Assembly (NCBI GenBank): GCA_020054095.1
Contig: JAGVMA010000059.1
Span: forward strand, 1-46,699
Source: Bacteroidia bacterium
GTDB lineage: Bacteria; Bacteroidota; Bacteroidia; JADZBD01
Length of the DNA: 46,699 nt
Direction of reading: 5' to 3'
Shown here: positions 1 through 46,699 of the stretch, piece after piece
Layout: every line of letters begins with the position of its first letter
How positions within the stretch are numbered: the stretch's first letter is position 1
Translations under genes and position numbers: made by a program
Notes under the pieces: model-generated
What the model was told of the DNA's origin: nothing
Databases searched by the model: none
Seen by the model: only the letters and a program-made list of their open reading frames with translations

Positions 1-9
1 TAACTTGTT

Positions 10-73
10 TATACCCGCTACTTTATAGCGGTTAACCACCCAAAAGTGGATGTATACCCGCTACTATATAGCG
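10..73. repeat. Pair of 21-bp direct repeats, each containing an inverted repeat
   Basis: Two copies of a 21-bp sequence at 10-30 and 53-73 differ at one base and are spaced 43 bp start to start. Each contains CGCTA, five bases, then TAGCG, so each copy is also a 5-bp-arm inverted repeat. The 22 bp between them hold a small CCAC/GTGG inverted repeat. They lie about 30 bp beyond the stop codon of the tyrosine recombinase. Inverted core sites of this kind are what tyrosine recombinases bind, so a recombination site is plausible. More copies could lie left of the window. Confidence 0.55.
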
Positions 74-104
74 TAAAATTATAGTATCAAATGTACTCAA
101 AATA

Positions 105-1214
105 TTATAATGTATCAAAGGGCGAAATTATTTGTTGTATGCTTTTGGTGCTCACGTGTGTGTATATTTCGGTGGTTTTGCTACTGCTGTGGCCTAATAT
201 TTCTTGTATGTATCTCAAATCGGTGCCGGCTTCTAATAAATGGGTGGCATAGCTGTGGCGTAACCAGTGTAAGCTCACTGGTTTATTTATTTTTACTTTT
301 TCTATCGCTTGTTTTAATACTTGCTGTAAGCTTCTTTCATCATAAGGTTTTTGGGGTTTTTGCCCTTCAAATAAATACACTTCGGGTTTACATGCTATGT
401 AGTATTGCCTCAGTAGTTCAATTATTTTTTTGCTTAATGGGGCAATTCTGTCTTTTCGGTTTTTCGATTGTTTTATTATCAATACACCTCGCTTGCTGTC
501 TATATGTTCGGGTTTTAATCGCAGTAATTCTCCGCTTCGTAATCCGCAACTGTATATCAATGATAGCATTGCCTTGTGTTTTAAATTACTGTGTGCGTTT
601 AATATTTCTTTTACTTCTTCTTTGCTTAATACATTGGGTAATGTTTTTGCTTTTTTGGGGCGGTGTATTAGTGCTGCATTTATGCTTGTGTTTTGTATTG
701 TTTTAAAGAACAATTTTATGGCATTTACCACTTGGTTTTGAAATGTGGCCGAATAGTTGTTTGCTAAAATATAGTTGTTGTTAAAAAAAATTACATCGTC
801 ATTAGTGATTTCGGTAATGGCTTTTTGGTTGTAAAACCGCAAAAATGTTTTAAGTGCATTGCAATATGTTTCTATCGTATTTTGGCTATATCTGCGCGAT
901 TGCATCCATGCCTTAAATTTTTCAACTTTAGTTATTGCATCGGCTAATAATTGCTTGTTTTGAGGCACTGCATTATAAATATTATGTTTTTTCTTTAATG
1001 CTGATGCATCTATTTTACAAATGGCATTAAATGCGTTTTTTATTTCATTTAGTATCTTATCAGAGTAGGGTGCAAACCATGCTTTGTGAGTGGCGCTCCA
1101 GCGGATGCCGGTAATTTTTCTTATGGTTGTGTTTAACTCCATGTCAATAGGAAATTTTACAAGCACCACATTTGCGCCTTTATGGTTTACAAGGTCTACT
1201 ACAATTATTTTCAT
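105..1214 (-). CDS. Tyrosine-type site-specific recombinase (phage integrase family)
   Basis: This 369-residue protein cuts and rejoins DNA through a covalent phosphotyrosine link. The catalytic set is complete: Arg226 (GLRSGELL), His316-x-x-Arg319 (HWLRHSYATHLL), His342 (LGHS) and nucleophile Tyr351 (EIYTHV). A SAM-like core-binding domain spans roughly residues 85-175. Before it is an extra N-terminal domain of about 65 residues with a WSATHKAWFAPY motif, which I associate with recombinases of Bacteroidota. The ORF can be extended 16 codons upstream to 1262, but the Met at 1214 starts a more natural protein. The insertion between catalytic boxes that marks integron integrases is absent. Adjacent repeats at 10-73 may be its target. 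Whether it is XerC-like or element-borne is not settled. Confidence 0.9.
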   Translation of the reverse strand: MKIIVVDLVNHKGANVVLVKFPIDMELNTTIRKITGIRWSATHKAWFAPYSDKILNEIKNAFNAICKIDASALKKKHNIYNAVPQNKQLLADAITKVEKFKAWMQSRRYSQNTIETYCNALKTFLRFYNQKAITEITNDDVIFFNNNYILANNYSATFQNQVVNAIKLFFKTIQNTSINAALIHRPKKAKTLPNVLSKEEVKEILNAHSNLKHKAMLSLIYSCGLRSGELLRLKPEHIDSKRGVLIIKQSKNRKDRIAPLSKKIIELLRQYYIACKPEVYLFEGQKPQKPYDERSLQQVLKQAIEKVKINKPVSLHWLRHSYATHLLEAGTDLRYIQEILGHSSSKTTEIYTHVSTKSIQQIISPFDTL

Positions 1215-1438
1215 TTTATCCCAAATATAAAAAAAACAAAAGCGTTCCAATACTTTAATCAATTATTCCGGTTTCTATCTTTTGAACTTAAAAACACTCA
1301 CGTTTCAGAGAAAAAGATGTATCCATAAATTTAAATGATAAAAGTAGGGGGTGAAAAATAACAAATTGGTTGGTATTACATTTGTATTTGTTAAAAATCG
1401 CAATTAAAAATTGTAATTTTTAAGTTGTAGCTTTGGGC

Positions 1439-1810
1439 ATGAAAGAAAACAACAGCACCATGCCACAACCCGATTCGTTATTAGATGCAGAAGGAACACA
1501 AAATTTGCCAAACGCAAATGCAGTTTTGGTATTAGGAATTATTTCGTTGCCCACCATTTTGTGTTACGGTGTGGTGGGTTTAATATGCGGCATTATTGCA
1601 CTGGCATTATCGGCTCAAAGTATGCGCATGTATAAAGCTAACCCCGATATGTACAGCAAAAAATCATATAATAACTTAAACGCAGGGCGTATTTGCGCTA
1701 TCATTGGTACTATATTATCTGCCTTGTTTTTATTCTTGATAATAGTGATGGTTGCCTTGTGGGGCACAATAGCGGCAAGTTTTTTTGATGCTTTTGGCAC
1801 TAAATATTAA
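1439..1810 (+). CDS. CCC-motif / DUF4190-like small membrane protein
   Basis: This 123-residue membrane protein has two hydrophobic segments, around residues 27-55 and 85-115. Between them is a conserved polar stretch containing NPDMYSKKSYNNLNAGR. That arrangement, including the cysteines near the segments, matches the Bacteroidota family called CCC-motif membrane proteins, related to DUF4190; the function is unknown. A TTG six bases upstream is in frame, but the ATG at 1439 is the better start. A TAGCTTTG box at 1428-1435 would place transcription start almost on the ATG. The stop codon overlaps the next ATG by one base, so the two genes are probably translated together. Confidence 0.75.
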   Translation: MKENNSTMPQPDSLLDAEGTQNLPNANAVLVLGIISLPTILCYGVVGLICGIIALALSAQSMRMYKANPDMYSKKSYNNLNAGRICAIIGTILSALFLFLIIVMVALWGTIAASFFDAFGTKY

Positions 1811-2085
1811 TGCGACTTACGCAGTGCGTAATAAAATCGTTAACCGGAATAGATTGTCCGGGCTGTGGTTCACAGCGTGCCTTTAGTGCCTTGCTGCATG
1901 CCGATTTTATTGCGAGTTTTAAATTTTACCCGCCATTAATTCCGCTTTTAATTATGTTTGGCTTTTTGGCTTTTCATTTATTAAAAGGTGTGAATAACGG
2001 TGCTCGCTATTTAAAATACATGTTTATAGCCAATGCAATTATTATAGTCGCAAATTATATTGTTAAATTAATGCATGCGCATTAA
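1810..2085 (+). CDS. DUF2752 membrane protein
   Basis: This 91-residue protein has the DUF2752 signature CPGCGSQRAF near residue 16, followed by two hydrophobic segments (about 35-55 and 65-85). The Cys-Pro-x-Cys-Gly pattern suggests metal or redox chemistry at a membrane surface, but the function of the family is unknown. It overlaps the preceding CCC-motif gene by one base (TAATG), and pairing of these two families is common in Bacteroidota. It converges on the carbonic anhydrase gene with only two bases between the stop codons. Confidence 0.8.
   Translation: MRLTQCVIKSLTGIDCPGCGSQRAFSALLHADFIASFKFYPPLIPLLIMFGFLAFHLLKGVNNGARYLKYMFIANAIIIVANYIVKLMHAH
2068..2085. terminator. Small palindrome at a convergent gene end
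   Basis: TTAATGC and GCATTAA form a 7-bp stem with an ATGC loop, overlapping the end of the DUF2752 gene and next to the carbonic anhydrase stop. It could act as a weak bidirectional terminator. There is no clear T tract on either strand. Confidence 0.3.
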
Positions 2086-2087
2086 TG

Positions 2088-2726
2088 TTATTTGCCTGTA
2101 AGGTTATAAATGGATTGAATGTCTTTTAGTGCTTCATCAAAATTGATGTTTAAGTCAATCAGTTTTCCGTGGGCAATATCAAACACCCAGCCGTGAACGG
2201 CAGGGTATTTATTTGCAATGTATGATTGTTGCACAGCAGCGGTTTTAATAATATTAATGCATTGCTCTTGCACATTAAGTTCAACCAATCGATTATAGCG
2301 TGCGTTTTCATCGGCAATGGCATTAAGTTCGGTTTTGTGTAGGCGATATACATCGCGTATGTTTCGGAGCCAAGGGTTTAATATCCCCATGTCCATAGGA
2401 GTCATGGCGGCTTTTACACCACCACAATTATAATGGCCACATACAATAATATGTTTCACTTTTAAATGGCGCACCGCATAGTTAATTACCGACATCACGT
2501 TTAAATCCGTGTTCACCACCAAATTGGCCACATTACGATGAATAAAAACTTGGCCCGGTTCCACACCCATCATATCTTCGGCAGTTACTCGGCTATCGCT
2601 ACAGCCGATGTATAAAAACTCGGGGTGCTGCTCTTTGGCTAAGTTTGTAAAATAATCTTTATTGGCAGCAGTTTTTTCGTTTACCCATTTTTTATTGTTC
2701 TCGAATACTTGTTTGTAAAGTGTCAT
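2088..2726 (-). CDS. can: Beta-class carbonic anhydrase
   Basis: It interconverts CO2 and bicarbonate using an active-site zinc. The 212-residue length is normal. The zinc ligands and catalytic dyad are present: Cys-x-Asp-x-Arg in CSDSRVTAEDM near residue 42, and His-x-x-Cys in CGHYNCGGV near residue 97. HRNVAN is the usual neighbouring motif. It is the last gene of a minus-strand run, 14 bp after the bestrophin-type channel gene and close to a CASTOR/POLLUX-type channel. This context suggests coupling of CO2 hydration to anion movement across the membrane. Cytoplasmic; no signal peptide is visible. Confidence 0.95.
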   Translation of the reverse strand: MTLYKQVFENNKKWVNEKTAANKDYFTNLAKEQHPEFLYIGCSDSRVTAEDMMGVEPGQVFIHRNVANLVVNTDLNVMSVINYAVRHLKVKHIIVCGHYNCGGVKAAMTPMDMGILNPWLRNIRDVYRLHKTELNAIADENARYNRLVELNVQEQCINIIKTAAVQQSYIANKYPAVHGWVFDIAHGKLIDLNINFDEALKDIQSIYNLTGK

Positions 2727-2740
2727 GTGTTTTTGTTTTT

Positions 2741-3763
2741 TTAGGTTAAGATATTGTGTTGGTGTTTTATGGCAGGAGGTAAGTCGGTTTCGCCCAGCAT
2801 TTCGCGCATATCAATTTCGATGGTGCGGCTAATAGCAGTAATAGGTACATCATTGGCGCTTCCTTCAAAAGGACTCTCGGTGCTTTCGCCAATTTTTTCC
2901 ATCGTAGTAAAAATCCATCCGGCTAATGCACTAAATGGTATGGAAAGCCAAACCATGTGCGTGCCAAATTTTTCAAATTCGGGTAACATACCAAACGGAA
3001 TAAGTAAAATAAAAATTTTAATAAACCATAAGTTAAGTGTTGCGTATTGTCGAGGGTAGGGGAAATTTTTTATGCGCTCGCTTGCGCCTTGTTGGTTGTA
3101 TAATTCGGCAAGCATTTTCTCCAGTTCCATGTGCCTGAAATCGTCAATCAAGCCTGCCTCGTTAAGCTTTTTTAACTCAGCCGATTGCATGGCAATAATG
3201 TGAGCCGCTTTGTTGCTTTTGCTCATGAGTGCTGTTAACTCATCGGCAGTAAAATATTTTTCGATTGCGTGTTCGAGCTTGGTGTTGTGCTCATCTACTT
3301 TAAACCATTTGTTTTTATACTCGGCATTGTGTTTTTTGTAAATAGATTCCCATTCGCGTTTTTCGCGCAACTGAAAGCGCAAGGCGGTGAGCCATGCAAA
3401 GTGGCGGTAAAAAAATTGGGCTTTTATTTTCTTTAATTCTTCGTCAGATAATTTTTGTGCTGCATGTTTGTTTGTTACATAATCTAAAACCATAATGCCC
3501 CAAGTGCGACTTGCATTCACAATAGCACCCCATACTCTGCGTGCTTCCCACATTCTATCGTACGATGCATTGTTTTTAAAACCCACCACAAATGCAACTG
3601 CTGTGCCCAGCAATGCAATGGGGAGCCAAGGTATTGCCAGCCATTTCCAATCCAAGTATCCGTAACAAAAAGTGGGAATAGCCGATATAATGATGAGCCC
3701 CAGAATATCGCGTCTGGTCCAAAATACTACTTCTTTAAATGAATAATGTTTGCCTGCGTGCAT
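2741..3763 (-). CDS. Bestrophin-family anion channel
   Basis: This 340-residue membrane protein belongs to the bestrophin (UPF0187) family. The N-terminal two hydrophobic segments (about residues 20-60) are followed by GFKNNASYDRMWEARRVWG, the family hallmark around residues 61-80. Two more segments lie near 245-265 and 270-290. The C-terminal GSANDVPITAISRTIEIDMRE stretch is also typical. Family members conduct chloride or bicarbonate, and some support inorganic carbon uptake. The carbonic anhydrase 14 bp downstream fits bicarbonate as the relevant ion; this is inferred from context only. Confidence 0.92.
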   Translation of the reverse strand: MHAGKHYSFKEVVFWTRRDILGLIIISAIPTFCYGYLDWKWLAIPWLPIALLGTAVAFVVGFKNNASYDRMWEARRVWGAIVNASRTWGIMVLDYVTNKHAAQKLSDEELKKIKAQFFYRHFAWLTALRFQLREKREWESIYKKHNAEYKNKWFKVDEHNTKLEHAIEKYFTADELTALMSKSNKAAHIIAMQSAELKKLNEAGLIDDFRHMELEKMLAELYNQQGASERIKNFPYPRQYATLNLWFIKIFILLIPFGMLPEFEKFGTHMVWLSIPFSALAGWIFTTMEKIGESTESPFEGSANDVPITAISRTIEIDMREMLGETDLPPAIKHQHNILT

Positions 3764-3775
3764 GGTGTTTGTTTT

Positions 3776-5671
3776 TTAATCTTCTGCTAAAACTATTACT
3801 TTATCTTTTGCTGTAAATTTTAATGCGGCCGATTTTACCGGACTCACTTTTACGCCATAGGCCTTGCTTGCATCTTTGCTTTGCGCATCTATTTTATATC
3901 CTATGGCTGTTTCGCCTTTGCGTGCAGCCGATTCAATAACGGTGTGGAAATCTATTTGCTCGTTTTCTTTTACATAATCAGTAGCAGGGCGTAAATATAT
4001 CTCTGAGCCATCGGCATCAAATAAATCATCAAATACTTTTTTCAAATGTTTGTTTTCCGATAGCTGCGAAAGCATTAAACTGATGAGTTTGTCGCTCACA
4101 ATAAAATCATCGGCTTTGGTAACTTCGGCAAGTTCGCGATTGCGCACATCCAGCATTTCGCTCACGATGCTAAAGTTGTGGCCTGTTTCATCAGCTATGT
4201 TTCGCAAGTGCAGAAGTGTGATAAGTGTTTTTGCATCTGCTTCTTGCACATCCATAGTGGTGTAGCACAAAATAATAATGTGGTTATATGATTTTACATC
4301 TAACGATTGGATGGCAGCGCTTTCGGTAGTTTTTAGTTTTTTAAATGTTACTTTTTGTTTTTTCATTTTCAGCGATAGTTCTTTCGCTGCATTTTCGGCA
4401 TCATCTGTTTCGGCAGCAATTAATACATGCGAACCATCGGCCACATAATTATCCAGCTCTTGTATAATGGTGTTTCCTTTTTCGTTCCAGCCGAGCACGA
4501 GTGTTTTCTCTTGCACATTAGCCGATTTTGTTACTGACGATATAGCGTGCTCCGCAATCACCGGCTTAGCTATTCCGCTTAGCTTTATGGTGTCATCATC
4601 TTCGGCAATTACTATTAAGCTGTCGGTTTTTTCAATCACTGTATCCATTGGCGGGTTCACGTTCGATTCGCCATTTTTTTTAAAAATGCCTATCACAGCC
4701 GAATCGTCATAGGCAACTAATGCGTCTTTGTATTTTTTTCCGGCTAAAGCTGGTTCGTTTTTAAAATAAATTTCGGCACCATCAAAGTCAAGTAATTCGG
4801 TGTAAACAATGCTAAGCCCGCTTTGGCGGCAAGTTTGTGCGGTTACACGTGCAATTAAATCTCCGGCCAAAACCAAAACAGCTTCGTTGCCACCCACTAA
4901 TTTAGCTGCCTCCATGTTTTCTTCTTCGCGTATTTCGGCCACAATGTGATAGTTTTCTTTTCTTCGATTAGGATTATTGGTTATCGCCAAAATAGATTTT
5001 ATCACATGCGTATCGGGGTTTTCTTGCTCGGGCGAAAGAATGATAATTGATTTTGCATCGTGCGGGCTTACCACTTCTAAATCATTCAAATCGAGAGGGC
5101 TGCCGGTGCGGCAAATTATTTTTGTGTTTTTTGTGTTAGCGAGTTTTGCTTTTATATCGTCTTCCATTTCCACTTTGTCTTTATCGGCCATAATAACAAT
5201 GCGTGCCGATTTTAGATTTTCGTTCGCAATAATTAATTCAGATATGATTGAAAATATTTTTGGCGACCATCCGAGTATAAGTGTGTGATTGGTTTCCAAA
5301 ACTTTAGAGCGCCCTTTGCGAAGTTCGTCCAGTTTGCTCTCTAAACCCGAAGTAATGGTTCCAATTAATGACGATACAATAAAAATGCCGCCAATGGTTA
5401 CAAGCAACATAATTATCCTTAACGGCCAACCTTCATCTCCGGCCATGTTGCCGGCATCAAAAGTGCGCATTAAACTTTGCCAAGCGGCTTCAATAAAATT
5501 TAAACCTTCGCTTTCGGGCGCATTAATACCTGTTACGGCAAGTACGCTTGCCGCAATAATTACAATTAGTAATGATACCACAGCGAGCCAAAGCATAATT
5601 GCCGATGCGCCTTTTGATAGCGTGTTTTCAAATTTGTAGCGTAGTTTTTCGCCAAGAGAGTGTTTTGTCAT
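3776..5671 (-). CDS. CASTOR/POLLUX-related ion channel with two RCK-like domains
   Basis: This 631-residue protein resembles the bacterial relatives of plant CASTOR/POLLUX (SYM8) channels. Two membrane segments, around residues 23-47 and 84-107, flank a loop that would hold the pore. Two regulator-of-conductance-like Rossmann units follow: HTLILGWSPKIFSIISEL near residue 128, and KTLVLGWNEKGNTIIQEL near residue 390. Long linker domains repeat in the same order, so the cytoplasmic part is internally duplicated. Family members pass cations (K+ or Ca2+). It sits 12 bp before the bestrophin gene in the same run, so ion balance with the anion channel is a reasonable inference. Confidence 0.88.
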   Translation of the reverse strand: MTKHSLGEKLRYKFENTLSKGASAIMLWLAVVSLLIVIIAASVLAVTGINAPESEGLNFIEAAWQSLMRTFDAGNMAGDEGWPLRIIMLLVTIGGIFIVSSLIGTITSGLESKLDELRKGRSKVLETNHTLILGWSPKIFSIISELIIANENLKSARIVIMADKDKVEMEDDIKAKLANTKNTKIICRTGSPLDLNDLEVVSPHDAKSIIILSPEQENPDTHVIKSILAITNNPNRRKENYHIVAEIREEENMEAAKLVGGNEAVLVLAGDLIARVTAQTCRQSGLSIVYTELLDFDGAEIYFKNEPALAGKKYKDALVAYDDSAVIGIFKKNGESNVNPPMDTVIEKTDSLIVIAEDDDTIKLSGIAKPVIAEHAISSVTKSANVQEKTLVLGWNEKGNTIIQELDNYVADGSHVLIAAETDDAENAAKELSLKMKKQKVTFKKLKTTESAAIQSLDVKSYNHIIILCYTTMDVQEADAKTLITLLHLRNIADETGHNFSIVSEMLDVRNRELAEVTKADDFIVSDKLISLMLSQLSENKHLKKVFDDLFDADGSEIYLRPATDYVKENEQIDFHTVIESAARKGETAIGYKIDAQSKDASKAYGVKVSPVKSAALKFTAKDKVIVLAED

Positions 5672-5678
5672 AAGAATT

Positions 5679-6251
5679 TTATTTTCTAATAATGGTTACT
5701 TCGCCATTTGCTTTTATTTTAATTATGGACGAAGCGGTGGATTTATTTTTTTCGTGCTGCCGATGTTTTACAACATAATCAACTCGGGTTTTTATTTCAT
5801 CGGCAATTTCGGAAAAATTTTGAGGCGAAGCAGCACCGCTAATATTTGCCGATGTGGATACAATGGGCTTGCCAAAACGGTGAATTAGTTTGTTGCAAAA
5901 TGGGTTGCTGCAAATTCTTACTGCCACAGTGCCATCGGCTGCAATGGCGTTATCGGCAAGGCGCACGCCTTTATCGTAAATAATGGTAATAGGTTTTTCA
6001 GATGTATCAATAATATCCCAGGCAACTGGGGGTACTTCGTTCACAAATCGGTTAAGCATCTGAATTCCATCCACTAAAATAATTACGCTTTTGTTTTCGG
6101 GGCGATGCTTTAGTTCGAAAATTTTTTCAATTGCTTTGCTGTTTGTTGCATCGCAGCCAAGCCCCCATATTGTATCGGTGGGGTAGAGTAGTGTGCCACC
6201 GCTTTTTAGTATTTGCAGGCAATTTGCAATATCTTCATTAAAATCTATCAT
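5679..6251 (-). CDS. tsaC: Threonylcarbamoyl-AMP synthase (TsaC/Sua5/YrdC family)
   Basis: It makes threonylcarbamoyl-AMP from threonine, bicarbonate and ATP for the t6A37 modification of ANN-decoding tRNAs. The 190-residue protein is a YrdC domain only, without the C-terminal Sua5 extension. Visible motifs are YPTDTIWGLGCDA near residue 22, KHRPENKSVIILV near residue 48 and STSANISG near residue 132. Its start overlaps the end of the preceding GT9 gene by four bases (ATGA type). The neighbouring carbonic anhydrase could in principle supply its bicarbonate, but I see no evidence beyond location. Confidence 0.93.
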   Translation of the reverse strand: MIDFNEDIANCLQILKSGGTLLYPTDTIWGLGCDATNSKAIEKIFELKHRPENKSVIILVDGIQMLNRFVNEVPPVAWDIIDTSEKPITIIYDKGVRLADNAIAADGTVAVRICSNPFCNKLIHRFGKPIVSTSANISGAASPQNFSEIADEIKTRVDYVVKHRQHEKNKSTASSIIKIKANGEVTIIRK

Positions 6252-7222
6252 ATTATATTTTTTACATCAATATTAAATCCGCATTTAAAATGTGTTTCGG
6301 GACATTTTTTATAGCCATGCAATCCGCAAGGGCGGCAGTTTAGTTTTTCGGTTAGTTCAACAATTTTGGAGTTTGATGATAGCGGCCCAAAGCCAAATGC
6401 CGGAACGGTGGAGCAAAAAATGGCAGTAGTAGGTGCATTTACTGCCGATGCTATGTGCATTGGTGCCGAATCGTTAACGTAATTCATCACTGCATTTTGC
6501 ATGAGCGCAGCCGAATCTAAAAAACTTAACTTGCCCGCAAGGTTTTGCACGTTTTTGTTTTTTGTTTCAGTTGCAATTTTATTACACGCATTATAATCAC
6601 CGGGCGCACCGAGTAAGTATATTTTAAAACCAGTGTCGTACTGATTGCAGAGTTCAACCCATTTTTGATGTGGTAATTGCTTGGTAAACCACACCGATGT
6701 GGGCGCCATGCATACGTATTCCTGTTCAGTGTATTTTTTTACAGCATCATAATTACTTGCTTTAGGATATAATTTTGGTTTTGCGATTTGCTTATCAGTA
6801 ATGCTTTCAATTAATAGCTGATTGCGCTCGGTTTCATGCAAACCATTTCCAATTTGATGTTTTACCGTTTTTGAAAATAAAAACGACAAAGGGTTTTTGT
6901 CAAAACCTATTTTAGTTTTTGCGCCCGATAGTGCAGTGATAATTCCGGAAGAGGCAAAGCGGTGAAGGTTAATCACATAATCGTATTTTGTTTTTCGTAC
7001 AAGCTTGGTTAGCCGAAAAAGGTTTTTGACTTTGCCATTTTTTTTATTCCATACAATAACGCTATTAATAAAGGGATGTTTGTCGAGCATACTTTCGTTA
7101 CCTTTTCGCAGCAGAAAATCTATTTGTGCATCGGGAAATGAGTTGTGCAGTTTTTCGGCAGCAGCGGTTGCCAAAATCACATCACCAATGAAGGCAGTTT
7201 GTATGATTAAAATTTTTTTCAA
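6248..7222 (-). CDS. Glycosyltransferase family 9 (heptosyltransferase-like)
   Basis: This 324-residue GT-B enzyme resembles ADP-heptose:LPS heptosyltransferases. It opens with KKILIIQTAFIGDVILATA, typical of the family. The acceptor-side motif YDYVINLHRF is near residue 89, and the donor-site region VNDSAPMHIASAVNAPTTAIF is near residues 244-264. It probably adds a sugar to the LPS inner core on the cytoplasmic face of the inner membrane. The exact sugar cannot be read from the sequence. A Cys-rich end (CRPCGLHGYKKCPETHFKC) is common in this family. It overlaps tsaC by four bases and follows dapD by 21 bp. Confidence 0.88.
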   Translation of the reverse strand: MKKILIIQTAFIGDVILATAAAEKLHNSFPDAQIDFLLRKGNESMLDKHPFINSVIVWNKKNGKVKNLFRLTKLVRKTKYDYVINLHRFASSGIITALSGAKTKIGFDKNPLSFLFSKTVKHQIGNGLHETERNQLLIESITDKQIAKPKLYPKASNYDAVKKYTEQEYVCMAPTSVWFTKQLPHQKWVELCNQYDTGFKIYLLGAPGDYNACNKIATETKNKNVQNLAGKLSFLDSAALMQNAVMNYVNDSAPMHIASAVNAPTTAIFCSTVPAFGFGPLSSNSKIVELTEKLNCRPCGLHGYKKCPETHFKCGFNIDVKNII

Positions 7223-7243
7223 TAAGTTAAATTTTTCTTTTTT

Positions 7244-8050
7244 TTAAACTGCCACATCGTAATCTCTAAGCGCATTATTAAGCGATGTTTTTAAATCGGT
7301 GCTTGCTTTGCGCTGACCAATGATTAACGCACACGGCACCTGAAAATTGCCGGCATCAAATTTTTTAGTGTAGGAGCCGGGTATCACCACCGAGCGTTCG
7401 GGCACAATACCTTTGTATTCTTTTGGTTCATTACCCGTTACATCAATAATTTTTGTTGATTTAGTTAAAACCACATTTGCGCCAAGCACTGCTTCTTTCT
7501 GTACACGCACACCTTCTACTACAATGCAGCGCGAGCCAATAAAGCAACCATCTTCGATAATAACAGGGGCTGCTTGAACGGGTTCGAGTACACCACCAAT
7601 GCCCACGCCACCGCTAAGGTGAACGTTTTTGCCTATTTGCGCGCACGAGCCCACGGTTGCCCATGTGTCTACCATTGTTCCAGAATCTACAAAAGCTCCA
7701 ATATTTATATAGCTCGGCATCATAATTACTCCTTTTGCCAAATATGCGCCATAGCGCGCTACCGCATTGGGCACCACACGCACGCCTAATTGTTCGTATC
7801 CACTTTTCAATTTCATTTTATCGTGATACTCAAAAATACCTGCCTCCAGCGTTTCCATCTTTTGTATCGGGAAGTAAAGGATAACTGCTTTTTTCACCCA
7901 TTCGTTCACTTGCCAGTTGTTGTCTTTTGGTTCTGCCACACGCAATTTGCCTTTATCAAGTTGTTCAATAATTTTGCGTATTGTTTTTTGAGTACTTTCA
8001 TCTTTCAGTAATTCGCGGTTTTTCCACGCTTTTTCTATAATATCTTGCAT
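7244..8050 (-). CDS. dapD: 2,3,4,5-tetrahydropyridine-2,6-dicarboxylate N-succinyltransferase
   Basis: It catalyses the succinyl-CoA-dependent step of the diaminopimelate/lysine pathway. The 268-residue length fits DapD. The first 90 residues are the N-terminal helical part. The left-handed beta-helix begins near residue 105 and shows hexapeptide-type repeats, with the landmark segments MPSYINIGAFVDSGTMVDTW and GGVGIGGVLEP. It is the first gene of the six-gene minus-strand run ending with carbonic anhydrase. The 124 bp to the divergent exopolysaccharide operon must contain its promoter. Confidence 0.96.
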   Translation of the reverse strand: MQDIIEKAWKNRELLKDESTQKTIRKIIEQLDKGKLRVAEPKDNNWQVNEWVKKAVILYFPIQKMETLEAGIFEYHDKMKLKSGYEQLGVRVVPNAVARYGAYLAKGVIMMPSYINIGAFVDSGTMVDTWATVGSCAQIGKNVHLSGGVGIGGVLEPVQAAPVIIEDGCFIGSRCIVVEGVRVQKEAVLGANVVLTKSTKIIDVTGNEPKEYKGIVPERSVVIPGSYTKKFDAGNFQVPCALIIGQRKASTDLKTSLNNALRDYDVAV

Positions 8051-8138
8051 CGTTTTTTGTTTTATTGATACAAATAAACAAAGGTTTTGTTAATCCTATT
8101 TTAATATTAGTAAAAAAGGGCTGTTTGCTTTAAATTTT

Positions 8139-8146
8139 TACCTTTG
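8139..8146 (+). promoter_or_regulatory. Candidate -7 box for the exopolysaccharide export operon
   Basis: TACCTTTG matches the Bacteroidota -7 consensus TAnnTTTG and lies 28 bp before the TTG start at 8175. The nearest upstream TTTG (8124-8127) is only 11 bp away, closer than the usual -33 spacing, so the call rests on the -7 box alone. Confidence 0.4.
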
Positions 8147-8174
8147 CAGCCCCTCAAAAATTTGGCTCAATAGC

Positions 8175-10292
8175 TTGAAAATAAATTTACTCCATATCTC
8201 CTCAAATGCTCGTATTTATAGTGCGCTTTTTTTGCTTTTTTTATCATCGACATTTTTATCAGAGGGCTATTCGCAGGTTACAGACTCGTTGGTGAAAACT
8301 AAGATTGCTGAATTAGAGAAAATTTGGCTTTCGCATATTAATGATGCAACAGTAAATTTTAAACAGAAAGATATTCCTCAAACACAATTGCTGCTTACCA
8401 ATATGATTAATTATGGTGATACGGCTTGGGTTAATATCAATAATTCGCTTTACAATGCACGCATAAATCAGCTTAAAAATGATGTGGGCGTGGACTTTAA
8501 CACTAATTATATTGAAAATTTTAATACCGGAATTAATACCGAAGATGATTTGATATACAGACGCAGGTTACAAACCGGATTGGAATGGGACATCTTAAAA
8601 AATGGATATTATGCCAGTAAATTAAAGCAGCAACAGTTGCAAAACGAATTGCTTATTCAAACGCTGCAAAACGCAAGTCAAGTGAGTTCGAGCAGTTATG
8701 TGAAAAACGCATCGGCTGTTATTTATTTATACAATGCTCAAAAAATTAGTCTGCTCGAAAAGCGACTAACCATCGTTAACCAGCAATTGAAATTTGCTAA
8801 TGACTTAAATAAACTAAAACAGATTCCGTACATAGAAGTGATGCGCGTGGTGCAATCGCAAACGGACATTGCCGCTATGCTTCAAGTTTATAAAGGTTAT
8901 AACGATTTGTTGGCAGCTCATTACAGTAGCTTTAAAACCGATGAGATTTATCCGCTTTGCGATATTGATGTAAATAAATTGCTTCAATCACACGCAGCAT
9001 TAAAAACCAATGCGCTACGAGACAGTATTGTGAACTTAGAAATTAAAAATCTTGATTTAGAATCTTCGTTTATTAATAACATAGGTTTGCGAACTGCATT
9101 GCGTTATAATTTATTTGACCCTTTTTATGTTGAGGGTAATCAACGCGATTTTTTTTCTGCCTCATTAAGTGTTACTATGCCTATTCCGTTTGGTACAAAA
9201 TCGGCTAAAAAAGTGAACGATGCAAAAGCGAAATTATTGCAGTACAACAATCAGCATAACAATAACGATGAATTTTTTTCAGAAGCAGTAAATGGGTTTT
9301 ACGAATACCGATACAAGCTGAAGCAATACGTTAATTTTTATCAGAAAACATTTATTTACAAAGAGCTTATTAGGATAGATAAAGTAAAGCAGCAATTTCA
9401 GGATGTGGAATTTAATCCGCTAAAAGCGCTTACGGTTATAGATGATTATTTGTCAATTCAAATTGAAATGCTTGACTTGCGCCAGCAAATGTTAATCCAA
9501 TTGCTTAAAATGTCGGTTAAATACCCTGAAGTTCAGGTGCAAAATATTATCAAACCTTTTTCACTCGACTCGCTCGCAATAAAAGCAAATTTTATCTCGG
9601 CAAATCTTTCGGTTTACACATGGAGCGATGCACTTGCTAATTTTAAACCCAGCTTTTTGAGCAATTATGTGATGCTGAATAAAATTTCGGCTGTAATACT
9701 ATCTTACAAAAAAAACGGCTCAAATGCCGAACAAGTGAACCTGTTTTTTGATTCGCTGCTTTTAAATGGTGTTAATGTGGAATTGCTGGTGGGAAATAAT
9801 AAATTAACAGCCAAAAATTTTAAACGCAGTATTGATTCACTTATTGCGCTTACAAAAGGCAGGGCAATAGCTGCACTACACTTAGATGTGGAGCCGCACA
9901 CCTTTGATGATTTTAAGCAAAACGAAGGAAAGTACATGGATGCTTATATTGAAATGCTGAAAAATGCAAAGGCGTATTGCACAGAAAAAAATATAAAACT
10001 GAATGCTTCAATTCCGGTTTATTTCAAAGAAAAGTATTTAACTGCCATTTATTCGCTTTGCGATAAAATATATTTAATGACGTATGAGACAACTAAAGCC
10101 GAAAGTGTCGTCAATAGAATAAAAGAAGAATTAATACTCGGTAAATCTAAAACCGTGATTGCGATAAGAACAAATGATTTTGCTAATAGAAATGAATTGG
10201 ACGAGATGATAAAAAAGCTGCAAGAGCTTACCGGAGTTTTTGATTTTGCAATTCACGATTTAGATAGTATGATAAAACAGGACAATAAATGA
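8175..10292 (+). CDS. TolC-like outer-membrane protein fused to a TIM-barrel glycoside-hydrolase-like domain
   Basis: This 705-residue protein starts at a TTG. No ATG is available near the N terminus, and the signal peptide (about residues 12-34) requires this start. Residues 60-465 look like a TolC-type channel: long helices rich in Gln and Lys, a YRRRLQTGLEWDILKNGYYAS segment near 130, and a second beta segment (FFSASLSVTMPIPFGTKSAKKVNDAKAKLL) near 325. Residues 475-700 look like a TIM barrel related to GH18-type enzymes, with LHLDVEPH near 568 (a possible acid Glu) and IYLMTYE near 632. PgaA/PgaB and PelB/PelA combine export with hydrolysis using separate proteins; here both appear to be in one. 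Downstream are an HlyD-like adaptor and a GT2 synthase. The domain calls rest on pattern recognition by eye. Confidence 0.65.
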   Translation: MKINLLHISSNARIYSALFLLFLSSTFLSEGYSQVTDSLVKTKIAELEKIWLSHINDATVNFKQKDIPQTQLLLTNMINYGDTAWVNINNSLYNARINQLKNDVGVDFNTNYIENFNTGINTEDDLIYRRRLQTGLEWDILKNGYYASKLKQQQLQNELLIQTLQNASQVSSSSYVKNASAVIYLYNAQKISLLEKRLTIVNQQLKFANDLNKLKQIPYIEVMRVVQSQTDIAAMLQVYKGYNDLLAAHYSSFKTDEIYPLCDIDVNKLLQSHAALKTNALRDSIVNLEIKNLDLESSFINNIGLRTALRYNLFDPFYVEGNQRDFFSASLSVTMPIPFGTKSAKKVNDAKAKLLQYNNQHNNNDEFFSEAVNGFYEYRYKLKQYVNFYQKTFIYKELIRIDKVKQQFQDVEFNPLKALTVIDDYLSIQIEMLDLRQQMLIQLLKMSVKYPEVQVQNIIKPFSLDSLAIKANFISANLSVYTWSDALANFKPSFLSNYVMLNKISAVILSYKKNGSNAEQVNLFFDSLLLNGVNVELLVGNNKLTAKNFKRSIDSLIALTKGRAIAALHLDVEPHTFDDFKQNEGKYMDAYIEMLKNAKAYCTEKNIKLNASIPVYFKEKYLTAIYSLCDKIYLMTYETTKAESVVNRIKEELILGKSKTVIAIRTNDFANRNELDEMIKKLQELTGVFDFAIHDLDSMIKQDNK

Positions 10293-10296
10293 AGCA

Positions 10297-11406
10297 ATGA
10301 AGAGCGTATATTTTAAAAGGAAAAACACATTGCTCAGAACGGTTAACGAAACGAAACCGCTTGTTAAAAATTATAACATAGATAGATATATTTATTTTAT
10401 TTTTTTGGCAGTACTCCTTCTGTTGCTTGGTTATTACTTGTTTTTTAAGTGGCTATACGTGCAAGCCGATGGACAAGTTTTGTTTGAAAACGTGCGCATA
10501 AGAATTACTGACGATTGCCGAGTAGTGCAACTTTACAAGGAGGAAGGCGATACTGTTTTAAAAGGCGATACACTTTTTGCTTATTACGAAGATAGCGATG
10601 AAGGTAACAATGGTGGTGGCTTTGGCAGTGGATTTTCTACCGGTGCATTTTCAGGCACTACTTATGCTAACGATATGGATTGGATAGCAAAAGAAATATA
10701 TAACCTTAACAAAAAAGTATCGCTCAATAAAATTGAAATAAACGAAAACTCTGTTCTAAGAAAAAGTTATGAAGGTGAATTAGAACGCATAAAAAACGAA
10801 GTGATATTAGATGCTTTGCCACACAGCAGGTTAGAGAGTGTAAAAAATGAAATAGCACGACTGAAAACCAATATTGCAAAATTGAAACAAGAAAACAGAG
10901 AACTGCAATCGCTGGTGAGGCAGTTAAAAGAGATGGCAACTACAGGCAAAAAGCCAAGTAAGAGTGTTAACCTCACATTTTCGGGTGGTGGCAACGGTGG
11001 CGGTGGAAACGATGACGAACAAAAGAAATATTTTATTTCACCGCTCGATGGCTTGGTTAATCGCATTTATGTTTCTGAATTTGAAGTGGCGTTAAAAACC
11101 GAAGAGATAATGAGCGTACAGCGCAGAAAAAAAATAATGATAAAGGCCTATTTTGAGCAAGCTAATGTGGATGACATTGTGGAGGGCGATACAATGACAA
11201 TTACATTCCCTGATGGAACAAAAGGGAAAGGATATTTAAAGCGAATGTACTTAGGCACTTATCCCTTGCCCGAAGAGTTTCAAAAAAGATACGAGCCCGT
11301 TAAACGCACAATTGCAGGTGATATTTATCCGGCAGATTCAAACGAAGCAAAAAAATGGGTGTTGTTTAATAAATTAAGTGTTGAACTAAGAAAATACAAA
11401 TATTAA
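10297..11406 (+). CDS. HlyD/Alg44-like periplasmic adaptor
   Basis: This 369-residue inner-membrane protein has one transmembrane segment (about residues 30-52) with most of the chain in the periplasm. A lipoyl-like half follows it (VQLYKEEGDTVLKGDTLFAYYE near residue 75). A Gly-rich linker and a coiled coil of about 85 residues come next, around 130-215. A second Gly-rich linker leads to the returning lipoyl half (FISPLDGLVNRIYVSEFE near 246) and a barrel segment. This is the HlyD membrane-fusion layout, also found in Alg44, the partner of the alginate synthase Alg8. A TolC-like gene ends four bases upstream and a GT2 synthase follows, so it probably links the synthase to the outer-membrane channel. 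Confidence 0.78.
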   Translation: MKSVYFKRKNTLLRTVNETKPLVKNYNIDRYIYFIFLAVLLLLLGYYLFFKWLYVQADGQVLFENVRIRITDDCRVVQLYKEEGDTVLKGDTLFAYYEDSDEGNNGGGFGSGFSTGAFSGTTYANDMDWIAKEIYNLNKKVSLNKIEINENSVLRKSYEGELERIKNEVILDALPHSRLESVKNEIARLKTNIAKLKQENRELQSLVRQLKEMATTGKKPSKSVNLTFSGGGNGGGGNDDEQKKYFISPLDGLVNRIYVSEFEVALKTEEIMSVQRRKKIMIKAYFEQANVDDIVEGDTMTITFPDGTKGKGYLKRMYLGTYPLPEEFQKRYEPVKRTIAGDIYPADSNEAKKWVLFNKLSVELRKYKY

Positions 11407-11408
11407 AA

Positions 11409-12842
11409 ATGTTATCAGTTTCAAAATCTACAAAAGCAATAATTGAGGGCAACAAAATAGATGTTGACAATACCCTTTTTTATGTGATTGAAAGTTACAC
11501 GGAATTCAAGTTAGAACACATGATGGGTTATGATGCATTAATTATAGATGCGCAAGACAATTTTTTTACTCGCCACATTCTAAAAAAACTTCGTTCGAGT
11601 TTTAATCACGAATATTATTTAAAACCCATTTTTTTATTGAACCCTCGCGAAACAAACGACCCGATAGTGAAAGGATTAAACGATGGAATTATTTTTTCGC
11701 TTGATCAGGTAACCGAACTTACAAATAAAGTAAAACAGCTTTTTTTTAACAGCACTCAAATATCGTATAACACACCGCTCACTTTTGAAGCGCAAGTGGT
11801 GAAAAAAGTATTTGATTATATGTTTACGAGAGACATAAAATCGCTAACGCCAATGGTAGATATGAATTCTTCCGTAGGCTTTTCGTGGCCGGAAATATCG
11901 GTGAATTTTGAAGCGCATGAAGATGCACAAGTGCTTGAGATTTTAGATTATGCCGAACGCGAAGGCTACGTGTGGCCCGATTTTGAAGAGCGTGTTTATT
12001 TGTGCAACAACTGCTACAATGGCTATTTAATGTATCGCGAAGTTTGTCCTCACTGCAATTCATCTCACATTAGTTCGCAAGATTTGGTTCATCACTTTCC
12101 GTGCGCTTATGTGGGGCCGATAGCTGATTTTAAAAACACTATTGATAATACATTATCGTGCCCAAAGTGCCACAAAAACTTACGTCACATTGGTGTAGAT
12201 TATGATAAGCCATCGGTAATAAATCATTGCAATAGTTGCGATAAAAGTTTTCAGGATTTTTATATAAAAGCCAAGTGTTTATCATGCAGTAACGATGTGG
12301 AAGTACAATATTTAATTTCAAAAAATATATACAAATACAAACTCACTAAAAAAGGACGTGCAGTAGCCGTAAGCGGAATGATGAATGCTGCCGAAGTGGT
12401 GGAAGAAATACAAGGTACAATAGCATTGGATACTTATAAAATAATGCTCCATTATCAAATAGAAAGGATGAGAAACAACAAGTCGCTCAAATCATTTATT
12501 ATGATAATGAACCTCGAAAATATTTTTGAACTCTATAATAAAATTGGAAACAAAGCATATCGTAAATTACTGGAAGATATTGTGATGCTGGTTCGCGAAA
12601 ATATAACACCTTCAGATTATATTTCTATCGAAAGCCAATCAACAATGCATTTGTGCCTTAATGATGTGGAGCCCTATCATGTAGATTACATGGTGCGCAC
12701 CATTACACATAAACTTAAAAAAACCATTGCAGATAACTTTAATAATTTCGAGCTTGTGATGCGCATCGAGCAACAGCAGTTGCAATCTTCAACAAGTGCC
12801 GACAAACAAATTATAGCGCTTTCAAAAATTTTATTTGAATGA
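11409..12842 (+). CDS. Pseudo-receiver / zinc-ribbon / degenerate GGDEF regulatory protein
   Basis: This 477-residue cytoplasmic protein has three visible parts. Residues 20-115 look like a receiver fold (YDALIIDAQDN, then KPIFLLNPRE). Residues 198-305 hold five CxxC-type pairs (CNNC, CPHC, CPKC, CNSC, CLSC) plus scattered histidines, implying several zinc sites; this resembles the TackOD1-type metal-binding domains found with signalling proteins. Residues 355-465 align by eye with a GGDEF domain (IMNLENIFELYNKIGNKAYRKLLEDI), but the GGDEF signature is replaced by IESQSTM, so catalysis is unlikely. Its start lies two bases after the adaptor stop, and its end overlaps the synthase by four bases. 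I infer that it senses a metal or nucleotide and controls the synthase. Confidence 0.65.
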   Translation: MLSVSKSTKAIIEGNKIDVDNTLFYVIESYTEFKLEHMMGYDALIIDAQDNFFTRHILKKLRSSFNHEYYLKPIFLLNPRETNDPIVKGLNDGIIFSLDQVTELTNKVKQLFFNSTQISYNTPLTFEAQVVKKVFDYMFTRDIKSLTPMVDMNSSVGFSWPEISVNFEAHEDAQVLEILDYAEREGYVWPDFEERVYLCNNCYNGYLMYREVCPHCNSSHISSQDLVHHFPCAYVGPIADFKNTIDNTLSCPKCHKNLRHIGVDYDKPSVINHCNSCDKSFQDFYIKAKCLSCSNDVEVQYLISKNIYKYKLTKKGRAVAVSGMMNAAEVVEEIQGTIALDTYKIMLHYQIERMRNNKSLKSFIMIMNLENIFELYNKIGNKAYRKLLEDIVMLVRENITPSDYISIESQSTMHLCLNDVEPYHVDYMVRTITHKLKKTIADNFNNFELVMRIEQQQLQSSTSADKQIIALSKILFE

Positions 12843-14149
12843 TAGAATACATAGAAGAGTTTTTAAACTATCTGTCCACTATCGGGCCTGATAAACTTAT
12901 TCGTGTATTTTGGTTTTTTTTCATTTTTGAGTTTTTTAGATTTTTTATTTTAGAATTAGCTGCATTGCTCATTTGGCGATTAAAAATGTGGCTGATTGAA
13001 GATAAACTTTCTGAAGCCCGAAAAACAATTTGGAAAAAAAAACCACTTATTTCTGTTATTGTTCCGGGCAGAAACGAAGGGAAAAATATTTACAAATTGG
13101 CAATGTCGTTGCGGGAGCAAACTTATAATAACTATGAACTGATAGTGGTTGACGATGGCTCAGATGATGACACCGAAATAATTTGCCGGAGCCTTAATCA
13201 GCTCGGACATATAGATTATTTTTTGCGTAACGATGTGCGTGGTGGAAAAGCATCGGCAGCTAACCTTGGGCTTAGAATGGCAAAAGGCGATATTATTGTT
13301 CACCTTGATGCCGATTGCTCGTATGACCGAGATGCGATTGAAAATATTATTATGCCATTTTTTCTGGATGAGCGAATAGGTGCTGTGGGTGGAAATGTGC
13401 AGGTGCGAAATTACCGAGAAAGTTTGTGCGCCACTTTGCAAGCAATTGAATACACCGATACAATTTCTGTAGGTAGGATTGCATCAAGCGAGCTTGGAAT
13501 TTACCGTGTAATATCGGGTGCATTTGGTGCCTTTAGAAAACAAGCACTCGACCGTGTGGGTGGCTGGGATATAGGTCCGGGACTTGACGGAGACATTACC
13601 GTGAAAATTAGAAAACTTGGTTATAAAATACATTTTGAACACACCGCTGTTTGCCAAACAAGTGTGCCTGTTACGTTTAAGAAGCTAATTAAACAGCGCT
13701 TGCGTTGGGATAAATCACTTATCCGTTTCAGATTGAGAAAGCATAACGATGTGTTTCTGCCTAACCAATCTTTTAAGTGGGGAAATTTTATTTCATTCGT
13801 AGAAAATGTAACCTATAACTTAGTGCTTAACATTAAGTGGTACGTTTATATTATTGATATGGCAATAAGTTTCACAAGCCAAATTGCATTTATCATCCCT
13901 ATGAACATCATACTCTATACAACTAATAATTATCTGAAATACATCGTGTTTTCAATTTTCCGCGACCGCAAGAATGAACCCACCGGCTATTTTTTAATAT
14001 ACATGCCGTGCATGGTCATTTATTTTGGATACTATTTGCGCATTGTTAGAACTGTGGCTTACATCCAAGAACTGTTTTTTAAATCATCTTACAAAGACTC
14101 TTGGAATCCGGCAAAAACATCGCGACATGCAAAAGCACTTAAAATTTAA
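12839..14149 (+). CDS. Processive GT2 polysaccharide synthase (PgaC/Alg8/NodC-like)
   Basis: This 436-residue membrane glycosyltransferase has the signature of processive GT2 enzymes: VVDDGSDDD near residue 102, DADCS near 157, GLDGDIT near 249, and QRLRW (the QxxRW motif) near 285. A long hydrophobic stretch at 17-47 precedes the catalytic domain. Further membrane segments lie at about 325-400. It should polymerise a beta-linked sugar from a UDP- or GDP-sugar and move it across the inner membrane. The DGD triad replaces the more common ED pair. There is no PilZ domain. The upstream TolC-like, HlyD-like and regulator genes form one operon with it. The polymer type cannot be read from sequence. 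Confidence 0.88.
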   Translation: MIEYIEEFLNYLSTIGPDKLIRVFWFFFIFEFFRFFILELAALLIWRLKMWLIEDKLSEARKTIWKKKPLISVIVPGRNEGKNIYKLAMSLREQTYNNYELIVVDDGSDDDTEIICRSLNQLGHIDYFLRNDVRGGKASAANLGLRMAKGDIIVHLDADCSYDRDAIENIIMPFFLDERIGAVGGNVQVRNYRESLCATLQAIEYTDTISVGRIASSELGIYRVISGAFGAFRKQALDRVGGWDIGPGLDGDITVKIRKLGYKIHFEHTAVCQTSVPVTFKKLIKQRLRWDKSLIRFRLRKHNDVFLPNQSFKWGNFISFVENVTYNLVLNIKWYVYIIDMAISFTSQIAFIIPMNIILYTTNNYLKYIVFSIFRDRKNEPTGYFLIYMPCMVIYFGYYLRIVRTVAYIQELFFKSSYKDSWNPAKTSRHAKALKI

Positions 14150-14158
14150 TTAATCATT

Positions 14159-14166
14159 TAACTTTG
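14159..14166 (+). promoter_or_regulatory. Candidate -7 box for ruvX
   Basis: TAACTTTG matches TAnnTTTG and ends four bases before the ruvX ATG. If used, the transcript would have almost no leader. No -33 TTTG is seen at the usual spacing. Confidence 0.4.
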
Positions 14167-14170
14167 CTTT

Positions 14171-14593
14171 ATGGCTCGATTAATGGCAATAGATTATGGA
14201 ACAAAACGAACCGGCATAGCCGTAACCGATTCATCGCAAATTATTGCTACTGCATTAACTTCTGTAAAATCGGCTGACTTAATTAGCTTTTTAAAACAAT
14301 ATTTCAGTAAAGAAAAAGTAGAAACCGTAATTGTGGGTATGCCCAAAACGCTTAATAATTTACCATCCGAAAACGCAAAACATGTGCAAGCATTTGTAAA
14401 TACGTTTAAAAAACAATTTGAATCCATTAAAATTGAAACCATAGATGAACGATTTACATCAGCTATCGCCATAAATAGTTTAATAGATGCTGGGCATAAA
14501 AAAAGTGTGAAGCAACAAAAAGGTATAATTGATGAAATAAGTGCTACAATTATGCTGCAAGATTATTTAGAGAAATTAAAAAACAACCGATAA
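14171..14593 (+). CDS. ruvX: RuvX/YqgF family Holliday-junction resolvase-like protein
   Basis: This 140-residue RNase H-fold protein has the YqgF signatures: AIDYGTKRTGIAVTD at the N terminus, VIVGMPKTLNN near 54, ETIDERFTSA near 94 and a final acidic DEISATIMLQDYL near 121. Family members process 16S rRNA ends and/or Holliday junctions; the main role in Bacteroidota is not known to me. It lies between the exopolysaccharide operon and def, 10 bp before the def ATG. Confidence 0.92.
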   Translation: MARLMAIDYGTKRTGIAVTDSSQIIATALTSVKSADLISFLKQYFSKEKVETVIVGMPKTLNNLPSENAKHVQAFVNTFKKQFESIKIETIDERFTSAIAINSLIDAGHKKSVKQQKGIIDEISATIMLQDYLEKLKNNR

Positions 14594-14603
14594 ATTTGCG
14601 CTT

Positions 14604-15191
14604 ATGATTTTACCAATAGTAGCTTATGGCGATCCGGCTTTAAAGCGCGTAGCAGATAATATAAATGAAGATTATCCACAGCTTGCTACCCTGATTGAAA
14701 ATATGTTTGAAACTATGTATGAGGCCAACGGAGTGGGATTGGCAGCACCTCAAATCGGCAAATCTATCCGCTTATTTATAGTTGATGCATCGCCTTTTGC
14801 TGAGCGCGATGAAGAAGATGCCGAAGAACCAACGGAAGATTTAAAAGCACTAAAAGATTTCAAGAAAATTTTTATTAATGCACGCATCACAAAAGAAGAA
14901 GGCGAAGTGTGGCCATTTAACGAGGGCTGCTTAAGCATACCCAAAATACGCGAAGATGTGGAGCGGAAACCCACGATTACGATTGAGTATGTGGATGAAA
15001 ACTTTAAAAAACATTCGGAGCAATACAGTGGCGTGGCAGCACGTATCATTCAGCATGAGTACGATCATATTGAAGGTAAATTATTTATTGACCGCCTTTC
15101 GCCACTACGAAAAAGAATATTAAAAGGTAAATTACTTGATATAACTAAAGGCAATGTAGATGTTGCCTATAAAATGAAATTTCCAAAATGA
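14604..15191 (+). CDS. def: Peptide deformylase
   Basis: It removes the formyl group from the initiator methionine of new proteins using a bound metal ion. All three family motifs are visible in the 195 residues: GVGLAAPQIG near residue 42, EGCLSIP near 111 and QHEYDH near 153. These supply the Cys and two His metal ligands and the catalytic Glu. An acidic insertion (about residues 68-85) between motifs I and II is longer than in E. coli Def but is common in Bacteroidota. A TAAATTTG box at 14591-14598 overlaps the ruvX stop codon. The gene overlaps the following lipoprotein gene by four bases. Confidence 0.96.
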   Translation: MILPIVAYGDPALKRVADNINEDYPQLATLIENMFETMYEANGVGLAAPQIGKSIRLFIVDASPFAERDEEDAEEPTEDLKALKDFKKIFINARITKEEGEVWPFNEGCLSIPKIREDVERKPTITIEYVDENFKKHSEQYSGVAARIIQHEYDHIEGKLFIDRLSPLRKRILKGKLLDITKGNVDVAYKMKFPK

Positions 15192-15745
15192 TGTATAGGT
15201 TTTTGTTTTTCTCTTTTATGTTAATACTTGCTGCATGCGGAAGCAATGAACAAAGCGATATGGTTAATACCGATATTAAGTTGCGCGATTCTGTTTTTAC
15301 TTCCATACAATCGCAAGAAGCGAATATTAAAAAAATAATTTCTTCGCCTAATCCTTCCTTTGATTTAAGTACTGCAACTGCAATTTATAACAGCTATACA
15401 TTTTACGCATCTAAATTTCCGGCTGATACTTTAACACCTAATTTTTTATTCAAAGCATCTGATATTGCTTCGAGTGCACTTAACAGGAATGACGATGCCA
15501 TTGCCTTGCTTGATAAAGTAGTGGAGAAATATCCCAATTTCAGAAGATTGCCCGAGTGTTATTTTTTGCGCGGTTTTTTCTGCCAAAAAAATATTGCTGA
15601 TTCTGCAATAGCACGCAAATATTTTGATGCCATGATTGAGAAGTTCCCCAACCACTCGTTAACCGAACAAGCCAATCAAATGAAATTGCTGCTTGGTAAA
15701 ACAGATGAACAAATAATTAAAGAGTTTGAGGGTAAAAACAAATAA
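15188..15745 (+). CDS. Lipoprotein with TPR-like repeats
   Basis: This 185-residue protein has a lipoprotein signal with lipobox LAAC (Cys17) directly after a hydrophobic stretch, so it should be lipid-anchored on the periplasmic side or at the cell surface. The remainder is helical with TPR-like segments (residues 75-165; PNFLFKASDIASSAL and AIARKYFDAMIEKFPNHSLTEQA). Similar short TPR lipoproteins follow def in other Bacteroidota. No catalytic motif is seen, and the exact role is unknown. Translation is probably coupled to def through the ATGA overlap. Confidence 0.75.
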   Translation: MMYRFLFFSFMLILAACGSNEQSDMVNTDIKLRDSVFTSIQSQEANIKKIISSPNPSFDLSTATAIYNSYTFYASKFPADTLTPNFLFKASDIASSALNRNDDAIALLDKVVEKYPNFRRLPECYFLRGFFCQKNIADSAIARKYFDAMIEKFPNHSLTEQANQMKLLLGKTDEQIIKEFEGKNK

Positions 15746-15779
15746 ATTTTATTAAATTAGTTAACCAATAATTTTTCAA

Positions 15780-17225
15780 TTGAATAGAATAAAACTTTTA
15801 TCACTTTGTTTTCTTATCAGTTCATTAGCAGCCCATGCTCAGTTGCTTAAATGGGAAAGGGTATTTGGGGGCCCGGCTTATGAGTATGGCGAATATGTTA
15901 TACAATGTGCTGATAAAGGCTATCTAGTAGCCGGCAGTACAAGCAGCTACACAGCAAACACCGATGCGTATTTATTGAAAGTAGATTCAAATGGTACATT
16001 TTTGTGGCATCGTATTTTTGGTGGTGGAAATGTGGAATGGGCAAAAAGTGTAAAAGAAATTCCATCGGACAGTGGCTTTATTTTTTGTGGTTACACTAAT
16101 AGTATGGGCAATGGCGGTTACGATGTTTACCTGGTGCGAACAGATAAGAATGCCAATATACTTTGGCAAAAAACGTATGGCGGTGCCGACTGGGATTTTG
16201 GCAATTCTGTTTCCCTTGCAAGCGATGGAGGATTTATTTTATGCGGCTCAACTTTTAGTTTCGGTAATGGCAATGAAGATGTGTATGTGATTAAAACAGA
16301 TGCTATGGGCGTACTTCAGTGGGATACCACTTATGGCGGCATGGATGATGAGCAAGCAAATGAAATACACCAAACAAATGATGGTGGTTACATTATTGCA
16401 GCCCAAACAAAAAGCTACGGAGCAGGAAACTACGATGCATGGATAATAAAATTAAACGCCAATGCAGATACCGTTTGGACGGATGTGAATGGTGGAGCTG
16501 ATGAAGATGTACTAATGTCTGTTCAAGAAATGACAAATGGAAATTACATTACTGCCGGCCACATAACTACATTAAATGGTGATTTGGATTCTTATTTAGC
16601 ACAATATGATAATTTAGGAACGCAGCAGTGGAGTAGGGATTTTGCTATACCCAATAATCAAAATATTAAGAGTATAAGAGAAACATACAATGGAGGTTTT
16701 TTTACTATAGGCAATACTAACAATGGTGGCGGTGGCGGTGAGGATATTAATTTTTTACTCTTATCAAATGCTGGTTGGTATGTTGATGGTGGAACAAGAG
16801 GTGGTCAAAATAACGAATTTGGTTATCATGGCGAACAATGTGCTGATAGCGGATTTATTGTAATAGGCACCACACGTTCTTGGGGAAATGGTCTAACGGA
16901 TATGTTTCTTATTAAGTTCGATAAAAATCTCCTGTTTACGCAATTGCCAGTTGTCGGCATCTATGAGGAAAGTAATGCGCACAATTCAACTAATATTGTT
17001 TACCCAAATCCTTCTAACGAGAAAGCTACTATACTTTTGGCTATAGCTCAAAAAAATGTGTCAATAAAGTTGTATTCTGTTTTAGGAAATGAAATTCTTG
17101 ATTTTAATTTTGAATGGAAGCAAAGTCAGATATTAGAAATTTATACATCAACATTGCCTGATGGTGTTTATTTCTTAAAATCCAGCAACGGACTTATTAA
17201 TGAAAAAATAATAGTTAAGCACTAA
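15780..17225 (+). CDS. Secreted repeat protein with type IX secretion C-terminal sorting domain
   Basis: This 481-residue protein has a clear signal peptide (residues 1-20, ending AAHAQ). About seven repeats of roughly 50 residues follow, each with a pattern like GGYDVYLVRTDKNANILWQKTYGG, giving a beta-propeller-like body. The last 75 residues (from YPNPSNEKATI to VYFLKSSNGLINEKIIVKH) form a type A T9SS sorting domain, so the protein should be exported by T9SS and held at or released from the cell surface. The start is a TTG; no ATG fits the signal peptide. The gene converges on the BadF-type kinase with a four-base overlap at the 3' ends. The T9SS gene porQ lies 1 kb downstream. Confidence 0.85.
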   Translation: MNRIKLLSLCFLISSLAAHAQLLKWERVFGGPAYEYGEYVIQCADKGYLVAGSTSSYTANTDAYLLKVDSNGTFLWHRIFGGGNVEWAKSVKEIPSDSGFIFCGYTNSMGNGGYDVYLVRTDKNANILWQKTYGGADWDFGNSVSLASDGGFILCGSTFSFGNGNEDVYVIKTDAMGVLQWDTTYGGMDDEQANEIHQTNDGGYIIAAQTKSYGAGNYDAWIIKLNANADTVWTDVNGGADEDVLMSVQEMTNGNYITAGHITTLNGDLDSYLAQYDNLGTQQWSRDFAIPNNQNIKSIRETYNGGFFTIGNTNNGGGGGEDINFLLLSNAGWYVDGGTRGGQNNEFGYHGEQCADSGFIVIGTTRSWGNGLTDMFLIKFDKNLLFTQLPVVGIYEESNAHNSTNIVYPNPSNEKATILLAIAQKNVSIKLYSVLGNEILDFNFEWKQSQILEIYTSTLPDGVYFLKSSNGLINEKIIVKH

Positions 17226-18094
17226 ACTACATTCGTGTGAAACTTCACAAGCTCATCAATTGGTGCTTTAATTATTTTACCGCAGCTGCCCCCTTTTTCT
17301 TTTATCACTTGTTTTAGTAAATCGGAGAAATGAAATGCTACCGAACCTGTAAAATGTGTTTGGTGAGTTTTAAACTCAGGGTAGGGCAGTAGGTGTGTAT
17401 CTGCAAATAAATGAAAGCCATTTTTTACCAAATTGAAAATGTAGTTGCTGGAAATGTTTTTTACAGCAAAAGGAACAAACGATGCTACATAGCTTCCGGC
17501 ATTCGGTTTTCGGTAAACATGCTCAATTATTATTTCTTTAGTTAGTTGAAATTCTTTGTGAAACAAATCATGAATATTGGTAGGCATTTTGTTGTATAAA
17601 AAATCAACGAGCAATTTTTTGCCAATATAATTTCCACTGCCTTCGTCTCCTAAAATATATCCTAATGAAGGTGTACGCTGTATGATGCTTTTATCATTAT
17701 CACAAAAGCAAACATTAGCACCGGTGCCAAGAATACATACCAGCCCTTCTTTGTAGTTTGTTGTTGCAGCCACTGTGCCTATAATATCTGAATTTACAGA
17801 AACACGTATTTCGTTTCTTTTCGATTGAAATTCCTGTAAAATCAAATCCCTCAGTTTGTTTTGTTCGTAGGCAGAAGAATAGCCGGATGCATAAATGAAA
17901 AAATCACTATCGCTGTTTTTTAATTCGGCAGGTAGCGATTTTAATATTGAATTTATTTCCTCAAGTGGTGTAACATTAAAATTTATTCCCCCAGTACTTT
18001 GTTTAAAAACTTTCCCACCCTGAATTATAATACGCCAATCGGTTTTTGAAGCACCGCCATCAGCAATAACAATATTTTTAGCTTTTATCATCAC
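17222..18094 (-). CDS. BadF/BadG-type ATPase (N-acetylglucosamine kinase-like)
   Basis: This 290-residue protein is an ASKHA-fold kinase or ATPase. The phosphate-1 motif IADGGASKTDWRI is near the N terminus. Phosphate-2/adenosine-type segments are GLVCILGTGANVCF near 117 and SLGYILGDEGSGNYIGKKLL near 143. Bacteroidota relatives are annotated as GlcNAc kinase-like and probably phosphorylate an amino sugar recovered from cell wall or chitin. No 4Fe-4S cysteines of the benzoyl-CoA reductase activator type are visible. The second Met may be the true start, one codon in. Confidence 0.82.
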   Translation of the reverse strand: MMIKAKNIVIADGGASKTDWRIIIQGGKVFKQSTGGINFNVTPLEEINSILKSLPAELKNSDSDFFIYASGYSSAYEQNKLRDLILQEFQSKRNEIRVSVNSDIIGTVAATTNYKEGLVCILGTGANVCFCDNDKSIIQRTPSLGYILGDEGSGNYIGKKLLVDFLYNKMPTNIHDLFHKEFQLTKEIIIEHVYRKPNAGSYVASFVPFAVKNISSNYIFNLVKNGFHLFADTHLLPYPEFKTHQTHFTGSVAFHFSDLLKQVIKEKGGSCGKIIKAPIDELVKFHTNVV

Positions 18095-18216
18095 TAAGCA
18101 AATGTAGCATAGCAGATTAAAGTTTACACCTCATTTTTTCATACTTATGGCCAATTGTTTGTTAATTTTTTTTAAGAAATATAGAATAAAAGCCAATTTT
18201 TAGCGTTTTAATGCAG

Positions 18217-18224
18217 TAAATTTG
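18217..18224 (+). promoter_or_regulatory. Candidate -7 box for porQ
   Basis: TAAATTTG matches TAnnTTTG, 10 bp before the porQ ATG. The upstream -33 element is not convincing. Confidence 0.4.
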
Positions 18225-18234
18225 TCCAAATTAA

Positions 18235-19281
18235 ATGAAAAAATTAGTTGTCATTTTAGTTTTTATCAACTTTGTAGCCCATGCCCAAATTGGAGGCATT
18301 GGCGTTTACAAGTTTTTAAATCTACCGCTTTCGGCTCGTACAGGTTCACTTGGAGGTAATCTCATTTCAGTTTATGACGATGATTTGAATTTAGTAGCAC
18401 AAAATCCATCACTGTTAAGCAAAGGAATGAATAATAAATTGGCGCTTAGCTATATTAACTATTTCACCGATATAAATTATGGCTACACAACTTATGCTCG
18501 CCATATTGATAAAATAGGAACTTTTGCTGCCGGCATTCAATTTGCTGACTACGGTAAATTTATTGCTGCGGATGAAAACGGTGATATTACAGGCCAATTT
18601 AGAGCATCTGATTATAGTTTGAATTTAACTTACGCCCGCGAAATAGATTCAAATTTTTCTGTTGGCGGGCAATTTAAAACTATATATTCACGTTTCGAGT
18701 CTTATTTTTCAATAGGTAGTGCATTAGACATTTCCGCTACATATCACCGCTCAAAACGAAATTTTGCAGCAGCGCTCGTTATAAAAAATATTGGCTATCA
18801 GTGGCGTAGCTACAACAGAGGGGTTAATGAATCATTGCCCTTCGAAATTCAATTAGGAGTTTCCAAGAAACCTAAACACGCGCCATTCAGAGTTTCCGTT
18901 ATTTTCACTAATTTGCAAAAATGGGACTTAACATTTGCCGATCCACAGAACCCGGTTTTAACCGCAGACCCAATAACAGGTGAAGCAATAAAAGAAAAGA
19001 AATTAGCAAAATTTGGCGATAAGCTTATGCGCCATTTTATTTTTGGTGGTGAAATGCTACTCACTAAAAATTTTAATATCAGACTTGGTTACAATTACAT
19101 GCGCAGAAAAGAATTGAAAGTAGATACACGCGCAGCCTTAGTGGGCTTTTCGTTTGGTTTTGGTATCAAAATTTCTAAATTCGAGATTAGTTATGGCCGT
19201 GCGAGCTATAACCTTGCAGGTGCATCAAATCATTTTACAATAGCCTGTAATTTATCCGAGTTTACTTCTAAAAAACAGTAG
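18235..19281 (+). CDS. porQ: Type IX secretion system outer-membrane protein PorQ
   Basis: This 348-residue outer-membrane beta-barrel protein has a signal peptide (residues 1-17, ending AHAQ). The N-terminal block GVYKFLNLPLSARTGSLGGN and DDDLNLVAQNPSLL are characteristic of PorQ. The rest is alternating beta strands ending in a barrel-like C terminus. PorQ works with PorU, PorV and PorZ in the complex that anchors T9SS cargo at the cell surface. The gene converges on purM with no base between the two stop codons. The T9SS cargo at 15780 and a porE-like gene at 20527 lie nearby. Confidence 0.88.
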   Translation: MKKLVVILVFINFVAHAQIGGIGVYKFLNLPLSARTGSLGGNLISVYDDDLNLVAQNPSLLSKGMNNKLALSYINYFTDINYGYTTYARHIDKIGTFAAGIQFADYGKFIAADENGDITGQFRASDYSLNLTYAREIDSNFSVGGQFKTIYSRFESYFSIGSALDISATYHRSKRNFAAALVIKNIGYQWRSYNRGVNESLPFEIQLGVSKKPKHAPFRVSVIFTNLQKWDLTFADPQNPVLTADPITGEAIKEKKLAKFGDKLMRHFIFGGEMLLTKNFNIRLGYNYMRRKELKVDTRAALVGFSFGFGIKISKFEISYGRASYNLAGASNHFTIACNLSEFTSKKQ

Positions 19282-20457
19282 TTAGTATTCAAAAACACCG
19301 TTTTCGGTTTTTAATGTCAATTTTTTTGTAGCCGATGCTTCCACACGACCCACTACTTTTGCATCAACATTAAATGATTTGGATATAGCCATAATGTCGT
19401 CCGCTATTTCGACAGGAACATATAGCTCCATCCGATGCCCCATGTTAAACACTTTGTACATTTCTTTCCAATCGGCATTACTTTCTTCTTTTATAATTTT
19501 GAACAATGGCGGTATTTGAAATAAATTGTCCTTAATAATATGTAATTCATCAACAAAATGTAGCACTTTGGTTTGGGCGCCACCGCTGCAATGCACCATT
19601 CCGCATATATTATTGCGATACTTCTCTAATATTTTTTTGATTACGGGTGCATAAGTTCGAGTGGGCGATAGTACTAATTTGCCGGCAGTTATTTGTTGAC
19701 CATTTCCAACATCAATCATGTTGGTGAGTTTTAGCTTACCGCTGTACACCAATTCGGTTGGAATTGCGTTGTCGTAACTTTCAGGATATTTACTTGCTAA
19801 TGTTTTTTCAAACACATCGTGCCGAGCGCTTGTTAAGCCATTGCTGCCCATTCCGCCATTGTATTCGTTTTCGTAAGTTGCTTGGCCATAAGACTGTAAA
19901 CCTATAATTACATTCCCTGCTTTTATATTAGCATTGTTTATTACATCAGCGCGTTTCATTCGGCATACTACGGTAGAGTCCACTATTATTGTACGCACCA
20001 AGTCGCCTACATCGGCAGTTTCTCCTCCGGTTGATTGTATGCCAATGCCATGTGTCCGTAAATCTTCAAGTACTTCTTCCGAGCCATTAATGATTGCAGC
20101 AAGAACTTGGGCTGTAATTAAGTTTTTATTTCTGCCAATGGTTGATGACATTAGAATGTTATTTACAGCTCCCACACAAAGTAAATCATCCGTATTCATC
20201 ACAATCGCATCTTGGGCAATTCCCTTCCAAACCGATAAGTCTCCGGTTTCTTTCCAGTAGACGTATGCTAATGAAGATTTTGTGCCGGCACCATCTGCAT
20301 GCATCACCACGCAATATTCATCATCATTACCTAAAAAATCGGGTACTATTTTGCAGAATGCTTTTGGGAAAATTCCTTTATCAATATTTTTTATGGCAGT
20401 GTGTACATCTTCTTTTCCAGCCGAAACACCACGTTTTTGGTATCTGTTATCACTCAT
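19282..20457 (-). CDS. purM: Phosphoribosylformylglycinamidine cyclo-ligase (AIR synthase)
   Basis: It catalyses ATP-dependent ring closure of FGAM to AIR in purine synthesis. The 391 residues include the family blocks RGVSAGKEDVHTAI at the N terminus, MHADGAGTKSSLAY near 52, DAIVMNTDDLLCVGA near 83, GGETADVGD near 142, and YNGGMGSNGLTSARHD near 198. It is longer than E. coli PurM (about 345), as is usual for the Bacteroidota form. A C-terminal PurM-C domain follows (CSGGAQTKVLHF, MGHRMELYV). It lies downstream of the porE-like gene on the same strand, but a terminator at 20469-20492 separates the two. Confidence 0.93.
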   Translation of the reverse strand: MSDNRYQKRGVSAGKEDVHTAIKNIDKGIFPKAFCKIVPDFLGNDDEYCVVMHADGAGTKSSLAYVYWKETGDLSVWKGIAQDAIVMNTDDLLCVGAVNNILMSSTIGRNKNLITAQVLAAIINGSEEVLEDLRTHGIGIQSTGGETADVGDLVRTIIVDSTVVCRMKRADVINNANIKAGNVIIGLQSYGQATYENEYNGGMGSNGLTSARHDVFEKTLASKYPESYDNAIPTELVYSGKLKLTNMIDVGNGQQITAGKLVLSPTRTYAPVIKKILEKYRNNICGMVHCSGGAQTKVLHFVDELHIIKDNLFQIPPLFKIIKEESNADWKEMYKVFNMGHRMELYVPVEIADDIMAISKSFNVDAKVVGRVEASATKKLTLKTENGVFEY

Positions 20458-20468
20458 AGTAAAAAAAC

Positions 20469-20492
20469 AACCCGATAGTTTTCTATCGGGTT
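20469..20492 (-). terminator. Intrinsic terminator of the porE-like gene
   Basis: A perfect 10-bp stem (AACCCGATAG/CTATCGGGTT) with a four-base loop lies 35 bp beyond the stop codon. On the minus strand it is followed by a G and a run of seven T, a standard intrinsic terminator. It lies just before the purM start, so purM needs its own promoter or read-through. Confidence 0.88.
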
Positions 20493-20526
20493 GCTAAGTT
20501 ATTTCATTTCTTATTAACTACCACTA

Positions 20527-22749
20527 CTATTTTGGTTTGTTAGGAGTAGGTGTGTTAGTTGGAGTAGGTGTATTTGGAACTTCCTCTTTTTTAGTTTGGT
20601 TTTGCTCTTGCTGTTGCGATTCGGGGTTGTCAGTTGTTCCACCTTCGTCATCGCTGTTATTCAATTGAATTTCAGGGAATAAGTTTTCTTGCTGGCCACC
20701 TTCTTTTGGTTTGTAATCTTTACGCAAGATTGAGAACACCACCCTGCGGTTAATTTGGTGCAAGAACTCAAAATCAACTTTATTTGCTTTGTATTTATTG
20801 ATGTATTCTTCTTTAAGAATTGTGCCTTTAGGTACTGTTTTGCCGCTTGGTAATGTAATATCAGCATCAAGCACTTTTGGTGAGCTTTCACCATATCCTT
20901 TCGGTACAATTCTATCACCGGCTATGCCTTTATATATAATGTAATCAACACAGGATTTTGCACGGTTAAATGATAATGTTTGGTTTTTTGCCGCAGCATC
21001 GCGCGAATCGGTGTGTGCAGAAAGCTCTACTACAAGCGTTGGGTTTTCTACCATTGTTTTAATAACAAATTCTAACGAATCTCTTGGGTTAGATGGGTGT
21101 TCTAAGTCGTACTTGTTCAAGTTAAATAAAACTAAAGGAACGCGTATTTCTTTTTTAATCAAGATAAGCTCAAAATCTTGTTTAAAGTCAGTAGCTTTTT
21201 CAACGCCAATTGTTGTGATTTTTGATTTCGGGTTACCTAAGTATCCATCTGGCGCATCAGCCGTTTTAATATCGGCACCGCTTGCGCTTACTACATAAGA
21301 TGTAACTGCATTTATGTAACGAGCAGCACCATTTTCGGCATATTTATAAGCTCCTTGTGCATCGGTTTTAATTTCAAACGAAGTTCCGTCAGAGCCAATA
21401 AGTTTAAGTGTAGCGTTTGCAATTGGTTTTTTGCTGTCTTTTTCGGTAACAATACCTGTTAAAGTAAATAGTACCGGTGGTAATGAGAAAGAGTAGATAT
21501 CATCAGCACCTTTTCCACCTGCACGGTTAGATGTTAAATAGCCACGCTCTTTTAATCCTTCGAAAATAATACCAAAATCATCACCAGCAGAGTTGATTGG
21601 GTATTTCATGTTTTCTGGTTTGCTCCAGTTTTTCTCGCCTTTTTTAGGAGCTTTAAAAATATCGTAGCCGCCCATTCCTAAATGCCCAGTTGATGAAAAA
21701 TATAAAGTACCATCTTCGTGTAAGTAAGGGAATGCTTCATCTCCTGGAGTATTCAAGTCGGGACCTAAGTTCACCGGATTGCCCCAGTTTTTAGCTTTTT
21801 TGTCGTAAATTGAATACCATAAATCTAATCCACCTTGTCCGCCCGGCATGTCAGATGCGAAAATTAACAACTGGTCATCTTTGCTTAAGGTTGGGTGGCC
21901 GGAATTACAAGAGTCAATATTTATGTTTAAAAGCACGGGGGCATCCCAAGCGTTACCTTTTTTAGCTGCTGAGTAAAGTTGACATTTAATTTGCTTGTTT
22001 TTTTCAACTCCACAACGGGTAAACATCATCATCGTTCCTTTTTTATTTACCACATCAGCGGCTTCGTTGTATTTAGTATTTATTGGGTCGGGTAAGGTAA
22101 TAGGTGTACTCCATTTGCCATTTTTATCAACTTTGGTTTCAAATAAATCGGCATAAAATTCACCGGCACTTGCATCTTCCATTCCGCCCATAACTCCATC
22201 GCGGGTAGATGAGAAAATAAGTGTAGTAAATTTTTTATCGGCATAAGATGGGCAATAATCCCAATCTTTAGTGTTAATCTGAACCATGTTCTCTACTTTG
22301 TAACGAGTAGGGCTGTCTTTCCATTTTTGCGATAACTCACATGATTTAGCTCCATCTTCTCCTCTTTTATCAGACGGAACCTCTTTTTTGTAGTTATTGA
22401 AATGAGTAATTGCCTCGGCATATTTCTCCTGCATTTTTTTCATTTCGGCAAGATATAATATAGCTATGGGGTCAGGATATTTTGCTTTTATAGTTTTGTC
22501 GTAATAGGTTTCAGCTTGCTTGTAATCGTTAATACGTCTGTAACATTCAGCCGTTTTAAACAGTATTTCCGATTTACTTTTCTTAGGAGCTTTGCTGTAA
22601 GCTTTTTTGTAAAGTTCAATGGCAGCAAAGTATTCGCCATTGTTGTAAGCTTTTTCAGCATCTTTGAAAAAGTTTTTCTGGGCATTAGAGGTTGCTACTG
22701 CTGCAAAAATAAACGTAGCCGTTAAAAAGAGGTTTTTGAGGAGTTTCAT
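20527..22749 (-). CDS. OmpA-family protein with TPR, PD40 propeller and CRD domains (PorE-like)
   Basis: This 740-residue envelope protein has a signal peptide (1-23), TPRs at about 28-150, a PD40/WD40-like propeller at 165-430 (IFSSTRDGVMGG, LLIFASDMPGGQGGLDLWYS, LYFSSTGHLGMGGYDIF), a carboxypeptidase-regulatory-like beta domain at 435-525, and an OmpA peptidoglycan-binding domain at 540-680 (ELSAHTDSRDAAAKN, FNRAKSCVDYI). The tail is rich in Asn, Gln, Pro and Thr. The domain order matches PorE (PG1058), which links the type IX secretion system to peptidoglycan, but related OmpA proteins share it, so the assignment is tentative. A strong terminator follows. Confidence 0.8.
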   Translation of the reverse strand: MKLLKNLFLTATFIFAAVATSNAQKNFFKDAEKAYNNGEYFAAIELYKKAYSKAPKKSKSEILFKTAECYRRINDYKQAETYYDKTIKAKYPDPIAILYLAEMKKMQEKYAEAITHFNNYKKEVPSDKRGEDGAKSCELSQKWKDSPTRYKVENMVQINTKDWDYCPSYADKKFTTLIFSSTRDGVMGGMEDASAGEFYADLFETKVDKNGKWSTPITLPDPINTKYNEAADVVNKKGTMMMFTRCGVEKNKQIKCQLYSAAKKGNAWDAPVLLNINIDSCNSGHPTLSKDDQLLIFASDMPGGQGGLDLWYSIYDKKAKNWGNPVNLGPDLNTPGDEAFPYLHEDGTLYFSSTGHLGMGGYDIFKAPKKGEKNWSKPENMKYPINSAGDDFGIIFEGLKERGYLTSNRAGGKGADDIYSFSLPPVLFTLTGIVTEKDSKKPIANATLKLIGSDGTSFEIKTDAQGAYKYAENGAARYINAVTSYVVSASGADIKTADAPDGYLGNPKSKITTIGVEKATDFKQDFELILIKKEIRVPLVLFNLNKYDLEHPSNPRDSLEFVIKTMVENPTLVVELSAHTDSRDAAAKNQTLSFNRAKSCVDYIIYKGIAGDRIVPKGYGESSPKVLDADITLPSGKTVPKGTILKEEYINKYKANKVDFEFLHQINRRVVFSILRKDYKPKEGGQQENLFPEIQLNNSDDEGGTTDNPESQQQEQNQTKKEEVPNTPTPTNTPTPNKPK

Positions 22750-23354
22750 ATCTATCCTGATTTTGTTTTTTTATGTGGCTGCTAAAATAAAGAAATATTT
22801 AATACCAAAAAATATTGTTTGTGGTTTTTAATAGTATTTTTATGGCTTAAATACGTTATTTCATCGTCTTATTTTATTAGTCTTCGATCATAACATGAAA
22901 ATAAAAGGATACAGTGGAAAAAAGAAAAATATTTTTTCCTATTTATGTTGTAGTCCCGTTACTGGATTATAAAGCCAGTATTTTTATTATTATAGTTTAT
23001 ATAGTAAACTTGTTTTAAAGTTTTATCATATCAATTGTTTTAGCTATTCCCACCATAGTTGCGGGGTTATTGTTTATAATTTTCGGTTTACATTCAATAC
23101 TGCAAATGAATCACTTTCATTTGGTTGTGAACTTTTCATAATCAAATTGTTTTCTATTCACAATTGGGAACAAGAACAACCGCAGGGGCGTGTAACTTTA
23201 AGAAGTGGGCATTAAAAAGCATATCGAAAGAGTAATAATTACAAAGCAATACGTTTATTAGATAAACGCTGCATTGCGATTATTACGAATACTAAATATA
23301 TAAAAACCGCACATCAATTATAAAGCCATACTAATTTCTATATTTGCTCTTATT
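22750..23354. other. 605-bp intergenic region between divergent genes
   Basis: No gene of normal size is seen between the divergent porE-like gene and the polysaccharide cluster. It should hold both promoters. A 25-codon ORF (22895-22972) opens with ATG, but it overlaps a TACTGG/CCAGTA hairpin (22960-22980) followed by TTTTTATT on the plus strand. That looks more like a weak terminator, perhaps of a short transcript. A longer inverted repeat lies at 23246-23277. A TATATTTG box at 23339-23346 is suitably placed for the methyltransferase gene at 23355. Confidence 0.5.
23246..23277. promoter_or_regulatory. Inverted repeat upstream of the polysaccharide cluster
   Basis: CGTTTAT and ATAAACG form 7-bp arms around TAG (23252-23268). 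Outer arms GCAAT (23246-23250) and ATTGC (23273-23277) extend the symmetry. It lies about 80 bp before the first gene of the 17-kb polysaccharide cluster, so an operator or RNA hairpin is possible. Confidence 0.4.
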
Positions 23355-24086
23355 TTGGCAAGCACTAAAGAAATAGAAATTACAGGTTTTGAAACGATGG
23401 CATCGGCCATGGAATTTGTGGATAATTACAACAATTGGATTATCGGCAAATTTGAGCCCTATTGTGGTAATCGATTTTTGGAGATTGGGACGGGGCAGGG
23501 TAATTTCAAGAAAATGTTTTTGAGAAAAGCCGAAAAATATGTTTCAATTGACATAGATGAAGATGTAATAAAGCGTGCATCTGAACGTGATACAAAAGGC
23601 GTGTATGAAGTAGCCGATGCTGCGGCACCCAATTTCGTTGAAAAATTATCGCATCACAAAATAAATACTGTAATATGCGTAAATGTGTTAGAGCACATTC
23701 CTGACCATGAAAAGGCACTGAATAACATGATAAACGTATTGCAACCCGGTGGCCATTTGCTTTTGTTTTCGCCTGCATTTATGCATTTGTATAACGATTT
23801 AGATAAACTTGCCGGCCATGTGCGCAGATATAAACGCCATCAAATAAAAAATTTAATAAAAAACAACAGCAATGCCGAATTGGTGGTGAACGAGTATTTT
23901 AATCCGGTGGGTGCACTGGGCTGGTGGATTAATAAATTTAAAACACATAAAAACATTAATAGTGAAAATGTAAACAAGCAAGTTTTGTTTTTTGATAAAT
24001 ATGTGGTGCCTGTTTCTAAATTTTTTAACCCACTGATGAAATACATTTGGGGGCAATCTGTTTATGTTGTAATTCGAAAAAAATGA
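23355..24086 (+). CDS. SAM-dependent methyltransferase (class I)
   Basis: This 243-residue class I methyltransferase has motif I FLEIGTGQGNF near residue 42, an acidic YVSIDIDED near 61 and the post-motif INTVICVNVLEHIPDHEKAL near 110. GHVRRYKRHQI near 155 is typical of family members in polysaccharide clusters. The substrate is unknown, probably a lipid-linked or nucleotide sugar. The ORF starts at TTG; the first in-frame ATG is 14 codons in, just before the helix leading to motif I, so the TTG start is preferred but not certain. It overlaps the next gene by four bases and opens the polysaccharide operon. Confidence 0.8.
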   Translation: MASTKEIEITGFETMASAMEFVDNYNNWIIGKFEPYCGNRFLEIGTGQGNFKKMFLRKAEKYVSIDIDEDVIKRASERDTKGVYEVADAAAPNFVEKLSHHKINTVICVNVLEHIPDHEKALNNMINVLQPGGHLLLFSPAFMHLYNDLDKLAGHVRRYKRHQIKNLIKNNSNAELVVNEYFNPVGALGWWINKFKTHKNINSENVNKQVLFFDKYVVPVSKFFNPLMKYIWGQSVYVVIRKK

Positions 24087-24970
24087 TAAGTATTGTAATA
24101 CCCGCCTATAACGAAGAAACTGTAATTGCCGACACAATTAAAAGGTGCAAAGCTGTTATTGCTCAAATAGGTACTGCCGATTCGGAAGTTATTGTAGTGG
24201 ACGATTGCTCAAAAGACAATACCAAACAACTTGCAATAGATGCAGGCGCAATAGTAATTTCTCATCCACACAATGCCGGTTATGGTCGCTCATTAAAAGA
24301 TGGGATAAGAAAAGCAAAAAACGACACAATAATTATTACCGATGCCGATGGAACTTACCCTATTGAGCGAATGCCCGATTTGCTGAACGAATACAAAATA
24401 GGATTTGATATGGTAGTAGGCGCAAGGCAAGGAAAAAATTATGACGAATCGTTTAAGAAAAAAATTCTGCGCATTATTCTTAAAAACATGGTGCAATTTA
24501 CTGCCGGCCGCAAAATTGATGACATTAACTCAGGGCTTCGTATTTTTTCACGCAGCACCATTTTAAAATATTTCGATACACTTTGCGATACATTTAGCTT
24601 TACCACATCCGTTACACTTGCCTATATGATGACGGGCAAATTTGTGAAATACATACCCATTGAGTATCATTTAAGAGTAGGGAAAACAAAAGTTAAATTG
24701 TTTAAAGATACTTTGCGCACATTACAATACATTGTGGAGGCAATACTTTACTACAATCCCATTAAAATATTTTTAGTTTTATCGGGATTGGTTTTTTTAT
24801 TTGGGCTCTTAAATTTTGGCCTTGCTTTTTTAACTCACTTAACCAGCACTTTTTGGCTAGGAATAGGTTCTGTTTTGCTGTCTGCTTTAATTTTTGCAAT
24901 AGGTTTAGTTGCAGTGCTGCTGAAGCAGATTTTAATGAATCAGCGTTTTAAGCAAGACTTAGAAAAATGA
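24083..24970 (+). CDS. GT2 glycosyltransferase, polyprenyl-phosphate sugar synthase type (DPM1/GtrB-like)
   Basis: This 295-residue enzyme has a GT-A domain (IVIPAYNEETVI at the start, VVDDCSKDNT near 36, ITDADGTYP near 88, DINSGLRIFSR near 152) and two C-terminal membrane segments at about 230-290, the layout of enzymes that load a sugar onto polyprenyl phosphate. The start at 24083 overlaps the upstream stop (ATGA) and begins directly at the GT-A strand; the 12-codon extension to 24047 is not natural. The following gene encodes a GT-C membrane glycosyltransferase, the kind that uses such lipid-linked donors, so the two probably work as a pair. Confidence 0.87.
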   Translation: MISIVIPAYNEETVIADTIKRCKAVIAQIGTADSEVIVVDDCSKDNTKQLAIDAGAIVISHPHNAGYGRSLKDGIRKAKNDTIIITDADGTYPIERMPDLLNEYKIGFDMVVGARQGKNYDESFKKKILRIILKNMVQFTAGRKIDDINSGLRIFSRSTILKYFDTLCDTFSFTTSVTLAYMMTGKFVKYIPIEYHLRVGKTKVKLFKDTLRTLQYIVEAILYYNPIKIFLVLSGLVFLFGLLNFGLAFLTHLTSTFWLGIGSVLLSALIFAIGLVAVLLKQILMNQRFKQDLEK

Positions 24971-26603
24971 TACATGCGGTTTTAACCAACAAAAAAACAT
25001 TTTACTTTTTATTCGCAATTGCACTGCTGCTTCGGTTTTTTAATGAGTATCATTTTATTTGGGTAGAATCCGATTACGGTGTAATAATAGAAACTGCTAA
25101 AAACTTTATTGACGGTAATGGGTTTACAAATGCAAGCGTAACTGTTGCAGATTTCTCAAAACCAGTTTATAAACCACTAACACTTTGGCCTGTGGGATAT
25201 GCCATGTTTTTAATTCCATTTTTTTTTAATTGCCGGAAACTGGTTGGCGGCTTGTGTTTTTGCTCAGTGTTTTATTGTTTTTAGCTTCATTTTATTTTCC
25301 ATAAAAATGCTTCGTGTTTTAAATGCCCATTCTTTGGCTATAAATTTATTTTTGCTTTTTATAGCATTTTCGCCCACTCCATTTCTTTACTGTGGTCCCA
25401 CGGATTTGCTTGCGGCAGTTATTATTTTAATTTCTACCTACATCATTGTAAACGACTTTAAAAATCAAAAATTCAGCTACTACAATATTATTTTGTTGTC
25501 ATTACTTTCTGCTTTAAATTGTTTTTTCAGATATGCCTCCATACCTAATCTGCTAATCATTCCCTTTTTTTATTTTTTAATTGCTCTTATCTCAAAACAA
25601 CGAAAATATTTTTTTGCATCAGTTCTGCAACTTGCCATTAGTTCAGTTTTACTAATTGTTTTTTTTTTCTCTCTTTAAAATTGATAGTTCCAGAACGGGT
25701 TTTATGACCAAGTTGCTTAGTTTTAATTACTACTGGGAACATTTGCGCTGGTTCGATTCATTTGGAGTAAAATCATTTTTGTTTACACGGCCAATTGATT
25801 ACAGATTGCCTACCGATAAACCAACTCTTATAATGATTTATAGATTGATGCTTCACCTAATTTCATTCGCATTTATTGTGATGGTTTATTTCCAATTTAT
25901 AAATAAGAAAAATATTTTTGGTACGTTTAAAAATCATAATAGCCAACCGTTTTTATCTGTCTTCACGATTTTATTTTTAATTACATCGTTAGCTGCTATA
26001 GGATTTATGGTGCTGCAATCGCTCACTACACCTTATGAGGCTGATGCCTTTGGTCCGCCATGGATGCCGCACTTATGGACATTCGTATATGCAACACGCT
26101 ATTTTTTACCTGTAATGGTTTTTATGTTGCTGTTTTTGTTCTTAATGCTTCTTTCCGAACACAAGTATATTAAACATTTAAGCAGCATATTTTTTTCAGT
26201 AGCATTAGTTTGGTCGGTTTTGTTTTGTGTTTATACCAATTATCAAATTTATTCCCAATCAGGTAATGGCGGAGGTGCTTACCGTAAAGTTTATCCCGAT
26301 AATTACAACTATTACTTGTTGCTCAAATCCGAGTCAGCAAAAAACGATAAAGTAGTTTTCACTTTGTTCGATTTTGATAAATCAGCACCAGCCGCGCTCT
26401 TGTCGGGGGCTCATGCCTGCCGCGATTATTCATCAATAATTGATGAAAAGCTAAATGCCGAAAAATGCAAAGGGTACACGCTTTTTTTACAAATGCCTTT
26501 GCAAGATGCACTCAATGAAAAGGAAAAACTATTTTTGCAACACAATAGCGCAGAAAAAGTTATTGCAGGGAAAATTAAAGATGTTTACAAAGTTAAATTT
26601 TAG
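24967..26603 (+). pseudogene. GT-C membrane glycosyltransferase (ArnT/PMT-like), broken by two frameshifts
   Basis: Three reading-frame pieces (24967 to about 25225, about 25226 to 25664, about 25665 to 26603) join into one protein of about 544 residues with many membrane segments. An early periplasmic loop, VESDYGVIIETAKNFIDGNGF (near 33), resembles the acidic first loop of GT-C enzymes. Each junction falls in a T tract, T9 at 25219-25227 and T10 at 25659-25668, and in both cases removing one T restores the frame. The gene overlaps the upstream GT2 by four bases. Sequencing error, phase variation and true decay are all possible. A signal-like AQ/TG environment is absent; the N terminus is a plain membrane helix. 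Confidence 0.8.
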
Positions 26604-26606
26604 CAA

Positions 26607-27560
26607 ATGAAAATATTGGTTACAGGAGGAGCTGGTTTTATTGGAAGCCATTTGTGCAATGCGCTTTTGGCGGCAGGCCATCACGTAACCAATATTGATA
26701 ATTTCGACACTTTTTACGATAAATCAATAAAGCTGAACAATATAGTTAAACACAAAAAATCGGCTAACTATAAATTTATTGAAGGTGATATTCTAAACTT
26801 AACTGCGCTTTTAAATAATCAAAGTTTTGATTTAATTATTCATCTCGCTGCCAAAGCAGGTGTGCGACCAAGTCTCGAAAATCCAATAGCATACCACAGA
26901 GTAAATGTTGAAGGCACATTAAATTTATTAGAATATGCTCGCCATAACAATATCCCTAAATTTATTTTTGCATCATCAAGCAGTGTTTATGGCGAAAATC
27001 CGAGTGTGCCATGGAGAGAAAACGATACCAGATTAATGCCTATTAGCCCTTACGCTGCATCTAAAATATCTGCCGAACTTTTAGGGAAAACATACGCTAC
27101 CTTGTTCGGACTTAATTTTATTGCACTTCGTTTTTTTACGGTTTATGGGCCAGGGCAGCGCCCCGACTTGGCAATCCATAAATTTTTTAAACTCATATAC
27201 AACGATAAGCCAATAACCGTTTTTGGCGATGGCAGCACCATGCGCGATTATACTTTTATTGATGATATAGTGTCCGGAATAATGAGTGCAGTTAATTTGC
27301 CAACTTCAAAAAGCGAGTCCGAAATTTTTAACCTTGGCAATTCTGATACAATTAAATTAACTGAGTTGATATCAGAAATTGAAAACATAATTGGCAAAAA
27401 AGCAATCATTAATAGTTTGCCAGAGCAAACCGGAGATGTTTCAAGAACTTTCGCTGATATTTCAAAATCGAAACAGATTTTGGACTACAACCCTAAAACA
27501 AAAATTGCTGATGGGTTAAAAAAGTTTAATAATTGGTACATTCAAAATAACAAAAAATGA
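26607..27560 (+). CDS. NAD-dependent nucleotide-sugar epimerase (UDP-glucuronate 4-epimerase-like)
   Basis: This 317-residue extended SDR has the Rossmann motif TGGAGFIGSHL at residue 6, SSSSVYGENP near 125 (catalytic Ser), and YAASK near 150 (catalytic Tyr and Lys). RFFTVYGPGQRPDLAIHKF near 173 is closest to UDP-glucuronate 4-epimerases. The likely reaction makes UDP-galacturonate from UDP-glucuronate, though related GalE-type reactions are possible. It overlaps the FkbM-type gene by four bases. Confidence 0.87.
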   Translation: MKILVTGGAGFIGSHLCNALLAAGHHVTNIDNFDTFYDKSIKLNNIVKHKKSANYKFIEGDILNLTALLNNQSFDLIIHLAAKAGVRPSLENPIAYHRVNVEGTLNLLEYARHNNIPKFIFASSSSVYGENPSVPWRENDTRLMPISPYAASKISAELLGKTYATLFGLNFIALRFFTVYGPGQRPDLAIHKFFKLIYNDKPITVFGDGSTMRDYTFIDDIVSGIMSAVNLPTSKSESEIFNLGNSDTIKLTELISEIENIIGKKAIINSLPEQTGDVSRTFADISKSKQILDYNPKTKIADGLKKFNNWYIQNNKK

Positions 27561-28279
27561 AAGCGATACATTTTATACTCAGAAAATTTGCAGGTCTTTT
27601 TTTAAGAGCCGCAAACTTGTTTGTAAAATTCGCATATAAAGTCTACAGCCCCCAGCAAACTATCAGCGAAACAAACAAAAAGCAATGGCAGCAAATAGAT
27701 GGTGATAACAGTTTGCGATTGAAATATGAATTGAATCATTCTTCTGTAGTTTTTGATGTTGGCGGTTTTAAAGGCGACTGGGCATTGGAAATTTATGCCC
27801 GATACAGTTGTAATATTTTTGTTTTTGAGCCCGTTAAAAATTTTACTGCCATACTTGAAAGCAGATTTTTGAAAAACAACAGCATTAAAATTTTCAAATA
27901 CGGACTTGGAGCTAAAAACGAGAAAATGAACATAGCTGTTATGAGCGAAAGTTCTTCAACTGAACGGGCTGCAAAAAATGGGATTGAAGGCAAAACAGAG
28001 CAAATAGAAATAGTTTCGTTTACCGATTTTGTAAATCAGAATAACATTACTAAAATTGATTTAATAAAAATTAACATCGAGGGTGGCGAGTACGACTTAC
28101 TCAATCAGATAATAAATAGCGGTTACATTAAAAATATATCAAACATTCAGGTTCAATTTCATGATTTTGTTTCTGATGCTGAAAACAAAATGTCCGTTAT
28201 AAAAAAAAAATTAGCTCTTACACATGAACTTACTTATGAATATATTTTTGTGTGGGAAAACTGGAAATTAAAAATCTGA
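27557..28279 (+). CDS. FkbM-family methyltransferase
   Basis: This 240-residue SAM-dependent O-methyltransferase has the FkbM pattern: VVFDVGGFKGDWALEIYARY near 64, VFEPVKNF near 90, KIDLIKINIEGGEYDLL near 169, and a C-terminal HELTYEYIFVWENWK. It probably methylates a sugar hydroxyl of the surface polysaccharide. It overlaps the epimerase gene by four bases. An A10 tract at 28201-28210 lies inside the coding sequence, in frame here, which makes the gene prone to slippage like its broken neighbours. Confidence 0.85.
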   Translation: MKAIHFILRKFAGLFLRAANLFVKFAYKVYSPQQTISETNKKQWQQIDGDNSLRLKYELNHSSVVFDVGGFKGDWALEIYARYSCNIFVFEPVKNFTAILESRFLKNNSIKIFKYGLGAKNEKMNIAVMSESSSTERAAKNGIEGKTEQIEIVSFTDFVNQNNITKIDLIKINIEGGEYDLLNQIINSGYIKNISNIQVQFHDFVSDAENKMSVIKKKLALTHELTYEYIFVWENWKLKI

Positions 28280-28291
28280 TGATTTAACCGC

Positions 28292-29455
28292 ATGAACAAG
28301 CGCTTAAAAATACTGATGTATTCCGATAAATTTGGCAGCCCCACAACCACATTTATTTATAATGATATAATTAATATAGCAGCACAGCACGAAGTTGAAT
28401 ACCTATGTGTTTCTAAAGGCAATGCAGATTTTAAGTATGATAAAGTGAATGTAATTCCTTTTCAGCGCAATACTTTAACGAGGAAAATTCATTCTTTTTC
28501 TGAGCAATTTTTAAATAAAATGAGTTTTTATAATCGCGAATTTTATAAGCGTGTAAATGATTACATAGATAATTTTCGTCCTGATATTATACAATGTTAT
28601 TTTGGCATAGAGGCATTACGATTAATAGATAATTTGAGCGAGAAAAACAGAAGTATCCCCATTACAATTAATTTTTTAGGATACGATGCTTCCCTGTATT
28701 TAAGTAACAGAGCTTATGTTAAAAGATTAAAACAGCTTGCATCCTTATCAACTAACTATGCAATTTCTAATTGCAATTTTCTGAAACAAAACTTGGAAAA
28801 AGCCGGTGTTCAGTTTAAAAATCATTCGATACTTTACACTGGTGTTGACACTAAGTTTTTTTCAAGAAACGAGAGCAATATAGTAAAGCAGGATAAAATC
28901 ACATTTGCAAACATTGCTGTATTGTCGTATCGCAAAGGACAAGAGATTACACTAAAAGCATTTTCTAAATTTTTGCATCCGCAAGCCAACCCATCACGTT
29001 ACAAATTAGTATTAGGTGGTGGTGCAGAATTTGAAGAAGACGAAATAATGCTCAAACAATTAGCTACTGATTTAAAATTAGAAAACAATGTCTCGTTTCT
29101 AGGCTGGGTTTCTCAAGAGCAATCGCGGAAAATTTTGCAGCAATCTACAGTTTATGTGCACCACAGCCGCACTCATAATGGCAGAACAGAAGGGCTGCCT
29201 ACTATCATTTCTGAGGCAATGGCCATGGAGTTACCTGTTATATCTACTTATCACGCAGCAATTCCAGAGCAAATTGAAGATGGGGTAAACGGTTTTTTGG
29301 TGAATGAAAACGATGTGGAAATGTACGCTCAAAAAATGCAGGAAATTATTTCTTGGCCACAGTTATCCGCTAACAGAGAAAAAGTAATTCAACTTTTTTC
29401 TATTGACACAAGAATAACAAAGTTGTTGTCATTATACAGCCAAATAAAAGGCTAA
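28292..29455 (+). CDS. Glycosyltransferase family 4
   Basis: This 387-residue GT-B enzyme has a C-terminal GT4 donor domain: SYRKGQEITLKAF near 211, LVLGGGAEFEEDEIMLKQL near 240, VYVHHSRTHNGRTEGLPTIISEAM near 287 with the EX7E pair, and PEQIEDGVNGFLV near 325. The N-terminal domain lacks the usual Gly-rich loop but reads MYSDKFGSPTTTFIYNDI. It is likely a cytoplasmic transferase building the repeat unit; donor and acceptor are unknown. It starts 12 bp after the FkbM-type gene. Confidence 0.88.
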   Translation: MNKRLKILMYSDKFGSPTTTFIYNDIINIAAQHEVEYLCVSKGNADFKYDKVNVIPFQRNTLTRKIHSFSEQFLNKMSFYNREFYKRVNDYIDNFRPDIIQCYFGIEALRLIDNLSEKNRSIPITINFLGYDASLYLSNRAYVKRLKQLASLSTNYAISNCNFLKQNLEKAGVQFKNHSILYTGVDTKFFSRNESNIVKQDKITFANIAVLSYRKGQEITLKAFSKFLHPQANPSRYKLVLGGGAEFEEDEIMLKQLATDLKLENNVSFLGWVSQEQSRKILQQSTVYVHHSRTHNGRTEGLPTIISEAMAMELPVISTYHAAIPEQIEDGVNGFLVNENDVEMYAQKMQEIISWPQLSANREKVIQLFSIDTRITKLLSLYSQIKG

Positions 29456-29469
29456 ATTTACAATCACAA

Positions 29470-30153
29470 ATGGTAATTGGTAACGGATTATTAGCACAAA
29501 CACTTTCTGCATTTAAGGAAACAGACGATGTAACAGTATTTGCATCAGGTGTTTCTAATTCATCCGAACTAAATGTATCTGCTTTTAATCGTGAATTAAA
29601 TCTTTTATCACTTCAAAAAAATAATAGTTCAAAATTAATTTACTTCAGCACCTGTAGTGTTCTTGATAAATCTGCAGCGGATAATCAATATGTGAAGCAT
29701 AAAATAAATATTGAAAATTTCATAACATCAAATTTTAGTAATTATTTAATCTTTCGACTTCCTACTTTGGTGGGAAAAACCAATAACCCCCACACTTTTT
29801 TTAATAGCATTAAGAAATCAATACGTGCGGCAGAAACTGTTAAAGTGCATAAATTTGCTTGGCGCTACTTGTTTGATGCAGATGATTTGATTAAAATAAT
29901 TCCTTTACTATTAAAAACATACAGCACAAAAAATGGAACTACTAATCTTTGCTATAATAATGCAACGATGGTTGAGAACATTGTCTTAGATATATCTGCT
30001 ATGCTTAACACTAAACCTAACATAGAGTTTGTAAATAAAGGAGAAAAGTTTTTGGTTGATAATTCTGATTTTCTTTCTGCAATTAGCCGAGAGAATTTAT
30101 CCATTGGCGAAGACTACAATCTTAATACAATTAAAAAATACTTGAATGACTAA
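29470..30153 (+). CDS. Atypical SDR / NAD(P)-binding sugar reductase-like protein
   Basis: This 227-residue protein looks like a short NAD-dependent epimerase/dehydratase. It has a Rossmann-type start VIGNGLLAQTL, a strand ending in IYFSTCSVLD near 57, and YVKHKINIENFI near 72 (possible Tyr-x-x-x-Lys). The strand FRLPTLVGKTNNPHTFF near 97 is typical of the family. It is shorter than standard sugar epimerases, and its product is unknown. It overlaps the WecB gene by eight bases, so it probably acts on a related nucleotide sugar. Confidence 0.7.
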   Translation: MVIGNGLLAQTLSAFKETDDVTVFASGVSNSSELNVSAFNRELNLLSLQKNNSSKLIYFSTCSVLDKSAADNQYVKHKINIENFITSNFSNYLIFRLPTLVGKTNNPHTFFNSIKKSIRAAETVKVHKFAWRYLFDADDLIKIIPLLLKTYSTKNGTTNLCYNNATMVENIVLDISAMLNTKPNIEFVNKGEKFLVDNSDFLSAISRENLSIGEDYNLNTIKKYLND

Positions 30154-31240
30154 GCGCATAGTTATAGTGGTGGGTACGCGCCCTAATTTTATTAAAATTA
30201 CTCAGTTTAAAAAACTTGCGGCTAATTACACTCAGTTAGAATTTAAAATTGTACACACCGGCCAACACTCGGATGAAAAAATGGCGCAAGTTTTTTTTAG
30301 TCAGTTCAATTTAATGCCCGATTACTTTTTAAATATTTCGGCAACTACTCCAAATTCACAAATTGCCGAAATAATGATAGCGCTTGAAAAATATTTTGGC
30401 GAATATAAACCTGATTTGATTTGTGTGGTTGGTGATGTTAATTCAACTATGGCTGCTGCAATAACTGCAAATAAATTGAATATACCATTGGCGCATATCG
30501 AAAGTGGCTTACGCAGTTTTGATAGCACTATGCCGGAAGAATTTAACAGGATTGTTACTGATAATTTATCTGATTATTATTTTATTACCGAGCAAAGCGG
30601 CTACGATAATTTGATGAAAGAAGGAAAAAGCAAAAACAAATTATTTTTTGTAGGAAATACTATGATTGATACGATGGTGGCTTATAAAAATGAAATTGAA
30701 AGCGCAGCAATTTTACAGTCGCTACAGCTTGAGCAAAGTGATTATGTGCTTATGACAATTCACCGTCCATCAAATGTTGATAATGTTGAGGGATTGGCAA
30801 TGCTTCGCGACTTAATTCTAAGTGTGGCGCAAAAGCGCAAAATAGTTTTCCCTATCCACCCTCGCACAATAAAACGAATTAAAGAATTTGGTTTTGATGA
30901 AATCTTTAAAATAAGTAATCTAATTATTACCGAACCGCTTGATTATTTTTCTTTTCAGAAATTAATTAAGTGTGCCAAGTATATTTTAACCGATAGTGGT
31001 GGAATACAAGAAGAAAGCACGTTTTTGGGTGTTCCTTGTTTAACATTACGACCTAATACCGAACGGCCAATAACCATCACTGAAGGATCAAACGAGTTGT
31101 TGGACTTTGATATTGCTAAAATTTCGCAGCGTATTAATGACATTGAAACGGGCAAATACAAAAAATCTACTACCCCACAGTTTTGGGATGGAAAAGCAAC
31201 CGTGCGCATTGTAAACCATCTCAAATCTATTCTTGAGTAA
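30146..31240 (+). CDS. wecB: UDP-N-acetylglucosamine 2-epimerase (non-hydrolysing)
   Basis: This 364-residue enzyme converts UDP-GlcNAc to UDP-ManNAc. Family blocks are VVGTRPNFIKI at residue 8, HTGQHSDEKMAQVFF near 37, VVGDVNSTMAAA near 94, HIESGLRSFDSTMPEEFNR near 116, IHRPSNVDN near 205, and TDSGGIQEESTFLGVPCLTLR near 281. No UDP-ManNAc dehydrogenase is seen in this window, so ManNAc is either used directly or processed by genes elsewhere. The next gene starts immediately after the stop. Confidence 0.93.
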   Translation: MTKRIVIVVGTRPNFIKITQFKKLAANYTQLEFKIVHTGQHSDEKMAQVFFSQFNLMPDYFLNISATTPNSQIAEIMIALEKYFGEYKPDLICVVGDVNSTMAAAITANKLNIPLAHIESGLRSFDSTMPEEFNRIVTDNLSDYYFITEQSGYDNLMKEGKSKNKLFFVGNTMIDTMVAYKNEIESAAILQSLQLEQSDYVLMTIHRPSNVDNVEGLAMLRDLILSVAQKRKIVFPIHPRTIKRIKEFGFDEIFKISNLIITEPLDYFSFQKLIKCAKYILTDSGGIQEESTFLGVPCLTLRPNTERPITITEGSNELLDFDIAKISQRINDIETGKYKKSTTPQFWDGKATVRIVNHLKSILE

Positions 31241-32371
31241 ATGTACTACCTCACTTTTAATGATTCTCCATCTGGTATATATTATAGCCAAGTTACAGAT
31301 GTTTGTAAATTTCTTTCAGAAAAACTTGATGTTGAGATAAAATTGGTTGCGTTTGTTTCATTACGTAATTATTTTTCCGACAGAAAAAAAATAAAAAAAA
31401 GGCACCCGAACAGTTTAGTGCTTCCCATGTTTCCGGGTGTAAATAGTTGGAAAAAAAATAAATTAGTACTTAAGCTATTGCTTTCCGATAAAAGTATAAT
31501 AGCAAGAGGTATTTTTGCTACTTGGTTGGCTATTAATTCAAAAAAGAAAAATGGGAATAGAAAAGTTTGTTTTGATGCAAGAGGAGCATACCATGCAGAG
31601 TTTACAGAATATAATGTTGCGGGCAATAGCACACTTAATTCTGAAATAAAAGAGATTGAAAATTATTGCCTCCAATTTTCAGATTATAAAATTGCTGTTT
31701 CAAATGCACTGGTAAATTACTGGCACACGCACTATAATTATATAACCCAAAACGTATTTGTAATACCTTGTACAGTAAATTCTACCCAATTGTCATATTC
31801 AAATAACGCTTCGGATTTTAACTTCTTAAGAAAAAAGTATAATGTGGATGATAACCATGTACTTATTTGTTATTCCGGCACAAGTTCGGGTTGGCATTCT
31901 TTTAAATTAATGAATGATTTTTTTAACTCTGTATTGTCAACTAATCCTAACATGAAAATTTTGTTTTTGACACCTAAACTTGACAACCTTTTTGATGTAG
32001 TGAAAAAATATCCTGATAAAATTATTCACAGATGGGTTAACCCCGATGATGTTTATGGCTATTTAGCAATGTGCGATTATGGAATTTTAATTAGGGAGCA
32101 ATCGGTTACTAATGCTGTCGCATCGCCAGTTAAGTTTGCCGAATATTTAAATGCAGGATTAAAAATAATTATCTCTGATGGTTTAGGTGATTACAGCGAT
32201 TTTGTAAAAAAGCATAACTGTGGAGTTTTATTCTCGGATTTCAGAAACTTGCAAACCACAACAAGTTCCGACAGAAATAAAAATAAAGAACTTGCTCAAA
32301 AATATTTTATAAAAGAAACTCATCTTGATAAATACAAAAAATTAATTCATGCGCTTAGCATTAGTAACTGA
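31241..32371 (+). CDS. GT4-like glycosyltransferase
   Basis: This 376-residue protein resembles GT-B glycosyltransferases. The N terminus YYLTFNDSPSGIYYSQVTDV is a variant acceptor domain. A linker and donor domain follow: VLICYSGTSSGWHSFKLMNDF near 203, HRWVNPDDVYGYLAMCDYGIL near 265, and SPVKFAEYLNAGLKIIISDGLGDY near 297, where GT4 enzymes keep the donor-binding Glu. It follows wecB with no gap and overlaps the next GT4 gene by 23 bp. Its donor sugar is unknown. Confidence 0.78.
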   Translation: MYYLTFNDSPSGIYYSQVTDVCKFLSEKLDVEIKLVAFVSLRNYFSDRKKIKKRHPNSLVLPMFPGVNSWKKNKLVLKLLLSDKSIIARGIFATWLAINSKKKNGNRKVCFDARGAYHAEFTEYNVAGNSTLNSEIKEIENYCLQFSDYKIAVSNALVNYWHTHYNYITQNVFVIPCTVNSTQLSYSNNASDFNFLRKKYNVDDNHVLICYSGTSSGWHSFKLMNDFFNSVLSTNPNMKILFLTPKLDNLFDVVKKYPDKIIHRWVNPDDVYGYLAMCDYGILIREQSVTNAVASPVKFAEYLNAGLKIIISDGLGDYSDFVKKHNCGVLFSDFRNLQTTTSSDRNKNKELAQKYFIKETHLDKYKKLIHALSISN

Positions 32372-33500
32372 TGGCATTCATCCTTATGTAATAGGCGGGA
32401 TGCAAAAACATTCGTTTTACTTGGCTAAATTTTTAGCTCAGATGAATGTGGAAATTGATTTGTACCATTTTAATAAATCGAGCTACGATATTTTACGATT
32501 AGAGTTTTTTACAGAAGATGGGCGCGAGAAGATAAATTCCATTTTGGTTGATTTTCCTTCCAATGGAAAGTTGCCCGGTCATTATCTGAGAAATTCAATA
32601 AAACATTCTGCAGAATTATTTCAAAAATTTAAACTGCAACCCAAAGTTGATTTTATTTATTGTAAAGGATTTACGGCTAACGCATTTATTGAAGCTAAAA
32701 TGAAGGGTGAGCAACTTCCACCAATTGGAGTAAATTTTCATGGGTACGAAATGTTTCAAACCCCACCCGATTTTAAGTCCTTTTTGCAGCAAAAATATTT
32801 ACTTCAAAAACCGGTAAAAAAAATTATATCGCAAAGCGATTATGTGTTTTCTTATGGAGGAAAGATTTCGCCTATTATTGAGTCTCTTGGAGTATCAAAA
32901 AGTAAAATTGTAGAGATTTCGGCTGGCATTGATGATACATGGGTTTCAGATACTGTATTTCCGCCAAACGACATTTTAAAATTTATTTTTATTGGCAGAT
33001 ACGAGCGAAGAAAAGGAATTGTGGAATTAAACGATGTGTTAAAAGAAATTAGTGGCGCAAATAATTTCGAGTTCCATTTCGTTGGCGACATTCCTGACAT
33101 CGTGAAATTAAATCAGACAAATATTTTTTATCATGGACTTTTGAGTGAGACTTCTAAAATAAAAAACCTGATTTCGAGTTGCGATGTGCTAGTCGCACCA
33201 AGTCATTCCGAAGGAATGCCAAATGTAATTTTAGAAGGCATGGCATGTGGACTTGCCATAATTGCTACCGATGTGGGAGCTGTCAGTAAAATGGTTTCAG
33301 AAAAAAATGGATTACTAATATCACCGGCCGATAAAATTCAACTTACAAATGCAATAAAGCAATTTATAACAATTGATAAAAATATTTTGAATGAAATGAA
33401 GTTAAGCTCATTATCCAAAGTGAAAGATGAGTTTACTTGGAACAAGGTTGGAAATGAGATTTTCTCATTTCTTAGCAAATTCGCCAATAAAGCATATTAA
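32349..33500 (+). CDS. Glycosyltransferase family 4
   Basis: This 383-residue GT-B enzyme has the GT4 Gly-rich N-terminal loop LVTDGIHPYVIGGMQKHSFYLAKFL. Its donor domain reads FIGRYERRKGIVELNDVL near 214, LVAPSHSEGMPNVILEGMACGLAIIATDVGAV near 281 (EX7E pair) and SEKNGLLI near 317. It overlaps the preceding gene by 23 bp. This is one of several sequential sugar transferases in the cluster; which linkage it makes cannot be told. Confidence 0.88.
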   Translation: MRLALVTDGIHPYVIGGMQKHSFYLAKFLAQMNVEIDLYHFNKSSYDILRLEFFTEDGREKINSILVDFPSNGKLPGHYLRNSIKHSAELFQKFKLQPKVDFIYCKGFTANAFIEAKMKGEQLPPIGVNFHGYEMFQTPPDFKSFLQQKYLLQKPVKKIISQSDYVFSYGGKISPIIESLGVSKSKIVEISAGIDDTWVSDTVFPPNDILKFIFIGRYERRKGIVELNDVLKEISGANNFEFHFVGDIPDIVKLNQTNIFYHGLLSETSKIKNLISSCDVLVAPSHSEGMPNVILEGMACGLAIIATDVGAVSKMVSEKNGLLISPADKIQLTNAIKQFITIDKNILNEMKLSSLSKVKDEFTWNKVGNEIFSFLSKFANKAY

Positions 33501-33523
33501 GTCTATATTTGTTCACCAATCGA

Positions 33524-34315
33524 ATGGATTTACTAGAAGTAAAAAACAGAACAAATGCAATTACAGTTCGTCATCCTTGGGAACAGGCGAGATTGATAGT
33601 TTCTCAAAAATTAATTAACCGCAATTTGAAGCTTAACGATGGCGATGTGGTGCTCGATATTGGTTGCGGAGATACTTATGTAATTGAAAACTTAAGCAGA
33701 GCTTATCCCAAAGTTTTTTTCTATGCAGTTGACATTGCATTTACAGATGAAATGATTAATCATTTCGCAAATAACTTGAATAACGAAAAAATAAAGTTAT
33801 TTAAATCGTTAGATGATGTGTTGCTGCCGATCAATAAAACTGTTTCACTCATTTTGCTAATGGATGTTATTGAACATATTGAGAATGACGTTGAGTTCTT
33901 AAACAGTTTGGACAAGTACAAGTATATAAATACAAGCACATATTTTTTTATCACTGTACCTGCATTTCAAAAATTATTTTGCACACACGATGTTTTCTTA
34001 GGTCATTATAGAAGATACACAAATGCATTGCTTGTATCTAATACAATGGCCGCCAATTTGAAAAGCCAATCTGTGGGTTACTTTTTCATTTCACTTCTTT
34101 TCCCCAGAATTTTTCAAGTTTTTAAAGAAAATGTTTTAAAAATTAAACCGAAGCAAAGTACTACAGGGCTAACATCGTGGTCGGGCAGTAAACCTGCTGC
34201 TACAATTATGAAAAACATTTTACTTACCGATTTCTATTGTTCCCTTTTTCTCAAATCAATTGGTATAAACATAGCTGGGTTATCTAATTATATTATATGC
34301 AAAAAATCTGTATAG
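33524..34315 (+). CDS. SAM-dependent methyltransferase (class I)
   Basis: This 263-residue class I methyltransferase has VVLDIGCGDTYVIENL near residue 42, FYAVDIAF near 67 and LLMDVIEHIENDVEFL near 110. GHYRRYTNAL near 160 matches the first methyltransferase of the cluster, so the two are related. The ORF extends five codons upstream to a TTG at 33509, but the ATG at 33524 is preferred. A TATATTTG box (33504-33511) precedes it by 12 bp and could be an internal promoter. The end overlaps the following GT2 gene by 19 bp. Confidence 0.82.
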   Translation: MDLLEVKNRTNAITVRHPWEQARLIVSQKLINRNLKLNDGDVVLDIGCGDTYVIENLSRAYPKVFFYAVDIAFTDEMINHFANNLNNEKIKLFKSLDDVLLPINKTVSLILLMDVIEHIENDVEFLNSLDKYKYINTSTYFFITVPAFQKLFCTHDVFLGHYRRYTNALLVSNTMAANLKSQSVGYFFISLLFPRIFQVFKENVLKIKPKQSTTGLTSWSGSKPAATIMKNILLTDFYCSLFLKSIGINIAGLSNYIICKKSV

Positions 34316-35034
34316 TTATACCATGTTATAATGAGGAGCATCGTTTTAATACAAACGAAATTTCGGGATATGTAGGCCTCTCAAAATTAGATATCTCATT
34401 TTGTTTTGTAAATGACGGTAGTGCAGATAACACATTGAAAATTCTCGAAACTTTTTGCAGCACAAACCCAAGCAGATATACATTAATTAATTTGCACACT
34501 AACTCCGGTAAGGCAGAAGCTGTTAGAGTTGCAATGCTTAAAATGGTTGAGGCTAATAAATATACACACATAGGATTTTGGGACGCTGATTTTTCCACAC
34601 CAATATCTGAGACGGAAATATTTGTAAATTATTTTTCACTAAATGTAAATGTGAAATATGTGATGGGATCTCGATTTAAACGATTGGGATCAAACATTAA
34701 TCGAAAAAAATCGAGACACATTTTAGGACGTGTTTTTTCAACATTTGCCAGCATGATTTTGAATTTACCTGTTTACGATACTCAGTGTGGTGCCAAATTG
34801 TTTAGCGCAGATATTGTTCAGTCATGTTTTGCCGAAAAATTTAAAACCAAATGGCTATTTGATGTGGAGATTTTAGCAAGATTGAGAAATAATCACTCAA
34901 AAGAATTCGTTTTAAATTCTGTGGTAGAGCACCCATTAAATCAATGGAACGAAATAGGCGGTTCAAAACTAAAGTTAAAGCATATTTTAACCGTTCCATT
35001 CCAGTTAATAGCGATAAATAACAAGTACAACTAA
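34297..35034 (+). CDS. GT2 glycosyltransferase (dolichyl/polyprenyl-phosphate sugar synthase-like)
   Basis: This 245-residue GT-A enzyme has CIVIPCYNEEHRFNT at the start, FCFVNDGSADNT near 35, FWDADFSTPISE near 90 and YDTQCGAKLFS near 151, the pattern of ALG5/DPM1-like synthases. Unlike the GT2 at 24083 it has no C-terminal membrane segments. It probably loads a sugar on polyprenyl phosphate for a later membrane step. The next gene starts one base after its stop, at a TTG. Confidence 0.84.
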   Translation: MQKICIVIPCYNEEHRFNTNEISGYVGLSKLDISFCFVNDGSADNTLKILETFCSTNPSRYTLINLHTNSGKAEAVRVAMLKMVEANKYTHIGFWDADFSTPISETEIFVNYFSLNVNVKYVMGSRFKRLGSNINRKKSRHILGRVFSTFASMILNLPVYDTQCGAKLFSADIVQSCFAEKFKTKWLFDVEILARLRNNHSKEFVLNSVVEHPLNQWNEIGGSKLKLKHILTVPFQLIAINNKYN

Positions 35035-35035
35035 G

Positions 35036-36390
35036 TTGGAATCTGATTTAGAAATATTACAAGATAAATTTGAAGGTGTAAAAAACAAACGAACTATTTT
35101 TTTTATTTACGTTTCTATTTTTGTTAACTCGATTGTACTTTTTACTTCTCCGTTTGAGTTTTACATTGGTTATTTCATTTTTCTGGCCATGCTCCCTGTA
35201 TTCTTTTCACGTTATGGTATACCGCGCTTCTTACTCTATCTCTTCTTATTTTTGTTAATTAACGGCATTTTTCATATTCAAATAGGAAACAACACTCCTG
35301 CATTTTTCTTTAAAATATTTTTTGGAGTATTTCTGTCATACACATTTTATTACTTAGTTATAGTTGAATACAATTTTAACATAGAACGCTTATTTCAATT
35401 ATACCTTAAAGGATGTTACATCGTTTGTTTAATAGGATTGATTCAATTCGCTTCTTACCTCATCAAATTCACACCTGGTTATAATTACAGTTGGTTACTT
35501 AATAAATGGGGGTTACCAGTAGGCGGAAATTTTGGTATTAGGATTAATTCAATATTCGGGGAGCCATCCTATTTTTCTATATGTGTTTCGAGCGGTGTGT
35601 TTATTGCCATGCGTAATTTTTTATTTAAAGATTATTATTACTTAACAAAATTTGAAAGTGCAGTAATTATCATCGCGTCATTTTTATCTTTTCCGGAATA
35701 GGATTTTTCGGAATGTTTTTGGCAATAATATTGCTCTTTATTAATTTTGGATTAATACGCTATTTCATTGTATTTATTCCTGTAATTATATTTATTTTTT
35801 CTATTGTATATACCAATGTACCCGAGTTTCGAGAGAGATATGATGGCACTATTGACATATTTACAACCGGTGAATTTAAAATAGGCAAGACACATGGATC
35901 GTCAATTATTCTGTATAATAACTTTCATGTTGCTGTCGAAAATTTTAAAGATTATTTTTTAGGCACAGGCCTTGGATCACATCCTGTGGCTTTCGAGAAA
36001 TATTCAATTACAAAAAATGTAAAAGTTTACGGTTTTGAAAACAATAACCTTGATGCTAACTCGATGTTTAACAGATTACTTTCCGAGACCGGTATTTTAG
36101 GTATTGCATTGTTTCTGTTTTTAATTTTTAAATGTTTTATTAAGCGCCCTAACCCCGATTTGAATATCAATGACTCATATTGGTTAATTTCAAATTCAAT
36201 ATTGGTAATGATATTACTGAATCTTTTCAGGCAAGGACACTATTTTTTAAATGGCTTCCCGTTTTTTGTGTGGATGTATTACTTTAATTTTGTTCAATAT
36301 CAAAAATATTTTTCAGCGTTAAACTCATTTGAGGAAAAAAAAATAATAAAATATTATTTCTATACACGGAACTGGCAGAATACTTTTTAG
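35036..36390 (+). pseudogene. O-antigen polymerase/ligase-like membrane protein with a frameshift
   Basis: Two pieces (35036-35701 and 35713-36390) lie in different frames. Adding one T to the T4 run at 35689-35692 joins them, giving the continuous stretch SFLSFSGIGFFGMFLAIILL that is typical of O-antigen polymerase/ligase proteins (Wzy/WaaL). The whole has about ten membrane segments and a large periplasmic loop (GTGLGSHPVAFEKY). The start is a TTG, one base after the GT2 stop, because no ATG precedes the first membrane helix. Removing one A from the A9 run at 36335-36343 would end the protein at FEEKK and free the start of the next gene. As read, the gene is disrupted. Confidence 0.78.
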
Positions 36391-36425
36391 TTTGCTGCAG
36401 AGCCTTAGTAAATGATGGTTATGAA

Positions 36426-37397
36426 GTGCATGTTGTGAAGTATCCGGTTAATACAGAAGCACCATTTCACTTCAGCACTACGGATAAAATTTTTTTGCAC
36501 AATCATTCCGAATATGATTTCGAAAAATTGAATGAATTGTACCGAGAAATAAACCCAACTGCGGTATTTTGCAGCGGATGGAATGATAATTTATATTTAA
36601 AATTTTGCAAGTCGCTCAAAAAAAAATTGCCCATAACTTTGTTGTTTGATACAGAGTGGACGGGCAAATTAAAACAACGAATAGCCACTTTCATAGCCCC
36701 ATTTTTTATAACTAATACATTTACACACTGCTGGGTAACCGGTGAAAAACAATTTTTGTACGCACAAAAGTTAGGGTTCAATGATAAAAATATATTTACT
36801 AATTTTTATTCATGCGACACTAATCGCTTCACTCGGATTCATACTAATCATAAAATAAAGAAATCAATAAATTTTCCACACCGATTTATTTATGTAGGAC
36901 GTTATTACGATTTTAAGGGTGTGGAAGACTTGTGGCAAGCGTTTATTGAGTTGAAATCTGAACAGGAAAATGATTGGGAGCTTTGGTGCTTGGGAACTGG
37001 TGATGTAAAACCAGTTGAACACGAAAGCATAAGACATTTTGGATTTGTTCAACCGACAGAAATGGAAAATTATTGTAGACAAACAGGTGTTTTTGTTTTA
37101 CCAAGTCGTTTTGAACCATGGGGAGTTGTAGCTCATGAATTTGCAGCAGCAGGGTTTCCTCTTGTTTTAAGTAATAAGGTTGGTGCTTCCCAAACATTTT
37201 TGCATTCAAATAAAAATGGACATTCATTTCAATCTTCAAATGTTGAGTTGCTAAAATCTATATTGAAGAAAATAATTGATACAACTGACGAAGATTTAAT
37301 TGCAATGGGTGATTACAGCGCTCAACTTGCATTAAAAATTTCTCCTGAAAAATGGAGCAAAACCTTACAAGCAATAATTTCTGATGTGCGGAATTAA
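36426..37397 (+). CDS. Glycosyltransferase family 4, apparent start shifted by an indel
   Basis: The annotated part (323 residues from a GTG) is a GT4 donor domain with FIYVGRYYDFKGVEDLWQAF near 153, VFVLPSRFEPWGVVAHEFAAAG near 216 (EX7E) and ASQTFLHSNKNGHSF near 244. The true N terminus is longer: the frame stays open upstream and encodes KILFLYTELAEYFLVCC, a normal GT4 first strand, but no ATG, GTG or TTG occurs before a stop at 36330. With eight instead of nine A at 36335-36343, a TTG at 36329 would start the protein directly in frame. It overlaps asnB by 14 bp. Confidence 0.82.
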   Translation: MHVVKYPVNTEAPFHFSTTDKIFLHNHSEYDFEKLNELYREINPTAVFCSGWNDNLYLKFCKSLKKKLPITLLFDTEWTGKLKQRIATFIAPFFITNTFTHCWVTGEKQFLYAQKLGFNDKNIFTNFYSCDTNRFTRIHTNHKIKKSINFPHRFIYVGRYYDFKGVEDLWQAFIELKSEQENDWELWCLGTGDVKPVEHESIRHFGFVQPTEMENYCRQTGVFVLPSRFEPWGVVAHEFAAAGFPLVLSNKVGASQTFLHSNKNGHSFQSSNVELLKSILKKIIDTTDEDLIAMGDYSAQLALKISPEKWSKTLQAIISDVRN

Positions 37398-39264
37398 TGG
37401 TATTCATATAAAAAGAGAAAACACTCTTCTCTCATCAACAATTAAAAAGATGAATGATGCAATTGCGCATCGAGGTCCTGATGACGCTGGTATTTTTATT
37501 AAAGGCAATTTTGCATTTGGTCATAGAAGATTGTCAATTATTGATTTGTCGAGCGCAGGTCATCAACCGATGGAAAGTAATGATGGCCGATATCAAATAG
37601 TTTACAACGGGGAGTTGTATAATTACAAAGAATTAAAATTTGAATTAGAGCGAGCAGAGCACGGTACACAAAACTTACCCTATTCATTTAAAACAAACAC
37701 TGATACAGAAGTAATTTTAGCGGCATACATTCGTTGGGGAGCCGATTGTTTAAAATACTTTAACGGAATGTTTGCGTTTGCAATTTTTGATACGCAATTA
37801 AACAAAATTTTTATTTCCCGCGATAGAATGGGAGTAAAGCCACTTTATTATTACAACGATGAAAGTGTTTTTGTTTTCTCTTCCGAGTTGAGGGCCATAC
37901 TAAAATCTGGCCTGATAAAACGAAAATTAAACAACGCTTCAGTTGCCGATTATTTAATGTATCAAACTGTGCATGCTCCCGATACAATTATTGAGGGAGT
38001 GAAAGCTCTGATGCCGGCACATCAATTGTCGTATGAAGATAATACTGTTTCCATAAATAGTTATTGGAATATCAATAAGGTTGTTACAGATAATAAAATT
38101 GAATATACAGATGCGAAAGCAAATGTGAAAAATTTATTTTTCAAATCTGTTGAACGCAGACTGGTAGCCGATGTGCCATTTGGAGCATTTTTGAGCGGAG
38201 GAATTGATTCAAGCGCAGTGGTGGCAGCAATGGCAAATGTATCGGCAGCAAAAGTAAACACATTCTCGGTTACGTTTAACGAAAGCGATTACAGTGAAGC
38301 TCGTTATGCCGAAATTGTGTCAAAAAAATACGATACCCTACATCACGAAATTAAATTAACAGCAAACGATTTTTTGAAATCACTGCCTGATGCTTTATCT
38401 GCAATGGATAGCCCAAGTGGAGACGGCCCTAATACTTTTGTGGTATCCAAAGCAACAAAAAACGCAGGCATAACAATGGCTTTGTCGGGGATTGGCGGAG
38501 ATGAGCTTTTTGCCGGTTATGATGTTTTTAAGCGACAAGTAAAAATTAATAAATTTAAATGGGTTGCTGCTGTGCCTTCATTATTAAAATCACCAATCAC
38601 TTATTTGAATTATAAATACAAAAGAACAATATCGTCAAAAAAAATGCATTTACTTCTTTCGTCAGATACTTTGTCTTTTGCCGATACGTTTCGTTTTTCG
38701 CGCATGGTTTTGTTTGCTGATGATTTGCAAAAGATTTTAAAAACTAACGATAGTAATTCACCTATTTCTAAAATATTGAAACAGTTGCCCAAAACAAATG
38801 ATATTATCACTTTAACAAGTTTGGCAGAAATACAAACCTATATGCAGAACACCTTGCTGCGCGACACAGACCAAATGAGCATGGCAAGCGCATTAGAAGT
38901 GCGTGAGCCGTTTTTAGATTATAAATTAGTGGAATATGTTTTGTCTTTAAGTGATGACATTAAGTTTCCGCATACGCCTAAAAAGTTGTTTGTAGATGCC
39001 TTAAAAAATGAATTGCCGGATGAAATTGTGAATAGGAAAAAAATGGGTTTTACTTTTCCTTGGCAACAATGGATGCAAAACGAATTGAAATTGTTTTGTG
39101 AGGAAGCTTTACATGAGTACAAAAAATTTAGTGTATTTAATTACAATGAAATTATGCTGCTTTGGCATCGCTTTTTGAAAAATGACAAATTGATTACATG
39201 GTCGCGTGTGTGGCACATAGTAGTATTAGCACATTGGTTAAAACTAAACGAGATTGAAGAATAA
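37384..39264 (+). CDS. asnB: Asparagine synthase (glutamine-hydrolysing)
   Basis: This 626-residue enzyme has the N-terminal glutaminase domain with Cys2 as nucleophile (MCGINGI), RGPDDAG near 31, HRRLSIIDLS near 50, NGELYNY near 77, and a synthetase domain with the ATP pyrophosphatase loop FLSGGIDSSAV near 269. EVREPFLDYKLVEYVLSL near 507 is also conserved. In a polysaccharide cluster, such an enzyme often amidates a uronic or amino acid group on the polymer rather than making free asparagine, which is inference here. It overlaps the neighbouring glycosyltransferase genes by 14 and 11 bp. Confidence 0.92.
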   Translation: MCGINGIHIKRENTLLSSTIKKMNDAIAHRGPDDAGIFIKGNFAFGHRRLSIIDLSSAGHQPMESNDGRYQIVYNGELYNYKELKFELERAEHGTQNLPYSFKTNTDTEVILAAYIRWGADCLKYFNGMFAFAIFDTQLNKIFISRDRMGVKPLYYYNDESVFVFSSELRAILKSGLIKRKLNNASVADYLMYQTVHAPDTIIEGVKALMPAHQLSYEDNTVSINSYWNINKVVTDNKIEYTDAKANVKNLFFKSVERRLVADVPFGAFLSGGIDSSAVVAAMANVSAAKVNTFSVTFNESDYSEARYAEIVSKKYDTLHHEIKLTANDFLKSLPDALSAMDSPSGDGPNTFVVSKATKNAGITMALSGIGGDELFAGYDVFKRQVKINKFKWVAAVPSLLKSPITYLNYKYKRTISSKKMHLLLSSDTLSFADTFRFSRMVLFADDLQKILKTNDSNSPISKILKQLPKTNDIITLTSLAEIQTYMQNTLLRDTDQMSMASALEVREPFLDYKLVEYVLSLSDDIKFPHTPKKLFVDALKNELPDEIVNRKKMGFTFPWQQWMQNELKLFCEEALHEYKKFSVFNYNEIMLLWHRFLKNDKLITWSRVWHIVVLAHWLKLNEIEE

Positions 39265-40402
39265 AATAAAAGTTTTGGTTTTTATTGATTGGTACTTGCC
39301 GGGATACAAGGCAGGCGGCCCTATACAATCGTGTGCGAATATGATTGCTCACCTGAATAATGAAATAGATTTTTATGTGATTACTCGCAATACAGATTAT
39401 TGCGAAACCAACCCTTACAATACTATAAAATCTAACGAATGGAACAAGTTGCCAAATGGTGAAATGGTTTATTATTTGAGCGAAGAAAAAATTTCTAAAA
39501 AAGAAATTGCAAAACTTATTTTGGCAACACCGTGCGATTACTATTATGTGAATGGTGTTTTTTCTAACCACTTTTCAATTTCTCCTTTAAGAATAATTAA
39601 AGAGAAACAAAAAATTATTGTTTCTACAAGAGGAATGTTTGCTCCATCAGCACTATCAATTAAACCTATAAAAAAGAAACTGTTTTTGTCGTTAGCCAAA
39701 TTATCCAATCATTTTTCGGGAATTACATTTCATGCAACCAATGCTCAAGAGGCAGCTGATATAAAAAAAGCATTGGGCGATGAAGTTGATATAAAACTTG
39801 CCGGTAATTTACCTCAAATTACTAACGACAAACTTTATGCACAGCAAATAAAAGAAGAGGGTAAGCTTAAAATTGTAAATATTGCACGCATAGCTCCCGA
39901 AAAAAATTTGCTTTATGCACTTGAAGTTTTAGCAGCAGTTAAAAATAGTTCAATTGAATTTGATATTTACGGCCCTGTTTACGATGCTGCTTACTGGAAA
40001 AAATGCGAGCAATTAGCTACCGCTTTGCCAAAAAATATTGTTTGCACTTATAAAGGTGCAGTTGAATCTGATAAAGTAATGGAAGTTCTTAGCGCATACA
40101 ACTTAATGTTTATGCCTACGCTTGGTGAAAATTTCGGGCATGTAATATTGCAGTCGTTGCAATGCGGTGTGCCGGTTTTAATAAGCAATAAAACGCCATG
40201 GCATTTTGCCGACAATAAAAATATTGGTGCAGATTTAAGTCTCGATAATAAAGATGATTTTATAAAAACAATCGAGCGTTATCATTGCCTTAACAATAAC
40301 GACTATAAATTAATTGCAAGCGAGGCAAGGCAATTCGCTCTGAAATACACCAGTAGCGATGATTTGCTGAAGAGTAATTATTCATTGTTTAATATCGGTT
40401 AA
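39254..40402 (+). CDS. Glycosyltransferase family 4 (last gene of the cluster)
   Basis: This 382-residue GT-B enzyme has an N-terminal Gly-rich loop (DWYLPGYKAGGPIQSCANMI) and the GT4 donor domain: IARIAPEKNLLYALEVL near 211, IYGPVYDAAYW near 238, MFMPTLGENFGHVILQSLQCGVPVLIS near 287 (EX7E-type). The start is a TTG overlapping asnB by 11 bp; no ATG is available before the first strand. It closes the polysaccharide operon. comEC starts on its stop codon (TAATG). Confidence 0.87.
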   Translation: MKNKIKVLVFIDWYLPGYKAGGPIQSCANMIAHLNNEIDFYVITRNTDYCETNPYNTIKSNEWNKLPNGEMVYYLSEEKISKKEIAKLILATPCDYYYVNGVFSNHFSISPLRIIKEKQKIIVSTRGMFAPSALSIKPIKKKLFLSLAKLSNHFSGITFHATNAQEAADIKKALGDEVDIKLAGNLPQITNDKLYAQQIKEEGKLKIVNIARIAPEKNLLYALEVLAAVKNSSIEFDIYGPVYDAAYWKKCEQLATALPKNIVCTYKGAVESDKVMEVLSAYNLMFMPTLGENFGHVILQSLQCGVPVLISNKTPWHFADNKNIGADLSLDNKDDFIKTIERYHCLNNNDYKLIASEARQFALKYTSSDDLLKSNYSLFNIG

Positions 40403-42516
40403 TGAATTCGTTTTGGAGTCAAATACCGTTTTTGCGATTATTGCTCCCATTTTTAGCCGGTATTTTGGTTCAAACTTATATTCAAAGCAATAGTTATAAA
40501 ACCATAATTGGTGCATTGTTGTTTGCTGTTTTGGGTTTAGTGATTTACTCATCCAATAAAGTAAAAATTAAATACCGCTACTCTTGGACTTATGGCTTGA
40601 TATTTTATCCTTGCTTTTTTATGCTTGGCGTTTTTTTAGTTTATATAAATACGGCAGTTAATATTTCCTCACACGTTAGCAAATATAAAAATTTGGGTGC
40701 TTATGTAGTTCGTTTATCCGAACCTACATTAGAGAAGCAAAACTCTATAAAAGTTTTGGTTGATATTAGTTCTGCAAAAACAGAAACTGAATGGAAAAAT
40801 GTGAGCGGTAAATTAATGCTCTATCTAAAAAAAGATTCCAACTCACTGAAATTAAAATATGGCGATGAGATTTTGATCCGCACAAAAATAGATACGATTA
40901 AACCACCGCAAAACCCTGGCGAATTTGACTACAAGCAGTACCTCTATTTTCACAATGTGTATCATCAGGGTTATACTTCATCAGAAAACTGGATTAGCAT
41001 GGGAACTAATTCGGGTAACAGCATAATTGGTTTGTTTTATGATTTACGGGATTATCTCCTCAATATATTATCTGAAAACGGACTGAAGGGCGATGAATAT
41101 GCAGTGGCATCTGCACTCATTTTAGGTTATGAAGACAAATTAGATGCCGATGTAATTTCGGCATATAGTACAACGGGTGCGCTGCATGTGTTATCTGTTT
41201 CGGGTTTGCATGTGGGCATTATTTATTTTGTATTTAATTATTTGTTTTCGCTTTTAATGCCCGGCAAGCGATTGCGTTTTTTTAAAATGATTTCGCTATT
41301 GCTGCTGTTATGGTTTTATGCCGGTCTTACGGGTTTTTCTCCATCCGTTTTGCGTGCTACTACCATGTTTTCATTTATTGTTGTTGCACAATTGTTTAAT
41401 TTTTACACTAATATTTTTAACACATTGGCAGCTTCTTGTTTCATGCTATTACTTTACAATCCGTTTTTAGTGATGGAAGTTGGTTTTCAGCTTTCGTTTT
41501 TGGCGGTTTGGGGTATTGTGTTTATCCAACCTAAGCTTTATGATTTATGGAAAGCGCCCAATATTATTCTTGACAAAATTTGGGCAGTTACAGCTGTTTC
41601 AATTGCGGCACAGTTGGCTACTTTCCCGCTCGGACTTTTATATTTTCATCAGTTTCCTAATTTGTTTTTAGTTTCTAACTTAATTGTTATTCCGGTTTCC
41701 ACGGTTGTATTGTATGCCGGAATAGTTTTGTTTATTGTTTCCGGAATTGATTTTGCTGCATATTGGGTTTCAAAACTATTGCACTATACAGTTTTGTTTT
41801 TGAATGAATCGGTAAAATTCATGGACAGACTACCGGGCGCATTACTCGATGGAATTTCTATTTCCATTTTTGAATCGTGGCTTATTTATGGAATGGTTTT
41901 GAGCGGGATTTATTTTTTCGTAAACAAAACAAAAAACTATTTCTTTCTATTTCTCACGTTAATTATAATAGTGCTTGCAATGCAAGTGGGCGAAAACTAT
42001 ATGGAGCACAAGCAAAGCAAAATTGTTTTTTACTCTTGCCCCAAGTCTACGGCAATAGATTTTATATCGGGCAAAAAGAATGTGTTTGTTGCCGATACAG
42101 TTTTGCTTAATAATAAAAGCCGAATGCTTTTTCATGTGAAACATAATTGGTGGAATTTAGGTTTGTCGAATACAATTAAGTGCGCTTTAGATGCTGCCAC
42201 CACAATTAATACTGATCATTTACTTGTGCGAAATAATTTTTATTTCTTTAACAATACCACCGTTTTGCTTCTTGACAGTGCACCCGCCTTTGAAAACATG
42301 GAAGATATAAAAGTGGATTACTTGGTAGTGAAAAATAATTTTGTGATGCCAAAAGAAAAATTAGATAGCACATTTAATTACGCTAAAATTGTAGTAGATG
42401 GCAGCAACAGTAACAAATCTGTAAAGTATTGGAAAAAACAATTTGTAAATTCGCCTGATAAAATTTACCTGCTCTCGGAAAAAGGAGCGCTTGAAGTTAA
42501 TTGCAATGAGTTTTAA
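40402..42516 (+). CDS. comEC: ComEC/Rec2-family DNA uptake channel
   Basis: This 704-residue membrane protein forms the inner-membrane DNA channel of natural transformation. An N-terminal DUF4131-like region (residues 1-190) is followed by the Competence domain, with SVSGLHVGIIYFVFNYLFSL near 266 and about ten membrane segments up to 535. The final 165 residues carry only a reduced hydrolase-like remnant (KIVFYSCPKSTAIDFISGKKN), without the HxHxDH metal motif of ComEC proteins with a C-terminal metallo-beta-lactamase domain. Short C termini like this are common in Bacteroidota. It overlaps the Smr gene by 11 bp. Confidence 0.9.
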   Translation: MNSFWSQIPFLRLLLPFLAGILVQTYIQSNSYKTIIGALLFAVLGLVIYSSNKVKIKYRYSWTYGLIFYPCFFMLGVFLVYINTAVNISSHVSKYKNLGAYVVRLSEPTLEKQNSIKVLVDISSAKTETEWKNVSGKLMLYLKKDSNSLKLKYGDEILIRTKIDTIKPPQNPGEFDYKQYLYFHNVYHQGYTSSENWISMGTNSGNSIIGLFYDLRDYLLNILSENGLKGDEYAVASALILGYEDKLDADVISAYSTTGALHVLSVSGLHVGIIYFVFNYLFSLLMPGKRLRFFKMISLLLLLWFYAGLTGFSPSVLRATTMFSFIVVAQLFNFYTNIFNTLAASCFMLLLYNPFLVMEVGFQLSFLAVWGIVFIQPKLYDLWKAPNIILDKIWAVTAVSIAAQLATFPLGLLYFHQFPNLFLVSNLIVIPVSTVVLYAGIVLFIVSGIDFAAYWVSKLLHYTVLFLNESVKFMDRLPGALLDGISISIFESWLIYGMVLSGIYFFVNKTKNYFFLFLTLIIIVLAMQVGENYMEHKQSKIVFYSCPKSTAIDFISGKKNVFVADTVLLNNKSRMLFHVKHNWWNLGLSNTIKCALDAATTINTDHLLVRNNFYFFNNTTVLLLDSAPAFENMEDIKVDYLVVKNNFVMPKEKLDSTFNYAKIVVDGSNSNKSVKYWKKQFVNSPDKIYLLSEKGALEVNCNEF

Positions 42517-43492
42517 AAAAGGAGATAAAATAAAACTGTTGAACGATGCTGTTTCGGGTATTGTAATTGGTTTTATGGATAACAAGCAGGTTAAAATTTT
42601 AACGCACGATGGTTTTGAGCAAGTTGTAAAGCTGAGTGAAATTATTCACGCATCGCATCAGCAAGAAACAAAAATGGAAATAGTTGCAACACTTAACGCT
42701 AAAGGTAGTGATGGTTTGTTTTTAGCTTTTACTAAAGCCAATGAGCGAGATGATGATAAAGGTTTGAATTTGTTTTTGGTGAATAATACCAATTATCAAA
42801 TAAGTTTTGCTTATAGTTTTAAGCACGAAAATTATTTTGTTAGCAAAGAGAGTGGAGATGTGGCGCCACATGAAATGCTTTTGCTTGATAGTTTAACATT
42901 AGAAATGTTGCCTGAATATAGTTGTATAAAATTAGATGCTTTGTTTCACAGTAAAATGCCTTTTATCGCTATTTCGCCAGTAAGCGAAGTTGTAAAACTT
43001 AATCTCACTAAGTTTTATAAATCCACGTTTTTTGCTAATAATGATTTGCTTAACAAACCCTCGCATACAATTAATTTATACAAAGGCAGTACATTATCTG
43101 CAAAGGCGGAAAATGATTTTAAAGATAAAGTGAATGAGCTTGTTAAAAGTAAATTGGAAAAAAAGAAGGGAACAGTAGCAAAGTCGCATAACTATTACCA
43201 ATCGTTACGCGAGATGGAAGTGGATTTACACTTGGAAGAAATTTTAGATAACACAGCCGGTATGACGAATGGCGATAAACTTATTTATCAGTTAAATTAT
43301 TTTGAAGAAAAACTGAATGAAGCTATTGCGAATAACTATCTTAAAATTACTTGCATACATGGTGTGGGTAATGGTAAATTGAAAAGCGAAGTGCGAAGAT
43401 TGTTAAATGAGTACAACAATGTTTCGTATCAGGATGGCTCTTATGAGAAGCACGGATTTGGTGCAACTATTATTTATATAAAGCACAATTAG
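42506..43492 (+). CDS. DUF2027 and Smr domain protein
   Basis: This 328-residue protein starts at the ATG at 42506, preferred over an in-frame TTG 15 bp upstream. Residues 1-230 resemble DUF2027, with a beta-rich N-terminal SH3-like segment (KKGDKIKLLNDAVSGIVIG). Residues 240-328 form an Smr domain with DLHLEEIL, ITCIHGVGNGKLKSEVRRLL and HGFGATIIYI. Smr domains are nucleases or nucleic-acid binders as in MutS2. The gene overlaps comEC and is followed by rnpB, so a DNA or RNA processing role fits but is unproven. Confidence 0.87.
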   Translation: MSFKKGDKIKLLNDAVSGIVIGFMDNKQVKILTHDGFEQVVKLSEIIHASHQQETKMEIVATLNAKGSDGLFLAFTKANERDDDKGLNLFLVNNTNYQISFAYSFKHENYFVSKESGDVAPHEMLLLDSLTLEMLPEYSCIKLDALFHSKMPFIAISPVSEVVKLNLTKFYKSTFFANNDLLNKPSHTINLYKGSTLSAKAENDFKDKVNELVKSKLEKKKGTVAKSHNYYQSLREMEVDLHLEEILDNTAGMTNGDKLIYQLNYFEEKLNEAIANNYLKITCIHGVGNGKLKSEVRRLLNEYNNVSYQDGSYEKHGFGATIIYIKHN

Positions 43493-43503
43493 TTACATTT
43501 TTA

Positions 43504-43511
43504 TAAATTTG
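43504..43511 (+). promoter_or_regulatory. Candidate -7 box for rnpB
   Basis: TAAATTTG matches TAnnTTTG and abuts the start of the RNase P RNA. The -33 element is not clear. Confidence 0.5.
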
Positions 43512-43876
43512 CAGCGGCTGTTCTATCGCTGCGGTGAAAACCCGTAGAGGAAAGTCCGGGCAACGCAGAGTAACTCGCTTCCTAACAGGAAGGGTGTGCC
43601 GCAAGGTGCAAACGGAAAGTGCTACAGAAAATAACCGCCATGCCTTGTGTGTGGTAAGGATGAAAATGTGAGGTAAGAGCTCACGATTGTGTTTGGCGAC
43701 AGATGCAATGAGAAAACCCCGAGTGTTGAAATACCAAATAAACCCCGATTTTGAAGCTACTCGCTTCAGTTTTGTTTAGGCAACATCGGGTGGGTAGGTA
43801 GCTTGATTCATTAGGCAACTAATGAACCAGATAAATGATAGAGCAAGACAGAACCCGGCTTATAGGCCATACTTGC
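43512..43876 (+). ncRNA. rnpB: RNase P RNA (class A)
   Basis: This is the catalytic RNA that trims tRNA 5' ends. The diagnostic conserved blocks are all present: GAGGAAAGTCCGGGC at 43547-43561, the later AGAGCAAGACAGAACCCGGC region and GGCTTATAGGCC near 43857-43868. Between them lie the expected helices, including the GCAACTAATGAACC hairpin region and a TGCCGCAAGGTGCAAACGG segment. The total is about 365 nt. The exact ends are uncertain by several bases because P1 was matched only by eye. A GC-rich palindrome follows directly. Confidence 0.93.
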
Positions 43877-43905
43877 GGGGCGGGCGCCATTGGCGCCCGC
43901 CCCGC
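43875..43905. terminator. GC-rich 15-bp-arm palindrome after rnpB
   Basis: Two perfectly complementary 15-base arms (43875-43889 and 43891-43905) flank a single T, giving an extremely stable hairpin in an AT-rich genome. It lies between the 3' end of rnpB and the 3' end of the convergent minus-strand gene, so a bidirectional terminator or 3' processing barrier is likely. The T tract on the plus strand is short (TTTT at 43910-43913). Confidence 0.6.
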
Positions 43906-43929
43906 GCCATTTTAGAAGCGTGGTGAAAA

Positions 43930-44643
43930 TTAGATTTTAATTCCTTTAATGAGATTGTACTCATTAGAGTTATTGCCATACTGTGCTTTAACATAAGCTT
44001 TGATGCGTGATGCGCGGTCTTTTAAATCGGTGTAGAGGGTGATGCGTGTTGCGCGTGCTGTGGTGAGATTTTGGATGCGTGTGGCTACGTTATTATTGAG
44101 CGTGGTGAGATTGGTTGCTTGTGTTTGGAGTGCGGGAATTTTAATTGCATTGTTTGATGGATTGTACCCAACGAATTGAGTGAGTGTGTTTATTATATCG
44201 TTGAAGTATTGTGTCATGGAGCCATAGGAACGCTCGGATTGTGATATTGTGGTTTGCGTGTTTGGTTGATTGGGATTGGTGGGTAGCTGAATTAACTTGG
44301 TATTGCGCATGTTGCGGATGATGGCTGCAATGGCAATGGCTTCGGTAGATTTTTTGCCGTATTGTGCTTCTACTGCTCCGCGAATTGGGGTGAGTAGTTT
44401 GTCTACTGAACCGGTGGTGCGGAGGAATGCTGCTTTGCGTGTGTCAACTGCTGCTTTATAGAGTTGTTGTTTGTTGGTTTCATCGGCATTGGTAGCAATG
44501 ATGCTATTAATGAGTGTGGTGAAACCTGCTAGTGATTCTTGCGGGCGTGGTGGATTGTAACCCGGAAATTGTGAAATGAATGTTTGAATGTCTTGTGCTT
44601 TGCGCAAGCGTGCGCCAAAAGAGGTTTCTGATTGTGAAGCCAT
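43930..44643 (-). CDS. Hypothetical protein with an internal duplication
   Basis: This 237-residue protein has no signal peptide or membrane segment, and I recognise no functional family. It is a tandem duplication of about 105 residues. The first half opens with SQSETSFG, the second with SQSERSYG near residue 132. Both then carry FxGYNP (FPGYNPPR, FVGYNPSN), a helical Thr/Asn/Gln-rich middle, and a closing block EAQYGKKSTE / KAQYGNNSNE. The upstream region on its strand is the G-poor, 21-bp periodic stretch at 44820-45137, so that array may be its long leader or control region. The strong palindrome at 43875-43905 would end the transcript. Confidence 0.7.
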   Translation of the reverse strand: MASQSETSFGARLRKAQDIQTFISQFPGYNPPRPQESLAGFTTLINSIIATNADETNKQQLYKAAVDTRKAAFLRTTGSVDKLLTPIRGAVEAQYGKKSTEAIAIAAIIRNMRNTKLIQLPTNPNQPNTQTTISQSERSYGSMTQYFNDIINTLTQFVGYNPSNNAIKIPALQTQATNLTTLNNNVATRIQNLTTARATRITLYTDLKDRASRIKAYVKAQYGNNSNEYNLIKGIKI

Positions 44644-44739
44644 GATTGAAAAGTTTTTAAAATGTTAGGGGGAGATGTGGCGTTAAACGAGTGGTGAAAG
44701 AAAAAGGTTACAGGAAAGTGTGAAAATATTTTTGAGTAA

Positions 44740-44768
44740 TTCACCCAGTACTTCGCAGGAAGGGTGAA
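44740..44768. other. Hairpin upstream of the duplicated protein
   Basis: TTCACCC (44740-44746) and GGGTGAA (44762-44768) form a 7-bp stem with a 15-base loop, about 100 bp upstream of the minus-strand gene start. The stretch between it and the gene (44644-44739) is also poor in C on the plus strand. It may be part of the same leader as the array at 44820-45137. Confidence 0.4.
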
Positions 44769-44819
44769 CCGCTCTCATAGCAAGGAGAAGGGTGAGTGTG
44801 GAATGTGAAAAGATTAGAA

Positions 44820-45137
44820 AATGTAAAGTAATTATTGGAGAATGTAAAAGTAGAATGTTAAAATGTAAAGTGTGTATTAAAGAATGTAAAAGTTGTAAGC
44901 TAAAATTTAAAGTTAGTACAAAAGAATGTATTTTGTGTAATGCAATTGCGTGGATGTATGATATTGAAATGTAAAATAATTATACAAGAATGTGAAATAT
45001 AATTATGAAAAATGTAAAATTAAAGTGAAAGAATGTAAAGTGTGAGTGTGAGAATGTATTATTAGGTATAGTGTTGCCAGGTTGTATGGAAAGAAAATGT
45101 GAGTTAGGGGCGATTGAATGTGAAGGGTGGGAGTGAG
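44820..45137. repeat. Helically phased 21-22 bp array of AATGTAAA, nearly free of C on the plus strand
   Basis: AATGT (mostly AATGTAAA, usually preceded by AG) occurs exactly at 44820, 44841, 44862, 44883, 44925, 44968, 44989, 45011, 45032, 45053, 45096 and 45117. The missing slot at 44904 holds the one-mismatch AATTT; two other slots have decayed. The spacing is 21 or 22 bp (297 bp over 14 steps, mean 21.2), close to two helical turns. The remaining 13 or so bases per unit are variable. About eight C residues occur in 44801-45180. There are no cas genes and no long identical repeats. The array precedes the minus-strand gene at 43930-44643; on that strand it would give an unstructured G-poor RNA. 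Confidence 0.8.
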
Positions 45138-45296
45138 AGTGTGGTTTGTTGTTGTAAGATTGGAAGGGTTAGGGATTTTAGTCAAATAATTTGATACTCG
45201 AATATTTTTTTGTGTTTTAGTGAAAAAAAAGTAGATTTGGTGAGCAAAATAATATTGTTCTTAAAAATATTTGCTATTGCGTTAAGTTATATTCTT

Positions 45297-45475
45297 GAAA
45301 CCGAAAACCGCGAATTTTCAATTACCTCGATGAATAAACATAGCGCTCGTGCATGGCACGGGCGTAGTTTATTTGGGGTAGTGGGCGCTTCGCGGTGCCT
45401 CGGTTTCAGATTTCCTACTAACTCGTGCCTAAAATGGTTTAGGGTTAGTGGGAGAAAATTCACTAACCCTAAAAA
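45297..45475. other. Structured non-coding segment with nested hairpins
   Basis: The outer arms GAAACCG (45297-45303) and CGGTTTC (45401-45407) pair, and inside them CCGCG (45308-45312) pairs with CGCGG (45391-45395). Within the loop a 9-bp hairpin with one G-T pair forms at 45344-45352/45356-45364 around ATG. Next to it a perfect 10-bp stem AGGGTTAGTG/CACTAACCCT (45441-45450/45461-45470) with a 10-base loop is followed by an A run, ten or so bases before the SBBP-repeat gene. The composition is richer in G and C than the flanks. It could be a structured RNA, a 5'-UTR element, or a dispersed repeat; an 89-codon ORF across it is probably a by-product. Confidence 0.55.
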
Positions 45476-45484
45476 ATAGTTAGC

Positions 45485-46636
45485 ATGAAAAAAACAAATT
45501 TCATTTTTACAATTACACTATTGTTGTTTGCAACAGTTTTGGGTGCACAAACAATTCCAAACAAATCGTGGATTAGGAACTACAGCAGCGTAGATTCTTT
45601 ATTTAATGCGCCTACTGAAATAGATGCAAACGGGAATGTTTACATCACCGGATATTCTTTAACACAAAATAATTGTTATGATTTTACAACAATAAAATAT
45701 GACAATAACGGGGTACAACAGTGGGTAGCAACATACAATAGTAATATGAATGGGTGCGACAGGGCTGTAGCATTAGCTGTAGACGCGGGTGGTAATGTTT
45801 ACGTTACAGGGTCTGGTCAAGGTAGTGTGACAGGATTAGATTACGTTACAGTAAAATACAGTGCGAATGGTGTGCAACAATGGGTGCAAGTATATAATGG
45901 AACAGGCAATGGTACTGATATCCCATCTGCAATAGCACTTGATGGCTCAGGAAACATATATGTAACGGGAACGAGCAAAGGGCTAGTTAATAGTGACTAT
46001 ACTACTGTTAAGTATAATAATAGTGGTGTCCAATTGTGGGTGAGCAGATATAACGGTTTGGCTAATGCACAGGATAATGCAATAGGTTTAGTTGTTACAA
46101 GTAATAATAGAGTTTTTGTAACTGGAAATTCAGTAGGGACCAGTGGTGGAATTAACATTGTAACAATCAGATATAATGCTGCCAATGGAAATCAATTGTG
46201 GGCAAGCATTTATAACGGAAGTTTTGGGGGCACTGATTTGCCTAAGAGTATTGTTAGTGATGCCTCCGGAACCAACATAGTTATAACGGGTAGCACACAA
46301 GCTAATGTGAGTAGTTCTGATTATGTTACAATAAAATACAATGCAAATGGGTTTCAGCAATGGGTGCAAACCTATAATGGGTATGGTTTTGATGATATAG
46401 GACAAACAGTTTTGCTTGATAATGGAGGTAATATTGTAGTAACGGGAACAAGCAATTTAACTGCCACAGGAATTGAGTACACCACTATAAAATATGACAA
46501 TGCTGGAGCATTAGTTTGGATTAGGAAACATGCTGTTGGAGGAATAGTTTCTGGTGTAAGAATAAGAAATAAGATGGCCATAGATTTTAGTAACCATATT
46601 TTGGAGTTCCTACCTTTGAGTGGACAAATTATTTAG
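45485..46636 (+). pseudogene. Secreted SBBP-repeat protein truncated by an insertion sequence
   Basis: The 383-residue ORF begins with a signal peptide (1-21, ending GAQ). About six repeats of roughly 50 residues follow, of the form DYVTVKYSANGVQQWVQVYNG then GNIYVTGTS, the SBBP beta-propeller pattern. The body ends abruptly: at 46617 the sequence changes to TGAGTGGACAAATTATTTAG, which looks like an IS3-family terminal repeat, and the last six or so codons (to the stop at 46634-46636) are within it. The expected C-terminal part, such as a T9SS sorting domain, is missing, so the protein is probably not made in functional form. Structured DNA precedes the start. Confidence 0.8.
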
Positions 46637-46699
46637 TTTAAAATCGCGACCTTAGATCCATGAAACAAGTAAGAAGTCGTTACAGCAAAGAATTTAAAA
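46617..46699 (+). mobile_element. Left end of an IS3-family-like insertion sequence
   Basis: TGAGTGGACAAATTATTTAG at 46617 resembles the TG-starting terminal inverted repeat of IS3-family elements. A transposase-like ORF opens 43 bp later, and the element runs off the window. It interrupts the SBBP-repeat gene. The right end and target duplication cannot be seen. Confidence 0.6.
46660..46699 (+). CDS. Partial transposase OrfA-like start, cut by the window edge
   Basis: Thirteen codons from the ATG read MKQVRSRYSKEFK, matching the helix-turn-helix start of IS3-family OrfA proteins (the RYSxEFK pattern). Only the start is present. The reading frame is open to the window end. Confidence 0.6.
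   Translation, partial: MKQVRSRYSKEFK

Follow-up and report, generated by a model that had tools for sequence, protein, structure and literature searches.

A conserved four-gene operon of Bacteroidota proposed to make an exopolysaccharide and export it through a TolC-fold channel

The four genes of the operon

The window, a whole stretch of 46,699 nucleotides from a Bacteroidia bacterium, was analysed for its ORFs. Four of them, here called P1 to P4, lie on the + strand from position 8175 to 14149. The intergenic gaps P1/P2, P2/P3 and P3/P4 are 4, 2 and -4 bases, in agreement with the first-pass annotation, which had described four tightly spaced or overlapping genes at these positions.

P1 (8175..10292, + strand; 705 aa) was assigned as an exported outer-membrane channel of the TolC fold to which a (beta/alpha)8 domain resembling GH18 and PgaB is fused, on the basis of the ORF, the Pfam OEP profile, an AlphaFold model and Foldseek. 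The model has a pLDDT of 87 and matched TolC in Foldseek (E 3e-11), as well as the TolC/OprM/CusC group at E values from 1e-11 to 1e-8 with a probability of 1.00. The predicted structure has the two beta hairpins (strands 106-114, 128-139, 304-316 and 324-334) and the long helical hairpins of a TolC fold. Thus, the TolC-like character claimed for P1 before is borne out. The matches listed by VIA-align for P1 were all to the barrel domain and did not include TolC, which Foldseek put first. The P1 of the window scores 19.9 bits against OEP, below the gathering score of 22, and therefore a TolC fold is claimed rather than Pfam membership. Of 59 P1 relatives, 28 have an OEP match at E<=0.01, the best of them at 1.6e-8.

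The C-terminal part of P1 had been called a hydrolase-like tail. The fold is indeed of a hydrolase type, but the tail is a whole TIM barrel of eight strands (residues 476-705; 9600..10289, + strand), as seen in the secondary structure of the model, the fold search and the alignment. The region of about residues 475-705 matched GH18 chitinases and the PgaB hydrolase with Z scores of 17-19.5, including the PgaB C-terminal domain (4p7o; Z 18.4, 3.6 A, 230 aligned residues). Since GH18 enzymes tie with PgaB, these matches show the fold and not the specificity. The barrel is not universal, because P1 is tail-less or short-tailed in some lineages (L043, L045 and L051).

P2 (10297..11406, + strand; 369 aa) is an HlyD-type periplasmic adaptor with a coiled coil. 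It scores 26.5 bits against Pfam HlyD_3 (cut-off 22.2) and has one N-terminal transmembrane segment (residues 32-50), both of which support its earlier description as HlyD-like.

P3 (11409..12842, + strand; 477 aa) is predicted to be a cytosolic regulator consisting of a receiver-like domain, a TackOD1 domain and a degenerate GGDEF domain, as judged from Pfam, the model and the fold search; no transmembrane segment was predicted in it. It had been described as a zinc-ribbon/GGDEF-like regulator. The zinc ribbon turned out to be a named domain, TackOD1 (11790..12344, + strand; PF18551), which P3 matches with 170 bits against a gathering score of 32. Its five CXXC motifs and one HXXC motif, with 11 Cys residues, are the set described for this domain (PMC5847659), and all 11 Cys and both His residues are invariant in 73 sequences. 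The GGDEF part of the description also held as to the fold, without the signature. Residues 331-477 (12399..12839, + strand) matched the DosC GGDEF domain with a Z score of 17.9 and diguanylate cyclases with an E value of 5e-6 in a profile search. The signature is replaced (..TPSDYISIESQST..), with the region reading SIESQST instead of the GG(D/E)EF active site of diguanylate cyclases, and the I-site Arg is absent. The description had left out the receiver-like N-terminus, which gave no Pfam Response_reg match in the window copy but has the aligned Asp47. P3 relatives with a true REC domain (e.g., 88.7 bits) were seen in f71 and in Palleronia. Hpt proteins and kinases are found near the module in Palleronia and Roseibium.

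P4 (12839..14149, + strand; 436 aa) is a membrane GT2 synthase, identified with Pfam, curated models and an alignment. It had been proposed as a processive enzyme of the QxxRW type, and the motifs of processive GT2s (DD, DAD, GDGD and QRLRW) are present and conserved throughout its family. The nearest curated model is PgaC/IcaA (NCBIfam TIGR03937), with a score of 180.6 bits below the cut-off of 422.3; the cellulose synthase model TIGR03030 gave only 38.9 bits (cut-off 699.1). A Pfam search found no PilZ domain in P4. In a GT2 tree, the TackOD1-linked GT2s cluster on short branches, but PgaC and BcsA sit on branches too long for placement, and thus no claim of ancestry is made.

Conservation and relatives of the operon

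Is this gene set conserved? In a non-redundant set of loci, with those truncated by contig ends left out, the order TolC-HlyD-TackOD1-GT2 on one strand is kept in 85 of 85 loci, with median gaps of 2, 3 and -1 bases. Thus, the linkage of the four genes is not due to chance. In the GTDB r220 species set, 346 stretches matched the pattern, and an alignment search found a P3 relative in 319 of them; a single-sequence search of the genome contigs with P3 gave no match. Among 395 Bacteroidota genomes, 12 have a full TackOD1 above the cut-off, and the identical 12 carry a P4-type GT2. In these Bacteroidota genomes the P4-type enzymes are cleanly separated (678-777 bits) from all other GT2s (<=215 bits). 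The carriers include cultured strains, namely Crocinitomix catalasitica, C. algicola and Brumimicrobium glaciale. The reading as a plain drug efflux cassette was weighed and dropped, since in the sample neither the synthase nor TackOD1 occurs without the other, and since the four-gene cassette has no ABC, RND or MFS pump gene among its ORFs.

The TackOD1-GT2-HlyD module was also found on plasmids of Alphaproteobacteria and Gammaproteobacteria, so that the predicted conservation of the cluster in relatives extends beyond the phylum. All 13 plasmid GT2 matches at E<=1e-40 lie in records with TackOD1 matches; in every case the GT2 gene has a TackOD1-type gene in front of it and a gene for HlyD, TolC or a hypothetical protein behind it. 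The Aeromonas plasmid pKAM329_3 has all four genes in the order TackOD1-GT2-TolC-HlyD, and the tail of its TolC protein (694 aa) matches P1. A TolC gene beside the HlyD gene is missing in most alphaproteobacterial modules and in Plesiomonas and Photobacterium.

As a hint to the polymer, a family of secreted NodB-type deacetylases occurs in 14 loci of relatives. The operon of the window has no deacetylase, and some relatives (as seen directly in L043 and L045) have a nucleotide-sugar dehydrogenase within the operon instead; thus, the polymer probably varies between carriers.

Proposed mechanism and alternatives

I consider it fairly probable (roughly 0.7) that the four genes form a self-contained synthase-dependent exopolysaccharide system exporting through TolC/HlyD. 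I infer the identity of the polymer, the export route, the regulation and the contact between P3 and P4 as follows. P4 would use a nucleotide sugar to build a beta-linked polymer, most likely a PNAG-like one of HexNAc, and thread the chain across the inner membrane. In the periplasm, P2 would take over the chain and lead it into P1, whose TolC trimer would take the place of the beta-barrel/TPR porin of the Pga, Bcs and Alg systems. Each P1 subunit would have its TIM barrel at the periplasmic C-terminus, and this barrel may trim or clear chains at the channel mouth, a role held elsewhere by PgaB, BcsZ, PelA or AlgL. P3 would be a cytosolic switch whose receiver-like domain receives a signal and whose TackOD1/degenerate-GGDEF module activates the synthase through protein contact, independently of c-di-GMP in the source genome.

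The hydrolase activity of the barrel is itself a conjecture. The barrel might instead be a non-catalytic guide that binds the glycan, for which chitinase-like lectins are a precedent, with the remainder of the system working as above. The best fold match of the tail is a chitinase-like protein, imaginal disc growth factor-2 (1jnd), and the GH18 signature is kept only in part. On the other hand, the motifs HLD571-x-E573-P and M635-x-Y637-E638 contain five residues (D571, E573, M635, Y637 and E638) that are invariant in 59 sequences, beyond what folding alone would need. A mere guide is considered less likely than not. It is less likely still that P4 makes no polymer at all but transfers a single sugar or a few to a lipid carrier or an exported molecule, with TolC/HlyD exporting a glycolipid or glycopeptide. 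Many GT2s are non-processive, and in ten relatives a second, short GT2 (316-389 aa) is encoded directly upstream of P1. Against this, QxxRW and GDGD are conserved and the nearest curated model is a polymer synthase; a GH18/PgaB-type barrel fused to the channel fits a polymer better, and the cassette lacks a pump gene that would power such TolC/HlyD export.

Could P3 be a c-di-GMP effector that switches the synthase by I-site binding, in an ordinary c-di-GMP-controlled system, as proposed for Shewanella MxdA, which binds c-di-GMP (PMC7666153)? Its GGDEF fold would allow this, and among 100 Bacteroidota P3 copies, 96 have D403 and 32 have R400, while gammaproteobacterial P3-type copies retain RDTD. 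However, P3 of the window keeps D403 but has T400 at the place of the I-site Arg, lacks the GGDEF motif, and in one relative (L054) the GGDEF-like domain is missing altogether. Moreover, domain searches of the near-complete source genome gave no match to GGDEF, EAL or PilZ, so that the absence of PilZ noted at the locus holds for the whole genome and extends to GGDEF and EAL. Since these domains are missing, c-di-GMP control is unlikely in the source genome, and I regard the effector reading as improbable. In the preferred reading of a synthase-dependent system, the degenerate-GGDEF protein P3 may stand in for PilZ control.

Comparison with known systems

Known synthase-dependent systems have dedicated export porins, and c-di-GMP is the switch in most of them. 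No named system combining TolC, HlyD, GT2 and GGDEF in Bacteroidota was found in the literature. The first-pass annotation had said as much of the exact set, but it missed two close kin, Mxd and XcsAB-TolC. The operon was judged to be a variant of synthase-dependent polysaccharide export that is both new and widespread.

The PNAG system (PgaABCD) resembles the operon in that PgaC is the nearest synthase and the PgaB hydrolase domain is close to the P1 barrel, and the relatives of the operon with a deacetylase near the cassette (14 loci) add to the likeness. It differs in its TPR porin PgaA, in place of which TolC/HlyD stands here, and in PgaD, which is missing here; the operon of the window contains no deacetylase, and P4 is far below the PgaC cut-off. 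The rhizobial mixed-linkage beta-glucan synthase BgsBA likewise pairs a GT2 with an HlyD-domain partner, which is thought to be the exit channel (PMC9495663). There, the binding site of c-di-GMP is the C-terminus of the synthase itself, and no TackOD1 or TolC gene is described in the operon.

For cyanobacterial cellulose, XcsAB-TolC was proposed as a tripartite conduit of a GT2, an HlyD-like adaptor and a TolC exit (a 2025 review, PMC12430437, citing Maeda 2018), the same set as here when the architecture alone is compared. Unlike P4, XcsA has a PilZ domain; the hydrolase XcsC is a separate protein, and TackOD1 is not mentioned for this system. The TolC/HlyD exit in cyanobacteria is proposed and not proven, and its genes are not in one operon but scattered in T. 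vulcanus (PMC12430437). The present operon gathers all parts of this idea in four adjacent genes, in organisms including cultured strains, and thus makes it directly testable.

TackOD1 (PF18551) is known from response regulators of archaea and from loci for type IV pili, and its function has been called 'obscure' (PMC5847659, PMC4858521). The described domains resemble that of P3 in their 11 Cys in five CXXC and an HXXC, and their REC-TackOD1 architectures are shared by P3 relatives; here, in contrast to the archaeal and pilus contexts, the domain is tied to a polysaccharide synthase and so gains a definite partner and a role that can be tested. I tentatively suggest, with somewhat less than even odds, that a so far unrecognised class of processive GT2s in Bacteroidota and Proteobacteria has TackOD1 as its dedicated switch protein; the fullest form of this class would have a TolC channel with its own glycan hydrolase and receiver-domain control instead of c-di-GMP/PilZ.

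The mxdABCD genes of Shewanella oneidensis encode a degenerate-GGDEF protein (MxdA), a GT2 (MxdB) and an efflux-pump homologue (MxdC) (PMC3691769, PMC3409153, PMC7666153). MxdA binds CheY3 in addition to c-di-GMP, and mxd mutants lose the 3D biofilm (PMC7666153, PMC3409153, PMC3691769). By architecture and description alone, Mxd and the operon share a degenerate-GGDEF regulator, a GT2 and an efflux adaptor. They differ in that MxdD is described as without known homology and no TolC-barrel fusion is described, and in the binding of c-di-GMP by MxdA, which is unlikely in the source genome. The Mxd gene order is matched by the TackOD1/GGDEF-like, GT2 and HlyD genes of Plesiomonas and Photobacterium.

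Operon layout and conservation

In the window, the ORFs of P1 (8175-10292), P2 (10297-11406), P3 (11409-12842) and P4 (12839-14149) follow each other on the + strand at distances of 4, 2 and -4 bases, as the first-pass annotation had read them. The neighbors look like housekeeping-type genes, a dapD-like gene upstream on the opposite strand and, 21 bases downstream, one resembling ruvX. Thus, the operon most likely consists of P1-P4 alone. Farther along, an extended series of + strand genes (23355-43492) includes another GT2 match at 24074-24460.

Is this gene set conserved? The zinc domain TackOD1 of P3 was found in 8 of 99 genomes sampled as relatives and, above the cut-off, in 12 of 395 genomes sampled across Bacteroidota. 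The P4 profile at E<=1e-80 recovers the identical 12 of the 395, and beneath them no score lies between 678 and 215 bits. Since nine of the 12 carriers share one family, they represent fewer than 12 independent events. A scan of GTDB r220 contigs matched 346 stretches, 319 of which encode a P3 relative, and the best 80 were retained. The order P1-P2-P3-P4 is complete on a single strand in 85 of 94 non-redundant loci; no alternative order exists among the 94, and the nine incomplete loci all abut a contig end. The proposed co-occurrence of the four genes is thus borne out.

A plasmid collection search revealed P3 relatives in alphaproteobacteria, gammaproteobacteria and haloarchaea. All 13 plasmid GT2s matching P4 at E<=1e-40 share a record with a TackOD1 match, and in each record a TackOD1-type gene lies directly 5′ of the GT2 gene (the Alisedimentitalea region is annotated as two ORFs). 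The gene after the GT2 is of HlyD type, of TolC type or annotated as hypothetical, the last in Roseibium and in Methylocystis, where it matches the P2 profile (E 2e-10) and a TolC-family gene lies two genes further. The mobilizable 29-kb plasmid pKAM329_3 of Aeromonas caviae (NZ_AP024139.1, 2305-8127) has consecutive genes for TackOD1-GGDEF, GT2, TolC (694 aa) and HlyD, adjoining partition and toxin-antitoxin genes; the TolC tail matches the P1 profile and also has the HLD-x-E motif. Thus, the complete set extends past one phylum and, given its mobilizable carrier, is probably horizontally transferable. A plasmid of the haloarchaeon Haladaptatus encodes a TackOD1-type protein (5992-6954) with no GT2 or HlyD annotated beside it; TackOD1 therefore does not always go with the synthase.

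Channel, adaptor and synthase

P1 matches Pfam OEP weakly (19.9 bits, cut-off 22), and 28 of 59 relatives match at E<=0.01. The AlphaFold model of P1 (pLDDT 87) has Klebsiella and E. coli TolC as its top Foldseek matches (E 3e-11 and 5e-11), which agrees with the TolC-like assignment. The hydrolase-like tail was also recovered: residues 476-705 are predicted to form eight beta-alpha units resembling GH18 chitinases and the PgaB hydrolase domain (4p7o; Z 18.4, 3.6 A, 230 residues), with several GH18s scoring equally. Two motifs, HLD-x-E-P (with D571 and E573) and M-x-Y-E (residues 635-638), show no variation across 59 sequences, which suggests that the barrel keeps a functional active site. In two loci, P1 (L018:2034-4730 and L021:3080-5740) is extended N-terminally, the extension in L021 matching YCF48/BNR-type propeller repeats in Pfam.

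As annotated, P2 is an HlyD-type adaptor and P4 a QxxRW-type GT2. P2 has a single membrane anchor, and P4 carries DD, DAD, GDGD and QRLRW motifs. The nearest model to P4 is PgaC (180.6 bits, cut-off 422.3).

The P3 regulator

P3 has no membrane segment. Its zinc-ribbon and GGDEF-like parts were both confirmed: TackOD1 matches at 170 bits, none of the 11 cysteines in the published motif set varies across 73 sequences, and the C-terminus has a GGDEF fold (Z 17.9, 2.3 A, 144 residues; profile E 5e-6). In the window P3, the GGDEF residues are absent and the I-site arginine is Thr. In the source genome (completeness 100, contamination 0.32), searches at E<=1e-3 detected neither GGDEF nor EAL nor PilZ; the same searches were positive in control genomes. 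The absence of PilZ thus holds genome-wide, and c-di-GMP control is unlikely in this organism. Of 100 Bacteroidota P3 copies, 96 have the I-site Asp and 32 have the Arg; RDTD is intact in three copies from gammaproteobacteria. This fits P3 being a former c-di-GMP effector whose I-site would have decayed where the messenger is missing.

The N-terminus of P3 is alignable to receiver domains. In a second class, family f71, P3 includes a genuine receiver domain (88.7 bits in L048), and a separate ORF of about 110 residues, a homologue of the receiver-like N-terminus found in the window P3, lies just before the P3 gene. Such free-standing ORFs occur in L044, L048, L049, L050, L052 and L053, next to a P3 with the genuine receiver domain. 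The receiver-like domain as its own gene versus fused in P3 is a domain swap. A receiver domain is likewise part of P3 in Palleronia, where, as in Roseibium, Hpt and kinase genes lie near the module.

Mechanism, product and known systems

I infer that a signal would reach the receiver-like domain of P3, whose TackOD1 would then contact P4. P4 would synthesize a chain, P2 and P1 would serve as its conduit, and the P1 barrel may trim or clear chains. Because of the kinship of P4 to PgaC and of P1 to GH18 and PgaB, and the deacetylases nearby, a PNAG-like HexNAc polymer is a first guess with roughly even odds. A secreted polysaccharide-deacetylase family member was found within the fetched stretch of 14 loci, mostly nearby on the same strand. 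In L043 and L045-L047, a nucleotide-sugar dehydrogenase gene lies between P2 and P3, and P1 is short-tailed or tail-less. This cassette gene, of the UDP-glucose/GDP-mannose dehydrogenase family (L043:5256-6623, L045:7716-9083), hints at a uronic acid-containing polymer; such variants suggest that the polymer probably differs among lineages.

Pga has the closest synthase and hydrolase folds to P4 and the P1 barrel but differs in its porin and regulation. Judged from published descriptions, the Shewanella Mxd system closely resembles the P1-P4 operon. The GGDEF domain of MxdA is degenerate (PMC3409153), and the protein binds both CheY3 and c-di-GMP; its operon-mates are MxdB (GT2) and MxdC (an efflux-pump homologue), and the operon is required for 3D biofilm (PMC3691769, PMC7666153). 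The CheY3-MxdA contact parallels the receiver domains fused to P3 relatives. BgsBA is a precedent for GT2-HlyD pairing, and cyanobacterial XcsAB-TolC, itself unproven and with genes not in a single operon, for a TolC exit. As the first-pass annotation had supposed, no name for the four-gene set was found in the literature searched, where subscription journals were thinly covered. I class P1-P4 as a form of synthase-dependent export.

A CotH-family gene is present in 19 loci, nearly always directly 3′ of P4. The encoded secreted protein, for example L066:2863-5508, combines a CotH kinase domain with a chitobiase C-terminal-like domain and a type IX secretion tail.
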